In this document: positions 1 to 64,000 of the stretch, in pieces
How the letters are laid out: every line of letters begins with the position of its first letter
Numbering within the stretch: position 1 is the first letter of the stretch
Source of the DNA: Kordiimonas pumila
Lineage (GTDB): Bacteria > Pseudomonadota > Alphaproteobacteria > Sphingomonadales > Kordiimonadaceae
Assembly (NCBI RefSeq): GCF_015240255.1
Contig: NZ_CP061205.1
Coordinates: 496,001-560,000, forward strand
Direction of reading: 5' to 3'
Length of the DNA: 64,000 nt
Program-made: the position numbers and the translations under genes
Notes under the pieces: model-generated
Told to the model about the DNA's origin: nothing
Database searches by the model: none
The model's input: only the letters and a program-made list of their open reading frames with translations

Positions 1-2652
1 GACCCTGCCGTAACCCCCATGATGGCCCAGTATCTTGAGATTAAGGCAACATGCCCGGAGAGCCTTTTATTTTACCGCATGGGGGACTTTTACGAGCTGT
101 TTTTTGATGATGCCGAAAAAGCATCCCGCGCGCTTGATATCACCCTTACCAAACGCGGGAAATTAAACGGTGAAGACATTCCTATGGCTGGCGTGCCCGT
201 GCATGCCTCAGAAATGTACCTGTCGCGCCTGATTAAAAAATCCTTCAAAGTTGCAGTTTGCGAGCAAACCGAAGACCCGGCAGAAGCCAAAAAGCGCGGG
301 TCAAAATCTGTTGTTCGGCGAGAAATTGTGCGCCTTGTCACCCCCGGCACCCTTACAGAAGAAAACCTGCTCGACCCCAGAACCCATAATTATCTGGTAG
401 CCCTTGGCCGCGCGCAAAAAGACCTGTCGCTTGCTGTTGCAGACATGTCGACCGGCGAATTTTTCATTCTACCCACTAAATATGGCCGCCTTGATGCCGA
501 TCTTGCCCGCTTGCAGCCCGGCGAATTACTTGTTCCAGACGACTTAAGTAACGACCCTGTCATCGCACAAGCCTTGTTTGATTGGCGACCAGTTATCAGC
601 CCACTTGGCTCAAGCCATTTTGATAGCAGCTATGGATCACGGTTTCTAAAAACCCTGTTTGATGTATCCACCCTTGACGGATTTGCCGCTTTTACCCGTG
701 CAGATCTGGCGGCGGCTGGCGCTCTGATATATTATCTGGATGATACACAAAAGGGCAAGCTGCCGAAGCTGTTCCCCCCGCGCAGGCTTTCAATTGACAG
801 CACCATGATGATTGACGCCGCCACCCGCAGAAGCCTTGAGCTTGTCCGCACCCAAAACGGCGAAACAGCAGGCAGCCTGCTTGCGACAATAGACCGTACA
901 GTAACCGGCGCTGGCGCGCGTTTGCTCGCCAAACGCCTTTCGGCCCCACTTACAGACCCGGTCCGCATTAACGAGCGGCTCGACTGTGTGGATTATATGC
1001 TGGCAAGAAATGCCTTACGTGTGGATATCCGCACCATTCTTGGTAACACACCAGACATAGAGCGGGCGCTCGCACGGCTTTCGCTTGGGCGCGGCGGCCC
1101 CCGCGATCTGGCCGCCATTCGCGCCGGGTTAAAAAGCGCCCAAGCACTAGAGGCTCGGCTTAGGGCCACAGCAAGCAGCCTTGAAGACCTGCCAATGCAA
1201 ATTGAAAACACCCTTGAAGACCTTGGAAACCACGGTGCACTTATAGCGCATCTGGAAAAAGCACTGGTGGACGAGCCACCGCTGTTGGCCCGTGACGGCG
1301 GCTTTATTGCCAAAGGTTATAACAGTAATCTTGATGAATATAGAAGCCTGCGCGATGACAGCCGGCGGCTGATTGCAGCCCTTGAAGGGCGCTATCAGTC
1401 AGAAACAGAAATAAACGCCCTCAAAATCCGCCACAATAATGTGCTTGGCTATCATATTGACGTATCACCCAAAAATGCCGAAAAAATGCTATCCGGCCCT
1501 TTAAGTGAAACCTTTATTCACCGGCAAACGCTCGCGAGTTCAACCCGGTTTTCAACATCTGAACTATCAAGGCTCGCAGGCAAAATTTCAGAGGCGGCTG
1601 ATCGGGCACTTTCCCTAGAGGCTGAGCTTTTTGCCGAATTGGCAGCCCTCATATTAAAGTCGTCCGAAACAATTTTATTATCAGCCGAAGCCCTTGCGTT
1701 TTTTGATGTCGCAACCGCATGCGCGGTGCTTGCAGAAGAAGACCGCCATGTCCGCCCTGAGGTGGATGACAGCCAGAATTTTGATATTAAAGGCGGGCGG
1801 CATCCGATTGTTGAAAAAGCGCTGATGAAAAATGACAACAAACCCTTTGTTTCCAATGACTGTGACCTGTCGGGGGACGATAGACTCTGGCTTATTACCG
1901 GCCCCAACATGGCGGGTAAAAGTACGTTCCTAAGACAAAATGCCCTGATTGCCATTATGGCACAAATGGGTGCCTTTGTGCCTGCAGACAGTGCCATTAT
2001 CGGTGTTGTCGACCGGCTATTTAGCCGCGTGGGTGCCTCTGACGATTTGGCACACGGCAGGTCAACCTTTATGGTAGAAATGGTTGAAACTGCCGCCATT
2101 CTTAATCAGGCTGGCCCTAAATCTCTGGTCATTCTGGATGAAATTGGGCGTGGCACCGCCACATACGACGGCCTTTCCATTGCATGGGCCGCCGTTGAAC
2201 ATCTGCATAATATAAACCAGTCACGGGCACTGTTTGCAACGCACTATCACGAGCTTACAGCCTTGAAAGAAACGCTAGACAGTGTTTCTCTGCGGTCCAT
2301 GAAAGTGCGGGAATGGAAAGGCGACGTTGTCTTTCTGCACGAAGTGGCGGCAGGGGCCGCTGATAGGTCATACGGTATTCAGGTTGCAAAGCTTGCGGGC
2401 CTTCCCGCCGCCGTTATTAACCGGGCGCGGCAAGTATTAGGCCACCTGGAAAACAGCGATAAAGGTGACAAAGCCCACGGCTTAATCCATGATTTACCCT
2501 TGTTTCAACAGGTTTCAGCTATACATGAAAGCATTGATAGTGGGCCTTCAGAACTAGAAGCCCTGCTGGCTGGCGTAACACCAGACGAACTGACGCCCAA
2601 AGAAGCCCTTGAAATACTTTATAAGCTTAAAGAAACAGCTGAAAAGCGATAA
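1..2652 (+). CDS. mutS: DNA mismatch repair protein MutS (5' end outside window)
   Basis: Mismatch-recognition ATPase that starts methyl-independent or MutL-dependent mismatch repair. The reading frame is open back to base 1 and the residues before the first in-window ATG (19) resemble the usual MutS lead-in, so the true start probably lies upstream. The mismatch-binding Phe-X-Glu (in MGDFYELF) is about 25 residues after that ATG. The C-terminal ATPase has Walker [10 protein letters not shown] near residue 628 and Walker B LDEIGRG near residue 710, followed by the ATHYHEL switch. At least 877 residues is normal for the family. It is 17 bases upstream of glnD on the same strand. Confidence 0.97.
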
Positions 2653-2669
2653 ACGGAAAAGCGACACCT

Positions 2670-5456
2670 ATGTCAAATATTCGAAACCGCAAAGACCTTA
2701 TAAACCGCAAGCAGCTGGTAACAGAACTTGAGCAGTTGGTGGAAACACACCCGCGTGACAAGTGGCAGCTTGAGCTGGTCAAAATGCTAAAGCCTGCTTA
2801 TCAGCACGGGTGGGAAGGTGTTAAAGCCCGCTTTTTTAATGATGGCGACAAGGGGCAAACCGCAGCGGCTTCGCTGTGTTATGTAACCGACCAGACCCTG
2901 CGTATTATTTTTGATTTTGTGACGACCTATGTTTATCCGGTTGCCAACCCAACCGCCTCAGAGCGCATTGCCCTTGTGGCAACAGGTGGCTACGGACGCG
3001 GCGAACTGGCCCCCTATTCAGACATCGACCTTCTGTTTTTAATTCCTTACAAATCAACCCCTTGGGCAGAAAATGTTGTAGAATTCATGCTCTATGTATT
3101 GTGGGATCTGGGTTTAAAAATAGGCCACGCAACCCGCACAGGTGAAGAATGCGCCCGGCTCGCAAAAGAAGACCTTACGATCAGAACCGCCTTGCTGGAA
3201 TCGCGCTATCTTTGGGGTGACAAAGCCCTGTACGATGAAGCGGTGAAGCGTTTTGTACGCCGCGTTATTTCCACCTCTGGTGCTGAATTTGTTGAACAGA
3301 AACTGGAAGAACGCGATAAACGGCACCAGCGCCTTGGTGATAGCCGCTATGTGGTTGAACCTAATATCAAGGAAGGCAAGGGCGGGCTGCGTGACCTGCA
3401 AACCATGTGGTGGATTGCCCGCTATCTATACGGCGTAAACCGCACACAAGCCGTTGATCCTGAAATTCTGACAGATGAAGAAAACCAGCAATTCAAAAAG
3501 GCTGAAGCTTTTCTCTGGACAGTAAGGGTGGCCTTGCATTTTTTGGCAGACCGCGCCGAAGAACGCCTGACATTTGACATGCAGCGCCAACTTGCCGATG
3601 TTTTGAAATATAAAGACCATCCCGGCCTAAGCGATGTAGAACGCTTTATGAAGCACTATTTTTTGGTGGCAAAACAGGTGGGCGACCTGACCCGAATTTT
3701 CTGTGCCGTCCTTGAGGCACGGCAACAAAAAACTTTCTTTTCCAGATTTCGCAGAACCAAAAAGCTGAAGGAATTTGCACTTGAAGGTGGCCGGCTTACC
3801 CTTTTGAAAGAAGATGACATCAAAACCAACCCCGGCCTCATGGTTAAAATTTTCCGGCTTGCCGATGATAAAGGGCTGGATATTCACCCCGATGCCCTGC
3901 GCATCATTCAGCATAACCTTGGGCGCATCACGCAAAAAGTGCGCCGCGACCCAGAGGTTAATGAAGACTTTCTCGCCATTTTAACCTCGATGAAAGAAGG
4001 CGAAATAAACCTGCGCCGCATGAATGAAGCTGGCGTTTTTGGGCGCTTTTTGCCTGATTTTGGCCGAGTGGTTGCCCAGATGCAGTATGATATGTACCAC
4101 CACTATACAGTGGACGAACATACAATACGGGCGATTGGTCTCCTGTCTAAAATTGAAGCCGGGCAGCTTGAAAAAGACCACCCGCTTGCTTCTGAAGTCA
4201 TTCAAAAAATTATCTCGCGCCGGGTGCTGTATGTTGCGGTTCTCCTGCACGACATTGCCAAAGGCCGCGGCGGCGACCATTCTGAACTTGGCGCTGAAGT
4301 AGCCCATGCTGTTTGCCCCCGTCTCGGTTTAAAACCGGCTGAAACAGAAACCGTTGCATGGCTGGTTCGCTGGCACCTGCTGATGAGCAATACGGCTTTC
4401 AAGCGTGACCTGTCTGACCACAAAACAATTGTAGATTTTTGTGAACTGGTGAAAAGCCCGGAACGGCTTAGGCTTCTGCTGATCTTAACTGTTGTAGACA
4501 TTAGGGCTGTAGGCCCCGGCATCTGGAACGGCTGGAAAGGCCAGTTGCTGCGCGAATTATACCGCGCTGCAGAAGAGGTGCTGATGGCCGGTCACGCAAC
4601 ACGCGGGCGCAGTGAACGTGTGCAAATGAAAAAAGACGCCCTCGGCGAAACCCTCAAGGCATGGGGTGCCGTTGATCTTGATAAACATTATACCCGCATG
4701 AATGACGCCTACTGGATTGCGGAAGACCACGACACACTGGTACAAGACGCAGAACTTATACGCGCAACAGATGCCACAAGCGACCTGCTCGGCGTTTCCG
4801 CGCGCATTGAAACCTTTCAGGACATGACAAACGTCGCGGTTTATACCGAAGATCACCCCGGTATGTTTGCCCGTATTGTGGGCGCCCTCGGTGTTGCCGG
4901 TGCCACCATCATGGGCGCTAAAATCCATACATCCCGCGACGGCTTAGCGGTCGATAACTTTGTTGTTCACGATGAAGACGGCGATACATTTAACAGCAAA
5001 GAAAAACTGGGTCGGCTTGAAGAAACCATACTGGAAACCCTGAAGGGCAACGTAAAACCAAAAGAACGCCTGAAAAACAAGCGTATCTACGGCAATAAAG
5101 ATGCTGCTTTTGAAATTGAACCCGTTGTGCTGATTGATAATAAAGCCTCAAATTGGTCCACCGTTATAGAGGTGAATGCAAAGGACAGGCCCGGGCTTCT
5201 TTATGATCTGGCGTATGCTTTATACGGCCTTAAACTTTCCATATTTTCGGCGCATGTTGCCACGTACGGCGAAAGAGCAATTGACGTCTTTTATGTCAGG
5301 GATCTTATCGGCCAAAAAATTACCAACAAGGTGCGTCTAAGGAATATTGAAGATAAACTCCTTAAAGCATCGCGCGGCGAAGCCATTTTTGGCCGCCCCA
5401 AAAACAGTGCCGGTGCTGACACCGATGACAAGGCACCACAGGAACTGGTTATATGA
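2670..5456 (+). CDS. glnD: Bifunctional [protein-PII] uridylyltransferase / uridylyl-removing enzyme GlnD
   Basis: Cytoplasmic nitrogen sensor that uridylylates PII proteins when glutamine is low and removes UMP when it is high. 928 residues, full length. The nucleotidyltransferase motif GGYGRGELAPYSDID lies near residue 105, with paired Asp residues for metal. The HD hydrolase motif LLHDIAKGRGGDH lies near residue 525. Two ACT domains follow near residues 720-790 and 830-900, each with a DHPG/DRPG turn, and bind glutamine. It sits between mutS and murJ and overlaps murJ by four bases (ATGA), which suggests translational coupling. Confidence 0.97.
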   Translation: MSNIRNRKDLINRKQLVTELEQLVETHPRDKWQLELVKMLKPAYQHGWEGVKARFFNDGDKGQTAAASLCYVTDQTLRIIFDFVTTYVYPVANPTASERIALVATGGYGRGELAPYSDIDLLFLIPYKSTPWAENVVEFMLYVLWDLGLKIGHATRTGEECARLAKEDLTIRTALLESRYLWGDKALYDEAVKRFVRRVISTSGAEFVEQKLEERDKRHQRLGDSRYVVEPNIKEGKGGLRDLQTMWWIARYLYGVNRTQAVDPEILTDEENQQFKKAEAFLWTVRVALHFLADRAEERLTFDMQRQLADVLKYKDHPGLSDVERFMKHYFLVAKQVGDLTRIFCAVLEARQQKTFFSRFRRTKKLKEFALEGGRLTLLKEDDIKTNPGLMVKIFRLADDKGLDIHPDALRIIQHNLGRITQKVRRDPEVNEDFLAILTSMKEGEINLRRMNEAGVFGRFLPDFGRVVAQMQYDMYHHYTVDEHTIRAIGLLSKIEAGQLEKDHPLASEVIQKIISRRVLYVAVLLHDIAKGRGGDHSELGAEVAHAVCPRLGLKPAETETVAWLVRWHLLMSNTAFKRDLSDHKTIVDFCELVKSPERLRLLLILTVVDIRAVGPGIWNGWKGQLLRELYRAAEEVLMAGHATRGRSERVQMKKDALGETLKAWGAVDLDKHYTRMNDAYWIAEDHDTLVQDAELIRATDATSDLLGVSARIETFQDMTNVAVYTEDHPGMFARIVGALGVAGATIMGAKIHTSRDGLAVDNFVVHDEDGDTFNSKEKLGRLEETILETLKGNVKPKERLKNKRIYGNKDAAFEIEPVVLIDNKASNWSTVIEVNAKDRPGLLYDLAYALYGLKLSIFSAHVATYGERAIDVFYVRDLIGQKITNKVRLRNIEDKLLKASRGEAIFGRPKNSAGADTDDKAPQELVI

Positions 5457-7015
5457 GCCTTTTAAAGGGTATTTCGACCGTAGGCGGCTATACACTTCTC
5501 AGCCGTGTTTTTGGTGTAATTCGTGATTTGCTGATGGCCCGGTATCTGGGCGCAGGCATGGCAGCTGATGCCTTTTTTATTGCTTTTAAGCTGCCTAACT
5601 TTTTCAGACGACTTTTTGCAGAAGGGGCGTTTTCAGTGGGGTTTGTGCCTCTGTTTGCCCGTGCCCTTGGCAAGGATATTACCCCCGAAAGCAAAGCTGC
5701 CGCCGAAGCTTTTGCCGGGCGTGTGCTGGCATGGCAATTGCCGGTTTTGCTTGTTTTTCTGGTGATTATGGAAATTGCGATGGCCCCTTTTATGTTAGGG
5801 CTAACCGGCGGCTTTGAGGGTGATGCCACCAAGTTTAATTTTGTGGTGGAACTGGGCCGCTACACCTTTCCCTATTTGGCCCTTATCTCGCTCGTTTCTT
5901 TCTATGCAGGCATGTTAAACGCCTTTGGGCGCTATTCTGCTGCCGCTTTTGCGCCAGTTATCCTTAATGTATGCATGATATCTTCGCTGTTGCTGTACGG
6001 CGAAACAGAAGAAGGCGGTGCCCGTGCCTTATCTATCGCTGTTTCGGCAGCAGGTGTTGCCCAGCTCATTTGGCTATACGGCGTTGCCCGAAAACTGGGT
6101 GTTTCATTAAAGTTACCAAGGCCAACTTTATCACCTGACGTGAAAGAACTATTGCGGATCATAGGCCCTGCCGCTATTGGTGCCGGCGTTACGCAGATCA
6201 ATCTTTTAATTGATGTGCTGATTGCCGCCCGGTTTTTACCGGAAGGATCGGTTTCGTGGTTATTTTATGCTGACAGGCTAAGCCAGTTACCGCTCGGCGT
6301 TATTGGTATTGCTGTCGGTACCGTATTGTTACCCAGCATTTCGAGGCTTCTGTCCGTCAATGACCACAAAGGCGCAAACGGCCAGCAAAACCGGGCAATA
6401 GAGTTTTCCCTGTTTCTCACGCTGCCCTCCGCTATTGCCCTGGCGATTATGGCCGGGCCTATTCTCGCAACCCTGTTCGAGCGAGATGCCTTCACCGCCC
6501 ATGATACAAATGCAACGGCTGCAGCGCTTATGGTTTATGCAGCAGGCCTGCCCGCCTATGTTATTGCCAAAGCCCTAACCCCCGGCTATTTTGCACGCAA
6601 AGACACACGCACACCGGTGCGTTTTGCCATTGTGTCTCTGATCATTAACACCACACTGAATTTCATTTTGATCCAGTATTTTGCTCACGTCGGCCTAGCT
6701 GCCGCAACCGCGATTGCCGCATGGGTAAATGCGGGTTTGTTATACGGCGGCCTCAGAAAGCGAAACCACTTAACACTGGAGAAAATCACCCTCATCCGCC
6801 TGGCCAAATGTATTATCTCAAGCGCTGTGATGGGTATTGCTGTTTATTTTATCACCCGTGAAAGTGCGTCCGTTTTCCTGACAGATGGCTTAACACGCGT
6901 TGCATCGCTTGCTGGCATCATTGTGGTTGGCATTCTGGTTTACGTGCTGGTAAATATTGTCCTGCGCACCCTAACAACTGCTGAACTAAAGCGTTTTGTG
7001 CGCCCTAACGCCTGA
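5453..7015 (+). CDS. murJ: Lipid II flippase MurJ (MviN family)
   Basis: Inner-membrane MOP-superfamily transporter that moves lipid II across the cytoplasmic membrane for peptidoglycan synthesis. 520 residues with about 14 hydrophobic segments. The N-terminal stretch with RVFGVIRDLLMARYLG and the KLPNFFRRLFAEGAF signature (near residues 45-60) are typical of MviN. The start codon overlaps the glnD stop. The glnD-murJ-trpS order is common in alphaproteobacteria. No truncation is seen. Confidence 0.96.
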   Translation: MSLLKGISTVGGYTLLSRVFGVIRDLLMARYLGAGMAADAFFIAFKLPNFFRRLFAEGAFSVGFVPLFARALGKDITPESKAAAEAFAGRVLAWQLPVLLVFLVIMEIAMAPFMLGLTGGFEGDATKFNFVVELGRYTFPYLALISLVSFYAGMLNAFGRYSAAAFAPVILNVCMISSLLLYGETEEGGARALSIAVSAAGVAQLIWLYGVARKLGVSLKLPRPTLSPDVKELLRIIGPAAIGAGVTQINLLIDVLIAARFLPEGSVSWLFYADRLSQLPLGVIGIAVGTVLLPSISRLLSVNDHKGANGQQNRAIEFSLFLTLPSAIALAIMAGPILATLFERDAFTAHDTNATAAALMVYAAGLPAYVIAKALTPGYFARKDTRTPVRFAIVSLIINTTLNFILIQYFAHVGLAAATAIAAWVNAGLLYGGLRKRNHLTLEKITLIRLAKCIISSAVMGIAVYFITRESASVFLTDGLTRVASLAGIIVVGILVYVLVNIVLRTLTTAELKRFVRPNA

Positions 7016-7021
7016 TCCTGC

Positions 7022-7050
7022 TTGACCCGGGCCGGGGCAGTTGCCATAAC
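7022..7050 (+). promoter_or_regulatory. Candidate sigma-70 promoter for trpS
   Basis: A -35-like TTGACC (7022-7027) and a -10-like CATAAC (7045-7050) are separated by 17 bases in the murJ-trpS gap, placing a transcription start about 30 bases before the trpS start codon. Pattern match only; the GC-rich spacer is unusual. Confidence 0.4.
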
Positions 7051-7088
7051 GCCCACTGACTTTAGTTGTTCCTGTATGGAGATATACC

Positions 7089-8087
7089 GTGACGAACCGC
7101 GTTTTTTCTGGCGCCCAGCCTTCTGGGAATATGCATCTTGGTAACTATCTTGGTGCGTTCAGAAACTGGGTGCGCCTACAGGATAGCTATGAGTGCATTT
7201 ACTGTGTGGTTGACATGCATGCCATTACTGTGTGGCAGGACCCCGCAGCCCTGAAGGACCAAGTGCGCGAAGCAGCGGCCGCCTATCTTGCGAGCGGTGT
7301 TGACCCGAAAAAATCTATCCTCTTTAACCAGAGCCGGGTACCGGGCCATGCCGAACTTGCATGGATTTTTAACTGTGTCGCCCGCATTGGCTGGTTAAAC
7401 CGCATGACCCAGTTTAAGGATAAAGCTGGCAAAAACCGCGAAAACGCCTCAACTGGCCTGTTTGTGTACCCAAACCTTATGGCGGCGGACATCCTTCTGT
7501 ATAAAGCAACCCACGTACCTGTGGGCGAAGACCAGAAACAGCATCTTGAGCTAACACGCGACATCGCCCAAAAGTTCAATAACGACTACGGCATTGAACT
7601 TTTCCCGCTGACCGAACCTATCATTCAGGCCGAAGGCGCCCGGATTATGAGCCTGCGCGACGGTACCAAAAAAATGTCCAAGTCAGACCCGTCTGAATTC
7701 AGCCGCATAAACCTGAACGACGATGCCGACACGCTGGCACAGAAAATTCGCAAAGCCAAAACAGATGCTGAGCTGTTGCCGCCAAAAGCAGACATGCTGG
7801 AAGGCAGGCCCGAAGCTCAGAATTTGGTGGGTATCTACGCCGCCCTAACGGACATGAGCCGCGATGCAGTGTGCGCCCAATATGAAGGCAAAGGTTTTGG
7901 TGATTTCAAAAAAGCCCTCACAGAAGTAGTGGTAACAAACCTGGCCCCCATTACAGAAGAAATGGCGCGCCTGCAAAAAGACCCAGCCTATATCGACAGC
8001 CTCCTGAAAGAAGGCGGCGAAAAAGCACAAGCCCTTTCAGCGCCGATACTGGCAGACGTGAAAAAGGCAGTCGGGTTTTTGTCATAA
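7089..8087 (+). CDS. trpS: Tryptophan--tRNA ligase
   Basis: Class I aminoacyl-tRNA synthetase that charges tRNA-Trp. 332 residues, normal length. The start is GTG with GGAG eight bases upstream. The HIGH-type signature is HLGN at residues 16-19 (in [16 protein letters not shown]) and the KMSKS loop is intact near residue 196. It lies 73 bases after murJ and has its own candidate promoter in that gap. Confidence 0.97.
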
Positions 8088-8143
8088 ACCCATGTTGTTC
8101 AGCATCCGTTCAGGTCCCACACTGTAATGTGACCCGATAACAG

Positions 8144-8171
8144 TTGAACCAATTTTGCTACGGCTTATAGT
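8144..8171 (+). promoter_or_regulatory. Candidate sigma-70 promoter for the DUF4136 gene
   Basis: TTGAAC (8144-8149), a 16-base spacer and TATAGT (8166-8171) lie about 30 bases ahead of the ATG at 8201. A strong GGAGG ribosome-binding site follows at 8189-8193. Pattern match only. Confidence 0.4.
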
Positions 8172-8200
8172 GGCATCAGGTTTTTTGCGGAGGTCTATTG

Positions 8201-8812
8201 ATGAACGTTATTCTAAACCGGCTTTTTTTGGCGATTAGCATCTTTGCGCTTTCGGCATGCGCCACTACATTCCGCAGCAATGTGGCAACATTTCATGAAA
8301 TGACGGTGCCCGGCGGCGAGCGTGTGATGCTTGTACCCATGAATGCCGAGAAAAAAGACAGCCTCGAGTATAGGCAGTATGCAAACGTTATTGCATCCCA
8401 CCTGAAAGGCTATGGCTACAAAGAAACTGGGGAATCTGAGCCTGAGCTGATTGCAGGCTTTGACGTGACGGTAAACGATGGCCGTGAAAAGCTGGAAACA
8501 CGCCCCGGTAATCTCGACCCATACTGGCATGGTTACTGGTCGTGGGGCCGTTACTGGCATAGCCCCGGCTTTTACGGTGACCCTTTTGGGCCAGACAGAA
8601 TAGTTGCCAGCACGGTCTATACCATTACCCTGACGGTTGAACTGAGAAAACCAACCGGCGAAGTCATTTTTGAAGGCCGTGCCGACACAGAAGTGCGCAG
8701 CAAGTCTGTGCCAGAGGTTGTGCCTTTCTTGGCTGATGCCCTGTTCCAAAACTTCCCCGGCGAAAGTGGTAAAACACGCCGGGTTGTGTTTGAGACCGAA
8801 CAAAAAGAATAA
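8201..8812 (+). CDS. DUF4136-like outer-envelope lipoprotein
   Basis: Small predicted lipoprotein of unknown role. The N-terminus is a lipoprotein signal ending in the lipobox LSAC near residue 20. The rest resembles DUF4136 proteins (conserved 'ADxxV' and 'LTVEL...G.V.FEGRADT' style strands). A tryptophan/tyrosine-rich loop, PYWHGYWSWGRYW, sits near residue 110. ATG at 8201 is chosen because GGAGG is seven bases upstream; an in-frame TTG precedes it. It is a single-gene unit with its own promoter and a downstream terminator. Confidence 0.75.
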   Translation: MNVILNRLFLAISIFALSACATTFRSNVATFHEMTVPGGERVMLVPMNAEKKDSLEYRQYANVIASHLKGYGYKETGESEPELIAGFDVTVNDGREKLETRPGNLDPYWHGYWSWGRYWHSPGFYGDPFGPDRIVASTVYTITLTVELRKPTGEVIFEGRADTEVRSKSVPEVVPFLADALFQNFPGESGKTRRVVFETEQKE

Positions 8813-8829
8813 ACTGGTAATCTTTAGGC

Positions 8830-8862
8830 GCCCCCGCAGCAAAACCTGCGGGGGCTTCTTTT
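8830..8862 (+). terminator. Rho-independent terminator after the DUF4136 gene
   Basis: A perfect 10-bp GC stem, GCCCCCGCAG (8830-8839) with CTGCGGGGGC (8846-8855), has a six-base loop and is followed by TTCTTTT. It lies 17 bases after the lipoprotein stop codon. Confidence 0.9.
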
Positions 8863-9070
8863 ATGTCTGACATATCCCGCCCCCTGATACCCGCCGGGTA
8901 CATCAATCGCCAGCTGCCTTGCTGACTGCTCTCAAAGCCCGCTGTGCCGCCAAACACCCTGAAACAAACAGATTTGCCTTTAAAAGAACATGCTTTTTTA
9001 GTTATTTGGCTTTCCGAATGCGCACGAATTGTCTACATGGTTATAAAGCTATTATTCCAGAGGGGGAGTT

Positions 9071-10300
9071 ATGCCCGACAAAAAGGTCATTGCCGTTGTT
9101 TTTGGCGGCCGCAGCGTCGAACATGATGTCAGTATTTTATCAGGCTTGCAGTTTCTGGAAGCCCTCGACCCCATAAAATATGACGGCATACCGGTTTATA
9201 TTGACCCGCTTGGCCAGTGGTGGACAGGCGATGCGCTGCTGAAACGCAGCCACTACCCTCTTACTGGTGGGGCCCATAAAGGCTTAAAGCAAATAATGCT
9301 GGACCTTGCCACCCCCGCAAATGGCAGACCACGATTCATTGCTAGTCAAAAAGGTTTGCTGGGCGAAAAAACATCCAGCATTTCCTTCGATCTTATTGTA
9401 CCGGCAATTCATGGCTCTAACGGTGAAGATGGCACCCTTCAAGGCATGCTTGATTTTGCAGCAATCCCCTATGCTGGTTGCCGCACACTTGGGGCTGCCG
9501 CAACCATGAGCAAGCCTTTTGCCAAAACAAACGCGCGCGCCGCTGGTATTCATGTTTTGCCAGATCTTGTGGTAAAACGCCCCGCCAAAGGCAGTTTTGT
9601 TGACCCAGATACACTACAGGCAGACATGAAAGCCGCCTTTGGGAAAGAAGTTTGGCCACTGATCATTAAGCCCTGTAATTTGGGTTCAAGTGTCGGTGTT
9701 GGAAAAGCAAACGACATAGACAGCCTTGTTGCCTGCCTTATGACCGCCTTCCGGATGGACAGCGAAGCCATTATCGAACCCTTCGTTGAAAACCTGACGG
9801 AATATAATATTGCCTGCAGACGCGGTGAACAGGGTATGGTTGAAACATCCGCTATCGAGCGCCCCCTAAGCAAGGCGGAACTACTGGATTTTAAAAATAA
9901 ATATCTGGCCGGCGGCACCGTAGGCGGCCCCAAACTGGATAGCGGCCCAAGTGAAGGCATGGCATCGCTTAACCGCGAGCTAAACCCTGCCGAACTAACC
10001 GCCGAGCAGGAAGCCTTCATTAGAAATAGCGCAGCAGATGTTTTTGACCTGCTAGACCTTGCAGGCAGTGTGCGCGTTGATTTCCTGTGCAATAGCAAAA
10101 CCGGCGAATTATGGCTTAATGAAGTGAACACCGTGCCCGGTTCTTTTGCTTATTTTCTTTGGGAAGCGGCTGCAAAACCTATCAATTTTCTGCAGCTCAC
10201 CACTGCAGTAGTGGAAGAAGGCTTTGCCCTATCCGCCAATAGGCTCGGCGCAACAGACACTGGAACGGGCGGCGCCTCCATTTTCACACGGGCTGATTAA
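9071..10300 (+). CDS. D-alanine--D-alanine ligase family ATP-grasp protein (probably an accessory Ddl)
   Basis: ATP-grasp ligase that by homology joins two amino or hydroxy acids, classically D-Ala-D-Ala. 409 residues, about 100 longer than E. coli DdlB. The N-terminal GGRSVEHDVS keeps the glutamate equivalent to DdlB Glu15 (Glu17). GSSVGV near residue 205 keeps the Ser150 equivalent, and NKY near residue 276 matches the omega-loop Lys-Tyr of D-Ala-D-Ala ligases. The metal-binding NEVN is near residue 350, followed by TVPGSFAYFLW, which resembles Firmicutes-type Ddl more than DdlB. A strong GGGGGAG site precedes the ATG. It overlaps the next gene (TAATG), forming a three-gene unit with a hydrolase and a Mur ligase. 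Not in a dcw cluster, so probably not the main ddl. Confidence 0.85.
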   Translation: MPDKKVIAVVFGGRSVEHDVSILSGLQFLEALDPIKYDGIPVYIDPLGQWWTGDALLKRSHYPLTGGAHKGLKQIMLDLATPANGRPRFIASQKGLLGEKTSSISFDLIVPAIHGSNGEDGTLQGMLDFAAIPYAGCRTLGAAATMSKPFAKTNARAAGIHVLPDLVVKRPAKGSFVDPDTLQADMKAAFGKEVWPLIIKPCNLGSSVGVGKANDIDSLVACLMTAFRMDSEAIIEPFVENLTEYNIACRRGEQGMVETSAIERPLSKAELLDFKNKYLAGGTVGGPKLDSGPSEGMASLNRELNPAELTAEQEAFIRNSAADVFDLLDLAGSVRVDFLCNSKTGELWLNEVNTVPGSFAYFLWEAAAKPINFLQLTTAVVEEGFALSANRLGATDTGTGGASIFTRAD

Positions 10301-11061
10301 TGACTGACACAAAGCCTTGGCATAGCCATACGGACGGCAGCGGCCCTTGCAGCATTATATGGCTTCATGGTTGGGGCGGCGACCATAAAGCCCTTGGGCG
10401 CATTGCAACTCTTTTCAATGCCTCCTGCAAAAACACACTTTATGACCTGCCCGGCTTTGGAAAAACCCCCCTGCTGCCAGAAGCACATGTATCTACCCGC
10501 GACTATGCAAATGCACTGGCCCTGCAATTACGGGACGGCGACAAGCATATCATCATTGGCCATAGTTACGGCGCCCGTGTTGCTGTTCAAGTAGCCGCTG
10601 CATACCCCGAACATGTTGCGGGCATTATTCTGATCAGCGGGGCCGGATTAAAACGGCGTCGGTCACTATTTTTTAAGATAAAAGCGAGCATGCTAAAGCT
10701 TATGGGCAAGGCAGCGCGCCTTGTTGATAAATTGTTCTGGACAACTTTATACGACGCCTATTCCAACAGGTTTGGCAGCAAAGATTATAAAAATTCTGGC
10801 GCTTTACGGCCGGTGCTTGTTAGCGCTGTGACAGAAGACCTCAGCATGATTGCAAAAAACATCCGGTGTCCGGCTTTACTGGTCTATGGCAGTGATGATG
10901 TCGACACGCCGCCTGAAATTGGCAGGCGCTACGAAAGCCTGATCCCCATCGCCCGCTATGAAGAGTTGAAAGGCTATAATCACCACGACATTCTGACCAG
11001 AGGCGCATACCAGTGTGAATCCCTCATACGAACCTTTCTGAAGGATTTATCTAAACTATGA
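10300..11061 (+). CDS. Alpha/beta-fold hydrolase of the ddl/Mur-ligase cluster
   Basis: 253-residue hydrolase of unknown substrate. The oxyanion motif WLHGWGGD is near residue 23 and the nucleophile elbow is GHSYGAR (Ser near residue 88). The likely acid is in YGSDDVD near residue 198 and the likely base in YNHHD near residue 227, so the triad looks complete. No signal peptide, so it should be cytoplasmic. The start codon shares a base with the ddl stop, and its own end overlaps the Mur ligase start by four bases. Such coupling suggests that the three products act together, perhaps on a peptide or ester precursor; that is inference. Confidence 0.8.
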   Translation: MTDTKPWHSHTDGSGPCSIIWLHGWGGDHKALGRIATLFNASCKNTLYDLPGFGKTPLLPEAHVSTRDYANALALQLRDGDKHIIIGHSYGARVAVQVAAAYPEHVAGIILISGAGLKRRRSLFFKIKASMLKLMGKAARLVDKLFWTTLYDAYSNRFGSKDYKNSGALRPVLVSAVTEDLSMIAKNIRCPALLVYGSDDVDTPPEIGRRYESLIPIARYEELKGYNHHDILTRGAYQCESLIRTFLKDLSKL

Positions 11062-12800
11062 TACCTGAAGCCCTTATTATGCCCGGCCTGATCGGCTTTT
11101 TTGCCTTATGGTTTGCTGTTGAACGCAGCCTAACCCTCATGATGTTCTTTCAGCAGGAAGAGTATGACGGCCCCCGGTTTCTAAAGTGGCTTCAACATAA
11201 AAACGGCTTCGATAAAACCGCCAGCACATGGCTTTTGGCCGCACTTTTATGCGGCACCCTATCGCAGCTATTAGTGCCAACCAGCACAGACAACCAAATG
11301 CTCGCCGTTCTGGGTTATAGTTTGTTGCCGCTCGCTATTCTCGGGTTGTTACACGGCATTGGGCGCTCCCGTTCTGTCCGGAAACATTCAAAAAAACCGC
11401 TGGTGCTTACAGCGCGGGCAAAACGTATTCTGTATGTTTACGGCCTTATCGCAGCAGCTATTCTATGTGCAATTGGCCTTATCAGTAGCCTCGCCCCAAA
11501 CGGTGACCACTATAGCCTGCGTATCAGCACCCAATCTGATAGCTGGTGGGATATTTTTGGTTTTGCACACCTGACATATGACTGGCAGTATGTTGCCGGT
11601 ACCGCGCTGTTAATAGTTTATGCTCAATGCTTGCCGCTTGTGCTGGTGCTTGCCAACAAATCTCTTGAGCCTATGGAAGAGAGGGTAAAAGCTGGTTACC
11701 GGGCCGAAGCTGTGCAGAAATTCAAGGAAATAAACCCGCGTGTCATCGCCATTACCGGGTCTTTCGGCAAAACATCGACCAAGCACATTCTTTCCCACAT
11801 TTTAGGGGCAGGCGCACCAGCGCTTGCAACACCCGGCAGTGTGAATACAGAAATGGGCATCACCCGCGTTATTCGGGAGCAGCTAAAGCCCGAACATCAG
11901 TATTTTATCGTTGAAATGGGTGCTTACGGCCCCGGATCAATCGCCCGGCTTTGCAAGCTAACACCGCCTGACGCTGGCCTTATTACAGCGATTGGCGCGG
12001 CTCACTATGAACGCTTCAAGTCGCTTGAAACCGTGGCTGCCGCAAAGTTTGAGCTTGCGGAAGCCGTTTTTGAAAAAGGCGGCGGCGTTGTGGTGAGCAC
12101 AGACGGTATTGAGAAAACATTGTTGGAAACCAGCATGAAAGCTGTGCCGGGCAACTATACTACCGTGGGGCCAGAGGGCGATATTTCGCTCGCTGGTTTT
12201 GTGCAGGATAAAACTGGCCTCACACTCACGGTGAAAGATAAAGACGAAGTCCATATTTTAAAAGTACCGCTTTTTGGGCGGCATCAATCTGGCAACATTT
12301 TGCTGGCAGCAGCTTGTGCCCGTTCCCTTGGTATGCCTTGGGCGGCCATTAAGGGAGCCCTTGCCTCTATGCCGCAAATCCGCCACCGCTTGGAGGTTAG
12401 CCAAACAGCAGGCGGCCCAACCCTTGTGAACGATGCCTATAACTCAAACCCTGTTGGGTTTGCTTCTGCGCTCGAAAGCCTTGATGCACTGGTTGACGGC
12501 GGCAAACGCATTCTTGTGACACCGGGAATGGTAGAACTGGGGGCTATTCACGATACGGAGCACGAACGCCTCGGGGCGCTTGCTGCACAGCACTGCGATA
12601 TTGTTCTAGTGGTAACGCCCAACCGGATCCCAAGCTTTTTAGCAGGCCTAAACGGTGCAAACACAGGTGCTACAACAGTTATGACCTTTGAAGCCCAAGC
12701 AGAAGCCGAAACATGGGTAAAAGCGAACTGGAAAAAAGGCGACGTGGTGCTGTTTGAAAACAACCTGCCGGATCTCTACGAATCGCATTTTAGTTTTTAG
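11058..12800 (+). CDS. Membrane-anchored MurF-like Mur ligase
   Basis: 580-residue protein. The first ~210 residues hold five or so hydrophobic helices, then a Mur-ligase body begins with the ATP-binding loop TGSFGKTSTK near residue 233. The central ligase domain carries NDAYNSNP near residue 458, as in MurF (ATP-dependent addition of D-Ala-D-Ala to UDP-MurNAc-tripeptide). Canonical MurF is soluble and ~450 residues, so the N-terminal membrane domain is distinctive. Coupled by overlap to an alpha/beta hydrolase and a Ddl-like ligase. It could add a Ddl-made dipeptide to a membrane-linked acceptor; the substrate is unknown. Its 3' end overlaps the convergent TPR gene by 11 bases. Confidence 0.8.
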   Translation: MIPEALIMPGLIGFFALWFAVERSLTLMMFFQQEEYDGPRFLKWLQHKNGFDKTASTWLLAALLCGTLSQLLVPTSTDNQMLAVLGYSLLPLAILGLLHGIGRSRSVRKHSKKPLVLTARAKRILYVYGLIAAAILCAIGLISSLAPNGDHYSLRISTQSDSWWDIFGFAHLTYDWQYVAGTALLIVYAQCLPLVLVLANKSLEPMEERVKAGYRAEAVQKFKEINPRVIAITGSFGKTSTKHILSHILGAGAPALATPGSVNTEMGITRVIREQLKPEHQYFIVEMGAYGPGSIARLCKLTPPDAGLITAIGAAHYERFKSLETVAAAKFELAEAVFEKGGGVVVSTDGIEKTLLETSMKAVPGNYTTVGPEGDISLAGFVQDKTGLTLTVKDKDEVHILKVPLFGRHQSGNILLAAACARSLGMPWAAIKGALASMPQIRHRLEVSQTAGGPTLVNDAYNSNPVGFASALESLDALVDGGKRILVTPGMVELGAIHDTEHERLGALAAQHCDIVLVVTPNRIPSFLAGLNGANTGATTVMTFEAQAEAETWVKANWKKGDVVLFENNLPDLYESHFSF

Positions 12801-13632
12801 CGGTCGGTATTTCTTTAATCTCTGGCCTTTTCATATCAAGCCTTTCAAGATTGGCGCGGGCAGCATCTGCATCAACACTGTCTGGTGACAGTTCAATTAC
12901 CTTTAACCAGCTTAAACGCGCCTCCTGCGCCTTACCCGTTGCATCATAAAGATTACCGCGCTCCAAATACCCCGCCGGGTCATTTGGGTATAAAGCCAAA
13001 TATTCAGTAATGGCAGCATCTGCCTTTGCATAATGTTTGGTACCGCGCGCAGAAGCGGCCAGAAAGACCAGAAGATCGGTGCGGCTGGCATCTTTAAGCC
13101 GGATATATTCTATATCCTCAAGCGCCATTACATAGTCGCCGTCAGCGGCCGCAATCCGGGCCCTGTCAAGTATCAGGTCAAGCTCTTGCTGGCTGTCTTC
13201 AGGCACCAATGAAAGCGCAAGGTCGACAGCATTTTCTGCTCGCACAATCTCGTCTGCCAACAGCCAGGCATTTGCTGCCTGATCATACATATCTGCCAGC
13301 ATCGCCGCTGTTGCCGTTAACCTTTTACCGTCGCGAACAGGCATGCCTTTACCAACGCGCATATCTTCTGCAATCAGTTCAAAGCGCATAGCCGCCTCGC
13401 CGTATTCATGCAGATGAAAAAGCCCAATAGCTTCACAGTGCCGGGCCGGTACGCCGCCGCCGCTTGTTTGCCACACAAGCGCTTCGTTAATTGCTTTGTC
13501 TGGCGCAACTGCTGCCATATCGAGGCACGCTATGTAACGGTCTTCCCCCGCATCTGCACAAACACCGTTCCAGCCCGTTACTGTAAAGCAAAAGGTAGCT
13601 ATAGATTTTTTTATGAAATTGTTGCGACTCAT
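12790..13632 (-). CDS. Secreted tetratricopeptide-repeat protein
   Basis: About 280 residues, with a signal peptide ending near VCADAG, so it is likely periplasmic. The C-terminal half has TPR-like helix pairs (AAITEYLALYPNDPAGYLERGNLY and the following repeat), typical of protein-protein scaffolds. The ATG at 13632 is chosen because the longer frame would run into the divergent gene starting at 13701. Its last 11 bases overlap the convergent Mur ligase gene. No specific function can be assigned. Confidence 0.75.
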   Translation of the reverse strand: MSRNNFIKKSIATFCFTVTGWNGVCADAGEDRYIACLDMAAVAPDKAINEALVWQTSGGGVPARHCEAIGLFHLHEYGEAAMRFELIAEDMRVGKGMPVRDGKRLTATAAMLADMYDQAANAWLLADEIVRAENAVDLALSLVPEDSQQELDLILDRARIAAADGDYVMALEDIEYIRLKDASRTDLLVFLAASARGTKHYAKADAAITEYLALYPNDPAGYLERGNLYDATGKAQEARLSWLKVIELSPDSVDADAARANLERLDMKRPEIKEIPTAKN

Positions 13633-13700
13633 GCCGCGCATGCTGCACAGTGCCCGTGACAATTTCAAGGCAGTAATTGATACAGACCAAAGGAAATGCA

Positions 13701-14558
13701 ATGCCCAAGCAGTTACTTGTATTTGGACCCGGCTACAGCGCCGTGCCTGTTATGACGCAGGCACAGGAAAACGGCTGGCTGGTAACAGGCACATATAGGT
13801 CTGATGAAACGCGACAAATGCTTGAAAAACAGGGCTTTAAAGCAATAGATTTCACAAGTGGCCGCCTGCCTACAAGGGATGGGCCATTGCATATTCTGAT
13901 AACAGCCGCCCCAACCCGTGAGGGCGCAGACCCTGTGCTTTCTGTCTGGGAAAAAGCCCTTTTAAACAGCGAAAACATTAAAACCATCTGCTATCTCTCA
14001 AGCACAAATGTTTATGGTGACCACAGCGGCGATTGGGTAACCGAAGAAACCATGCCAAACCCTTCGCTTGAACGCGGCACACGTCGCTTGGAAGCAGAAA
14101 AAAGCTGGGAGAAGCTGGCGAAGAACATAAAGGCCTCATGCTTTATCTTCCGCCTTGCTGGCATTTATGGCCCCGGCAGAAATGCGATCCAAAGCCTGAA
14201 GACCGGCAAAGCCAAAAGCATCCTAAAGCCCGGTCAGGTTTTTAGTCGTATCCATGTGACAGATATTACCGCCGCTTTATGGGCCGCTATAACAGGCCCC
14301 TATAAAGGTGGCATTTATAATCTGGCAGACGATCTACCGTGCCCCCCCCATGAAGTGATAGCTGAAGCCGCACGCCTGATGGGGGTTCCCGCACCCGTGC
14401 TAGAGAACTGGGAAACCGCAGATCTTAGCCCTATGGCGCGGAGCTTTTATACAGAAAACAAACGTGTTGATAATACCAAGATAAAGCAGGAACTGGGGCT
14501 TGATTTAAAGTACCCGGATTATAAATCCGGGCTTAAAGCACTGATAGAAACAGAGTAG
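13701..14558 (+). CDS. NAD(P)-dependent epimerase/dehydratase-like SDR protein (YeeZ type)
   Basis: Extended short-chain dehydrogenase fold, 285 residues. The dinucleotide motif near the N-terminus is FGPGYSA. The catalytic region reads STNVYGDHSGDWVTE, as in YeeZ-like proteins, which keep the fold but often lack the strict YxxxK. ATG at 13701 follows AAGGAAA at 6-8 bases. Probable cytoplasmic oxidoreductase or epimerase of unknown substrate, divergent from the TPR gene and convergent with the universal stress gene. Confidence 0.8.
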   Translation: MPKQLLVFGPGYSAVPVMTQAQENGWLVTGTYRSDETRQMLEKQGFKAIDFTSGRLPTRDGPLHILITAAPTREGADPVLSVWEKALLNSENIKTICYLSSTNVYGDHSGDWVTEETMPNPSLERGTRRLEAEKSWEKLAKNIKASCFIFRLAGIYGPGRNAIQSLKTGKAKSILKPGQVFSRIHVTDITAALWAAITGPYKGGIYNLADDLPCPPHEVIAEAARLMGVPAPVLENWETADLSPMARSFYTENKRVDNTKIKQELGLDLKYPDYKSGLKALIETE

Positions 14559-14568
14559 GGGCCGGCGA

Positions 14569-15075
14569 TTATGCCATCGAATCCACCTGCTCATATGTCA
14601 TGTTACCGGGCACAATAATCACCGGGCATGACAGCTCGGAAACAGCCGGGCTGGAAAAATAGTCCACAAGCGGCCCCGGATCACCTTCTGAGCCAGCGCC
14701 GAGCACAAGGCCAAAAAGGTCGCTCTGCGCCATCATATATTTTTTCAGTTCGTCTTTTGGTTCACCTTCGGTGATTTCAATATCAGGGGTAACACCGCAA
14801 TAATTATTCAGGTTTTCCGCCACATCGCGCAGAAGCTGCTGTGCTGCTTCATAAGCTTCTTCCCGCATACGGTCTGCAACCGCAACCCAGTGCTGAAATT
14901 CGCCCGGGCGAATACAATGAAACAAAACAAGGCCGCCCCCGGTGATATGGGCGGCGCGCGCCGCAGCAAAACGGATCGCAATTTTAGATTCCGGTGATCC
15001 ATCTACCACCACCAGAAGCTTGCGAAGCCTTTTTTTAATGGGCCGTATTGGGCCGCGGATTTCATCTTTAATCAC
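14569..15075 (-). CDS. Universal stress protein (UspA family)
   Basis: 168-residue single-domain Usp. LLVVVDGSPES near residue 20 starts the fold; VLGAGSEGDPGPLVDYF and the terminal CPVIIVPG match the ATP-binding G-rich loop and last strand of UspA-type proteins. GTG start with GGGG eight bases upstream. Soluble and likely ATP-binding, induced in stress or stationary phase by family analogy. Confidence 0.85.
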   Translation of the reverse strand: MIKDEIRGPIRPIKKRLRKLLVVVDGSPESKIAIRFAAARAAHITGGGLVLFHCIRPGEFQHWVAVADRMREEAYEAAQQLLRDVAENLNNYCGVTPDIEITEGEPKDELKKYMMAQSDLFGLVLGAGSEGDPGPLVDYFSSPAVSELSCPVIIVPGNMTYEQVDSMA

Positions 15076-15133
15076 ACATTGTCCCCTTTGCCGTGATTAG
15101 AGTGGCAGCAGCACTTGCTCTGCGCAAGTTGAA

Positions 15134-16156
15134 TTATTTCAGAAGAATGTTGGTTACTTCCTTTAGCTTGGTTCTGGCTCTGAGCAGGTAAAAACCCTCA
15201 ATAGCCAAATGATTGGCAAGCATACCATCAACCGATCCATTAATTACAACAAGCGGGTTCAGTGTCGCTGCCTCTTTCATGGAAACCAGCATATCAGCAT
15301 ATATTGCTGTTAACTCGCGGTCGGCAATCAGAGCTTCGAAATCGCGCTGCAGCGCCACCAAAATAAGTGTGTACGCATACACTTGGCCTTTCGTGAGATA
15401 GAAAAGATCATCTGCACCGCTATCAGGCAGCAAGCCACCTGCATTTTTGCTCATATAATCTTCAAGCGCGGCAGATGATGCGCCAAGATCAAGCGATATT
15501 CTGTCGAGTGTTGCGAGCAAATTATCTGCCCGCCGTTCAAAAATAGCATCTCCTGACGCCAACCGCCCATTATAGGAACGCAAATTTCTGGCGGCTTCGC
15601 GGAAGTATGTGTCACTGGCTGTAATCGGCAGCAAAGATGTAGAAAAGTCCATTATCCAGCGATCAGGCTCTTTTGAAAGGTTACCTGCGGCACGCTCAAG
15701 CTCTTCATCAACGGCTGATGACCCTCGCATGCGGCCAAGCTGATCACGCAGCTCAAACCCAAAGCGGGACAGGGCGCCAATTATACCCTTTTGGAAATTG
15801 GGTGTATTATCAACCCACCAACCGGGTAAAAACATGGGGTCATTCGGTGTCCAGTTATGGTCAACCACTTCCCGCTCAACAAGAGCTGCAACAACCGCAA
15901 CTGTCTCAGAGCCACCGGGCGGGGTGCCTGCTTTAATATCAAGCGTATCATCTATCCGGTTTACAATGACCATGCCTATTAGAATGTACAGCACCAGAAG
16001 GACAGGCAAGGCAACAACAAGCTTGCGCCAAACACTCCCTGACACAGCCGAAAGCTTTCCCGCAAGCCAGCGCCACATCATCTGACAAAAGGCAATAAAA
16101 CCCTGACCAGCTTTTTTTAGTTGCTCCAGCAACCAAAGCCAGATTTCTTTTGCCAT
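15134..16156 (-). CDS. DUF2333 family inner-membrane protein
   Basis: 340 residues with a cytoplasmic amphipathic N-terminus, one membrane helix near residues 45-68 (LVVALPVLLVLYILIGMVI) and a large periplasmic part. The conserved LPGWWVDNTPNFQKG segment near residue 108 and the C-terminal helical domain match DUF2333, a family of unknown function in proteobacteria. GGAGA lies nine bases before the ATG. Separate from the stress gene by 58 bases on the same strand. Confidence 0.8.
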   Translation of the reverse strand: MAKEIWLWLLEQLKKAGQGFIAFCQMMWRWLAGKLSAVSGSVWRKLVVALPVLLVLYILIGMVIVNRIDDTLDIKAGTPPGGSETVAVVAALVEREVVDHNWTPNDPMFLPGWWVDNTPNFQKGIIGALSRFGFELRDQLGRMRGSSAVDEELERAAGNLSKEPDRWIMDFSTSLLPITASDTYFREAARNLRSYNGRLASGDAIFERRADNLLATLDRISLDLGASSAALEDYMSKNAGGLLPDSGADDLFYLTKGQVYAYTLILVALQRDFEALIADRELTAIYADMLVSMKEAATLNPLVVINGSVDGMLANHLAIEGFYLLRARTKLKEVTNILLK

Positions 16157-16347
16157 CCCATATCTCTCCGTATTACCAACATTCTATCTTTACCACTAAG
16201 GCCCTATAATGTCGGCCTTAACAGTCACTGAAACAAGGCTTGTCGAAAATTTAGTGCAAATTAAACCATCATATTCATGATTGGTTCAGCTTGAATAAGC
16301 AGAATTGTACAATGACACCGCACTCGAAAGAAGCAGAATCACATAGC

Positions 16348-16722
16348 ATGACTATAAAAAGCAAAATTCTTCTTTTAACACCCTATGCTTTTGTGGCTGT
16401 TTTTTTCATGGCCAGCCCCCTTCTTGCCGATCAAGAGAATGGGGAAGCGAGCCAGTGTCTGGAAACAGACACCATTATTTCTTATATGGTCGAGTCAGAC
16501 GAAGCTGTCAGGTTTACCCTTGCTGACAACAAAAATGTTATCATGTCTTTAAAGCCACACTGCCCCCAGCTTCGTTTTCATGGATATGTTTCTTTCACAC
16601 CCGTAAACGGCAAGCTATGTGCCGGGGTTGACGAGATTAAAACCCGCGCTGGATTACCGTGCCGTATTAGTGGCCTTTCCTATGCTCAGGAAGGCAGCGA
16701 TCCCGTAGAGACAACACCGTAA
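16348..16722 (+). CDS. Small secreted protein, DUF6491-like
   Basis: About 124 residues with a signal peptide ending in LLADQ. Mature protein has four cysteines (QCLE, HCPQ, KLCAG, PCRI) spaced as in small DUF6491-type proteins, which suggests two disulfides in the periplasm; the family match is tentative. The start is uncertain: in-frame TTG at 16291 and ATG at 16312 give longer N-termini, but ATG 16348 gives the best signal peptide. Function unknown. Confidence 0.6.
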   Translation: MTIKSKILLLTPYAFVAVFFMASPLLADQENGEASQCLETDTIISYMVESDEAVRFTLADNKNVIMSLKPHCPQLRFHGYVSFTPVNGKLCAGVDEIKTRAGLPCRISGLSYAQEGSDPVETTP

Positions 16723-16788
16723 CCACCTTTTAACCCACAACCTTATTTGCCCCTTGCAACACGGCCAACATATGCCTATTGAACAGGC

Positions 16789-17154
16789 ATGGATTCCGTA
16801 ATTTATAAAATTTTGCGCGCCTCAGAATGGTGTGCCGCCAAAGATGATCCCGCATACGCAGGTTCACCCGACGATATGCGCGACGGCTTTATCCATTTTT
16901 CTACACATGCCCAGTGCCCAGAAACCGTAAAACGCTATTTTACTGACGAATCTGAAATTTATATTCTGGCATTTGACCCGCTGATTTATTCAGCGAAGGC
17001 TTTAAAGTGGGAAGCTTCAAGGGGCGGCGACCTTTTCCCGCACCTGTTTCAGCCTCTCGATATTTCAAAAGCTGAAAAATCGTGGCATATAAAACGTTCA
17101 GAAAATGGCATGTTTAACCTAGGTGTTCTGAAAGAGGCCCATGATGGCAATTGA
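16789..17154 (+). CDS. DUF952 domain protein
   Basis: 121-residue cytoplasmic protein with the DUF952 pattern: YKILRASEW at the N-terminus, DGFIHFST near residue 33, and the C-terminal FPHLFQPLDI. The family is related to glutathione-S-transferase-like or ADP-ribosyl-like small folds with no settled function. It overlaps pyrD by 11-14 bases, and the same pairing is seen in other alphaproteobacteria by my recollection, so they are likely co-transcribed. Confidence 0.85.
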   Translation: MDSVIYKILRASEWCAAKDDPAYAGSPDDMRDGFIHFSTHAQCPETVKRYFTDESEIYILAFDPLIYSAKALKWEASRGGDLFPHLFQPLDISKAEKSWHIKRSENGMFNLGVLKEAHDGN

Positions 17155-18217
17155 TCTGTTTCCCATTATCAAACCTTTCTTACACCGCATGGATGCAGAA
17201 AAAGCGCATAATTTCACCATACAGTGCCTTAAAATGGGCTTTAGCAGCCTTCTTGGGCCGCGCTACAACCCTGAGATTTTAAAAACCACTGTCTTTGGCC
17301 TGCATTTTCCTAACCCTGTTGGTATTGCCGCCGGTTTTGATAAAAACGCTGACGTTATCCCCGCCGTCCATAAGCTCGGATTTGGTTTTGCTGAAGCCGG
17401 AACCGTTACACCGCTGCCACAGGAAGGCAACCCAACACCGCGCCTGTTTCGGCTCACCAGCGACAAGGCCGTTATCAACCGGTTTGGCTTTAACAATAAA
17501 GGCCTGGATTATTTTATTCATCAACTTACCGCGCAAAAACCCGGGAACAAACCATTTGGGGCCAATGTCGGCGCTAACAAATCATCAGACGATAAAACCG
17601 CTGACTATGTGAAGGGCATTAACCGCCTGTACGGCTTGTCCGATTATTTCACGGTCAATATATCAAGCCCAAACACACCGGGCCTTCGCAGCCTGCAGTC
17701 AAAAGAGGCGCTGGAAGACCTGATAAGCAGAGTGCAGGAAGCGCGTCGCGCAAAAATTGCAGAAAGCTACCCTTATGTGCCCATTCTGGTAAAAATTGCA
17801 CCAGACCTGACCAAAAGCGACATTGCCGATATCACAGAAATTGCCCTTAAAAAGCAACTGGACGGGCTTATTGTTAGTAATACCACCATTACACGCCCCA
17901 CAAACCTGCAGCATAAAAGCAAAGATCAAGCTGGTGGCCTTTCTGGAAGCCCGCTTATGGAAATGTCCACTGAAGTTCTGGCAAAAATATATAAAGTAAC
18001 TGAGGGCAAGATACCGCTTATTGGTGTGGGCGGAATCTCAAGCGGGGCTGATGCCTATAAAAAAATTCGGGCGGGCGCATCCCTTGTGCAGCTATATTCT
18101 GCCCTTGTCTATGAAGGCCCTGGGCTTGTTGAACGTATAAAACGTGATCTTGTCGCACTACTGGAAAAAGACCGGTTTTCGTCTGTTGCCGACGCTGTTG
18201 GCGCTGATCACAAATAA
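17144..18217 (+). CDS. pyrD: Dihydroorotate dehydrogenase (quinone), class 2
   Basis: Membrane-associated flavoenzyme that oxidises dihydroorotate to orotate with quinone reduction, the fourth step of UMP synthesis. 357 residues. The class 2 N-terminal helices precede the barrel. FMN and substrate motifs include GIAAGFDKN near residue 64, NRFGFNN near residue 110, and NISSPNTPGLR near residue 170, which holds the catalytic serine. The C-terminal LIGVGGISSG binds FMN phosphate. GAGG is six bases before ATG 17144; ATG 17141 is also in frame. Confidence 0.96.
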   Translation: MAIDLFPIIKPFLHRMDAEKAHNFTIQCLKMGFSSLLGPRYNPEILKTTVFGLHFPNPVGIAAGFDKNADVIPAVHKLGFGFAEAGTVTPLPQEGNPTPRLFRLTSDKAVINRFGFNNKGLDYFIHQLTAQKPGNKPFGANVGANKSSDDKTADYVKGINRLYGLSDYFTVNISSPNTPGLRSLQSKEALEDLISRVQEARRAKIAESYPYVPILVKIAPDLTKSDIADITEIALKKQLDGLIVSNTTITRPTNLQHKSKDQAGGLSGSPLMEMSTEVLAKIYKVTEGKIPLIGVGGISSGADAYKKIRAGASLVQLYSALVYEGPGLVERIKRDLVALLEKDRFSSVADAVGADHK

Positions 18218-18907
18218 CTAAGCTAGTAAATTCAGGTTCAGCTGATCAGTCTGCCCGCCCGCCGCAACATCAGAGGTGGCACCGTTTTGGTTTTCGGCTT
18301 TATTTTGCTGTGCCAGTTCTGCCTGTGCTTCCCTAAGCTTTACGGCCGCCGCCGCCGCAACGGCTCTGTCCTGCCCGGAAGGCTGCGCTGGTGCAAGCGC
18401 TGCTTGGCGCACAACTTCCATTTTGGCAATCGTCTCTTGAGGGCTACCGGGTACTTCAGACACATCAATATTCACATGGCCACCAACGGCATACTGTGTG
18501 CCATCAGCCCCGCGTACATATTCAAAACTCGGCGAACCAGTATACCCTCGACCGGAAGCCGCATGAGCCGCTTCATGGGCACGCACTTCGCGGTCACGTG
18601 CCTTCAACCGGCTAAGGGCTACTTTATCTTCTTCGCTTAATTCTGTATCCCGTGAAACATTGGTGCTGGCACTTTCCTGCACCTGAAGCACAACGGCCCC
18701 AGACCCACCCAGATTTACAGGTGACGGCCCCCTTAACCCACTCACGGAAGCGGCAGCTTTTGCATCTGTTTTCTGAGCAATAACAGGCTGTTTTTCAAGG
18801 GTTACGGCACTAGCACCTACCTTTGGGCGCAAATTTTCCGGCACCGAAGGCCGCTTGAGACCCGGCGGTGGTGGCCCTGAAGATGGCAGTATGCTGGTCG
18901 TCGTCAT
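18218..18907 (-). CDS. SprA-related putative metalloprotease (CJM1_0395 family)
   Basis: 229 residues. A proline-rich, low-complexity N-terminus of about 90 residues is followed by a conserved domain: SRLKARDREVRAHEAAH, with a HEAAH zinc-type motif near residue 110, then GxGYTGSPSFEYVRGADGTQYAVGGH. This is the SprA-related family, often linked to surface or flagellar functions. No flagellar gene is adjacent here. No signal peptide is evident. It ends at the base after the pyrD stop (convergent). Confidence 0.8.
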   Translation of the reverse strand: MTTTSILPSSGPPPPGLKRPSVPENLRPKVGASAVTLEKQPVIAQKTDAKAAASVSGLRGPSPVNLGGSGAVVLQVQESASTNVSRDTELSEEDKVALSRLKARDREVRAHEAAHAASGRGYTGSPSFEYVRGADGTQYAVGGHVNIDVSEVPGSPQETIAKMEVVRQAALAPAQPSGQDRAVAAAAAVKLREAQAELAQQNKAENQNGATSDVAAGGQTDQLNLNLLA

Positions 18908-18949
18908 GCTGCCATATTACCATAAATTTACCGTTTAGGCGTGCTTTTA

Positions 18950-19540
18950 TTAAGGCTGGTCTGGGCTACCTACACCATTAGGCGGGGGCGGCATATCAGG
19001 AGGTGGCATATCCTCCATACCCTCTGGCGGCGGACAATGCCGTTTTTCGCCCCATTTGCGTTCAATCTTTTTGCGCATCGCATCAGCGTCTTTATCCTTG
19101 CGCCTGCGGTCAAACATGTCAGCACCCATCTTTTGACGCGTGGCGTGATCCATCTCAACCACCATTTCAAACAAAACATCCTGTAGTGGTTGATGTAGCT
19201 TTTGCACTTGCTGTCCGTGTTGGTCAAAAGCCTCTTTCAACGCTTTCTTATCAACACTCTCTGCCATAATCAGTTCGCTAATCTTGCGTTCTGTGTCCCG
19301 CAAGGCCCTATAACCTTCACTTAAGGCCTGACGCTGGGATTTCATCAAAATACGAACTTTTTGGCGTTCCTCTTTTGTCAGATTCTCGCTAAACCGTTTC
19401 AAGTTAAAATCCATTGGTGGCTCTCTATGCGGCGATGGTGGTTTCCGGAATTCATGCCCCAGAAAAATACCACCCAGAAAGATATTGGCGAGCAATGATG
19501 CACCCAGAGCCAATAGAATCCATTTCACTTTTTTATCCAT
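18950..19540 (-). CDS. Periplasmic heavy-metal-sensor-like protein (CnrX/CzcI type)
   Basis: 196 residues: an N-terminal anchor (WILLALGASLLANIFLGGIFLG), then a helical periplasmic domain with 'LTKEERQKVRILMKSQRQ' style hairpins and a DRRRKDKDAD tail, ending in a His/Pro-rich C-terminus (HCPPPEGMEDMPPPDMPPP). The domain matches the heavy-metal resistance/CnrX family. Third gene of a unit with the ECF sigma factor and the probable anti-sigma, so it likely modulates release of the sigma factor. A signal is not known from sequence; metal is only the family precedent. Confidence 0.75.
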   Translation of the reverse strand: MDKKVKWILLALGASLLANIFLGGIFLGHEFRKPPSPHREPPMDFNLKRFSENLTKEERQKVRILMKSQRQALSEGYRALRDTERKISELIMAESVDKKALKEAFDQHGQQVQKLHQPLQDVLFEMVVEMDHATRQKMGADMFDRRRKDKDADAMRKKIERKWGEKRHCPPPEGMEDMPPPDMPPPPNGVGSPDQP

Positions 19541-19545
19541 GAATC

Positions 19546-20049
19546 CTATCCTTCCAGACCATCTTCACTTGAAGTAATATCAAGTGTTAAAGCAAACCAG
19601 CCATCACTTATATCCACCTCTGCTTGAGAAGTGCTGTCACCAACACCGTTCATACCAGCAAAAACACCCAGCCCAAGAACCACAACAAAAACCGCCATTT
19701 CAGACACCAACGCGGCTGGCGACAAAAAACTGCCATCTGGCGCAAGCATTGACCACAAGCGCGCCAGCAACCCTTGTTGCTTTTGCTGCTGTAAGTGTGT
19801 AGCGGGGATAGAGCATAATCTATCCAGAAATGCGTCCGTTCCCTGACCGACCGCCCTCTTTGCCGTTAATGTTCGAGCGCTCGAGAACATTTCAGAAAAC
19901 CTTTTTTCCTGTATGATAATGGCTTTGCCTGCCTCGGTTTCAGCAAAGGTTGCTGCCTTAGCCTGAAGGACGGCGGGCCACTCCACGATCTCAGTCCCGT
20001 ATCGCAGAACATACTGTTCAAAATTTTGTTTTTTCATAGCTTTTGCCAT
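19546..20049 (-). CDS. Probable anti-sigma factor (single-pass membrane protein)
   Basis: 167 residues with a soluble N-terminal ~110 residues, one membrane helix near residues 115-140 (SEMAVFVVVLGLGVFAG) and a short periplasmic tail. Not a recognised zinc anti-sigma (no HxxxCxxC). Identified by position: three bases after the ECF sigma gene and five bases before a CnrX-like sensor, the place of CnrY-like anti-sigmas. An alternative start is ATG 20037. Confidence 0.55.
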   Translation of the reverse strand: MAKAMKKQNFEQYVLRYGTEIVEWPAVLQAKAATFAETEAGKAIIIQEKRFSEMFSSARTLTAKRAVGQGTDAFLDRLCSIPATHLQQQKQQGLLARLWSMLAPDGSFLSPAALVSEMAVFVVVLGLGVFAGMNGVGDSTSQAEVDISDGWFALTLDITSSEDGLEG

Positions 20050-20052
20050 TTT

Positions 20053-20718
20053 CTAACCAAACGCTGACAATATATCGCTTTTGTCAGTATCTAGTATTTT
20101 TTTTAGTTTTTGTCTGGACCGCACAAGCAGGGATTCAAATGCCTTAATATGCAAGTCCATTACATCCGCGGCCTCCTGGTTTGACAGGCCCTCATAATAA
20201 CTGAGCGTCATTGCGGTGCGCTGTCTGTCTGATAGTTCGGCAAGCGCACCATTAATTTTTTCAGCAACACCCTCGTGCTCCAGCACAACATCCGCTGTAA
20301 GCTGCGTATCAGGTTTATCATACCCTTCCGGCAATGACTCAAATTGCCGTTTCCGCTTTTCGTCCAAACATTTGTTCACAACTATTCGGTGAAACCATGT
20401 TGTAAACTTTGCTCTACTACCATCAAACTGATCAGCATTTGTCCAGAGCTTAACAAAAGCCTCCTGTACCAAATCTTCGGCAAGCGCCATATTGCTTACA
20501 AACCTAAAAGCAAGGGCTCGAAACCTGTTACCATGGCGCAGAGCAAGCGTGCGAAAGGCTTCACGGTCACCGCTTTGCACGCGTATTACCAGTTCTTCGT
20601 CTGTCAGGTCTTTGTCGTCTGCGTCTGGTTTCAACCCGACTTCTCTTTCTTGCCTGTAATTTATACGAAAACCCGGCCCATAATCCTTCGCAGAATTATT
20701 ATGCCGGATAAAAATCAA
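20053..20718 (-). CDS. ECF-subfamily RNA polymerase sigma factor
   Basis: 221 residues with sigma region 2 (ALAFRFVSNMALAEDLVQEAFVKLW) near residue 75 and region 4 (LSYYEGLSNQEAADVMDLHIKAFESLLVRSRQKLK) at the C-terminus. The sequence between them contains DGSRAKFTTWFHRIVVNKCLD, typical of ECF sigmas. First gene of a unit with the probable anti-sigma and CnrX-like protein. The start is uncertain: the TTG at 20718 gives an extra ~28-residue N-terminus; TTG 20634 with AGAGAAG upstream is an alternative. A palindrome lies 12 bases upstream of the longer start. Confidence 0.9.
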   Translation of the reverse strand: MIFIRHNNSAKDYGPGFRINYRQEREVGLKPDADDKDLTDEELVIRVQSGDREAFRTLALRHGNRFRALAFRFVSNMALAEDLVQEAFVKLWTNADQFDGSRAKFTTWFHRIVVNKCLDEKRKRQFESLPEGYDKPDTQLTADVVLEHEGVAEKINGALAELSDRQRTAMTLSYYEGLSNQEAADVMDLHIKAFESLLVRSRQKLKKILDTDKSDILSAFG

Positions 20719-20729
20719 TATTATTTTCC

Positions 20730-20745
20730 ACTATCATACGATAGT
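20730..20745. repeat. Inverted repeat upstream of the ECF sigma gene
   Basis: ACTATC-ATAC-GATAGT, a perfect 6-bp inverted repeat, lies 12 bases before the sigma start and could be an operator or a leader hairpin. No known regulator site is recognised. Confidence 0.45.
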
Positions 20746-20855
20746 AACATTTTATAGCTAGCGAGCTGTAGAAAAAGTACATTAAAAATATCAAAGTAAT
20801 TACCTACTCTTGAAGGAAGCGCCCGGCTCTTTCAAAAAACCCGGAAGGAAGATAT

Positions 20856-22163
20856 ATGAAAATCGCTGTAATAGGCACAGGCTATGTTGGTCTTGTTTCT
20901 GGAGCCTGTTTTTCAGAGTTTGGCCATACCGTTACATGCGTTGATAAAGATGCCGGAAAGATCGAACGTCTGCTTGCTGGCGAAATACCCATATATGAAC
21001 CGGGGCTAGACAGCCTTGTGGCCAGAAACAATCAAGCAGGCAGGCTTTTTTTCACAACCAGCCTTAAAGACGCGATGGACGGCGCACAGGCTGTTTTTAT
21101 TGCGGTAGGCACCCCAAGCAGGCGCGGCGACGGCCACGCAGACTTGCAATATGTTTTTGCCGCCGTGGAAGAACTCGCCGCTTACATTAAAAGCTATACC
21201 GTGATTGTGACCAAATCCACCGTGCCCGTTGGCACTGGTGCCGAAATTAAAAAGCGCCTGAGTGCGCTTCTCGACACAAGCCTGTTTGATGTTGCCTCAA
21301 ACCCCGAGTTTCTGCGGGAAGGCGCCGCCATTGAAGATTTTATGCGCCCAGACCGGGTTGTGGTTGGTATCGAAGGCGAAAAAGCCAAAGCGGTGATGAG
21401 CGAGCTTTATAGGCCGCTTTTCCTGAATGAAACACCTGTTGTTTTCACCAACCGTGAAACGGCCGAGGTTATCAAATATGCGGCGAACGCATTTCTTGCA
21501 ACCAAGATCAGCTTCATTAATGAAATGGCTGACCTCTGCGAACAGGTGGGCGCTGATGTTCAACAGGTATCAAAAGGCATTGGGCTTGATAAACGCATTG
21601 GCAACAAGTTTCTGCATGCTGGCCCCGGATACGGCGGCAGTTGCTTCCCGAAAGACACCCGTGCGCTTGTGCATTCTGCCGACACATACGGTGTCCCCAT
21701 GCAAATTGTCAGGTCTGTTGTTGACGTGAACGAGAAGCGCAAGCTCGCCATGGCAGAAAAAGTGGTTAAAGCCTGTGGTGGCTCGGTTACAGGCAAGCGT
21801 ATTGCCATACTTGGCCTCACCTTCAAACCCAACACCGATGATATGCGCGAAAGCCCCAGCCTTGACATTATCCCTGCCTTACAAAAACAGGGGGCAACAA
21901 TTCACGCCTATGACCCCAAAGGCATGGAAGAAGCGGCACACATGTTAACCGATATTACATTTCATGATGAACCCTATAGTACCCTCGCCGGCGCTGATGC
22001 TGTTGTTATTATAACAGAGTGGAACCAATTTCGGGCGCTTGATCTGGCCCGCGTGAAAGACCTTATGAAAACACCGGTTATGGTTGACCTGAGGAATGTA
22101 TACGGCCTCGCAGATGTAGCAGCTTACGGCTTTAGCTACACTGGTATTGGTCGGGCTTTTTAA
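20856..22163 (+). CDS. ugd: UDP-glucose 6-dehydrogenase
   Basis: Oxidises UDP-glucose to UDP-glucuronate with NAD+, supplying exopolysaccharide or lipid A precursors. 435 residues. NAD-binding GTGYVGLVSG near residue 7, catalytic cysteine in PGYGGSCFPKDT near residue 255, and TFKPNTDDMRESPS near residue 325. Start with GGAAGGA eight bases upstream. Followed after five bases by the MATE gene in the same direction. Confidence 0.96.
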   Translation: MKIAVIGTGYVGLVSGACFSEFGHTVTCVDKDAGKIERLLAGEIPIYEPGLDSLVARNNQAGRLFFTTSLKDAMDGAQAVFIAVGTPSRRGDGHADLQYVFAAVEELAAYIKSYTVIVTKSTVPVGTGAEIKKRLSALLDTSLFDVASNPEFLREGAAIEDFMRPDRVVVGIEGEKAKAVMSELYRPLFLNETPVVFTNRETAEVIKYAANAFLATKISFINEMADLCEQVGADVQQVSKGIGLDKRIGNKFLHAGPGYGGSCFPKDTRALVHSADTYGVPMQIVRSVVDVNEKRKLAMAEKVVKACGGSVTGKRIAILGLTFKPNTDDMRESPSLDIIPALQKQGATIHAYDPKGMEEAAHMLTDITFHDEPYSTLAGADAVVIITEWNQFRALDLARVKDLMKTPVMVDLRNVYGLADVAAYGFSYTGIGRAF

Positions 22164-22168
22164 CCCCT

Positions 22169-23497
22169 GTGCTCAAGATCAGCGCAAACAGAAAAATTTG
22201 GGCTATAGCTGGCCCTGCCATTATTGCAAACTCTTCTGCCCCGCTTGTAGGGCTGGTTGATACATGGGTGATCGGACATTTGCCCGGCCCCGTGCCCCTT
22301 GCCACAATCGGCGTGGGGGCAACTATATTTTCTTTCCTGTTTTGGGCTTTTGGTTTTCTGCGCATGAGCACAACAGGCATGATAGCGCAGGCTTTTGGCA
22401 GAAATGATACTGACGAAATGGCGCGGGTTATTGTACGCGCTACCAGTTTAGGTTTCAGCATTGCGCTGCTTTTGCTCTGCCTTCAAGAAGGCATACTGTT
22501 TGCGGCGCTAAAAGCTCTCAACCCACCAGAGGCTACACTGGACGGTATCAGCCAGTATTTTTCCATTCGCATTTGGGCAGCACCCGCGACGCTTTTTATA
22601 TACGGCGTTACCGGGTTTCTTATTGGCACCGCCCGCACCGGCATAGCCCTCATCCTGCAACTTATCCTGAACCTGTCAAACGCCGCCTTAAACCTTATTC
22701 TCGTTATCGGCTTTGATATGGGCGTTAGCGGCATAGCCATTGGCAGCCTGTGCGCAGAATGGATTGCGGCCTTTTACGGCGTTTGGATTATATCTTCCCG
22801 GCTTGGGCACCAAAACATAGTTGCCCTCGCAAGGCAAAACCAGACATGGAAATTTGACAGAATAAAAGCCCTGCTGTCATCTAATGGCTATATATTTGCC
22901 CGCACACTGCTTTTAATGGCCTCGCTTGCGCTTGTTACCAAAAAAGCGGCTGAACTGGGAACAGCAGAACTTGCCGCCAGTCAGGTGCTGTTTACCTTCC
23001 TATTGCTTATAAGCCTTGGCCTTGATGCTTTTGCTTATGCCGCAGAAGCCCTGAGCGGTGCAGCATACGGCAAAAAATCTCTCGCAGAGTTCCGCTTTTG
23101 GGTGCGGCGTACTTCGGTTTGGGCATTTGCAATATCGGTGTTTTATGCTGCAGGCTTTTTCTATTTTGGCAATGCTATTGTAAACACCCTAACCGATATT
23201 GTGCCTGTACGCACAGCCGCAGCAAGCGTTATGCCGCTTATTGCAGTGCTCCCACTACTTTCTGTATGGTGTTATCAGTTTGACGGTATTTTTATTGGGG
23301 CAACGGCTAGCAGAGGTATGCTGATAACCATGGCGGGCGCGGCCTGCATTTATGTGGCCATTATCAATGGCCTAACAGCAGCGTGGGGTCTAACCGGGCT
23401 GTGGGGCGCCCTCACTGTTTTTATGGCTGCGCGTGGGCTTGGGCAGCTTCTGTATTATCCGGTTCTGGAAAAACGCATTACCGAACCGGCACCCTAA
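22169..23497 (+). CDS. MATE family efflux transporter (DinF type)
   Basis: 442-residue inner-membrane protein with about 12 helices. The N-terminal PLVGLVDTWVIGHL and FGFLRMSTTGMIAQAFGR motifs place it in the DinF branch of the MATE family, which exports organic cations or drugs by Na+ or H+ antiport. GTG start, five bases after ugd. The last four bases overlap the end of the convergent arsC gene. Confidence 0.88.
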   Translation: MLKISANRKIWAIAGPAIIANSSAPLVGLVDTWVIGHLPGPVPLATIGVGATIFSFLFWAFGFLRMSTTGMIAQAFGRNDTDEMARVIVRATSLGFSIALLLLCLQEGILFAALKALNPPEATLDGISQYFSIRIWAAPATLFIYGVTGFLIGTARTGIALILQLILNLSNAALNLILVIGFDMGVSGIAIGSLCAEWIAAFYGVWIISSRLGHQNIVALARQNQTWKFDRIKALLSSNGYIFARTLLLMASLALVTKKAAELGTAELAASQVLFTFLLLISLGLDAFAYAAEALSGAAYGKKSLAEFRFWVRRTSVWAFAISVFYAAGFFYFGNAIVNTLTDIVPVRTAAASVMPLIAVLPLLSVWCYQFDGIFIGATASRGMLITMAGAACIYVAIINGLTAAWGLTGLWGALTVFMAARGLGQLLYYPVLEKRITEPAP

Positions 23498-23838
23498 AGA
23501 ATATCAAGCACACTCTCTGGGGGCCTGCCAATCGCAGCCTTCGTGCCTGCAAAAACAATCGGTCGCTCAATCAGTTTGGGCGTTGTGTGCATCGCAGCAA
23601 TCAAAGCATCTGCATCAGAAACATTTTCAAGACCAAGGTCTTTATAGTCTGCTTCACCTTTTCGCATCAGCATGCGCGGCTCAAGTCCCAGTTTTGATAA
23701 AGCATCCGCAATTTCAGCAACAGACGGTGCATCCTCAAGATAAAGTCGCACATCAGGCTTCAGGCCTTTTTCTTCTATGAGTGCAAGGGTCTGCCTTGAT
23801 TTACTACACCGGGGGTTATGCCAGATTGTTAGCTTCAT
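23494..23838 (-). CDS. arsC: ArsC-type arsenate reductase (glutaredoxin-dependent family)
   Basis: 114-residue thioredoxin-fold protein. IWHNPRCSKSRQ puts the catalytic cysteine at residue 11, and EPRMLMRKGEADYKDL carries the expected arginine. Later IGRPPE supplies another anion-binding arginine. ATG 23838 has AGGAAAGG eight bases upstream; the longer frame to 23898 has no support. The family includes true arsenate reductases and proteins of unknown role, and no ars operon is adjacent, so the activity is not certain. Confidence 0.8.
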   Translation of the reverse strand: MKLTIWHNPRCSKSRQTLALIEEKGLKPDVRLYLEDAPSVAEIADALSKLGLEPRMLMRKGEADYKDLGLENVSDADALIAAMHTTPKLIERPIVFAGTKAAIGRPPESVLDIL

Positions 23839-23916
23839 AGGATGCGCCTTTCCTGCCTTGCTGTTTTGAAGTGGCCGAAGGGCCGTATCTATGCTCACCT
23901 GACATGCCTATTATAA

Positions 23917-23990
23917 TGGAGCGGGTGAAGGGAATCGAACCCTCGTATTCAGCTTGGGAAGCTGCTGCTCTACCATTGAGCTACACCCGC
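23917..23990 (-). tRNA. tRNA-Gly (anticodon CCC)
   Basis: Read on the minus strand it folds as a cloverleaf: acceptor GCGGGTG/CACCCGC, D arm GCTC/GAGC, anticodon loop TTCCCAA (anticodon CCC, reading GGG), T arm with GGTTCGATTCC, and encoded discriminator plus CCA (TCCA). The anticodon stem has a G-A apposition at its outer end. 74 bases with CCA. Confidence 0.95.
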
Positions 23991-24139
23991 ATTGCCATTC
24001 ATGCCGCGAAGTGCCACATTCCTACCATGTCGGATGGTAAAATCAAGTAATGATGCAATCATCTTGCAGCAAAACCTTGACCTTCTGGCTCTTGATCGCC
24101 AACGTAGCGGCGCTATTGTTGTTTTTAAGGAGACTTGCG

Positions 24140-25348
24140 ATGAAGCTTCGCGCCGGAATTGACCCTAAACTTACCTCACGCTGGGCACGCCAAACCCAAT
24201 TGGTGCGCGCAGGTACAATGCGGTCTGATTTTGGTGAAATGTCTGAAGCACTCTATATGACATCGGGGTTTACCTACGAATCAGCAGAGGAAGCCGAGGC
24301 CCGCTTTGATGGCCGCGCAGAAGGTTTTACCTATTCACGCCAAAGCAACCCCAATCTCTCAATGCTGGAAAGCCGTATGGCGCTGCTGGAAGGCGCAGAA
24401 GTAGGCCGCGCCACCGCAACAGGCATGGCCGCAATGACTGCAGCACTTCTTGCCGGGCTAAAGGCTGGTGACCATGTTCTCGGTGCACGGGCGCTCTTTG
24501 GGTCGTGCCGGTGGTTGATGGATGTACTGCTGCCTCGTTTCGGTATCGAAACAACTGTGGTGGACGGTACAAATATGGAGGCATGGAAAAAAGCTGTAAA
24601 GCCAAACACCAAAGCGTTTTTCATGGAAACCCCTGCAAACCCGACGCTTGAGATTGTAGATATTAAAGCCGTGGCAGATCTTGCCCACGAAAATGGCTGC
24701 AAGCTTATTGTGGATAATGTTTTTGCCACGCCTATTTTGCAGCGCCCGATGGAATTTGGCGCCGATATTGTTTGTTATTCAACCACCAAGCATATCGACG
24801 GTCAAGGCCGCGCTCTTGGCGGCATGGTTCTGTGCGACAAGGCATGGGATGAAGAGTTTTTGTTCCCTTATTACCGGCACACGGGCTGTGCCATGTCGCC
24901 GTTTAATGCATGGGTAACCCTGAAGGGTTTGGAAACACTATCGCTTCGCGTGCACAGCATGTGCGACAATGCCGAAAAAGTGGCCACTTCAATTGCGGAC
25001 CGTCTTGGCGATGTCAGGCACCCATCCCTTGACAGTTTCAAACAGCAAAACCTGGCGCTCGCACAAATGGACCGCGGCGGCACCATGGTTGTTTTTGAGC
25101 TGCCCGGTGGCCGCGAACAGGCTTTTGGTTTTCTCAACAGCTTGGAAATTGCCGATATTTCCAATAATCTTGGCGATTCAAGAACAATTGCAACCCACCC
25201 GTGGAGCACAACCCACAAAGCACTGGCAGAAGAAACCCGCCTTGAACTAGGCATTACACCCGGCCTTATTCGCCTGTCTGTTGGACTTGAGGACGCGAAC
25301 GACCTGATTGCAGATGTGATGCAGGCTCTCGACAAAGCTGGTGTATGA
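24140..25348 (+). CDS. metZ: O-succinylhomoserine sulfhydrylase (MetZ)
   Basis: PLP enzyme that makes homocysteine directly from O-succinylhomoserine and sulfide. 402 residues from ATG 24140, which has AAGGAG eight bases upstream. The PLP lysine is in CYSTTKHIDGQGR near residue 217. RGGTMVVFELPGG and LGDSRTIATHPWSTTH are typical of MetZ rather than cystathionine synthase. The frame stays open for 90 bases upstream (to 24050), coding a hydrophobic stretch that is probably not translated. Overlaps apaG. Confidence 0.92.
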   Translation: MKLRAGIDPKLTSRWARQTQLVRAGTMRSDFGEMSEALYMTSGFTYESAEEAEARFDGRAEGFTYSRQSNPNLSMLESRMALLEGAEVGRATATGMAAMTAALLAGLKAGDHVLGARALFGSCRWLMDVLLPRFGIETTVVDGTNMEAWKKAVKPNTKAFFMETPANPTLEIVDIKAVADLAHENGCKLIVDNVFATPILQRPMEFGADIVCYSTTKHIDGQGRALGGMVLCDKAWDEEFLFPYYRHTGCAMSPFNAWVTLKGLETLSLRVHSMCDNAEKVATSIADRLGDVRHPSLDSFKQQNLALAQMDRGGTMVVFELPGGREQAFGFLNSLEIADISNNLGDSRTIATHPWSTTHKALAEETRLELGITPGLIRLSVGLEDANDLIADVMQALDKAGV

Positions 25349-25361
25349 TAAGCAGGATGAT

Positions 25362-25793
25362 ATGATAAACCACGAAGAAACCCTGATGGACGGCGTTCTA
25401 ACTTTCTCTGATGTTACAGACGGCATCAGGGTTTCTGTGCAGTCCTATTTTCTGGAAGGTCAATCCACCCCTGAAAACGGCCAGTTTATATGGGCGTACA
25501 GAATACAAATAGACAATGAAAGCACCCAAACAGTGCGCTTGCTAAGGCGCCACTGGATTATCACAGAAGGGGACGGCCGCGTGAAAGAAGTAACCGGCGA
25601 CGGCGTTATTGGTGAGCAACCCCATATCGAACCTGGCGGGCGCTATATATACACAAGTGGCAGCCCGCTTGGCCAACCTTCCGGCTTTATGAAGGGCAGT
25701 TACATTATGGAAGACATGAACGGGCAAGAGTTTTCTGTAAAAATACCCACGTTCTCACTTGATAGCCCCTACAGCTCCCGCCGTATTAATTAG
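25362..25793 (+). CDS. apaG: ApaG domain protein
   Basis: 143-residue ApaG-fold protein of unclear role, linked to Co/Mg efflux or Ap4A metabolism in E. coli. The ApaG domain shows QFIWAYRIQIDNES near residue 41, LLRRHWIITEGDG near residue 58, and the GEQPHIEPGGRYIYTSGSPL core near residue 82. ATG 25362 follows AGGATGAT; an in-frame GTG at 25341 overlaps metZ. Co-directional with metZ and trkH. Confidence 0.92.
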   Translation: MINHEETLMDGVLTFSDVTDGIRVSVQSYFLEGQSTPENGQFIWAYRIQIDNESTQTVRLLRRHWIITEGDGRVKEVTGDGVIGEQPHIEPGGRYIYTSGSPLGQPSGFMKGSYIMEDMNGQEFSVKIPTFSLDSPYSSRRIN

Positions 25794-25804
25794 GGAACAC
25801 TGAC

Positions 25805-27253
25805 GTGCTCGATCTTCGCCCAGTTCTCTATACCCTCGGGGCGCTCCTGAGCATGCTGGCACTTGGCATGCTTATTCCCATCTTTGTAGACCTGAGCGCC
25901 GATAATAATGACTGGGAAGTATTTCTGCTGGCAATGTTCCTGACCCTCACCTTCGGCGGTATGCTTATGCTTGCAAACCGGGGTACTGGCGATAACCTGA
26001 ACCTGCGTCAAGCCTTTCTTATGACCACGCTGGCCTGGGCTGTTCTGCCTGCATTTGCGGCCCTTCCTATGGCATTTTCGGTGCTGGACCTCAGTTATAC
26101 AGATGCCTATTTCGAATCCATGAGCGGTATCACAACAACAGGGTCTACCATCTTGTCGGGCCTCGATACCACACCGCCCGGCATCCTTATCTGGCGTGCG
26201 CTTTTGCAGTGGTTTGGCGGTATTGGTATTGTTGTGATGGCGGTTGCTGTTTTGCCTATGCTACAAGTTGGCGGCATGCAGGTGTTCAAGGTTGAAAGCT
26301 TTGATACTGTTGAAAAAATACTACCGCGCGCCGCCCAGATTTCAGGCGCTATTATTGGCCTATACATAGCTTTTACCGCTTTGTGCGCAATTTTTTATAT
26401 GCTGGCAGGTATGGGCAGTTTTGATGCACTTGCCCATTCCATGGCTGCCATATCCACCGGTGGCTTTTCAACCTACGATGCCTCTATGGGCGCCTTCAAT
26501 AGCTACAGTGTTGATATGATCACCATTGTGTTCATGATCATCGGCTCACTGCCTTTCATTATCTATTTGCAGGTGGTGCGCGGCAGGCCACTTGCTGTAT
26601 GGCAGGATGAACAGGCCCGCGGCTTCCTAAAGCTTGTGGCGGTTTTGTGCGGCGGTGTCACGCTCTGGCTTGTGGTCTGGAAAAACTTCACTATTGCAGA
26701 AGCCTTTCGCTTTGGTAGCTTTAATATTATTTCCGTTTTAACCGGAACCGGTTTTGCCTCAACCGACTATAGCCAGTGGGGCAGTTTTTCAGCCACTCTG
26801 TTTTTTCTGGTTATGTTCATTGGTGGCTGCGCAGGCTCAACTAGTTGCGGCATTAAAATATTCCGCTTTCAGGTGTTGTTAAAGTCGATGAAATGTTGGG
26901 CAGCACATATTATTCAGCCCAACGGTGTTTTTATTCCGCGCTATAATAACCGGCCCATATCCAGAGACGTGCAAAGCTCGGTCATGGCTTTTATGACTCT
27001 GTTTCTGGCGATTTTTATTGTGCTTTCAACCGCTGTTGCCGCAACCGGGGCAGACTGGGTTACGGCTTTTTCAAGCACGGGTACCGCGCTTTCGAATGTC
27101 GGCCCCGGGCTTGGTGATATTGTTGGCCCAGCTGGTAATTTTGCCAGCCTTGATGATACAGCCAAATGGATTTTGTCACTTGCCATGCTGCTTGGCAGGC
27201 TGGAGCTTTTTTCCGCTCTTGTACTGTTATCGCCCGCCTTTTGGCGCGCCTAA
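25805..27253 (+). CDS. trkH: TrkH family potassium uptake protein
   Basis: 482-residue inner-membrane K+ channel-like subunit that works with TrkA (not in the window). About ten hydrophobic segments. The selectivity-filter glycines lie in SGITTTGST (near residue 105) and SMAAISTGGFS (near residue 218), with further filter-like turns LTGTGFAS and SNVGPGLG. GTG start with AGGGAA upstream, 11 bases after apaG. Confidence 0.92.
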   Translation: MLDLRPVLYTLGALLSMLALGMLIPIFVDLSADNNDWEVFLLAMFLTLTFGGMLMLANRGTGDNLNLRQAFLMTTLAWAVLPAFAALPMAFSVLDLSYTDAYFESMSGITTTGSTILSGLDTTPPGILIWRALLQWFGGIGIVVMAVAVLPMLQVGGMQVFKVESFDTVEKILPRAAQISGAIIGLYIAFTALCAIFYMLAGMGSFDALAHSMAAISTGGFSTYDASMGAFNSYSVDMITIVFMIIGSLPFIIYLQVVRGRPLAVWQDEQARGFLKLVAVLCGGVTLWLVVWKNFTIAEAFRFGSFNIISVLTGTGFASTDYSQWGSFSATLFFLVMFIGGCAGSTSCGIKIFRFQVLLKSMKCWAAHIIQPNGVFIPRYNNRPISRDVQSSVMAFMTLFLAIFIVLSTAVAATGADWVTAFSSTGTALSNVGPGLGDIVGPAGNFASLDDTAKWILSLAMLLGRLELFSALVLLSPAFWRA

Positions 27254-27318
27254 AGTATTTTAGCATACAACCATAGCCATTATGCCAGCGTTCATGTTTC
27301 TATGATATGGTTTGGCTT

Positions 27319-28131
27319 ATGAAAACAGTTGCAGCAGGGCTAACGATTATCCTTTCTTTATCGACTATCAGTTTTGCCGCTGATAGCCCCGGCCAACAAC
27401 ACGATGAAAAAAGCGAGTTTCGTGAAACTAGGCTACTGGCAAAAGCTGAAAATACGGCTGAAAGCTTACGTCTAGCATGCCAAACCGGTCTTGTTATTGG
27501 CGGCTTTTTTGAAACCGGGCCAGAGGCAGTTCAAAGCCTGCATCAAGCCCTCGCTGACTGTGAAGCAGCCATTATAAAAGATCCCACTAATATTTTAACC
27601 ACCGTTAGCTTGGCCGCAGCCATCAGCTACGAAGGCAAACGGCTAACGTCAGCGCGCTACCCTCACACATCAAAAAAGCTACTTGAAAAGCTGGTGCAGG
27701 AGAACCCCAATAGTGCCATTGCCCTTGGTGCCTTGGCAACATGGCATTCAGAAGTAAGTGCCGTGGGGTTTGCTGCCCGCTTGGTGCTCGGTGCCAGCCG
27801 CAAAAAGGCAACCAGCCTCTATGCAAGTGCTTTTGAAAAGGGCCTAACCGATTTTGGTCTCAGGCTTTCCTATATAAAGTTTCTGGCGCGCGGCACACCA
27901 GAAGACATGGCACATGCGCTTGCACAGTGTGCCATTATGCTTGAAGCCCCAGCACAAACAGCGATTGACAAAATCCTCCAGCAAAAAATGGCGATCCTTG
28001 CTGTCGCCCTGCAAACAAAGGATGAAAAAACAATAGAAGCCGCCCTTGAGGAAATATCGGCATTCCCAACCCTTAAAGACTATAAAAAAATGCCGGCCTA
28101 TGAACTGGCAAAAACATACAGGGACGACTAA
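27319..28131 (+). CDS. Secreted protein with TPR-like helices, unknown function
   Basis: About 270 residues with a signal peptide ending in ISFAADSP, so exported. The mature part is helical with TPR-like pairs (ALADCEAAIIKDPTNILTTVSLAAAISYEGKR, then NPNSAIALGALATWHSEV). No catalytic motif is seen. ATG 27319 is chosen for the signal peptide; ATG 27307 is 12 bases earlier. It lies between trkH and a convergent TerB-like gene. Confidence 0.65.
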   Translation: MKTVAAGLTIILSLSTISFAADSPGQQHDEKSEFRETRLLAKAENTAESLRLACQTGLVIGGFFETGPEAVQSLHQALADCEAAIIKDPTNILTTVSLAAAISYEGKRLTSARYPHTSKKLLEKLVQENPNSAIALGALATWHSEVSAVGFAARLVLGASRKKATSLYASAFEKGLTDFGLRLSYIKFLARGTPEDMAHALAQCAIMLEAPAQTAIDKILQQKMAILAVALQTKDEKTIEAALEEISAFPTLKDYKKMPAYELAKTYRDD

Positions 28132-28140
28132 CCCAACGCT

Positions 28141-28557
28141 TTAATCAGGAAAAGACTTTTGCCTGCTAGCAATTCCGCGCTCTATCGCCGCTGCCGTCAG
28201 CCTGTCAATATCCAAATAGTGGCGGATCATTTCAAGCAGTCGCAGCTCTTCCTGACTTAGGCTGCCATCAGAAGCGGCTACCTCGCACGCAAGTGCATAC
28301 ACCAGATCAAAATGGGTTTCAGGAACGGCTTCTTCCACCAATCCTAGTACCGCATCCAACCCTTCCTCGCTTTGCAGCAGGTCAATACAGGTTTGGGTAT
28401 CGCTTCTAAGGCGTTCAACATTATAATTTCGAAACGCGGGCAAATAACCAACAATGCCTGTCATGCGGGTTAATTCATTATCCGTCATCTGCTCATCAGA
28501 CGCCGAAATTGAAACCATAATATAAACAAGGGCCGTTTCAGGGCTTATTGTGGACAT
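28141..28557 (-). CDS. TerB-like tellurite-resistance domain protein
   Basis: 138-residue all-helical protein. The N-terminal VYIMVSISASDEQMTDNELTRM and later ALACEVAASDGSLSQEELRLLEMI are two paired acidic repeats typical of the TerB fold. GAGAG lies upstream of the ATG. Family members are stress-associated, and tellurite resistance itself should not be assumed. Downstream of the DUF6492 gene on the same strand (41 bases). Confidence 0.75.
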   Translation of the reverse strand: MSTISPETALVYIMVSISASDEQMTDNELTRMTGIVGYLPAFRNYNVERLRSDTQTCIDLLQSEEGLDAVLGLVEEAVPETHFDLVYALACEVAASDGSLSQEELRLLEMIRHYLDIDRLTAAAIERGIASRQKSFPD

Positions 28558-28598
28558 AATTTTTCTCTCATAGCTGTCGGTTCTTTAAACCTAAACTG

Positions 28599-29588
28599 TT
28601 AGCCCCGGTTCATCAACACCTTACGCTTCAAAAGCTTATTGTATAACGCCATAAAAAAATTTGATCGTAGAAATGGCGCCGCCGCAAAATAGCGAGCTTC
28701 CGAAAGATCTTTTACCAATTTAAATCGCTGCCATACCCCAAAAACCAGATCAAGGACCTCAGGGTCACGTCGCCGAAACACCGCACGGTGAACACCAAAT
28801 GTATGATATAGTTTTTGCTGAGCCAGTTCTACACGGCGCTTTGCTTCAGTATAATCATTCTGCTGTTTGCTCATTAATGCGATGGCGGCTCGTGAGCTTC
28901 TGGCATACCGTATAGTTGCCGTATTATACCGCGCTATGAGAAATGCGTAATACAGATAGAATTCCGTAACACGCGGCCCTGCCATAAATATCTCAACAAA
29001 GTTTTTTCTTAATGTACATTCCATGTGCAAGATCAGGTCTTTAACGTCACTTTTGTATAGGGCAAAAGGGGTAACCGATGTGAGCGTTGTGGCCTGATAC
29101 AAGGCAGGATCAAGATCAAAATAAGAGCAAGCATTTATATAATCTAGCCTGAACCTTTCATAGACCGGCGTGAAAGAGGCTAGCAAACGCCCATCTTCTG
29201 ACCAAATATTTTCTGGTTTCAACTCACGAATAAAATGGTTTTTGCAATCAAGAACTACATATTCATCGGCTTCCACAACATTTGCCGCCAAAAGCTTAAG
29301 CGCTTGCTGACTTCGCCAACCCAGCTTTTTAAAGCTACCGTTTGTAAGGTCTTTATACGAAAAAACACGAACAAGGGCAGCTAGTGGGCCGTATTCGGGA
29401 TAGACTTTTTCTTCAATGTACCGTTGCACCTCTTCGAAACAACGATCATTTATGATCAAAATTATATTAGCCACCATTGCGGGTCTAACATAAAGACGAA
29501 TTGAACGTGCTTGCAGTTCAAGCAACCTCAGCTCATCCCCAAAACAGACTGTTACTAAATCAAATTGTTTATCCACATCGACCCCCAT
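28599..29588 (-). CDS. DUF6492-like putative glycosyltransferase-fold protein
   Basis: About 330 residues. The start FDLVTVCFGDELRLLELQARSIR resembles the nucleotide-sugar-binding strand-helix of GT-A-fold proteins. YVVLDCKNHFIREL near residue 120 is a DxD-like position with DCKN instead of DxD. This fits the DUF6492 family by memory. Eight bases downstream of the helicase gene, same strand, so probably co-transcribed. No substrate can be inferred. Confidence 0.6.
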   Translation of the reverse strand: MGVDVDKQFDLVTVCFGDELRLLELQARSIRLYVRPAMVANIILIINDRCFEEVQRYIEEKVYPEYGPLAALVRVFSYKDLTNGSFKKLGWRSQQALKLLAANVVEADEYVVLDCKNHFIRELKPENIWSEDGRLLASFTPVYERFRLDYINACSYFDLDPALYQATTLTSVTPFALYKSDVKDLILHMECTLRKNFVEIFMAGPRVTEFYLYYAFLIARYNTATIRYARSSRAAIALMSKQQNDYTEAKRRVELAQQKLYHTFGVHRAVFRRRDPEVLDLVFGVWQRFKLVKDLSEARYFAAAPFLRSNFFMALYNKLLKRKVLMNRG

Positions 29589-29596
29589 CAATATGA

Positions 29597-32371
29597 TTAC
29601 TGTAGAAACTTTTTAACCTCACTCACCGCGTCTGCCAATCCCACACGTTCCACCGCAACACCTTCCGGGAAAGCATCGAGAAGGCGGGTTGGGGTTTGGC
29701 CGTCAAGAATAACAAAAACACCCCGATCTTCTGCCCTGCGAATAAGCCTGCCGTATGCCTGCGACAGCTTAAGCCGGGTCAGCATTTCATCATAGAGGCG
29801 GCCACCAAAGGCCGCGCGGCGCGCCCGGTGTAAAATCGTGGGGCGCGGCCACGGCACCCGGTCAAACACAATCAGCCTAAGGCTGTCCCCCGGCACATCA
29901 ACCCCGTCGCGCACAGCATCTGTCCCCAGCAGGCAAGCGTGCCTGTCATCCCGGAACATATCCACAAGGGTAGCGATATCAACCGGGTCAACATGCTGGC
30001 TGTAAAGAGGCAAGCCCGCTTCCTCCAGTGCGCCCGCTATATGGCTATAGGTGGTTCTAAGGCGGTTAATTGCGGTAAACAGCCCTAGCGCACCACCGCC
30101 AGAGGCGGCAAAGAGCGCGCGGTATGCAGCCGCCACCTGTTCGCCGCTGGTCTTGTTCACATCCCCCACAATTAGCACCCGTGTCTGCGCCTGATAGTTA
30201 AACGGTGAGACAACCCGCAACCGCTTTGGTGGCACCATAAGATGCTGCGCACCTGTGCGCATATCCGCGCTTTGCCAATCATCGCTGCCTGCCGCGCGGT
30301 CACTAAGGGTCGCGGAGGTAATAAGAACACCGTGGGCCTCTTCCAGCACAATATCAGCAAAGGGTTTGGTGGGGTCTATAAAATGCCGGTAATAGCCAAT
30401 GTCGCGCTCGCGGCCATCAACCCGGTCAACGGCGAGCCAATCGACAAAATCGTCAGGTACCGGGCCGCCAAGCCCTTCCGCGATTGCAGCCCACAGCGTT
30501 ACCGTGCTTGCCCGCAGTTTCAGGGCTTGTGCTGACGCCTCCAGCCTGCCACGCGTTGTTGTATCCAGTATGTCCGCGTCTTCATCAAGCCGGCGCAGTA
30601 ACAGGTGCGATAACCGTGTCATGGGGTTTGCAAGCGCAGCAAGCGCTTCAAACAGCTCGGTGCCCGCCGCCACAAGGCCCTCAAGCGGGTCCGCAATGCT
30701 TGCCTCAATCGAGTGCGGGCCACGGCTGTCTGCACGCGCCGTAACTTGCGCGCGCACAAACATCAGGAAGTTTTCAAACCGGGTGATGGGTGCCGCCCCC
30801 GTTACGCGGCCCATCCAGTTATCAGACGGCAAAACCCGCGCGGCTTCCAGCACTTCTGCAAGCAGCTTCTGCGCGTCTGCATCGTCGGTTATCAGTTCCT
30901 CAAGCCTGCTTTTAAGGCCGCGTGCCCGAGTGCTGCCGCCGCTTTCCTTGCCGCGCAGCCAGCGCCGCAGATCAGCTCCCTCCAAGCCAGACAGGTGAAC
31001 CGCAAACGCACTGTCTGCCGCATCAAAAACATGATGTCCCTCATCAAACACCAGCCTTTTTGGCAGGTCTGGGTCCCCCGCCCTAAGCGCCGCCTGCGCC
31101 ACCACAAGCGCATGGTTTGCCACCACCAAATCAGCGTGCTTGGCCTTGCGGGTGCTTTTTTCAACAAAACACTTACGAAAATGGGCACAGGCAGAATAAA
31201 GACATTCGCCGCGCCGGTCGGTTAAGCCTGCAATGCGGCCAGCCCCAAAATGAGCGCCAAGCCAATTGGGGAAATCACCGCCTATCATATCGCCGTCACG
31301 GCTAAACCGCGCCCACCGCGCCACCAAGCCAATGAGAATTTTATCCCGGTCCATACCACCCGCCGGGTTTGTGCGCATCAGAACGGCGCGCAGTGTTTCC
31401 TCAATATTCAACAAGCAGGCATAGTTTTCGCGGCCTTTTCTAATAACCGCCCGCTTGGCTTTTATTTTGGGGTCAGGGTATAGGCGCGACAATTCCTGAT
31501 CAAGCTGGCGTTGCAGGTTTTTAGTGTAAGTGGAAAGCCATACAGTACCATCGTTTTTTTCTGCCCATAAGCTCGCAGGCGCAATATAGCCAAGGGTTTT
31601 ACCTGTACCTGTGCCCGCCTCCAGTAACTGCACATTGGGGCCTTCAACCATTTCACGCGGCTTAAACACATGGGTCGCCGCAGCGGCATAGCGTTCCTGC
31701 CCCTCGCGTTTTTCTGAGGTTGCGCCCAGCAACATATTAAGTCGTTCCAGACTACTTGTTGATTCCACCGGCTCATCCCCGGGCGGTGGCGGCGGCGCGC
31801 CGTCTTCCCAGTCAACAAGCGATGTCCAGACAAACAGCCCGTCTTCGCGGCTGTGGTCTGCATACGTTTCAATAGATGCAATAACAAGCCCGCCCCAAGG
31901 CCAGCCTGCTTTTGCCATCATGGTTGCAACGCGGGCACCGCCTGCCCGATAGCGGTATGTTTCGCTTGCCAGTTCAGCAAGCAACCGGCCCGCCACATCG
32001 CGCAGCGCAAGGCAGGCATCTTCAGCGCTAAGGCTTTCGTCTGTCCGGCCAAGGCCAAGCGCCTCTTTCATGCCCGCAACAGTGGGCAGGCAGTACCGAG
32101 CCGGGCGCACAAAAGCAAACAGTTCCAGCACATCAAACGCCCTAACCTGAGGTAGCCCCAGCCGCCGGGCAGCAAGCACCCGGTTCATCACCAAATATGG
32201 GTCGCGGCTAATGCGTTCTGCTGCCTCATCGAGTGATAGCGAAAGAAATTCGCCTTCAACCGTTAAAACGGTCGCGACTCGAATGCCAACCATCATAACA
32301 GGCACCGCCTCAAACGAAGCGGCCTCCTGCTCTGCGCGTACAATCAGGTCTTTTCCGGCAAAATCTTCCAT
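29597..32371 (-). CDS. DinG/Rad3-family ATP-dependent DNA helicase with Fe-S cysteines
   Basis: About 924 residues. Superfamily 2 helicase: Walker A EAGTGTGKTLGY near residue 260, DEAH-box variant VFDEGHHVFDAAD, and motif VI-like QAYGRLIRRAEDRG near the C-terminus. A four-cysteine cluster site lies between Walker A and the DEAH box: YACLLN, then CLYSACAHFRKC. The latter suggests a 4Fe-4S-dependent helicase. The start is uncertain: ATG 32371 or GTG 32395. Divergent from lysS. Role likely R-loop or G-quadruplex or fork processing by family. Confidence 0.88.
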   Translation of the reverse strand: MEDFAGKDLIVRAEQEAASFEAVPVMMVGIRVATVLTVEGEFLSLSLDEAAERISRDPYLVMNRVLAARRLGLPQVRAFDVLELFAFVRPARYCLPTVAGMKEALGLGRTDESLSAEDACLALRDVAGRLLAELASETYRYRAGGARVATMMAKAGWPWGGLVIASIETYADHSREDGLFVWTSLVDWEDGAPPPPPGDEPVESTSSLERLNMLLGATSEKREGQERYAAAATHVFKPREMVEGPNVQLLEAGTGTGKTLGYIAPASLWAEKNDGTVWLSTYTKNLQRQLDQELSRLYPDPKIKAKRAVIRKGRENYACLLNIEETLRAVLMRTNPAGGMDRDKILIGLVARWARFSRDGDMIGGDFPNWLGAHFGAGRIAGLTDRRGECLYSACAHFRKCFVEKSTRKAKHADLVVANHALVVAQAALRAGDPDLPKRLVFDEGHHVFDAADSAFAVHLSGLEGADLRRWLRGKESGGSTRARGLKSRLEELITDDADAQKLLAEVLEAARVLPSDNWMGRVTGAAPITRFENFLMFVRAQVTARADSRGPHSIEASIADPLEGLVAAGTELFEALAALANPMTRLSHLLLRRLDEDADILDTTTRGRLEASAQALKLRASTVTLWAAIAEGLGGPVPDDFVDWLAVDRVDGRERDIGYYRHFIDPTKPFADIVLEEAHGVLITSATLSDRAAGSDDWQSADMRTGAQHLMVPPKRLRVVSPFNYQAQTRVLIVGDVNKTSGEQVAAAYRALFAASGGGALGLFTAINRLRTTYSHIAGALEEAGLPLYSQHVDPVDIATLVDMFRDDRHACLLGTDAVRDGVDVPGDSLRLIVFDRVPWPRPTILHRARRAAFGGRLYDEMLTRLKLSQAYGRLIRRAEDRGVFVILDGQTPTRLLDAFPEGVAVERVGLADAVSEVKKFLQ

Positions 32372-32525
32372 AAGCGGAGCATACTTCCGGCCCACAAAAA
32401 AAACAGTCTTAATATTTAATGCTGCAAAATGGTGTTTTGCTTGACGTTAGCTAAGAGAATCTCCATAGCTTCCGGCAGCCCAGACCCTTTTGGCTGGGCG
32501 CAACCCCTTTTATATGGTGACGATT

Positions 32526-34109
32526 ATGACTAGTAATATTGACATAGCCCTTTCTGCAAACGCCTGGCCGTTCAAAGAAGCTGAAAAGATTGTCAAACGT
32601 TACAAGGGCAAGACACCTGAAAAGGGCTATATTCTGTTTGAAACCGGGTACGGCCCATCTGGCCTGCCACACCTTGGCACGTTCGGCGAGGTGGCGCGCA
32701 CAACTATGGTGATGCGTGCTTTTCAAGAAATTTCTGATATCCCAACACGTTTGTTCTGCTTTTCAGACGATATGGACGGTTTGCGCAAAGTGCCAACCAA
32801 TGTGCCAAACCAGGAATTGCTGGCAAAAGCCCTCAATAAACCGCTAACACAGGTGCCAGACCCCTTTGGCACGCACCCCAGCTTTGGCGCGCATAACAAC
32901 GCGCGGCTGTGCGCATTTCTTGACCAATTTGGTTTCAAGTATGAATTTTTTTCAGCAACCGATTGCTACAAAAACGGTATGTTTGATAAAACGCTGCTGA
33001 AAATCTGCCAAAACTACGACAAGATCCTGAAAGTTATGCTGCCAACACTCGGCGAAGAGCGGCAGCAAACCTATAGCCCGTTCCTGCCTGTCTGCCTTGA
33101 TACCGGGAATGTGTTGCAGGTGCCCGTACGCGTGGAAGACCCTGAACAAGGCATTATTTCATACGAAAACGAAGCCGGAAAACGCGTTGAAACCCTGATC
33201 ACCGGCGGCAAAGTAAAATGCCAGTGGAAGGTTGATTGGGCCATGCGCTGGGTTGCGCTGGGTGTTGATTATGAAATGTCAGGCAAAGATCTGGACGAAA
33301 GCGTAAAGCTTTCTGCCGCTATCTGCCGGATTTTGGGCACCAACCCGCCTGAAAACCTAAGTTACGAGCTGTTCCTTGATGAACACGGCAAGAAAATTTC
33401 CAAATCAAAAGGCAACGGCCTGTCGATCGAGGAATGGCTAACCTATGCCAGCCCCGAAAGCCTGTCGCTTTATATGTTTCAAGCGCCGCGCAAAGCTAAA
33501 CGCCTGTATTTTGATGTCATTCCAAAAGCGATGGACGAATATTACACGTTTGTTGCCAAGTTTCACGAACAGGAGCTGGCGGACCAGTTTAATAACCCGG
33601 CATGGCATATTCACAGCGGCAACGTACCCACATATAAACTACCTGTTAGTTTTGCACTGCTGCTGAACCTTGTGTCTGCCGCAAACGCGGGCGACAAGGA
33701 AACACTTTGGGGCTTTGTAGAACGCTATGCAGAGGGCGCGAATGCAGAAACCTTCCCAGAGCTTGACCGCCTGATGGGCTATGCGATCCGTTACTATGAG
33801 GATTTTGTAAAACCAACAAAGGCCTTCCGCTTGCCAACAGAGCAGGAAACCAAAGCATTCAACAGCCTTGTTGAGCGCCTAAGTGCCCTTTCTGCCAGCG
33901 AAACAGATGCAGAGGTTATTATGAGCGAGGTTTATTCTGCCGGTAAAGACGCCGACTTTGAAAACCTGCGTGACTGGTTCAAGGCTTGCTACGAAGTGCT
34001 CTTGGGCCAAAGCCAAGGCCCGCGTATGGGCGGCTTTATTGCGCTGTATGGTGTCGGTGAAACTATCGCACTTATTCAAGAGGCGCTAGCAGGCAAGCTT
34101 GCAGCATAA
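32526..34109 (+). CDS. lysS: Lysine--tRNA ligase, class I
   Basis: Class I lysyl-tRNA synthetase (archaeal-type, found in most alphaproteobacteria). 527 residues from ATG 32526. HIGH-type signature GPSGLPHLGT near residue 42, and KMSKS counterpart KISKSKGNG near residue 285. The longer frame to 32490 starts at TTG with no support. Two hairpins and a terminator follow its stop. Divergent from the DinG-like helicase gene. Confidence 0.95.
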   Translation: MTSNIDIALSANAWPFKEAEKIVKRYKGKTPEKGYILFETGYGPSGLPHLGTFGEVARTTMVMRAFQEISDIPTRLFCFSDDMDGLRKVPTNVPNQELLAKALNKPLTQVPDPFGTHPSFGAHNNARLCAFLDQFGFKYEFFSATDCYKNGMFDKTLLKICQNYDKILKVMLPTLGEERQQTYSPFLPVCLDTGNVLQVPVRVEDPEQGIISYENEAGKRVETLITGGKVKCQWKVDWAMRWVALGVDYEMSGKDLDESVKLSAAICRILGTNPPENLSYELFLDEHGKKISKSKGNGLSIEEWLTYASPESLSLYMFQAPRKAKRLYFDVIPKAMDEYYTFVAKFHEQELADQFNNPAWHIHSGNVPTYKLPVSFALLLNLVSAANAGDKETLWGFVERYAEGANAETFPELDRLMGYAIRYYEDFVKPTKAFRLPTEQETKAFNSLVERLSALSASETDAEVIMSEVYSAGKDADFENLRDWFKACYEVLLGQSQGPRMGGFIALYGVGETIALIQEALAGKLAA

Positions 34110-34156
34110 CCAATAGATACCCACGGGTAAACCCGTAATCCTATGGCTTTCAATCA

Positions 34157-34187
34157 CAACTCCGCCTATAAATTGATGGCGGAGTTG
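34157..34187. repeat. Perfect 10-bp hairpin after lysS
   Basis: CAACTCCGCC (34157-34166) and GGCGGAGTTG (34178-34187) frame an 11-base loop 48 bases past the lysS stop, with no T-tract. Could be a transcript-stabilising or processing hairpin before the terminator at 34240. Confidence 0.6.
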
Positions 34188-34239
34188 TCCTGCACCCTGC
34201 TGTCCGTGATGTTCTGTCTTCGATCACATAAAACATAAA

Positions 34240-34269
34240 AAAAGCCTCACTCATTAAAGCGAGGCTTTT
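34240..34269. terminator. Bidirectional terminator between lysS and grpE
   Basis: AAAAGCCTC (34240-34248) pairs with GAGGCTTTT (34261-34269), a 9-bp stem with a 12-base loop. Poly-A on one side and poly-T on the other let it work for both lysS and the convergent hrcA-grpE unit. Confidence 0.8.
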
Positions 34270-34292
34270 ATCTTAACCTATATGTGGGCAAA

Positions 34293-34889
34293 TCAGGCTT
34301 CGGTATCAACCGTTTTTTCGGCACCTTTCGCCACACCCACCATGGCGGGGCGCAGCAAGCGGTCCTTGATCACGTAGCCCGCGGCCACAACCTGCATCAC
34401 GCTGCCGGGCGCGTGGTCTGCTGTTGGAATTTCAAACATGGCCTGATGATACTGGTGGTCAAACTTTTCACCAACCTCAGGCACAACCTTGCGAATACCG
34501 TAGCGCTCCATGGTGTTCAAAAGCTCGCGCTCAGTCATTTCGATACCGTCAATAAACGGTTTCATATCGTCGGCGATCTCTTTTGGCTGGGTATCAAGCG
34601 CGCGCCGCAGGTTATCGCTTAAGTTCAGAACATCACGGGCAAAGCCGGTTACGGCATAGGTGCTCGCATCGGCCTTGTCTTTTTCAGCGCGGCGGCGAAC
34701 ATTTTCAGTTTCTGCAACAGCGCGCAGCAAGCGGTCTTTCAGTTCTGCAACCTCGGTCTGCAGCTTAGCGACAATCTCGTCGTCACCCGCACCAGCAGCC
34801 TGATCGTCGTCTGCCATTTCCAGCTCTGCCGCCAGAATTTCTTCCTGTGTCAAGCCTTCGGTTTCTTCGCTTTTTGCTTCTTTGCTCAT
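34293..34889 (-). CDS. grpE: GrpE nucleotide exchange factor
   Basis: Cofactor of DnaK that releases ADP. 198 residues from ATG 34889; an in-frame GTG lies 15 bases earlier. The long N-terminal coiled coil (about residues 40-90, VAELKDRLLRAVAETENVRRR) is followed by the beta-domain, with GEKFDHQYHQAMFE near residue 148. Downstream of hrcA by 33 bases on the same strand. Confidence 0.96.
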   Translation of the reverse strand: MSKEAKSEETEGLTQEEILAAELEMADDDQAAGAGDDEIVAKLQTEVAELKDRLLRAVAETENVRRRAEKDKADASTYAVTGFARDVLNLSDNLRRALDTQPKEIADDMKPFIDGIEMTERELLNTMERYGIRKVVPEVGEKFDHQYHQAMFEIPTADHAPGSVMQVVAAGYVIKDRLLRPAMVGVAKGAEKTVDTEA

Positions 34890-34922
34890 ACTCGTTCCGT
34901 CCACTTTCCATAAAGGTATAGT

Positions 34923-35966
34923 CTATAAAAGGCGGCTTACCACCCGGGCTGTATAATCTACCATTGGTACTATGCGGGCGTAATTCAAGCGGGTTGGCCC
35001 TATTACACCCAGCACACCAACAATTTTGTTCGAACCGTTCATATAGGGAGAAACAACGAGAGATGAACCCGAAAGCGAAAATAAATTATTCTCAGCTCCA
35101 ATAAACAGTCGAACACCGCGCCCTTCTTTGGCCAGTTCCATCAGCCGGATCAAGTCTTTTTTACGCTCAAGCTCATCAAAAAGGCGTCGAACACGTTCTA
35201 GGTCTTCTTTTGCCTCCACACCGCCCAGCAAGTTTGACTGCCCCGACACCAGCAAAGACGCTGGCGCATTACTGCCGCTGCTGCCCGACCATACAGCAAG
35301 GCCGCTTTTAACAATGCGGCTGGTGATCGCATCAAGCTCTGCCTTTTTATTCTCTAGTTCTTCCGCGACCACACCCTTCATTTCCTCTAGCGAGCGCCCA
35401 ACAAGCCGGGCACTGAGGTAATTACCCGCCTGCACCAAGGCTGAAGGCGGCATGCCGGGCGGCAAATCAACCATACGGTTTTCAACACTGCCGTCCTCAG
35501 ACACCAGCACAACAAGGGAGCGCAGCGGTGATATGGGCACAAACTCAATATGCCGGACCGCAACATCGTGTTTTGGCACCATGATAAGCGACGCACACTG
35601 CGACAAGCCAGACAAAGCCTTTGTTGCCTCTGCAAGCAGATCTTCAACAGACCGGCCATTGCTTTCGCATTTGCCTTTTATCGCGGCGCGTTCTTCTTTT
35701 GTAAGGTTACCAATTTCCATCAGGCCGTCTACAAATAGCCTGAGGCCAAAATCGGTGGGAATACGCCCGGCTGATGTGTGCGGCGCTGCCAGCAGGCCTG
35801 CCTCCTCAAGGTCAGCCATTGTATTACGGATGGTCGCTGGCGAAACCCCAATGCCTTCTGCGCGGCTGATCGTACGAGACCCAACAGGATCACCCGTTTC
35901 CAGATAGGTTTCCACTATCTGCTGAAATATCGCACGAGACCGTTCATTCAAGCTTTCAAGCGACAT
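34923..35966 (-). CDS. hrcA: Heat-inducible transcription repressor HrcA
   Basis: Represses chaperone operons by binding CIRCE inverted repeats. 347 residues: winged-helix N-terminus (SRAIFQQIVETYLETGDPVGSRTIS), then the dimerisation domain and the C-terminal VVSPYMNGSNKIVGVLGVIGPTRLNYARIVPMVD. First gene of hrcA-grpE. No CIRCE element (TTAGCACTC-N9-GAGTGCTAA) is seen in this window, so its targets, probably groESL, lie elsewhere. Confidence 0.96.
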   Translation of the reverse strand: MSLESLNERSRAIFQQIVETYLETGDPVGSRTISRAEGIGVSPATIRNTMADLEEAGLLAAPHTSAGRIPTDFGLRLFVDGLMEIGNLTKEERAAIKGKCESNGRSVEDLLAEATKALSGLSQCASLIMVPKHDVAVRHIEFVPISPLRSLVVLVSEDGSVENRMVDLPPGMPPSALVQAGNYLSARLVGRSLEEMKGVVAEELENKKAELDAITSRIVKSGLAVWSGSSGSNAPASLLVSGQSNLLGGVEAKEDLERVRRLFDELERKKDLIRLMELAKEGRGVRLFIGAENNLFSLSGSSLVVSPYMNGSNKIVGVLGVIGPTRLNYARIVPMVDYTARVVSRLL

Positions 35967-35993
35967 AAGGTTTCCTCATTAAAAAGCAGCCAG

Positions 35994-36022
35994 AGTCTAA
36001 AAAACGGCGTACCTTTCGTCAA
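35994..36022 (-). promoter_or_regulatory. Candidate sigma-70 promoter for hrcA-grpE
   Basis: On the minus strand TTGACG (36022-36017), a 17-base spacer and TAGACT (35999-35994) precede the hrcA start codon by 28 bases. Good spacing and position; the best housekeeping-type match in this gap. Confidence 0.5.
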
Positions 36023-36083
36023 TCAAACATATGGTAATGATGATAGTGCAGTGCAATATGTCACCCTATCACATTCTTGCCCT

Positions 36084-36112
36084 TTGACGTGGGGCAATAT
36101 GAAGGGTAGTAA
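36084..36112 (+). promoter_or_regulatory. Candidate sigma-70 promoter for rph
   Basis: TTGACG (36084-36089), 17-base spacer and TAGTAA (36107-36112) stand 43 bases before the rph ATG. The -10 is weak, so this is tentative. Confidence 0.3.
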
Positions 36113-36154
36113 AAGGCCAAAGTGCATAAAACACACAAAAGACAAGGAAACAAT

Positions 36155-36871
36155 ATGCGACCCAGTGGACGTGCCAGCGACGAAATGCGACAGATTGAAA
36201 TGACCCCCGGCTTTGCAAAGCATGCCGAGGGCAGCTGTATGGTCAAATTTGGTCATACCCATGTTCTCGTAACCGCCACATTTGAAGAAGGCTGCCCGCC
36301 GTGGCTCAGGAACACGGGCAAGGGCTGGGTTACGGCAGAATACGGCATGTTGCCGCGTTCAACACACGGGCGCATGCCGCGTGAAGCCGCCAAGGGCAAA
36401 CAAAGTGGCCGCACGCAGGAAATTCAGCGCCTGATTGGCCGCGCGCTCCGTGCTGTGGTTGACCTAAGCAAACTGGGCGAACGCCAAGTGCGGATTGACT
36501 GCGATGTTATTCAGGCAGACGGCGGCACCCGCACGGCATCAATTTCTGGTGCGTATGTAGCGCTGCACCAATGTTTCACGTGGATGCTGGAAAACGGCCA
36601 CATAACAGAAATGCCTTTCACAGACAGCATTATGGCGGTTTCCTGTGGTATCTATAACGGCACGCCTGTGCTCGACCTCGATTACGACGAAGACAGCAAT
36701 GCAGAAACAGATGCCAATTTTGTTTTAACTGGCAAGGGTGGCATTGTTGAAATTCAGGGCACAGCGGAAGAAGAACCTTTCACAGAAGAGCAGTTCCTCC
36801 GCCTTCTACGGCTTGCGCGCATGGGCTGTGATGGCATTCAAAAAGCGCAAAAAACGGCTCTCGGTCTTTAA
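36155..36871 (+). CDS. rph: Ribonuclease PH
   Basis: Phosphorolytic 3'-5' exoribonuclease that trims tRNA 3' ends. 238 residues, exactly the usual length from ATG 36155, which follows [23 protein letters not shown] opening, [20 protein letters not shown] near residue 84 (phosphate-binding arginines), and [18 protein letters not shown] near residue 115. First gene of rph-rdgB-hemW, divergent from hrcA as in other alphaproteobacteria. Confidence 0.97.
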
Positions 36872-36880
36872 GGAAATAGA

Positions 36881-37483
36881 ATGGCACGGCATTTTGACGG
36901 GCAGAAGCTGGTTATTGCCAGCCACAATAAGGGCAAGGTTCGCGAAATTGGTGAACTGCTTGCGCCTTTTGGTGTTGAGACCATCTCGGCAGGCGACCTT
37001 GGCCTACCGGAGCCAGCGGAAGACGGCCTTACATTTATTGCAAACGCTGAAATCAAGGCACTGGCATCGGCGACCGCAAGCGGGTTACCGTCGCTTGCGG
37101 ATGATAGCGGCCTTGAAGTTTCTGCCCTTGACGGCGAACCGGGCATTTACAGCGCCCGCTGGGCTGGCCCCACCAAAGATTTCAACATTGCCATGAAAGA
37201 CGTAATGGAAAAAGTCGGCGATAACCCTAACAAAACCGCTAACTTTACCTGTGCACTAACACTTGCGTGGCCTGACGGGCACACTGAAAGCTTTGAAGGC
37301 AAGGTTTACGGCACCCTAACATGGCCCCTGCGCGGTGAAAAAGGCTTTGGCTACGACCCTATTTTTATCCCTGAAGGGCACAGCGTTACTTTCGCCGAAA
37401 TGGACCCCGCAGAAAAACACGCCATGAGCCACCGGGCAGATGCGTTCCGGCAATTGATCCATGCCTGCTTTAAAAACAGCTAA
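36881..37483 (+). CDS. rdgB: RdgB/HAM1 family dITP/XTP pyrophosphatase
   Basis: Hydrolyses non-canonical purine triphosphates to keep them out of nucleic acids. 200 residues. [15 protein letters not shown] near residue 11, [25 protein letters not shown] near residue 70 and [10 protein letters not shown] near residue 155 are the HAM1 signatures. Ten bases after rph; its end overlaps hemW by 23 bases. Confidence 0.97.
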
Positions 37484-38663
37484 AGCAGCGCTTAATAGAT
37501 CCAGCTTTGCCGGGCCTGCTGCTATTTATGTGCATTGGCCTTTCTGCGAAAAAAAATGCCCTTACTGCGATTTTAACAGCCATGTGCGCGAAAAAATCAC
37601 GCACCAAATGTGGCGTGACGGTCTGGTGCAGGAAATTAGGACTTTTGCAGCATACCACCCAAACCTTAGTGCAAAATCTATTTTCTTTGGCGGCGGCACC
37701 CCAAGCCTCATGGAACCTGAAACAGTTGCCGCTGTTATTGCTGAAATCCACAAAGTTTGGAAACCGGCGAATGCCCTTGAAATTACACTGGAAGCAAACC
37801 CTTCTAGTGTTGAAGCTGGTAGGTTTCGTGCCTACCGTGATGCTGGCGTAAACCGCCTGTCTGTTGGCATTCAGTCCCTCAAGGATGAGGTGCTTAAATT
37901 CCTTGGCAGGCTCCATAATGCCGAGGAAGCCTTAAAAGCACTTAAGGTGGCCCAGACAACTTTTGACCGCGTGAGCTTTGATCTCATATATGCACTGCCT
38001 GAGCAAACACTGGCGGGCTGGCAAACCGAACTAAAAGAAGCACTGTCTTTTGGCACAAGCCATTTATCGCTTTATCAGCTAACGATTGAAGAAGGCACCG
38101 CCTTTTACCAGCAGTTTAACCGCGGCAAGTTCACCCTGCCGGATGAAGATTTAGCCGCAAACCTTTATGATATAACACAGAATATTACCGCCCGTGCCAG
38201 CTTGCCCGCATATGAAACCTCAAACCACGCGCAGCACGGCATGGAATCTGTTCATAACCTTGCTTACTGGGAAGGCGATTATTATGTTGGCATTGGCCCT
38301 GGCGCTCATGGCAGGTTACCGGGGAAATTACCGGGAAGCGCTGATGCACACGCACAAATAAAACGCCCTGAAGACTGGCTTAGCGCCGTTCAACAACACG
38401 GCGTCGGCCTTGATAGCCTTGAAACCGTATCCGCTTTAGACAGGGCGGAAGAAGCCATCATGACAGGCTTGCGCCTTGCCAAAGGGGTTGACCTACCAAC
38501 ATGGCGCAGCCGTTTTGGTCAATCAGAACACGCCCTTATTAATACAGAGCAAGCCGCAATACTTGCCCAGTCTGGCCACCTTGTGTTTAACGACACCCTG
38601 TTGCAACTGACACCAAAAGGGCAACCGCTTCTGAACCATATTTTAGGCAAGCTTATTGCCTAA
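37461..38663 (+). CDS. hemW: Radical SAM heme chaperone HemW
   Basis: Heme-binding radical SAM protein that helps deliver heme to respiratory enzymes; often misnamed oxygen-independent coproporphyrinogen oxidase. 400 residues. [17 protein letters not shown] near residue 22 has the CxxxCxxC 4Fe-4S motif typical of HemW. GGGTPSLM near residue 77, C-terminal [10 protein letters not shown]. Overlaps rdgB upstream and the convergent PBP-activator gene by 11 bases. Confidence 0.94.
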
Positions 38664-39996
38664 GCGCATAGCCAAATTGCGGAAAGCCTGAGGGGGCTGG
38701 GTCTGCAACAACAAAGCCTTTGCTATTAATTTCCAGAACCGAAAGCATGCGCTCCACCGTGCCGTCTGGTAAAAACCGGAACAGACCATCAACACCGGCA
38801 AAGCCGTTTATCCGTGTGAAGGATGCTTGTGAAAACCGCAGCTCTTGTACCGTATTGGCATCTTCTCTGGCCATAAGGGCGACAAGGCTAACAGCATCAT
38901 AGGCGAGCGTTGCAATTCTGGGCGGCGTGGCTTCATATGTTTCCCGGTAGCGCTTCATAAAAGCAGTTGGTGCTTCTGGTTGCGGCGCCGCAAAAATAGC
39001 ACCTTGTAACGGCGGTTCACGCAGCAAATCAGGATCATTCCAAAGACCGGTTCCAAGCAGCTTAATTTTGTTTGGATCTATCTCGTAGAAAGGTAGTAGC
39101 GGCGCCAGTGTTTGCAGCAGCGCCCCACCTTCAGGTAATAGCACTGTATCATAAGGCAAATCGCCAAGTGTTTCGTTCTTTTCAAGCGCCGACGCAAGCT
39201 CATCGGTCACATCATCCCCAAGGGATTTTAGGTACCGTATTTCAGCAAGGCGTGCATTTTTACGGTTATCATAGTTCGCAAGCCGCTTAACGGGGTCAAA
39301 TAAGGCCGCCGCCACACGAGGGTAGCTTTCAATCGCAACAACAGAACCGCCCGAATCAGACACAGCCTCGCCGTAAGCTACATTCACCTTATTACCGTAA
39401 CGGCCATCCGGTATTAACGCCGCAAAATTCCGGCGGCCCAATTTTCTAGCATAATCAACAACCCGCTTTACTTCGCTTTCCGGCATAAAGCCCATAATAA
39501 ACTGCCCGGGAGCTGCCGCGCTGCTATCATTTGAAAAACCAACAAGCGGAATACCGTGTGATACGGCGATGGCCCCCGCCGCCCGCACGTTTGCGCTCAG
39601 CAGTGGCCCCAAGATCACAGAAGCGCCAGCATCAACAGCCTGCTGGGCTGCTCTTGCCGCCGTTTCAACATCCGCTTTTGTATCAATAGGCAGCAGTATA
39701 AGCCGCGGGTCATACGCATCAAAAAGCGCCATTGTGGCTGATTTTAAAAGCGCTTTCCCGGTCACGCTTTCTGGCCCAGATAAGGGTAAAAGGATCGCAA
39801 TCGTTATCTTTTCAGGCGTGTCCGTAGTCTGGTCTACTGGTTTCTCAAGCAGTACAGTGGGGGTTATCTGCTCTGGCTTCGTGTGGTGTGTAACTGTCGG
39901 CGTGGGCTCAGGTTTTGACGGGCCACATGCAGAAAGTGACAGGACAGCACACAACCACAGTAGAGGCAAAAGTGTTGCTGTGTTACAAACGCGCAT
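38653..39996 (-). CDS. Penicillin-binding protein activator-like lipoprotein (LpoA/YraM/LppC family)
   Basis: Periplasmic lipoprotein that in gammaproteobacteria (LpoA) activates PBP1A. About 447 residues. Lipoprotein signal ending in LSLSAC near residue 24, then a Pro/Thr-rich linker and a type I periplasmic-binding-protein fold (IAILLPLSGPESVTGKAL ...). Alphaproteobacterial members lack a proven partner. Start ATG 39996 (or 40008). Divergent from rsmI, the usual alphaproteobacterial arrangement, with yraN and gshB beyond. Confidence 0.85.
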   Translation of the reverse strand: MRVCNTATLLPLLWLCAVLSLSACGPSKPEPTPTVTHHTKPEQITPTVLLEKPVDQTTDTPEKITIAILLPLSGPESVTGKALLKSATMALFDAYDPRLILLPIDTKADVETAARAAQQAVDAGASVILGPLLSANVRAAGAIAVSHGIPLVGFSNDSSAAAPGQFIMGFMPESEVKRVVDYARKLGRRNFAALIPDGRYGNKVNVAYGEAVSDSGGSVVAIESYPRVAAALFDPVKRLANYDNRKNARLAEIRYLKSLGDDVTDELASALEKNETLGDLPYDTVLLPEGGALLQTLAPLLPFYEIDPNKIKLLGTGLWNDPDLLREPPLQGAIFAAPQPEAPTAFMKRYRETYEATPPRIATLAYDAVSLVALMAREDANTVQELRFSQASFTRINGFAGVDGLFRFLPDGTVERMLSVLEINSKGFVVADPAPSGFPQFGYALRQ

Positions 39997-40110
39997 AAGA
40001 AACCCCATCAAATTCTTTCTTGTCTTATGAAACCAAGCTAATCATATAGTCATAGCAGATAAAAGGCTTACTCTTCGAGCAAGAATATTTTTAAAATGTA
40101 AGGTAACATG

Positions 40111-40980
40111 ATGGCTGAAATAGGGTCAGGCAAGAAACTACCAGCAGGCCTTTATGTTGTTGCAACACCTATTGGCAACCTATCTGATATTAGCGCCCGC
40201 GCAAAAGAGGTCCTCAAAAACGTAGACCTTATCGCCTGTGAAGACACCCGCATGACAGGAAAGCTGCTGGGTGCATACCTTATTAAAAAAGCCATGCTAC
40301 CCTACCACGAACATAATGGCAGCCTCCAACGGCCAAAGATTTTAGGTAAAATTGCGGCTGGTGGCTCGGTTGCGCTGGTGTCTGACGCTGGCACACCACT
40401 TATTTCAGACCCTGGCTACAAGCTTGTAGATGATGCTTATGATAACGGCTTGCGTGTTGTTGCTATTCCAGGGCCGTCTGCTGTTGTTACAGCACTGTCT
40501 ATTGCAGGCATGCCAACAGACAGGTTTTTGTTTATGGGCTTTGCACCCACTAAAACACAGGCCAGAACCACCTGGTTTGAAGCAGAAAAAAATACAGCCG
40601 CAAGCCTTGTTTATTACGAAAGCGCAAAACGTATTGCCGGCAGCCTGCGCGATGCCGCTACAGCACTAGGCCCGCGCCCTGCTGCAGTGTGCAGGGAACT
40701 CACCAAAAAGTTCGAGGAAGTTGTAAGAGGCACCCTTGAAGAAATTGCAGATCGCTATGAAACCTCTGGCCCACCAAAAGGCGAAATTGTGGTGGTTATC
40801 GCCCCGCCCGGCAAGCACGATAGCGAAACAGCAGGCTCTGATATATCAACAGAAGCCCTTCTCGTGGCCGCGCTAAAGCATATGACGGTAAAATCAGCCG
40901 CTGCCTTTGTCGCCGAAGTAACCGGTGAAAAGCGTAAGGGCCTTTATGCCCGCGCTCTAGAACTAACGGCAGAAAAGTAA
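40111..40980 (+). CDS. rsmI: 16S rRNA (cytidine-1402-2'-O)-methyltransferase
   Basis: 2'-O-methylates C1402 in 16S rRNA. 289 residues. LYVVATPIGNLSDISARA near residue 14, ACEDTRMTGKLL near residue 45, VSDAGTPLISDPGY near residue 92, and GPSAVVTALSIAGMPTDRF near residue 124 are the RsmI signatures. ATG 40111 has AAGG eight bases before; ATG 40108 is equally in frame. First gene of rsmI-yraN-gshB. Confidence 0.96.
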   Translation: MAEIGSGKKLPAGLYVVATPIGNLSDISARAKEVLKNVDLIACEDTRMTGKLLGAYLIKKAMLPYHEHNGSLQRPKILGKIAAGGSVALVSDAGTPLISDPGYKLVDDAYDNGLRVVAIPGPSAVVTALSIAGMPTDRFLFMGFAPTKTQARTTWFEAEKNTAASLVYYESAKRIAGSLRDAATALGPRPAAVCRELTKKFEEVVRGTLEEIADRYETSGPPKGEIVVVIAPPGKHDSETAGSDISTEALLVAALKHMTVKSAAAFVAEVTGEKRKGLYARALELTAEK

Positions 40981-40990
40981 GCACACCCCA

Positions 40991-41353
40991 ATGCCAAACA
41001 CCCGGAAAAAGGCAGAAAAGCGCGGTAGAAATGCTGAACTTCTGGCGCGTATATACTTACGCCTAAAAGGATACAGGATTCTTGCACACCGTTTTCGCTC
41101 TCCGTACGGCGAAATTGACATAATCGCAAAACGCGGCAAGACACTTGTTTTTGTTGAGGTAAAGGCAAGAAAATCTGTGGATGACGCCCTCTATTCTATC
41201 GCTTACAAACAAAGGCGGCGGATTGAAGCCGCAAGCGAGGATTGGCTGAAAAAGCATAAGCCTGTTTTTAAGTCGATCCGCTTTGATATTATTGCTGTTG
41301 CATCTGGGATACTTCCTACCCATATCCACGGTGCCTGGCGGCTTGGTGAGTAA
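40991..41353 (+). CDS. yraN: YraN family (UPF0102) endonuclease-like protein
   Basis: 120-residue protein of the UPF0102 family, related to restriction-endonuclease-like folds. GRNAELLARIYLRLKGY near residue 13, then GEIDIIAKRGKTLVFVEVKAR near residue 37, keeps the E-D-EVK catalytic layout of the fold. Biochemical role unsettled. Between rsmI and gshB, as in many proteobacteria. Confidence 0.9.
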   Translation: MPNTRKKAEKRGRNAELLARIYLRLKGYRILAHRFRSPYGEIDIIAKRGKTLVFVEVKARKSVDDALYSIAYKQRRRIEAASEDWLKKHKPVFKSIRFDIIAVASGILPTHIHGAWRLGE

Positions 41354-41386
41354 TCACAAGCCGCCCCTAACCAACAGGAAAAGATT

Positions 41387-42334
41387 ATGACTGGCCGTAC
41401 ACTCAAAGTTGCCTTCCAGATGGACCCGATGGAAACCGTTAAGATTAACGGCGACAGCACCTTCGTGCTTATGCTTGAAGCGCAAACACGAGGGTTTGAA
41501 CTTTGGCATTATCTGGTAGACGATATGTCTTACGAAAACGGCGAAATTTCTGCTTTTGCCCGTAAAGTGACCGTAAGGCGCGAAGAAGGTAACCATTTTA
41601 CCTTCCATGAAGAAAAACTCATAAACCTTGCTGATATGGATGTTATCTGGATGCGGCAAGACCCGCCTTTTGACATGGGCTATATAACTGCAACACACTT
41701 GCTTGAGCTTTTACCGCCTTCTGTGCTTGTGGTGAACAACCCAGCAGAAGTGCGAAATGCGCCAGAAAAGCTTTTTGTCGCCAAGTTTCGCGATTTAATG
41801 CCACCAACTCTTATTACGCGCCGTATGGATGTTGTGCGCAAATTCCGCGCAGAACACGGCGACATTATTATAAAACCGCTTTACGGTAATGGCGGGGCGG
41901 GCGTTTTTCACTTACGGCCCGAAGATTCAAACCTTGGCAGCCTGATGGAACTGTTTTTGGCAAACAGCACAGAACCCGTTATGGTTCAAACCTTCCTCCC
42001 AGAAGTTGTCCGAGGCGACAAACGTATTATTCTGGTAGACGGTGAAGCTGTGGGTGCCATTAACCGTGTGCCTGCAAAAGGCGAAATCCGTTCAAACCTT
42101 GTCGCTGGCGGCACTGCGGTTCAATCAACCCTTACAGAACGCGAACAAGAAATTTGTGAACGCCTTAAGCCAGAGCTTAAAAAGCGCGGCTTAGTCTTTG
42201 TAGGAATTGATGTAATTGGAAACTGGCTAACAGAGATTAATGTGACATCGCCCACAGGCTTGCAGGCTGTAAACCGGTTTGATGGTATTAAGCTTGAAGC
42301 AACAATTTGGGATGCAGTTGAAGCAAAGCTTTAA
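41387..42334 (+). CDS. gshB: Glutathione synthase
   Basis: ATP-grasp enzyme that joins glycine to gamma-glutamylcysteine. 315 residues. LKVAFQMDPMETVKINGDST opening, DVIWMRQDPPFDMGYITATHLLE near residue 85, PLYGNGGAGVFHL near residue 163, and ERLKPELKKRGLVFVGIDVIG with ATP-grasp catalytic residues near residue 265. AACAGGAAAAG upstream. Its stop codon lies in the loop of a 13-bp inverted repeat. Confidence 0.96.
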   Translation: MTGRTLKVAFQMDPMETVKINGDSTFVLMLEAQTRGFELWHYLVDDMSYENGEISAFARKVTVRREEGNHFTFHEEKLINLADMDVIWMRQDPPFDMGYITATHLLELLPPSVLVVNNPAEVRNAPEKLFVAKFRDLMPPTLITRRMDVVRKFRAEHGDIIIKPLYGNGGAGVFHLRPEDSNLGSLMELFLANSTEPVMVQTFLPEVVRGDKRIILVDGEAVGAINRVPAKGEIRSNLVAGGTAVQSTLTEREQEICERLKPELKKRGLVFVGIDVIGNWLTEINVTSPTGLQAVNRFDGIKLEATIWDAVEAKL

Positions 42335-42349
42335 ATGCTTTGCTTCAAC
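42317..42349. terminator. Strong inverted repeat spanning the gshB stop codon
   Basis: GTTGAAGCAAAGC (42317-42329) and GCTTTGCTTCAAC (42337-42349) form a perfect 13-bp stem with a seven-base loop that holds the TAA. Little poly-T follows, so it may be a factor-dependent or processing end, shared with convergent parB. Confidence 0.55.
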
Positions 42350-42387
42350 AAACCTCTATAGCTGTGCTGTACTAAAGAAAAGTAGCC

Positions 42388-43299
42388 TTAAAACCCACAG
42401 ACACCAAGTTTGCTACAAAGCTCATCAAGCTCATCAAGCGATGCGTAACTGATAGAAACACTGCCAGCTTCGCCTTCATGATGTATTGAAACCTTCATAC
42501 CAACAGCAGCAGATAGGTCCTTTTCAAGGGCCAGAGTATCAGCGTCTTTCATCTTCTTGCCGCTAGCGGTACCACCGGGGCGAGGCTGCCGCTTTTGTTT
42601 GTCCTTGCCTTCTGAAACAAGCGCCTCTGTTTGGCGAACACTTAGACCTTCGCTAGCAATTCTCGTAGCGATACCAAGAGCATCGTCATGGCCAATAATT
42701 GCGCGTGCATGTCCCATTGATATTTTACCCATATCAACCATCGCCTGCACTTTTTCCGGTAAGGTTAAAAGACGCAGCAAGTTTGTAATATGACTTCGGC
42801 TTTTGCCAACAATCTCGGAAACAGCTTCCTGTGTGTGCTTAAACTCTTCAATCAACCGCTTGTAACCCCGGGCTTCTTCCGTTGCTGTCAGGTCAAGGCG
42901 CTGAATGTTTTCAATAATAGCAAGCTCAAGAACTTCACCGTCGGTTAGTTCGCGTACAACAACAGGTACTTCGTGAACACCCGCCCTTTGCGCCGCGCGC
43001 CACCGACGTTCACCGGCAACAATTTGAAACTTTTCAGGGCCAATTTCACGCACCAATATAGGCTGTAAAAGGCCGCGTTCTTTAATGGAAGATGCAAGCT
43101 CATCAAGCGCTGTTTCATCAAAGTGCACACGGGGCTGGTGCATATTACGTTCCAGAAACTCGATCGGGAGCCGGCGTCTGCCGCTAGAGGCACCATTGTC
43201 GCCTGTTATATCTGTAACAGAAACAACCGCAGACGGTCTGTCATCTGCGAGTAACGCAGATAATCCGCGCCCTAACCCTTTTCGTGCATTTTTAACCAT
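42388..43299 (-). CDS. parB: Chromosome partitioning protein ParB
   Basis: CTPase-type DNA-binding protein that loads on parS and moves the origin with ParA and SMC. 303 residues. KGLGRGLSALLAD opening, LVREIGPEKFQIVAGERRWRAAQRAG near residue 80, and a helix-turn-helix with EIVGKSRSHITNLLRLL near residue 155. The C-terminal dimer domain follows. 35 bases after parA on the same strand. Confidence 0.96.
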   Translation of the reverse strand: MVKNARKGLGRGLSALLADDRPSAVVSVTDITGDNGASSGRRRLPIEFLERNMHQPRVHFDETALDELASSIKERGLLQPILVREIGPEKFQIVAGERRWRAAQRAGVHEVPVVVRELTDGEVLELAIIENIQRLDLTATEEARGYKRLIEEFKHTQEAVSEIVGKSRSHITNLLRLLTLPEKVQAMVDMGKISMGHARAIIGHDDALGIATRIASEGLSVRQTEALVSEGKDKQKRQPRPGGTASGKKMKDADTLALEKDLSAAVGMKVSIHHEGEAGSVSISYASLDELDELCSKLGVCGF

Positions 43300-43333
43300 A
43301 AAAAATACCCATAACTTATTGTTTTACTTGTGT

Positions 43334-44134
43334 TTATGCTGCTATTTTGCTTTTGCGACGGCCCAGCAACTCACGGGCAAGCGATATATAGGCCTGGCTG
43401 CCAGCACACTTATGGTCATACAGAAGCACAGGCTTACCAAAGCTAGGCGCTTCCGACACCCTGACATTTCGTGGAATTACCGTTTTATAAACCTTGTCGC
43501 CTAAATAGGCACGGACATCAAGCGCCACCTGCTCAGACAGATTATTGCGGGCATCATACATGGTTAAAACCACACCGTTAATATCAAGCCCCGGATTTAG
43601 ACTTGCCTGTACTTGCTCTACTGTGCGCATTAGCAAACTCAGCCCTTCAAGGGCAAAAAACTCGCACTGTAATGGCACCAGAACAGAATCTGCCGCTACA
43701 AGCGCGTTGATAGTCAAAAGAGAAAGTGACGGCGGGCAATCAATCAGAATATAATCAAAATCAGCTCGAATATCTGCTTTGTCAAAAGCCTGCTGTAACC
43801 GAAAGTTACGCTGCGGCAGTTCAGCCAGTTCAAGGTCTGCCCCAGACAAATCTACCGTAGACGGAATGATTGAAAGACCGGGAATCTCAGTTGCTAAAAC
43901 AGCCTCTTTTACAGGGGCAGCCCCCAGCACAACATCATAGGAGGTAATTTCGCGGGCATTTCTATCAATACCAAAACCCGTACTGGCATTGCCTTGGGGG
44001 TCAAGATCAAGGATAAGGACCTTTTTTTTCACTGCTGCCATCGCAGTCGCAAGATTTATCGCTGTTGTCGTTTTACCGACTCCACCCTTCTGGTTGGCCA
44101 CTGCAATAATATGTGCCCCAGTATCTGGCTGCAT
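43334..44134 (-). CDS. parA: Chromosome partitioning ATPase ParA
   Basis: Walker-type ATPase that pulls the ParB-parS complex. 266 residues. ANQKGGVGKTTTAINLATA near residue 12 is the deviant Walker A; DYILIDCPPSLSLLTINAL near residue 120 follows. Part of the mnmG-rsmG-parA-parB unit, close to the predicted origin. Confidence 0.97.
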   Translation of the reverse strand: MQPDTGAHIIAVANQKGGVGKTTTAINLATAMAAVKKKVLILDLDPQGNASTGFGIDRNAREITSYDVVLGAAPVKEAVLATEIPGLSIIPSTVDLSGADLELAELPQRNFRLQQAFDKADIRADFDYILIDCPPSLSLLTINALVAADSVLVPLQCEFFALEGLSLLMRTVEQVQASLNPGLDINGVVLTMYDARNNLSEQVALDVRAYLGDKVYKTVIPRNVRVSEAPSFGKPVLLYDHKCAGSQAYISLARELLGRRKSKIAA

Positions 44135-44180
44135 TTTGCCCGCTCCCTAAACCCGGCAAAAATGCCAGTATTACAAAATG

Positions 44181-44813
44181 TTACAAACTTTCTATGCCGT
44201 GCAGCCTTAAGATTACACCACTTGGGTCAGAGAGGCTGCTATAGCGATCAACCTGCATCTTCCAACAAGCCTTTGCTTCGGTCAATTCCTCATCTGCCCC
44301 AGCCCCCTTTAAAAGCCAGATTTCTGCTTTTCCTCCAGACGCTTCAAGAAATGGTTTCGACCAATTTATCAGCTGTATGACCCGCGCACACGCCCTCGAT
44401 GTAATAATATCAACCGGAAAAACACCTATAGATTCAATGCGCTCGTTGTGTATTTCAGCCAAAGCTGCTGTATCACGCACCACTTGGCGCATAAAAATAC
44501 ACTTTCTGCCATTTGATTCCACCATGTGTGCATGTGCCACACCGGCAAGCGAAAGTACCAACCCCGGGAAACCCGCACCCGACCCAATATCGAGCAAAGA
44601 AAGCCGCTTTTCACCAAAAACTGCCTGTATATGAGGGATCATTTGGGCCGAATCGAGGAAGTGCCGGCGCCATATATCATCAAGAGTACTATTTGAAACC
44701 AGATTTTTTGCCTTTTGCCACTTAATAAGCAAATCAGCATAGGTTTGTAATTTGACAGATGTTTCACGTGAAACATTCAAGTCCTGCGCAAGTTCCTCAA
44801 GGCTGTAGGTCAT
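44181..44813 (-). CDS. rsmG: 16S rRNA (guanine-527-N7)-methyltransferase
   Basis: Methylates G527 of 16S rRNA; loss gives low-level streptomycin resistance. 210 residues. LLDIGSGAGFPGLVLSLAG near residue 73 binds SAM; RCARVIQ-type strand SRACARVIQLINW follows near residue 134. The N-terminal NVSRET codons overlap a perfect parS palindrome at 44760. 22 bases after mnmG. Confidence 0.95.
   Translation of the reverse strand: MTYSLEELAQDLNVSRETSVKLQTYADLLIKWQKAKNLVSNSTLDDIWRRHFLDSAQMIPHIQAVFGEKRLSLLDIGSGAGFPGLVLSLAGVAHAHMVESNGRKCIFMRQVVRDTAALAEIHNERIESIGVFPVDIITSRACARVIQLINWSKPFLEASGGKAEIWLLKGAGADEELTEAKACWKMQVDRYSSLSDPSGVILRLHGIESL
44760..44775. other. parS site 1 (inside rsmG)
   Basis: TGTTTCACGTGAAACA, a perfect 16-bp match to the conserved ParB-binding site, lies in the 5' part of rsmG. 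Confidence 0.93.
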
Positions 44814-44834
44814 GTAGATAAGGCCCTAACTAAA

Positions 44835-46712
44835 CTATGCGGCGCGGCGGCGCTTTTTGATGTGGCCTAAAAGCAAGGTAAGTGCTGCAGGTGTAACGCC
44901 AGCAATGCGCGCAGCCGCACCCAGTGTTGCAGGGCGTGCCTCCTTGAACTTTTCGCGCATCTCTGTGGACAAACCAGAAACAGTAGCAAAATCCAGCCCT
45001 TCAGGAATAACCAAGGCTTCATCTTTGCGAAACGCTGTAATATCAGCTTGCTGGCGCTCAAGATAACCCTGATACAGTGCATTAATAGCAAGCTGTTCTG
45101 CTGTTTTATCATCAATAGCCGAAAGCTCATCGGGCCATATTTGCCGTAGGCGGTCAAAATCAACAGAGGTAAAACTAAGGAGTGTTTCAGCGGAACGGCG
45201 CACACCGTCTAGCTTAATTTTAAGCTCGTGCTTTTCAGCTTCATTAGGTGTTAGGCTAAGGCTTAATAAAATAGAACGGCCCGCTTCCAGTTTGCTTTGT
45301 TTCTCATTAAAGATAGCTGCGCGCTTTTCTTTAACAAGACCGATCTGAATGCCCTTTTCTGTCAGTCGCTGATCAGCGTTATCTGCTCGCAGTAACAAAC
45401 GGTATTCAGCACGGCTTGTAAACATCCGGTATGGCTCGCGGGTGCCCTGTGTTACCAGATCGTCTAGCATTACACCAATATAGGCATCAGCACGATCAAG
45501 AACAAAAGCCTCATCCGTACGGCCTAAAGCCCTTAGGGCCGCATTGGTCCCAGCCATCAGGCCTTGCGCCGCAGCTTCCTCATACCCCGTAGTGCCATTT
45601 ATCTGACCTGCCAGATAAAAGCCATCTGCTTTATGGGTTTCAAGGGTTACCTTCAACTCGCGCGGGTCAACATAATCATATTCGATCGCGTATCCGGGCT
45701 GCAATATCACCGCATTTTCAAGGCCGGGTATTGTTGCAATAAACGCCGCCTGAACATCCTCAGGCAAACTTGTTGAAATACCATTTGGGTAAACCGTATG
45801 GTCATCAAGTCCTTCAGGCTCAAGGAAAATCTGGTGACTGTCCTTCTCAGCGAAGCGTACTATTTTATCTTCAATGGACGGACAATAACGAGGACCTTTG
45901 CTTTCAATTTGCCCTGAATACATCGGCGACCGGTGAATATTATCCTGCAATATCCGGTGTGTTTCCTCTGTCGTACGCGTCAGGTAACAGCTTATTTGTG
46001 GAACCGTTATTTTTTCTGTCAGGAATGACAGCGGCACCGGATCCTCGTCACTTGGCTGCTCAACACATTTAGACCAGTCAATCGTGCGTCCATCAAGGCG
46101 CGCTGGTGTACCGGTTTTTAACCTTCCCAGTTCAAAGCCAATACTTTCCATGGTATCAGATAGCCCAAGCGCTGGCGCTTCACCCACGCGTCCTGCCGGT
46201 ATTTTTTTCTCGCCAATATGAATAAGCCCGCGCAGAAACGTGCCCGTTGTTAGCACGACAGCCGCCGCATGCACGCGCTGACCGTCAGCGGTAATAACAC
46301 CTTTAATTACCGGCTTTTCGCCTGACTTATCGATTATTAAATCTTCAACACCCGCAGCCATAAGCGATAGGTTCGGATAATCAGATAGAATGCGCTGCAT
46401 AGCCTCGCGGTAGAGTTTACGATCAGACTGCGAGCGAGGCCCCTGGACAGCCGGGCCTTTTTTGCGGTTAAGCAAGCGGTGCTGAATGCCGGCCGCATCC
46501 GCAACAAGCCCCATAAGACCATCAAGAGCATCAATCTCGCGCACAAGGTGCCCCTTACCGAGGCCACCAATCGCAGGGTTACAGGACATCTGACCAAGTG
46601 ATTCTATCTTATGTGTAACAAGAAGTGTCTTGGCGCCCATGCGCGCAGAAGCCGCCGCAGCTTCGCAGCCAGCGTGCCCACCTCCTACTACAATAACATC
46701 ATAATCAACCAT
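44835..46712 (-). CDS. mnmG: tRNA uridine-5-carboxymethylaminomethyl modification enzyme MnmG (GidA)
   Basis: FAD enzyme that with MnmE installs (c)mnm5 on U34 of certain tRNAs. 625 residues. [14 protein letters not shown] binds FAD near residue 8, [22 protein letters not shown] near residue 46 and [22 protein letters not shown] near residue 350 are family signatures. Start of the minus-strand unit with rsmG, parA and parB. The gap before mnmE holds a parS site. Confidence 0.97.
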
Positions 46713-46840
46713 GGTTTGGACTTATCTTTGTAACAAGCCCTACACACCGTACAACGGACACGGGAGGGCATTGTTATATCTCTATTCATATCAGCGCGCA
46801 TGCTATACGTGGCTTTTATACTTAAGTCAAAATGATCTGA

Positions 46841-46856
46841 TGTTTCACGTGAAACA
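46841..46856. other. parS site 2 (mnmG-mnmE gap)
   Basis: TGTTTCACGTGAAACA, a perfect 16-bp palindrome in the non-coding gap, free of coding constraint. Confidence 0.94.
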
Positions 46857-46874
46857 TTCAATTAGGCTATTCGT

Positions 46875-48230
46875 TTATTTGCCAATACAGAAATCAGAAA
46901 ATACCACATCAAGCATATCTTCCACACCCACACGGCCCGTTATTTTCCCAAGAGCACGCGCCGCCATTCTTACATCTTCTGCCGCAAGTACAGCGTCTAT
47001 ACCAGCATTATCTGTGAAGCGAGCAAGGTGCTCTACCGTTTCCTCAAGTGCGCGGCGATGGCGAATGCGGGTTAGGGATGGTAGTTCGCGTGGTGCCATA
47101 GCACCCATTACATAGTGCTGAATTGTATCAAATAAATCCGTCATGCCCTCGCCAGATTTTGCCGACACAGTAACATGACCAGCAATGCCAGAAAGCGCTT
47201 CAGAATGTTCCACGTGAAACATTTTTGCACGGTCAACCTGCGTAATTAACAAAATGGCCTTTTCATCAAGCCACCGTTTGGCTGCCTCTGGAATGTCAGG
47301 CCATTCATCAGCGCGGACCAGTACAAGCTTCAAATCAGCATCTGCGGCTTTTGCTTCAGCACGGCGGATACCCTCTTTTTCAATATCACTCACACCGTCT
47401 CTTAAACCTGCGGTATCTATAAGGCGAACCGGATAGCCACCAAGATCTAATGACACTTCAATCACATCACGCGTTGTACCCGCTTCTTCAGAAACAATAG
47501 CAACATCGGACCGGGCAAGCGCATTTAAAAGGGTTGATTTACCCGCATTAGGCTGGCCCAAAATTACAATTCTAAACCCGTCTCTAAGGGCTTCCCCTCG
47601 TCTGTTATCTACAAGATATTGTGTTATATTGTCTTTTAATACCAATATTTGGGGTAAAACTGCCCCTGAAACACCTTCTGGCAAGTCTTCATCAGGAAAG
47701 TCTATGTCGGCTTCTAAGTGTGCAAGGTGGCCAATCAACCGCGCTCGCCACCCTTCGTATAAATCTTTTAATGCCCCATCAAGTTGCTGTAGGGCCTGCT
47801 CTCTTTGGGCCGCCGTTTGGGCATGAATTAAATCGTTCAGGCCCTCTGCCTCTGTCAGATCAAGCTTGCCATTTTCAAAGGCACGCCTTGAAAACTCCCC
47901 CGGTTCCGCAGGCCGCAAGCCAGCCACAGTGCTAAGGGCACCAAAAACACCCGCAAGGACAGCGCGGCCACCGTGCACATGCAGCTCAACAACATCCTCC
48001 CCCGTGAAGCTCATTGGCGCCTTAAAGCCAAGCACAAGAGCATTGTCCAGCCGTGCACCGGTTACAGGGTCTTTTAATTCCCTTAAGGTTGCCATGCGAG
48101 CCTTAGGCTCAGCCATACCGTCGAGTGCATGCAACGCTTTAAACGCCTGATCACCCGACAAGCGGATAACAGCAACACCAGCCATGCCAGCACCGCTTGA
48201 AAGTGCATAAATTGTTTCTGTTTCAGTCAA
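46875..48230 (-). CDS. mnmE: tRNA modification GTPase MnmE (TrmE)
   Basis: G-protein partner of MnmG. About 451 residues from a TTG at 48230, the first start that fits the family N-terminus (TETETIYALSSGAGMAGVAVIRLSG). G domain: GQPNAGKSTLLNAL near residue 225 and DTAGLRDGVSDIEKEGI near residue 270. C-terminal FCIGK carries the essential cysteine. The longer frame to 48311 has no homology. A parS-like site lies within. Confidence 0.95.
   Translation of the reverse strand: MTETETIYALSSGAGMAGVAVIRLSGDQAFKALHALDGMAEPKARMATLRELKDPVTGARLDNALVLGFKAPMSFTGEDVVELHVHGGRAVLAGVFGALSTVAGLRPAEPGEFSRRAFENGKLDLTEAEGLNDLIHAQTAAQREQALQQLDGALKDLYEGWRARLIGHLAHLEADIDFPDEDLPEGVSGAVLPQILVLKDNITQYLVDNRRGEALRDGFRIVILGQPNAGKSTLLNALARSDVAIVSEEAGTTRDVIEVSLDLGGYPVRLIDTAGLRDGVSDIEKEGIRRAEAKAADADLKLVLVRADEWPDIPEAAKRWLDEKAILLITQVDRAKMFHVEHSEALSGIAGHVTVSAKSGEGMTDLFDTIQHYVMGAMAPRELPSLTRIRHRRALEETVEHLARFTDNAGIDAVLAAEDVRMAARALGKITGRVGVEDMLDVVFSDFCIGK
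47206..47221. other. parS-like site 3 (inside mnmE)
   Basis: TGTTCCACGTGAAACA, one mismatch from the 16-bp consensus, inside the mnmE G-domain codons, 350 bases from site 2. Confidence 0.75.
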
Positions 48231-48364
48231 TACAACACGCCTATAACAAGAAGATATTATTCCATAGATAAACGAAAATTTCTTGCAGCAGCCCCGGAAG
48301 ACTATTAGCAAGATTACGGTATCTATATTTATATATCAGCCTGTCTTTTACTCTGGGGTTTCTA

Positions 48365-48856
48365 ATGTCGCAACTATCGATGCATACACCGATACTTGAT
48401 CTTACCCTAACCGAACTTGAAGGGGCAATCATTGCTGTTGATTGGGGTTGGTCCCCGTTTCAGGAAACCTCACCCTTGCTACAGGAAGCAAAGCGCCAGC
48501 TTGATGCCTATTTTGACGGCGACCTTACAGAATTTGATATTCCTCTTAGCCCTATGGGTACCAAACATCAGGAAAAAGTTTGGCAAGCCATGCGCGAAAT
48601 TCCGTACGGCGAAACCATAACCTACGGCGAACTAGCCCAGCAAATTGGTTCTGCCGCACAAGCGGTTGGCACAGCTTGCGGCCGTAATCCAATGCCTGTT
48701 TTAATACCCTGCCACAGGATTGTGGCATCTGCCGGCAAGCTTGGTGGCTATTCTGGCGACGGCGGCCTTTATACAAAACGAGCCTTACTGGTTCTTGAAG
48801 GTGCGCTCAGTGTGGAAGAAGGCAATATTCTGGAGGCGTCAGGCGCACTAGATTAA
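48365..48856 (+). CDS. ogt: Methylated-DNA--[protein]-cysteine S-methyltransferase (Ogt type)
   Basis: Suicide repair protein that removes O6-methylguanine. 163 residues. GTKHQEKVWQAMREIPYGETITYGELA near residue 62 is the DNA-binding helix region; IPCHRIVASAGKLGGYSG near residue 116 holds the acceptor cysteine (PCHR). GGGG lies six bases before the ATG. Divergent from mnmE. Confidence 0.95.
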   Translation: MSQLSMHTPILDLTLTELEGAIIAVDWGWSPFQETSPLLQEAKRQLDAYFDGDLTEFDIPLSPMGTKHQEKVWQAMREIPYGETITYGELAQQIGSAAQAVGTACGRNPMPVLIPCHRIVASAGKLGGYSGDGGLYTKRALLVLEGALSVEEGNILEASGALD

Positions 48857-48899
48857 TAGTACAATTAGTTCCCTTTCTTCATTTAATAAAGGAACCCTA

Positions 48900-49604
48900 A
48901 TGACAAACATCACAATTACAGCAGCAGATAAAACTGGTTCTTTTTCTGTCTATACAGCAGCACCAAAAAGCAGCACTGGCCCTGCTGTTGTTGTTATTCA
49001 AGAAATTTTTGGGGTGAACTATAATGTTCGCAGTATTTGCGACTGGCTTGCCGACGAAGGCTTTTTTGCTTTTGCACCAGACCTGTTTTGGCGACAAAAA
49101 CCCGGTATAGAGCTTGAAGCCAAAAACCCTGAAGAACTTCAAGCCGCTTTTGGCTATATGAAAGCATTCGACGGGCAAAAGGGCTTGGATGATATCCAGA
49201 CAACAATAAACCATGCACGATCAGTTTCCGGTGTAAACGGTAAGGTGGGTGCGGTTGGTTATTGCCTTGGCGGGTATCTCGCTTATATGACAGCCGCTAA
49301 AACCGATATTGATGCCTCTGTCGGTTATTACGGGGTTTCCCTTGATACAAAGATAGATGAAGCAAAAACAATAAAAAAACCTCTGATGCTGCATATTGCT
49401 GAAAAAGATGGATTTGTAAGCCCTGAAGCACAAGCTGCCATGCATAAAGGCCTTGATGACCACCCTGCTGTCACCTTGTATGATTATGCTGGCGTTGACC
49501 ACGGGTTTGCCAGGATAGAAGGCAGCGCTTACCACAAGGAAGCCGCAACGCTTGCCAACAAACGAACCATCGATTTTTTCAATAAACATCTGAAAGGCGC
49601 ATAA
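48900..49604 (+). CDS. Dienelactone hydrolase family protein
   Basis: 234-residue alpha/beta hydrolase. The nucleophile is cysteine in GYCLGGYLAY near residue 118, with AEKDGFV near residue 166 and DHGFARI near residue 199 for acid and histidine. This is the classical dienelactone hydrolase Cys-His-Asp triad. Substrate unknown in this context. AAGGAACCCTA precedes the ATG; one base separates it from qor. Confidence 0.88.
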   Translation: MTNITITAADKTGSFSVYTAAPKSSTGPAVVVIQEIFGVNYNVRSICDWLADEGFFAFAPDLFWRQKPGIELEAKNPEELQAAFGYMKAFDGQKGLDDIQTTINHARSVSGVNGKVGAVGYCLGGYLAYMTAAKTDIDASVGYYGVSLDTKIDEAKTIKKPLMLHIAEKDGFVSPEAQAAMHKGLDDHPAVTLYDYAGVDHGFARIEGSAYHKEAATLANKRTIDFFNKHLKGA

Positions 49605-49605
49605 A

Positions 49606-50580
49606 ATGACCCATGCAATTGTGATAAAAAAAACAGGTGGGCCAGACGTTTTACAGTGGGAAGAAATTAATGTGCCTGCACCCAAGGCAGACGAGATTTC
49701 TATTAAACATACTTTTGTCAGCCTCAATTATATCGACACCTACCACCGGTCAGGTCTGTATCCCATGCCACTTCCCGGCACAATTGGTCTTGAAGCAGTA
49801 GGTGTTATTTCTGCTGTTGGCGACACTATATCTGACCTTAAAGTTGGTGACAGAGTAGCGTATCCAATAGGACCTCTAGGTGCTTACGCTGAAGAGCGCA
49901 CAATGCCCGCACATACAGTTGTAAAAATTCCTGATACCGTTTCAGATGAAACAGTAGCTGCCATTCTTATGAAGGCCTGCACTGTTGAATGCCTGATAAA
50001 ACGGATTTTCCACGTTGGAAAAGATCATACTGTTTTATTACAGGCTGCCGCAGGCGGTGTTGGTTTACTTGCATGCCAGTGGCTTTCCGCTATCGGTGCA
50101 ACAGTTATTGGCACCGTTAGTTCAGAAGAAAAAGCCATTTTGGCTAAAGAAAATGGCTGTACACATACCCTTAATTACAAAACTGAAGATTTCCAGAAAC
50201 GCGTAATGGAAATAACAGACGGCAAAGGCGTGGATGTGGTTTATGACAGTGCTGGTAAAGATACTTTCATAAAATCGCTAGATTGCCTGAAACCAAGGGG
50301 TTGGATGGTAACTTACGGCAATACAACAGGACCAATTGATCCAATTTCGCCAGCCCTACTTGCACAAAAAGGGTCGCTTATCCTGACACGCCCTACTGTG
50401 CTGGATTACATGCGCACACGGGAAGAACTTGTTTCAGCAACAAATGCTGTTTTTAACCAGATTGAAAAAGGCGTTTTAAAAGCAAACATCAACCAGAAAT
50501 TTGCTTTAAAAGATGCAGCAACCGCCCACCGCGCACTGGAAGCAGGCAAAACCAGCGGCCAAACGTTGCTTGCGGTCTAG
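49606..50580 (+). CDS. Quinone oxidoreductase (Qor-like, NADPH-dependent, zeta-crystallin type)
   Basis: 324-residue MDR-family enzyme without catalytic zinc ligands. LNYIDTYHRSGLYPMPLP near residue 38, GLEAVGVISAVGD near residue 61, and the NADPH loop AAAGGVGLLACQW near residue 146 match quinone reductases such as QorA. Likely reduces quinones or other enones. Directly follows the dienelactone hydrolase and ends at a bidirectional terminator. Confidence 0.88.
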   Translation: MTHAIVIKKTGGPDVLQWEEINVPAPKADEISIKHTFVSLNYIDTYHRSGLYPMPLPGTIGLEAVGVISAVGDTISDLKVGDRVAYPIGPLGAYAEERTMPAHTVVKIPDTVSDETVAAILMKACTVECLIKRIFHVGKDHTVLLQAAAGGVGLLACQWLSAIGATVIGTVSSEEKAILAKENGCTHTLNYKTEDFQKRVMEITDGKGVDVVYDSAGKDTFIKSLDCLKPRGWMVTYGNTTGPIDPISPALLAQKGSLILTRPTVLDYMRTREELVSATNAVFNQIEKGVLKANINQKFALKDAATAHRALEAGKTSGQTLLAV

Positions 50581-50582
50581 AT

Positions 50583-50591
50583 TTATCCACA
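50583..50591 (+). other. Isolated DnaA-box match after qor
   Basis: TTATCCACA, a perfect consensus DnaA box in the qor-rho gap, about 3.2 kb left of the predicted origin. May be a titration site or a chance match. Confidence 0.4.
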
Positions 50592-50624
50592 AGTAAAACC
50601 GCAATTTTTCAGCTATCACCCCAT

Positions 50625-50654
50625 AAAAAAGCCCGGCAAATAACCGGGCTTTTT
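50625..50654. terminator. Bidirectional terminator between qor and rho
   Basis: Stem AGCCCGG (50630-50636) with CCGGGCT (50644-50650), seven-base loop, A-run before and T-run after, so it can end both qor and the convergent rho. Confidence 0.88.
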
Positions 50655-50675
50655 GCATCTCTATCCAGATAAATT

Positions 50676-51944
50676 TTAGTTGTTCATCTGAGAGAAAAAT
50701 TCTTCGTTGTTCTTTGCATCTTTCAATTTTGAAAGCAGGAACTCCATCGCATCCACAGTACCCATTGGGGTAAGAATACGGCGCAGCACCCACATTTTTG
50801 AAAGCGTTGCCGGATCAACAAGCAGTTCTTCTTTCCGTGTACCGGATTTGAGAATATCAATCGCCGGGAACACGCGTTTGTCTGCGACCTTACGGTCCAG
50901 AATAATCTCGCTGTTACCCGTGCCTTTGAATTCCTCAAAGATCACTTCGTCCATGCGGCTACCCGTTTCAATCAGTGCCGTAGCGATGATTGAAAGCGAA
51001 CCACCTTCCTCGATATTACGCGCAGCACCAAAGAAACGTTTTGGGCGCTGCAGGGCATTTGCATCCACACCGCCTGTAAGCACCTTACCAGATGACGGCA
51101 CAACCGTGTTATAGGCGCGGGCAAGCCGGGTGATACTATCCAGCAAGATCACAACATCTTTGCCGTGTTCAACAAGGCGTTTGGCTTTTTCAATCACCAT
51201 TTCAGCAACCTGAACGTGGCGTGACGCAGGTTCATCAAACGTAGATGATACAACCTCACCGTCCACTGAACGCTGCATATCGGTTACTTCTTCCGGGCGC
51301 TCATCAATCAGAAGTACAATCACATAACATTCAGGGTGATTGGCTGTAATGCTTTTTGCAATATTTTGAAGAAGAACTGTTTTACCTGTGCGCGGCGGTG
51401 CCACAATAAGGGCGCGCTGGCCTTTACCAATTGGTGCTACAAGATCAATCACCCGTGGTGATTTATCTTTCACTGTTGGATCATCAGGATCAAGTTTCAG
51501 TTTTTCATCAGGGTAAAGGGGTGTCAGGTTATCAAAGTGTACCTTATGCCGCGTTCTTTCAGGCTCATCAAAATTGATTTTTGAAACCTTAAGAAGGGCA
51601 AAATACCGCTCGCCGTCTTTTGGGGCGCGAATTTGGCCTTCAACTGTATCACCCGTTCTGAGAGCAAACCGGCGAATTTGCGATGGGCTAACATAAATAT
51701 CATCTGGGCCTGGCAAGTAATTTGCCTCAGGGCTTCTAAGGAAGCCAAAACCATCAGACAGTGTTTCAATAACACCGCCACCCATTATTTCGATATCATC
51801 TTCTGCAAGATGTTTCAAAATCGCAAACATCATATCCTGTTTGCGCATGCTTGAAGCATTTTCAACACCAACTTCTTCAGCAAGAGCAAGAAGGTCGGCA
51901 GGGGTTTTATTTTTAAGTTCCTGTAAATGCATAGGTGCACTCAT
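50676..51944 (-). CDS. rho: Transcription termination factor Rho
   Basis: Hexameric RNA helicase that ends transcription. 422 residues. N-terminal RNA-binding domain, then Walker [16 protein letters not shown] near residue 180 and [13 protein letters not shown] near residue 215, and [11 protein letters not shown] near residue 265. [25 protein letters not shown] matches the Q-loop area. Preceded by a 192-base leader that contains a 16-bp palindrome. Confidence 0.98.
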
Positions 51945-51964
51945 GTAGTCAGTCTTTCGGATGA

Positions 51965-51980
51965 TTATTCATATGAATAA
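51965..51980. repeat. Perfect 16-bp palindrome in the rho leader
   Basis: TTATTCATATGAATAA is fully self-complementary and lies 21 bases before the rho start codon. It may be an operator or an RNA hairpin; no known regulator is recognised. Confidence 0.5.
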
Positions 51981-52136
51981 GAAATGATAAGGATGGCTTT
52001 TCGCTTTGAAAATAAGATTGCTTAAATTTCTGTTTATAGCCAGCAAAGGAAGGATTTTGATATTGATATAGTCTACATCATAATGATTTAGCGTGGAGGG
52101 TAACACGCCGCTCAATTCTGTCAAGAAAATATAGTC

Positions 52137-52580
52137 CTAAAACGGGCGCACTATCACCAATATCACGATTAAAATGATAAATATCGCTGGTACCTCATTC
52201 ATTTTACGGAAAAACGCACTGTTTTTCTTTCTCACGCCTGCTGCAAGATCTTTCCGCCAGCGCGACATCATGCCGTGAAAGCCGCTTAATATGAAAACAA
52301 GTAACAGCTTTGCATGAAGCCAGCCACCAGCGCCAAAACCAATATTGAGAACAAGGCAAATACCCAGAACCCAGGTAATAATCATCGCTGGGTTAATGAT
52401 GATATTCATCAGACGCTTTTCGCGTTCAATCCAAAGCTGATCTTCAGCGCTGCCCACTTCACACTCAGCATGATAAGCAAAATACCGCGGCAGCATAAAC
52501 ATGCCCGCCATCCAGAAAATTACAAAAATGATATGGAAAGCTTTTACCCAAAGATAAGCCGACCCCAAATATCCTTCCAT
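52137..52580 (-). CDS. hemJ: Protoporphyrinogen IX oxidase HemJ
   Basis: Inner-membrane enzyme for the penultimate heme step, using a bound heme. 147 residues with four hydrophobic helices. YLWVKAFHIIFVIFWMAGMFMLPR near residue 10 holds a conserved histidine, and WLHAKLLLVFILSGFHG near residue 86 another. AGGGGA is eight bases before ATG 52580. Downstream of hemE on the same strand by 21 bases, so a small heme operon. Confidence 0.94.
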   Translation of the reverse strand: MEGYLGSAYLWVKAFHIIFVIFWMAGMFMLPRYFAYHAECEVGSAEDQLWIEREKRLMNIIINPAMIITWVLGICLVLNIGFGAGGWLHAKLLLVFILSGFHGMMSRWRKDLAAGVRKKNSAFFRKMNEVPAIFIILIVILVIVRPF

Positions 52581-52601
52581 CACATTTCCCCTGTTTTATA
52601 A

Positions 52602-53633
52602 TTATCTGTTGAAGTTTTTAATGGTTTCAGAGAGAAGCGCCACATTTTCAGGTGGTGTTTCTGGCACAAAACCATGTCCAAGGTTGAAAATATGGCTACC
52701 TGCTTTTAAGCCCTCTAGGATACGCAAGGCTTCTTTTACCATAGCATCCCCGCCGGACACTACGAGATGCGGGTCTAGGTTACCCTGTACGCAGGCGAGC
52801 GGCTGAATTTCCCGTGCAGCATAGCCAAGCGGTACGCCAGTATCGAGCGACACACCATTAACGTCGGTTTCCTCTGTGTAGCGTTTAAGCATGGCACCAG
52901 CAAGGCGCGGAAAACCGATGATCGGTGTTTCACTATGCTTTGCGCGCACTTTTTCCACGATTGCTTTTGTTGGTTCAATGACCCATTTTTCAAACATGGT
53001 TTCAGGAAGTGCCGCTGACCAGCTGTCAAAAATTTGTACAACATCAGCGCCCGCTTCAATTTGCTTACATAAATACTCTGCTGTTGCATCCACAAGCATA
53101 TCCAGAATTTTACCAAAAAGCTCTGGGTTACCGTAGCCCATTTGCCGGGCTGCAGCATGGTCTTTACTGCCTGCACCTTCAATCATGTATGTAGCAACTG
53201 TCCACGGCGCACCGGCAAACCCTAAAAGAGTTACATTTTCAGGTAGCGCTTTTCTTAATCTGGAGACAGTTTCATAGACATTTCCAACGCGCTGATGAAA
53301 GCCATTCAACGAAAGCTTGTTGAAGCTATCAAGCGTTTTAACAGCGTCAAGCTTGGGGCCATGCCCTGCTTCAAACCAAACCTTTTGGCCCAGCCCATCA
53401 GGTACCACCAGAATATCAGCAAATAAAATGGCACCATCCATCCCGTACCGACGAATAGGCTGAAGGGTTACTTCTGTTGCCTTATCCGGATTATAGCAAA
53501 AATCCATAAAGGAAGGTGCTGTTTTCCGTATCTCACGGTATTCGGGTAAATACCGCCCTGCCTGGCGCATAAACCAAAACGGGACTTTATTACCGGGGTT
53601 ACCTTTGAGAGTCTCTAAAAGGGGTTTTACCAT
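52602..53633 (-). CDS. hemE: Uroporphyrinogen decarboxylase
   Basis: Converts uroporphyrinogen III to coproporphyrinogen III. 343 residues. PFWFMRQAGRYLPEYREIR near residue 19 carries the substrate arginines, LFADILVVPDGLGQKVWFE near residue 70 the catalytic aspartate, and AVKTLDSF nearby. Adjacent to the predicted oriC, the known neighbour of the origin in Caulobacter. Divergent from PPSR. Confidence 0.98.
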   Translation of the reverse strand: MVKPLLETLKGNPGNKVPFWFMRQAGRYLPEYREIRKTAPSFMDFCYNPDKATEVTLQPIRRYGMDGAILFADILVVPDGLGQKVWFEAGHGPKLDAVKTLDSFNKLSLNGFHQRVGNVYETVSRLRKALPENVTLLGFAGAPWTVATYMIEGAGSKDHAAARQMGYGNPELFGKILDMLVDATAEYLCKQIEAGADVVQIFDSWSAALPETMFEKWVIEPTKAIVEKVRAKHSETPIIGFPRLAGAMLKRYTEETDVNGVSLDTGVPLGYAAREIQPLACVQGNLDPHLVVSGGDAMVKEALRILEGLKAGSHIFNLGHGFVPETPPENVALLSETIKNFNR

Positions 53634-53755
53634 AAGACTATGCTACCTGATCATTACACGAGCAGATACCTATAAAGCGAAAGACTACTTAAATAAATAA
53701 TATATATAGAATCTTGTAGTAGTAGTTATATCCTGTGAAAACTGGGGATAAGAAG

Positions 53756-53764
53756 TTATCCACA
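53756..53764 (+). other. DnaA box (perfect TTATCCACA)
   Basis: Consensus box within the predicted oriC, next to a minus-strand TTATCCCCA box ending at 53751. Confidence 0.75.
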
Positions 53765-54023
53765 GATCTATGCACACATAGGGCTTTTAAGGTTGCATGA
53801 TAAAATTTATGTTAATAAAACAATATATTACATAATAATGACTATAGGTTTCAAGGCTTTCTAATTGTGGGGATAACGTGGAAAACTTGTGTTTCAAGCA
53901 TTTTTCTTTGTTAGTTATACTTTGTTTTTCTGCCTTGGGATAAAACTGATATAGTTGGTAACAGATTCTTTCCAAATTGGGGGTAAGTGGCGTAGTGTCA
54001 TCGTCAACATCCTTATCACCAAG

Positions 54024-54032
54024 TTATCCACA
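54024..54032 (+). other. DnaA box (perfect TTATCCACA)
   Basis: Second consensus box, 11 bases before the chosen PPSR start, at the right edge of the predicted oriC. Confidence 0.75.
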
Positions 54033-54042
54033 GGCTATTCCT

Positions 54043-54966
54043 ATGAGTCTTCCACCGAACGAAAACACACCGTCTGCTGCTGGTTTTTTAAAGCCAGATG
54101 AAACAGAATTTCATTTGCATCTGGTCTCAGATTCAACCGGCGAAACTTTAGAGGCAATAATTTCTGCTGCCCTTGTACAGTTTGAAGGGGTAAATGTTCA
54201 TAAGCATTACTGGCCGCTTGTTCGGTCTGCCCTGCAAATGAACCGGCTAATGGATGATATTAAAGAACAGCCGGGCCTTGTTCTTTATACCCTTGTAAAC
54301 AGGGAAATTAGAAAAGCACTGGAGGAGGCCTGTCAGGCTTCTAATATGCCGGTTCTATCTATTCTGGACCCGGTTATTAATTTACTCGGGTCTTACTTTG
54401 GGCAAAAAGCCATGCATAAACCCGGTCGTCAGCATACAATGAACACGCGGTATTTTCAGCGTATTGATGCCCTGCATTTTACAATGGCCCATGATGATGG
54501 TCAGATGGTTGAAGATGCACAGCAGGCAGATATTGTGCTTATTGGTGTATCGCGCTCTTCAAAAACCCCAACCAGCATTTATTTGGCGAATAAAGGGTAT
54601 AAAACCTTGAATGTTCCCTTTGTACCGGGCTGTCCCATGCCAAAAGAGCTGGATTCCCTTAAAAACAAGTTTGTGATTGGCCTTACCACAAGTGTTGAGC
54701 GGTTGGCTGCTATTAGAACCAACAGGCTGCGCTCGATCAACGAATCTGAAGAAGGTGATTATACTGACCGCGACCGAATAGATACTGAAATTAGGGAATG
54801 CAGGCGGTATTGCAGCAAGCGTGGCTGGCCAGTTATTGATGTAACCCGCCGTTCGATTGAAGAAACGGCAGCCGCTATTATCAATAAATATTCTCAGTGG
54901 CTTGAACAGTTACCTGAGGGCACCACAAAAGTTGAAGTGCTTGCTAAAGCGGAATCACTGGAATGA
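54043..54966 (+). CDS. Pyruvate, phosphate/water dikinase regulatory protein (PPSR, DUF299)
   Basis: Bifunctional kinase/pyrophosphorylase that controls PPDK or PEP synthase by threonine phosphorylation. 307 residues from ATG 54043. DSTGETLEAIISAALVQF near residue 28 and GVSRSSKTPTSIYLANKGYKTLNVPFVPG near residue 165 are the family core, the latter a P-loop-like ADP site. A longer TTG start (53977) would invade oriC. Overlaps maf by four bases. Confidence 0.92.
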   Translation: MSLPPNENTPSAAGFLKPDETEFHLHLVSDSTGETLEAIISAALVQFEGVNVHKHYWPLVRSALQMNRLMDDIKEQPGLVLYTLVNREIRKALEEACQASNMPVLSILDPVINLLGSYFGQKAMHKPGRQHTMNTRYFQRIDALHFTMAHDDGQMVEDAQQADIVLIGVSRSSKTPTSIYLANKGYKTLNVPFVPGCPMPKELDSLKNKFVIGLTTSVERLAAIRTNRLRSINESEEGDYTDRDRIDTEIRECRRYCSKRGWPVIDVTRRSIEETAAAIINKYSQWLEQLPEGTTKVEVLAKAESLE

Positions 54967-55559
54967 CAGAACTTATATTGGCATCTGGCAGCATTACGCG
55001 GGCAAAAATGTTGCGTTCAGCGGGTGTAGATTTTACCGTTATAAAACCGATGGCAGATGAAGAAGGCTTGAAAGAAACGTTGCTGGCGGAAGGCTTGCCA
55101 CCTCGCGATATGGCAGATGCTCTTGCTGAGGTAAAAGCCAGGTCGGTTTCTATGCTAAAGCCTGACGCTTTTGTTTTGGGCGCGGATCAAATTCTGGAGC
55201 TAAGTGGTCAGGTTTTTTCAAAAGCAACTACTTTAGCAGAGGCAAAAAAAACATTATCTGCCCTTTCCGGGCATACGCACCAGCTTATATCCGCGGCTGT
55301 TGTATATCAGAACGGGCAGGCAATTTGGCGATCGATTGATAGTGTAAAAATGCATATGCGCCCCATAAGCGAAGATTTTATTGATATGTATCTCGGTAAA
55401 ATGGCAGATGATGCCTTATGGAGTGTTGGTTGTTATCAAATTGAGGGCTTGGGGTCTCAGCTTTTTACCCGTATTGAAGGCAGCCATTTCACGGTACTTG
55501 GGTTACCATTGTTACCGCTTCTTGATTTTCTACGCAGGCACGGGATACTGGCTATATGA
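54963..55559 (+). CDS. maf: Maf family nucleotide pyrophosphatase
   Basis: 198-residue Maf/HAM1-fold enzyme that hydrolyses non-canonical nucleoside triphosphates. ILASGSITRAKMLRSAGVDF near residue 4, where the usual SPRR is SITR; GADQILEL near residue 73 supplies acidic residues. Second gene of PPSR-maf-aroE-coaE-dnaQ, all coupled by overlaps. It ends with a stop within the aroE start. Confidence 0.93.
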   Translation: MTELILASGSITRAKMLRSAGVDFTVIKPMADEEGLKETLLAEGLPPRDMADALAEVKARSVSMLKPDAFVLGADQILELSGQVFSKATTLAEAKKTLSALSGHTHQLISAAVVYQNGQAIWRSIDSVKMHMRPISEDFIDMYLGKMADDALWSVGCYQIEGLGSQLFTRIEGSHFTVLGLPLLPLLDFLRRHGILAI

Positions 55560-56392
55560 TGATAAAACAGGAAAAAGCCGCTGTTATCGGGCACCCTATT
55601 TCACAGTCTCTTTCCCCCCTCATTCACAATCACTGGATGGAACAGAAAGGCATTGATGGCTGTTATGAAGCCCATGATGTACCCGTTGGTGGGTTAGAGG
55701 CTTTCATCGAAAAAGCAAAGGCTGCAGGCTTATCGGGCTTTAATGTTACAGTACCCCATAAAACAGATATTTTACCGTTTATGGACAAGGTAGCGCCGCT
55801 TGCGCGCCAAATGGGGGCGGTTAATACTGTTCGAATAGAGGCAGACGGCACGCTAACCGGCTTTAATACGGATGGTATCGGCCTTATTACCCATTTGCGC
55901 AATACAGTGCCCGGCTGGCCGCGTGATTTACCAGCGCTTATTCTAGGCGCGGGCGGTGCAGCGAGGGCGGCGGTTCTGGGGCTTCTGAATGAAAGTTTAC
56001 CGGTTTTGATGATCACAAACAGAACTCGCGAGAAAGCAGAAATAATCGCGAAAGAAGTAGGCCGTGGCCGCTTGACAGTGGTTGACTGGGAAGACAGGCA
56101 CGGCGCGGTTGCTGCATCGGGCCTTGTTATAAATACCACAACTTTAGGCATGGTGGGCCAGCCAGAGCTTGAACTTGATCTAGCTCTCGCAACAAGAGAT
56201 ACCGTCATTTATGATATTGTCTATAAGCCCCTTGAAACAGGCCTTTTAAAGGCCGCAAGACAGCGCAGCCTAAGAACGGTTGATGGCCTTGGCATGTTGG
56301 TGCATCAAGGGGCTGCTGCCTTTAAGGTCTGGTTCGGGCATGATGTAGGCTTTGATGAAGCGTTGCGGAAAAAATTGGAGACAATGATCTAA
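55556..56392 (+). CDS. aroE: Shikimate dehydrogenase
   Basis: NADPH-dependent reduction of 3-dehydroshikimate. 278 residues. IGHPISQSLSPLIHNHWM near residue 11 and NVTVPHKTDI near residue 64 bind shikimate; the lysine is in VPHK. NTDGIG near residue 103 and GAGGAARAAVLGLL near residue 131 bind the cofactor. Overlaps maf (ATGATGA) and coaE (TAATG). Confidence 0.96.
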   Translation: MMIKQEKAAVIGHPISQSLSPLIHNHWMEQKGIDGCYEAHDVPVGGLEAFIEKAKAAGLSGFNVTVPHKTDILPFMDKVAPLARQMGAVNTVRIEADGTLTGFNTDGIGLITHLRNTVPGWPRDLPALILGAGGAARAAVLGLLNESLPVLMITNRTREKAEIIAKEVGRGRLTVVDWEDRHGAVAASGLVINTTTLGMVGQPELELDLALATRDTVIYDIVYKPLETGLLKAARQRSLRTVDGLGMLVHQGAAAFKVWFGHDVGFDEALRKKLETMI

Positions 56393-56994
56393 TGCGGGTG
56401 GTCGGGCTTACGGGGTCTATCGGTATGGGGAAAAGCGAAACGGCGCGCATGTTTATGGATGCCGGTATACCCGTGTTTGATGCTGACCAGATAGTGCGCG
56501 GCCTGCAGGAAAAAAACGGCCCGGCCTTACCTCTAATCGAGGCGGCTTTTCCTGGCAGTGTTGATAAGGGTGTACTGGATAGAGGCAAGCTGGGCAGCCT
56601 TGTTTTTGCAAACCCTGCTGCAAAGAAAAAGCTTGAGGCGATTATGCACCCCATGGTGGGGGAAGCCCGTGCCAGCTTTTTTGAAAAAGCCGCAGCATCT
56701 GGTGCGCCATTTGTGGTGCTTGATGTACCGCTTTTATTTGAAACGGGTGGGAACGCAGCTTGTGACAGGGTTATTGTTGTATCAGCACCAGCAGATGTGC
56801 AGCGCTCTCGAGTTTTGGCGCGCCCCGGCATGACAGAAGAGAAATTCGAGCATATTCTTGGTTTGCAAATGCCAGATGTAGAAAAAAAAGCACGGGCAGA
56901 TTATATTATTGATACCGGGCATGGGCTTGACCACGCTCGGGGGCAGGTTGCAGAAATCATTCAGGAAATGAAGGAAGTTTCAGAGCGTGCGTGA
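56392..56994 (+). CDS. coaE: Dephospho-CoA kinase
   Basis: Last step of CoA synthesis. 200 residues. P-loop GLTGSIGMGKSETA near residue 4, DADQIVRGLQ near residue 32, and the LDVPLLFETGG motif near residue 110. Shares a base with the aroE stop; its end overlaps dnaQ by eight bases. Confidence 0.96.
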   Translation: MRVVGLTGSIGMGKSETARMFMDAGIPVFDADQIVRGLQEKNGPALPLIEAAFPGSVDKGVLDRGKLGSLVFANPAAKKKLEAIMHPMVGEARASFFEKAAASGAPFVVLDVPLLFETGGNAACDRVIVVSAPADVQRSRVLARPGMTEEKFEHILGLQMPDVEKKARADYIIDTGHGLDHARGQVAEIIQEMKEVSERA

Positions 56995-57652
56995 ACTAAT
57001 ATTTGATACGGAAACTACAGGTTTTGACCCGTTGAGCGGTGACAGGCTGGTTGAAATCGGCCTTGTTGAAATGATTGATAAGTCGCTGACAGGTAACCAT
57101 TATCATTGTTATGTTAACCCTGAGCGCGAAATGCCTGAAAGTGCATTCCGGATTCACGGGCTTTCAACTGAGTTTCTGGCAGGCAAGCCAGTGTTTTCTG
57201 ATATTATGGACGAATTTCTCGAGTATGTGGGCACAGATGCTACCCTTGTTGCGCACAATGCCGAGTTTGATATGAAGTTTATTAACTGGGAACTGGAGAA
57301 CGCGGCAAGGCCGATTATTCACCCAAAACGCTTTATCGATACGCTTGCTATTGCACGCACCAAATTCCCCGGTGCCGCCAACAGTCTTGATGCGCTTTGT
57401 AAACGGTTTGGGATTAATAATTCACACCGCACCTTGCACGGCGCCCTTATGGATGCTGAAATCCTGTCTGAAGTTTATATAGAACTACAAGGTGGCAGGC
57501 AGGGCGGCATGGACCTTTCTATTGCAACATCAACACTGGTTTCAGTAGAGAAAAAGGTGCGGGAGCGCCGGCAATTTCCAGTTAGCGATGAAGAACTGGC
57601 CGCCCACGCCGACTTTATAAAGAAGCTGGATAACCCTATCTGGAACAGCTGA
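56987..57652 (+). CDS. dnaQ: DNA polymerase III epsilon subunit (proofreading exonuclease)
   Basis: 3'-5' exonuclease of the replicative polymerase. 221 residues from GTG. Exo I IFDTETTGFDPLSGDRLVEIG near residue 5, Exo II LVAHNAEFDMKFINWEL near residue 86, and Exo III HRTLHGALMDAEIL near residue 146. Last gene of the coupled unit rightwards from oriC. Confidence 0.96.
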   Translation: MRELIFDTETTGFDPLSGDRLVEIGLVEMIDKSLTGNHYHCYVNPEREMPESAFRIHGLSTEFLAGKPVFSDIMDEFLEYVGTDATLVAHNAEFDMKFINWELENAARPIIHPKRFIDTLAIARTKFPGAANSLDALCKRFGINNSHRTLHGALMDAEILSEVYIELQGGRQGGMDLSIATSTLVSVEKKVRERRQFPVSDEELAAHADFIKKLDNPIWNS

Positions 57653-57724
57653 CACAGCAACGGCGAGACAGCTTGTGAAACGGCTTTAGCTATGCCAGAG
57701 CAATATTTCACTACGGAGCAAATA

Positions 57725-58453
57725 GTGACGAAAGTGGTTTTAATTACGGGTGCCAGTTCAGGTATTGGCAAGGCTGCAGCGATCGCTTTTGCCGAAGCAG
57801 GATATAGTGTTGCGGCGGCAGGCCGTAACCAGTCGGCACTTGATGGTCTGGCAAAACAACACCCCAATGTTCTTCACCCCTTTATCAGTGACCTTGATGG
57901 CCCGCACGCTTGTAATCTTTTGGTCGAGGCCTGTTTAAAGCAATTTGGCAGGCTTGATGCTCTTGTTAATAATGCAGGGATTCTCGAGCGGGCAAATGCA
58001 GAAGAAACATCAGACCGGCTATGGCGAAACACGATGTCTGTTAATCTGGATGTACCTTTTTACCTGAGCCGAGCAGCCATTCCGCATTTAAAGAAAACCC
58101 GAGGCCGTATCATAAATATTTCGTCTGACTGGGGGATAAATGCTGGCAAGCGTGCGGTAGCTTACTGCGTGAGCAAGAGCGGCCTAATCATGCTGACAAA
58201 AACCATGGCAAAAGACTATGCTGCTGACGGCGTGACCGTTAATGCTGTTTGCCCAGGGGATGTTCTGACCCCCATGCTTGAAAAAGAGGCCGCTGAACAG
58301 AATGCAAACATACAGGATTGGCATGCCCGTAGCCCAACGGGTAGATTAACCGAAGTGCACGATATCGCAGCGGCTATCTTGTATCTGGCCTCAGGCGCCG
58401 CAGCACAAATAACAGGCACAACGCTGCTGGTTGACGGCGGCGCTAATGCTTAG
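57725..58453 (+). CDS. Short-chain dehydrogenase/reductase
   Basis: 242 residues. NAD(P) motif GASSGIGKA near residue 8, LVNNAGIL near residue 81, and the catalytic YCVSKSG (YxxxK) near residue 144 with Ser upstream in NISSDWG. Classical SDR of unknown substrate. GTG 57725 is chosen because GGAG lies six bases before; ATG 57692 is the alternative. 72 bases after dnaQ. Confidence 0.88.
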   Translation: MTKVVLITGASSGIGKAAAIAFAEAGYSVAAAGRNQSALDGLAKQHPNVLHPFISDLDGPHACNLLVEACLKQFGRLDALVNNAGILERANAEETSDRLWRNTMSVNLDVPFYLSRAAIPHLKKTRGRIINISSDWGINAGKRAVAYCVSKSGLIMLTKTMAKDYAADGVTVNAVCPGDVLTPMLEKEAAEQNANIQDWHARSPTGRLTEVHDIAAAILYLASGAAAQITGTTLLVDGGANA

Positions 58454-58528
58454 TTTACACCATTCAAAACCTTTTAGGTGGCATTGCAAGCAGGTAATAT
58501 TATATGCCTTTGCTTTTAGGTGCTGTAG

Positions 58529-58960
58529 CTAATCTGGGGTTTTTATAAACTTTAAAATACCGAAGATTTTTTCTTTGGGGCCGTCCTCTGTGTCACGAGG
58601 GTGGTTTATGCCGTCCAGCACGTGCACTTCTTCAAAGTCAAAGGGGCTAACACCCTCAAGGCAGGCAACATTAATGCCATACTGGTTAGGGTTAGACCGG
58701 CGCTGGTGGTGGGTGTAAATACCGCATACAGAGCAAAAATAGTGTTTCGCGGTTTTGGTGTTAAACTGATAAAGCGCCAGCTTGTCAGCCCCTTTAAGGA
58801 AAGAGATAGAATCAAGCTCGGCTGAAACAGCTATCGCACCCCGCATACGGCAGATAGAGCAGGTACAGCGCCTTGCCGTGTTTAACCCGTCCGTTAAGGT
58901 TACTTCAAACTCTACACTGCCGCAGTGACATCGAACTATTTGAGAAGAAGTTTCCCTCAT
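58529..58960 (-). CDS. GFA-type zinc protein (glutathione-dependent formaldehyde-activating family)
   Basis: 143 residues with the GFA/CENP-V cysteine pattern: RCHCGSVEFEV near residue 10, CTCSICRMRGAI near residue 32 and YFCSVCGIYTHHQRR near residue 75, each with zinc ligands. Family members are often annotated as S-hydroxymethylglutathione synthase without proof. AAGGA lies nine bases before the ATG. Reading toward dnaQ, divergent role unclear. Confidence 0.85.
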   Translation of the reverse strand: MRETSSQIVRCHCGSVEFEVTLTDGLNTARRCTCSICRMRGAIAVSAELDSISFLKGADKLALYQFNTKTAKHYFCSVCGIYTHHQRRSNPNQYGINVACLEGVSPFDFEEVHVLDGINHPRDTEDGPKEKIFGILKFIKTPD

Positions 58961-58979
58961 TCGCACGCATCCTTGATAC

Positions 58980-59753
58980 CTAGTTCAGGCTATTGAAAAA
59001 CCTTCCAAGCGGAATGCCAGCGGGGCAGAAAATATCCTTGCCCTGATCACAGTTATATAGGCTGAAGGTTGTTATGCTGGCGCGGCCTACCAGATAGGCA
59101 TATTTCACGAAACCCATATCATTCATTACCCGGCTGTCGGCGCTGCCATCGCGGTTATCGCCCATCATGAAATAATGCCCGAGCGGCACCACATAGAGCG
59201 GGGTGTTATCAAGGGCACCGCTGTCTGTGCGCTCGTAAATACGGTGCTTCAAGCCGCCCGGCAGGGTTTCTTCATATTCGCGTACCCGGCGGTCATAGCC
59301 ATCATAACTGGTGTAATTTACTTCACGAATGAAATCGCGCGGGACGATTTCACTGTTAATATAAAGGCGGCCCTCTTTCATTTGTATGGTGTCACCGGGC
59401 ATGCCGATCACACGTTTTATGAAATCATCACCGTTTTTATAAGGCAGGGTAAAAACGGCAATATCGCCGCGTTCTGGGGTATCTGCCAGAAACCGGCTTT
59501 CGGGAAGGAAGCTTGGGTCAAATGGAAAGGAGTATCTATTATAACCGTAAGCCAGTTTTGATACGAAGATCCTGTCGCCTACCTCTAGGGTGGGCTCCAT
59601 GCTGCCGGAGGGAATATGAAACGCGCCCCACGCAAAGGTTGTGAACAAAAGATAAAAGAAAACAATAGAAATCAGGTCTTTAAGAAGGGCGTATAGGCCG
59701 CCATCTTCTTTGGCTTCTGTGCTCTTTACGGGTGTCGCGGTCTTGTCTGTCAT
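58980..59753 (-). CDS. lepB: Signal peptidase I
   Basis: Cleaves Sec and Tat signal peptides at the outer face of the inner membrane. 257 residues. One N-terminal membrane helix near residue 30 precedes the catalytic serine in PSGSMEPTL near residue 50. The lysine is in DFIKRVIGMPGDTI near residue 112, and MGDNRDGSADSR near residue 198 completes the site. Directly upstream of the GFA-type gene on the same strand. Divergent from dnaK. Confidence 0.95.
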   Translation of the reverse strand: MTDKTATPVKSTEAKEDGGLYALLKDLISIVFFYLLFTTFAWGAFHIPSGSMEPTLEVGDRIFVSKLAYGYNRYSFPFDPSFLPESRFLADTPERGDIAVFTLPYKNGDDFIKRVIGMPGDTIQMKEGRLYINSEIVPRDFIREVNYTSYDGYDRRVREYEETLPGGLKHRIYERTDSGALDNTPLYVVPLGHYFMMGDNRDGSADSRVMNDMGFVKYAYLVGRASITTFSLYNCDQGKDIFCPAGIPLGRFFNSLN

Positions 59754-59930
59754 GAGGTGCTTTTTCTTTTTGTTGAATACTGGCCGTGGTGCCTGACTTT
59801 ACGGGCGGGAGGGGATTGTTGGCAATGCTGTTTTACTTTTACGAACGGTTTTTCTGCAAATATCCTCCCCAAATGGCGATCTGCTCAGGAAATTCAATCC
59901 CAAGATTCTTTATTTTTATGCGAGCTAACC

Positions 59931-59959
59931 CTTGCGAGGTGGGGTTGGCACCCCTATAT
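59931..59959 (+). promoter_or_regulatory. Candidate sigma-32 (RpoH) promoter for dnaK
   Basis: CTTGCG (59931-59936), 16-base spacer and CCTATAT (59953-59959) match the alphaproteobacterial heat-shock form CTTG-N-CYTATNT. It lies 130 bases before dnaK in the 336-base lepB-dnaK gap; nothing else there looks like a gene. Confidence 0.55.
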
Positions 59960-60089
59960 AGGCCGTGAAGCGATAAGTAACGGAAACGTTATCTATCATA
60001 TGGTAATAAATATTAATCCAAGCCCTAGAGGCTGCATGAAGGTGCCTGATGGGCCTTAAGCGGTCGGCTGAAACGGGAAGAGGTATAAA

Positions 60090-62015
60090 ATGGGTAAAGT
60101 AATTGGTATTGATTTGGGTACAACAAACTCTTGTGTATCTATCATGGACGGCTCTAAACCAAAAGTAATTGAAAACTCTGAGGGTGCACGTACAACACCT
60201 TCTATTGTTGGGTTTACAGGCGACGGCGAGCGCCTCGTTGGTCAGGCAGCAAAACGTCAGGCTGTAACCAACCCAACGGACACTCTTTTTGCTATCAAGC
60301 GCCTTATTGGCCGCACCTTTGATGATCCAACAACGCAAAAAGATAAAGGCATGGTTCCTTACGACATCATCAAAGCTGATAACGGTGATGCGTGGGTTGA
60401 AGCCAAAGGTGAGAAATATTCGCCTAGCCAGATTTCTGCTATGATCTTGCAGAAAATGAAGGAAACCGCAGAAGGCTATCTCGGCGAAACTGTTGATCAG
60501 GCTGTTATTACTGTGCCTGCGTATTTCAACGATGCGCAGCGTCAGGCAACCAAAGATGCCGGTAAAATCGCTGGCCTTGAAGTTCTGCGTATTATCAACG
60601 AGCCAACAGCCGCAGCTCTTGCCTACGGTCTTGATAAAGAAGAAGGCCATACGATCGCTGTGTTTGACCTTGGCGGCGGTACATTCGACGTATCTGTCCT
60701 TGAAATTGGCGACGGTGTGTTTGAAGTGAAGTCCACAAACGGGGATACGTTCCTCGGCGGGGAAGACTTTGACATGCGCCTTGTTGATTATTTGGCGGAT
60801 GAGTTCAAAAAAGAAAATACAGTTGACCTGCGGAAAGACAAGATGGCGCTTCAGCGCCTGAAAGAAGCTGCAGAAAAAGCGAAAATCGAGCTTTCTTCTT
60901 CGCAGCAAACAGAAGTGAACCTGCCGTTTATCACGGCTGATGCTTCTGGTCCTAAGCACCTTCAGATCAAATTGACACGCTCCAAACTTGAGAGCCTTGT
61001 TGAAGATCTGGTGAAACGCACGCTTGAGCCTTGTAAAAAAGCGCTTAAGGATGCGGGCCTAACTGCTGGCGAAATTCACGATGTAGTGCTCGTGGGCGGT
61101 CAAACCCGTATGCCTAAAATTCAGGAAGTGGTTAAAGAGTTCTTTGGCCGCGAACCCCATAAGGGCGTGAACCCTGATGAAGTTGTGGCAATGGGTGCTG
61201 CTATTCAGGCTGGTGTTCTGCAAGGCGATGTGAAAGATGTTCTGCTTCTTGATGTGACGCCGCTTTCACTTGGTATTGAAACGCTGGGCGGGGTGTTTAC
61301 ACGCCTTATTGAGCGCAACACAACAATACCAACGAAAAAAGCACAGGTCTTTTCAACAGCGGAAGACAATCAGGGCGCGGTTACTATTCGGGTGTTCCAG
61401 GGTGAACGCGAGATGGCAGCCGATAATAAGCTCCTTGGGCAGTTTGATTTGGTGGGTATTCCGCCAGCACCGCGCGGCGTACCTCAAATTGAGGTTGGCT
61501 TTGATATTGATGCGAACGGCATTGTGAATGTATCTGCCAAAGATAAAGGTACAGGCAAAGAGCAACAAATTCGCATTCAAGCGTCTGGTGGTCTTTCTGA
61601 TGCCGATATCGATAATATGGTGAAAGATGCTGAAGCGAATGCAGAAGCAGATAAAAAGCGCCGTGCTGCGGTTGAAGCGAAAAATCAGGGCGAAGCTCTC
61701 ATGCACTCAGCTGAGAAAAACCTTGAAGAACACGGTGATAAAATCGGCGCTGATGACAAGAAAGCCATTGAAACAGCAATTGCTGATCTGAAAACGGCCC
61801 TTGAAGGTGATGACGCTGAAGTTATTACAGCTAAAACACAGGCCTTAACAGAAGCCTCTATGAAACTCGGCGAGCAAATTTATAAAGCAAGCCAAGAAGA
61901 AGCGGCGGGCCAAACAGATGCACAGCAGGCTGATGCGGCGGCAAAAGCTGCTGAAGACGGCGACGATGTTGTTGATGTCGACTTCGAAGAAGTAGACGAT
62001 AACGACAAGAAATAA
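60090..62015 (+). CDS. dnaK: Molecular chaperone DnaK (Hsp70)
   Basis: ATP-driven protein-folding chaperone. 641 residues. [16 protein letters not shown] near residue 6 binds [13 protein letters not shown]-type [19 protein letters not shown] near residue 190 follows, and the substrate-binding domain and lid extend to the acidic EEVDDNDKK tail. Works with DnaJ (103 bases downstream) and GrpE (at 34.3 kb). Confidence 0.98.
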
Positions 62016-62044
62016 GGATGGTTGCCTGACACTGCTATAATGGG

Positions 62045-62078
62045 CGCCGCTTCCAAAAACGATTTGGGGGCGGCGTTT
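62045..62078 (+). repeat. Hairpin between dnaK and dnaJ
   Basis: CGCCGC (62045-62050) pairs with GCGGCG (62070-62075), and an inner CCAAA/TTTGG extends it. TTT follows, so it could partly stop transcription and lower dnaJ relative to dnaK. Confidence 0.5.
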
Positions 62079-62117
62079 CATCATCAGTGAGGGCTTGAAT
62101 AAAGCAGGGAACCAACA

Positions 62118-63260
62118 ATGTCTAAAGCGGATTATTACGAGCTTCTTGGTGTAGGGAAAGGTGCAGACGAGGCCGCGCTGAAAAAAGCGTTCAGAAAGGC
62201 TGCCATGCAACACCACCCGGACCGCAATCCGGGGGACCAGGAAGCAGAAAAAAAATTCAAGGAAATAGGCGAGGCCTACGACGTTCTGAAGGACCCAAAC
62301 AAGCGGGCTGCTTATGATCGTTATGGCCATGCTGCTTTTGAGAATGGCATGGGCGGCGCGGGTGGCGGCGCGGGTGCTGGTGGCTTTGATTTTTCAGATG
62401 TCTTTGAAGAATTTTTTGGTGACTTCATGGGCGGCGGCGGTGGCCGCAGGCGTCGTGGTGGCCCGCAAGCCGGTCGTGGCAGCGATATGCGCTTTAATCT
62501 TGAAATCACTCTTGAAGACGCGTTTCTCGGGAAAACGGACAAGATAACAATTCCAACGTCGGTTGCGTGTGATCCGTGTGGTGGGTCTGGCGCTGAACCG
62601 GGTTCAAAACCTGAAGTGTGCGATACGTGCGGTGGGCATGGTAAGGTGCGTGCTAATCAGGGCTTTTTCATGGTGGAGCGTACATGTCCTAAATGCCATG
62701 GAACAGGTAGTATTATAGCAAACCCGTGCAAAAGTTGCCGGGGTGCAGGCCGGGTAAACAAGGAAAAAACCTTGCAGGTGAAAATCCCGCAAGGTGTTGA
62801 GGAAGGCACCCGTATTCGCCTCACCGGTGAAGGCGAAGCTGGCACGCGCGGCGCACCTGCGGGCGACCTCTATATTTTCCTGTCAATCAAACCGCACCCG
62901 TTTTTCAAACGCGATGCAGACATGCTTTACTGTCAGGTGCCTATTCCTATGTCAACAGCGGCACTTGGCGGGCATATTGATGTACCAACCATTGAAGGCA
63001 AGCGTGCGCGGGTGAAAATTCCAGAAGGCACTCAGTCTGGCCGCCAGTTCCGCTTGCGCGGCAAGGGTATGCCTGAGCTGAATGGTGGCTTTACGGGTGA
63101 TATGATCATTGAAACTGTGGTAGAAACACCTGAAAACATGACCAAACGTCAGCGTGAGCTGCTTGAAGAGTTTGCGGCAGAAGGTGGTGATCAGGTTTCA
63201 CCGCGCTCAGAAGGTTTTTTTGCGAAGGTGAAAGACCTTTGGGAAGATCTAAAAGATTAA
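62118..63260 (+). CDS. dnaJ: Chaperone protein DnaJ
   Basis: Co-chaperone that stimulates DnaK and delivers clients. 380 residues. J domain with HHPDRNPGD near residue 33, then a Gly/Phe-rich linker. Four CxxCxGxG zinc repeats run from about residue 150 to 210 ([32 protein letters not shown]). The C-terminal client domain ends at EDLKD. Convergent with the TetR gene. Confidence 0.98.
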
Positions 63261-63291
63261 GGCATCGTCTGTCTGTATAAAACTGCGCTGA

Positions 63292-63945
63292 TTATCTCTC
63301 CGTAGTTTTATAATATCCAATATACGAGCTAATCAAAATGGTTAGCTCGTCGATAAGCTGTTTGGCTTTTGTTTTGTTGTTTTCTTCAATGGCCTGATCT
63401 ACCAGCACAGAAATGGCAACAGTTACAGTTTTCACCACAGCGTTGTAGCGGTCATTGCCGATCTCTACCGACGATAGGGCAAGGGTGCGCTCAATAATAG
63501 TGCCCAGCCCCCCTACTTCATCGGGGGTTTTGTCCCGTACAGAGCCTTGACTGTTGGACCAGCGTGTTAAGAGCTTGAACGAGGCATGTGTATTGGCGGT
63601 TTCCCAGAACTTGGTGAGCAGTATATGAATGATGGTTTTAAAATCTTCACATGGTTTAAGGGCTTCAAGGGCGGTGGAAACAGACTTCTCTATATCGTCA
63701 TACGCATGGGTATAAAGCGCTAACAAAATATCATTGCGGTCTGTAAAATATTGATACACCGAGCCAACTGGGATGTTTGCTTCTTGCGCAATTATCGTAG
63801 TTGTTACCGTATCAAGGTTTGGAAAAGCAGAACTTGCAGCAAAAGTTACAAGGTTGTTTGCGGCCTTTAAAATTTCTTCACGCCTAGCTTTCGAACGTTT
63901 CTGTTTTGGTGCTTTTTTAATAATACTCGCCTTACTACTTGGCAC
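63292..63945 (-). CDS. TetR/AcrR family transcriptional regulator
   Basis: 217 residues. Basic N-terminus, then REEILKAANNLVTF and the helix-turn-helix IIAQEANIPVGSVYQYFTDRNDILLAL near residue 55. The C-terminal ligand domain is not recognisable. GTG 63945 is chosen since GGGGGAG lies five bases upstream; GTG 63951 overlaps that site. The gene it controls is not in the window. Confidence 0.85.
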   Translation of the reverse strand: MPSSKASIIKKAPKQKRSKARREEILKAANNLVTFAASSAFPNLDTVTTTIIAQEANIPVGSVYQYFTDRNDILLALYTHAYDDIEKSVSTALEALKPCEDFKTIIHILLTKFWETANTHASFKLLTRWSNSQGSVRDKTPDEVGGLGTIIERTLALSSVEIGNDRYNAVVKTVTVAISVLVDQAIEENNKTKAKQLIDELTILISSYIGYYKTTER

Positions 63946-64000
63946 TGCCACTCCCCCAGACTACATCTCAGTATAAAATAATAACAATTTAGTTAAAATT

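Follow-up and report, generated by a model that had tools for sequence, protein, structure and literature searches.

Where does replication of the Kordiimonas pumila chromosome begin, and how would the duplex be opened there? The question is raised by a gene-free gap between hemE and PPSR in the window, by which we mean the whole stretch of 64,000 nucleotides that was analysed (positions 496001-560000 of a single contig of 4041658 bp). Coordinates below are those of the window unless they are given as contig positions. The gap and its borders are as follows.

53634..54042, no strand: putative oriC, a gene-free AT-rich gap of 409 bp and 67% AT, with a GC-skew sign change
52602..53633, minus strand: hemE, uroporphyrinogen decarboxylase, left border of the gap (open reading frame; PF01208, E 1e-114)
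54043..54966, plus strand: PPSR (kinase/pyrophosphorylase), right border of the gap (PF03618, E 5e-95)

The two genes are divergent about the gap, with the first codon of hemE ending at 53633 on the minus strand. The initial annotation had described about 400 gene-free, AT-rich bases between divergent genes, which agrees with the 409 bp and the AT fraction of 0.67 that we measured. Only 0.16% of the 400-bp windows in the 64 kb match the gap in AT-richness. We set the right border at the PPSR ATG (54043); the uninterrupted PPSR frame reaches back as far as a TTG at 53977, however, and a start there could shorten the gap.

The surroundings of the gap were then characterized. On its right side, the Pfam assignments bore out the Caulobacter-like gene order up to dnaQ that had been noted earlier, namely hemE-PPSR-maf-aroE-coaE-dnaQ. 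On its left side, parA and parB were located 9.5-11.2 kb from the gap and three parS sites 6.4-8.9 kb from it, while the four other sites in the genome carry two mismatches. Consensus words were used for parS and, below, for KOPS, IHF, and GANTC.

54963..55559, plus strand: maf (PF02545)
55556..56392, plus strand: aroE (PF08501)
56392..56994, plus strand: coaE (PF01121)
56987..57652, plus strand: dnaQ-type exonuclease (PF00929)
42388..43299, minus strand: parB (ParB_N, HTH_ParB, ParB_C)
43334..44134, minus strand: parA (AAA_31; named by its position before parB)
44760..44775, no strand: parS, perfect 16-mer (genome search)
46841..46856, no strand: parS, perfect 16-mer (genome search)
47206..47221, no strand: parS, one mismatch (genome search)

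Within the gap, we identified two AT-rich patches and a set of perfect and weaker DnaA boxes.

53680..53731, no strand: AT-rich patch with a 50-bp maximum of 82% AT, putative duplex-unwinding side
53734..53742, minus strand: weak DnaA box, plus-strand word TGTGAAAAC, three mismatches to TTATCCACA (CTGTGRAT in relatives)
53743..53751, minus strand: DnaA box TTATCCCCA, one mismatch, abutting the weak box at 53734..53742 and co-oriented with it
53756..53764, plus strand: DnaA box TTATCCACA, perfect (box search)
53784..53856, no strand: second AT-rich patch, with a 50-bp maximum of 88% AT
53868..53876, minus strand: DnaA box TTATCCCCA, one mismatch (box search)
53935..53943, minus strand: weak DnaA box TTATCCCAA, two mismatches (box scoring)
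53978..53986, minus strand: weak DnaA box TTACCCCCA, two mismatches (box scoring)
54013..54021, plus strand: weak DnaA box TTATCACCA, two mismatches (box scoring)
54024..54032, plus strand: DnaA box TTATCCACA, perfect, kept in the family alignment

The two perfect boxes reported previously were thus recovered at 53756 and 54024, both on the plus strand, and the boxes at 53743 and 53868 on the minus strand account for the statement that at least two one-mismatch boxes lie in the opposite orientation. The plus-strand word TGGGGGTAA at 53978-53986 (TTACCCCCA on the minus strand) was also present in six other gaps of the 90 introduced below; two mismatches off the box consensus, it could represent a distinct type of weak DnaA site.

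Across the whole window, 18 boxes with at most one mismatch were found against 12.3 expected, a number reached in 4 of 100 shuffles, and four of the 18 fall inside the gap. Because the count in the window is only mildly raised, the clustering in the gap is the telling signal. By weighted box score, the top 400-bp stretch in the gap reached 15, compared with 7 for the runner-up in the window and 8 for the best site in 50 sampled contig stretches (671658 bases, 16.6% of the contig, the remainder being covered by pattern searches alone). Those stretches thus gave no sign of a stronger origin, nor of a box cluster comparable to that of the gap. Against the origin reading, the gap holds just two perfect boxes, and the genome-wide excess of perfect boxes is not large (50, compared with 37 for the backward-read control word).

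We analyzed the polarity of the chromosome to determine where its arms meet. The initial annotation had predicted an inflection of GC skew near 53.8 kb, and the cumulative GC skew of the window reaches its minimum at 53449, which supports the proposal, although this position lies inside hemE, 185 bp to the left of the gap. The skew was negative in all sampled stretches from 2.56 Mb (contig position 2560001) across the contig ends, where no change was seen, up to the gap, and positive in all sampled stretches from the gap to 2.42 Mb (2424995). It was near zero in three stretches between 2460001 and 2538036 (+0.005, -0.039, and +0.011), and the opposite change is thus found on the far side of the chromosome, near 2.46-2.56 Mb. 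Halving the contig would put the terminus of a bidirectional origin at 549.7 kb at 2.57 Mb.

Near the gap, the KOPS-like octamers spoke against the origin reading. Among the first 100 matches listed for each orientation, GGGNAGGG and CCCTNCCC occurred on the plus strand 7 and 36 times before 0.48 Mb, 1 and 11 times between 0.55 and 0.68 Mb, which is still the pattern of the left arm, and 61 and 21 times between 0.68 and 1.573 Mb. In these listed matches the orientation did not switch at the gap; it switched at about 0.64-0.68 Mb, some 0.1 Mb to the right. Already in the five stretches sampled from 560 to 720 kb, the GC skew is positive (+0.035 to +0.079), and for this reason the gap was kept as the origin. 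A recent inversion or the local gene content could explain the offset. At the other end of the replichores, CCCTNCCC was absent from the plus strand over 900 kb (1572639-2471557) and began abruptly and densely at 2.4716 Mb, again among the matches listed. This onset is a strong polarity signal on the terminus side, and the far octamer switch agrees with the skew.

The arrangement of the locus is conserved in relatives. We found hemE upstream of PPSR in every one of 30 loci (L060-L089, including the one studied here), in 25 of 26 further loci of the order, the remaining one being cut by a contig end, and in 35 of 40 loci of the class, which were chosen manually, mainly from the upper ranks of 99 matching genomes. 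In an alignment of 30 gaps, the best-kept block consisted of AT-rich DNA followed by TTGTAGTTGTAGT, CCTGTGAAT, TGGGGATAA, and TTATCCACA. According to PMC1914354, Cori of Caulobacter crescentus and the hemE/COG1806 origins of Rickettsia lie between hemE and the DUF299/COG1806 gene, and the gap shares with them this placement, the DnaA boxes, and an AT-rich region. Given the skew change, the box cluster, the parS neighbourhood, and the conservation, the gap at 53634-54042 is almost certainly the chromosomal oriC of this bacterium, of the known hemE type. The original proposal that replication starts between hemE and PPSR is thus supported in silico by the skew, the box cluster, and the relatives.

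The likeness to Cori does not extend to its control sites. Cori contains five CtrA sites and one IHF site (PMC1914354). In the gap studied here, by contrast, an exact TTAA-N7-TTAA was absent, consistent with the earlier remark that no clear CtrA pair is present; one copy with one mismatch starts at 53801, and the seven matches with up to two mismatches compare with 7.5 expected, so the motif is not above chance. A CtrA gene is nevertheless encoded at contig position 3225301, its product being 76% identical to a Caulobacter sequence; cell-cycle control may differ from that of Caulobacter, as the initial annotation proposed. The exact motif was found in 0 of the 30 gaps (own included), in 0 of 25 further gaps of the order, and in 4 of 35 gaps of the class sample. 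With the consensus used, no IHF site above chance was found in the gap, which again differs from Cori. The two GANTC sites noted before are both present (53709 and 53964) at chance level, with 1.4 expected, and an enrichment of GANTC in the gap was rejected. The near-identical family relatives L061 and L062 have 10 GANTC sites in an origin gap of 415 bp, compared with 0-4 in the other 28 gaps. GATC occurs twice in our gap, with 1.3 expected.

We then asked which part of the origin could be opened. Next to the pair of abutting boxes, the following elements were found.

53714..53728, plus strand: DnaA-trio-like tract TTG-TAG-TAG-TAG-TTA (from the sequence; conserved in relatives)
53729..53733, no strand: spacer TATCC between the tract and the boxes, with a C at 53732 shared by 24 of the 27 family loci that were anchored

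The tract, the spacer, and the two co-oriented boxes (53734-53742 and 53743-53751) together form the arrangement of the DnaA-trios of the basal unwinding system (BUS). As in the Bacillus subtilis BUS (DnaA boxes 6/7 and DnaA-trios), a co-oriented box pair is followed by a short spacer ending in CC and by adjoining triplets. The published rule asks for three or more N-A-N triplets no farther than 16 bp from a DnaA box (PMC8287927). TAG-TAG-TAG at 53717-53725 agrees with this rule if the weak box, which starts at 53734, is counted or if the middle A is relaxed for TTA; the better box starts at 53743, 17 nt past the last TAG and 14 nt past the last triplet of the tract. Three tandem TAG also make up the eTrio of the Thermotoga maritima oriC, which is essential for unwinding (PMC10316083). 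The two systems differ in their DnaA boxes and in DnaA residue 187, which is Asn there and Phe here. BUS predictions for classes of Proteobacteria are already in print (figure legend in PMC8287927), and individual tracts may be listed per species in the supplements of that paper. None of the papers listed by our literature searches dealt with this tract.

To quantify the tract, we scored 15 nt for T in the first and G in the third place of each triplet, leaving the middle base free (maximum 10), in 90 hemE–PPSR gaps, of which 28 were from the family, 27 from the order, and 35 from the class. The near-identical L061 and L062 are both within this count, and because the first aligned residue served as the right border, the initial PPSR codons may fall within a gap (more of them in L119). 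Expectations were taken from 40 dinucleotide shuffles per gap. A score of at least 8 was reached on this strand in 60 of the 90 gaps and on the other strand in 4 (10.4 expected), a score of at least 9 in 40 and 1 (0.8 expected), and the full score of 10 in 18 and 0 (0.03 expected). By group, a score of at least 8 was found in 25/28 family, 13/27 order, and 22/35 class gaps, and 30 of the 90 gaps had no such tract. With the boxes as the sole anchor, a score of at least 8 was obtained in 24 of 27 family loci (permuted mean 0.7, maximum 4) and in 23 of 38 other loci (permuted mean 1.6, maximum 8). A mirror-image control of the tract was also raised (7/27 in the family, 12/38 in the others), and the signal is therefore partly plain period-3 richness in T and G. 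The distance from the end of the tract to CTGTG was 2-7 nt in 47 of the 48 loci scored for both when the anchor was held within 170 bp of hemE, and in 39 of 51 when the anchor was free to use other boxes. Judging from this arrangement, the tract at 53714-53728 probably has the role of the DnaA-trios of the BUS.

The middle base of the triplets varied among relatives. In the intact T-N-G triplets of the 60 tracts it was T 91 times, A 91 times, G 57 times, and C once, compared with A 650, G 1306, T 1250, and C 872 for T-N-G words elsewhere in the same gaps. Relative to this background, A is favoured in the tract; T and G occur often and C is avoided, although in the anchored loci the scarcity of C extends along the entire strand 5' of the boxes and is not confined to the middle place. 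Three consecutive A-centred triplets in the tract register were found in 5 of the 60 tracts, including the one in this window. A middle adenine kept among relatives, which is a trait of the BUS, was thus not observed in these 60 tracts, in contrast to Bacillus subtilis. Since the published rule demands a middle A, it would miss most of these tracts in this register. In B. subtilis, DnaA Asn187 holds the middle adenine, and C can substitute while G and T work poorly (PMC10721633). B. subtilis trios tolerate A or C, whereas the class origins have T, A, or G and almost no C.

We compared the DnaA residues of the dinucleotide pocket (Asn187, Arg202, and Glu228 in B. subtilis), numbering them by alignment with structure 8btg of that species. 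This genome has Phe at position 187. Among 90 DnaAs of the class (own included) the residue there is Tyr in 65, Phe in 14, Val in 4, Leu in 3, His in 2, and Asn in 2, so that an aromatic Tyr or Phe occupies it in 79 of 90. Position 202 is Lys in all 90 (Arg202 in B. subtilis), and position 228 is Glu in all 90, as is Glu228 of B. subtilis. In 27 DnaAs from other classes of the phylum, position 187 was never aromatic and carried Thr in 10, Ala in 10, Gln in 6, and Asn in 1; these 27 come from a set of 30 loci from which three belonging to this class had been left out. Upstream of dnaA in those other classes, which are not known origins, a tract scoring at least 9 occurred in 0/27 forward and 2/27 reverse. 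The aromatic residue thus marks the class in these samples and is compatible with a less strict reading of the middle base.

Co-variation of residue 187 with the tract within the class was rejected. In 65 paired genomes, a score of at least 8 was found in 34 of 54 with an aromatic residue and in 6 of 11 others, and a score of at least 9 in 21 of 54 and 4 of 11, giving no association. The residue is not predictive within the class, and the match is therefore a class-level coincidence that represents one evolutionary step at most. Because Asn187 is mostly absent outside the class as well (1/27), the argument from the residue is weak. A family of the same order (L109, L113-L117) has a divergent DnaA, with domain E-values of 1.7e-48 to 3.3e-53, Val or Leu at position 187 in five of the six, and hemE gaps with one to three boxes of at most one mismatch and tract scores of 6-8.

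From these comparisons we tentatively suggest that the DnaA of this class may read triplets with a relaxed middle base, the T and G being kept and the middle base being T, A, or G. A similarly speculative formulation is that the class origins carry a recoded trio, 5'-T-D-G-3' (D = not C), in which DnaA would read the outer T and G and not the middle adenine, and the aromatic residue replacing Asn might stack on any base except C. The authors of PMC8287927 suspected that trios lacking the middle adenine might exist, and a recoded trio, if true, would be such a deviant trio.

The tract could also be a C-poor, T/G-rich strand bound by DnaA without any triplet register, in the manner of the TTGT and TTATT motifs, which E. 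coli DnaA binds as single-stranded DNA (PMC10316083 and PMC10797057). TTGT recurs in the tracts of relatives, C is nearly absent from the strand 5' of the boxes, and the raised mirror-image control points the same way. We consider this reading unlikely, since for four of the five triplets in the family loci conservation is higher in both the T and the G column than in the middle one, tracts without TTGT such as TGGTGGTGGTGG occupy the same place, and the distance between tract and boxes is short and fixed. Still less probable is that the tract is a leader or promoter element of hemE unrelated to replication. In 57 of 60 loci the tract does begin at a distance of 30-113 bp from the start of hemE, yet the short fixed spacer ties it to the DnaA-box pair and its flank is AT-rich.

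The position of dnaA raises the last alternative. In many bacteria, oriC adjoins dnaA. This is also reported for gammaproteobacteria (PMC1914354). Here, dnaA occupies bases 1-1371 of the contig, which is numbered from it, and lies about 549 kb from the hemE–PPSR gap, as expected from the initial annotation, which had placed dnaA elsewhere. That replication begins beside dnaA at contig base 1, the gap being a mere promoter region with DnaA-regulated boxes, is hardly credible despite the contig numbering and the precedent in other bacteria, because the contig ends show no skew change, the 1.5 kb upstream of dnaA hold a single one-mismatch box and nothing origin-like, and the dnaA-dnaN gap holds no DnaA box with at most one mismatch. 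Base 1 of the record is not the replication origin, and a record numbered from dnaA begins away from it. In 12 family genomes with both genes on one contig (own included), dnaA and PPSR were 141-549 kb apart, the largest separation being that of this genome, and the separation of dnaA from the origin is therefore old. The genome's other closely spaced pair of perfect boxes, at contig positions 999071-999415, was considered as a second candidate for the origin and rejected since it lies inside an open frame of 593 aa with 52% AT and has positive skew in the sampled stretches on both sides.

Taken as a whole, the reading of the gap as oriC with a trio-like tract, presumably opened by DnaA, is very probable. 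DnaA, whose gene lies some 549 kb off, would load onto the box cluster of the gap. Starting at the pair of abutting boxes of like orientation (53734-53751), a DnaA filament would then extend along a single strand of the tract (53714-53728) and unwind the AT-rich DNA on the hemE side. Two replisomes would subsequently depart in opposite directions. The origin itself was to be expected at this locus; the added point is a widespread trio-like tract that may have a relaxed middle base. Such a tract would give a sequence rule for the opening site of the origins of this class, and it offers a direct test of single-stranded DNA recognition by DnaA.
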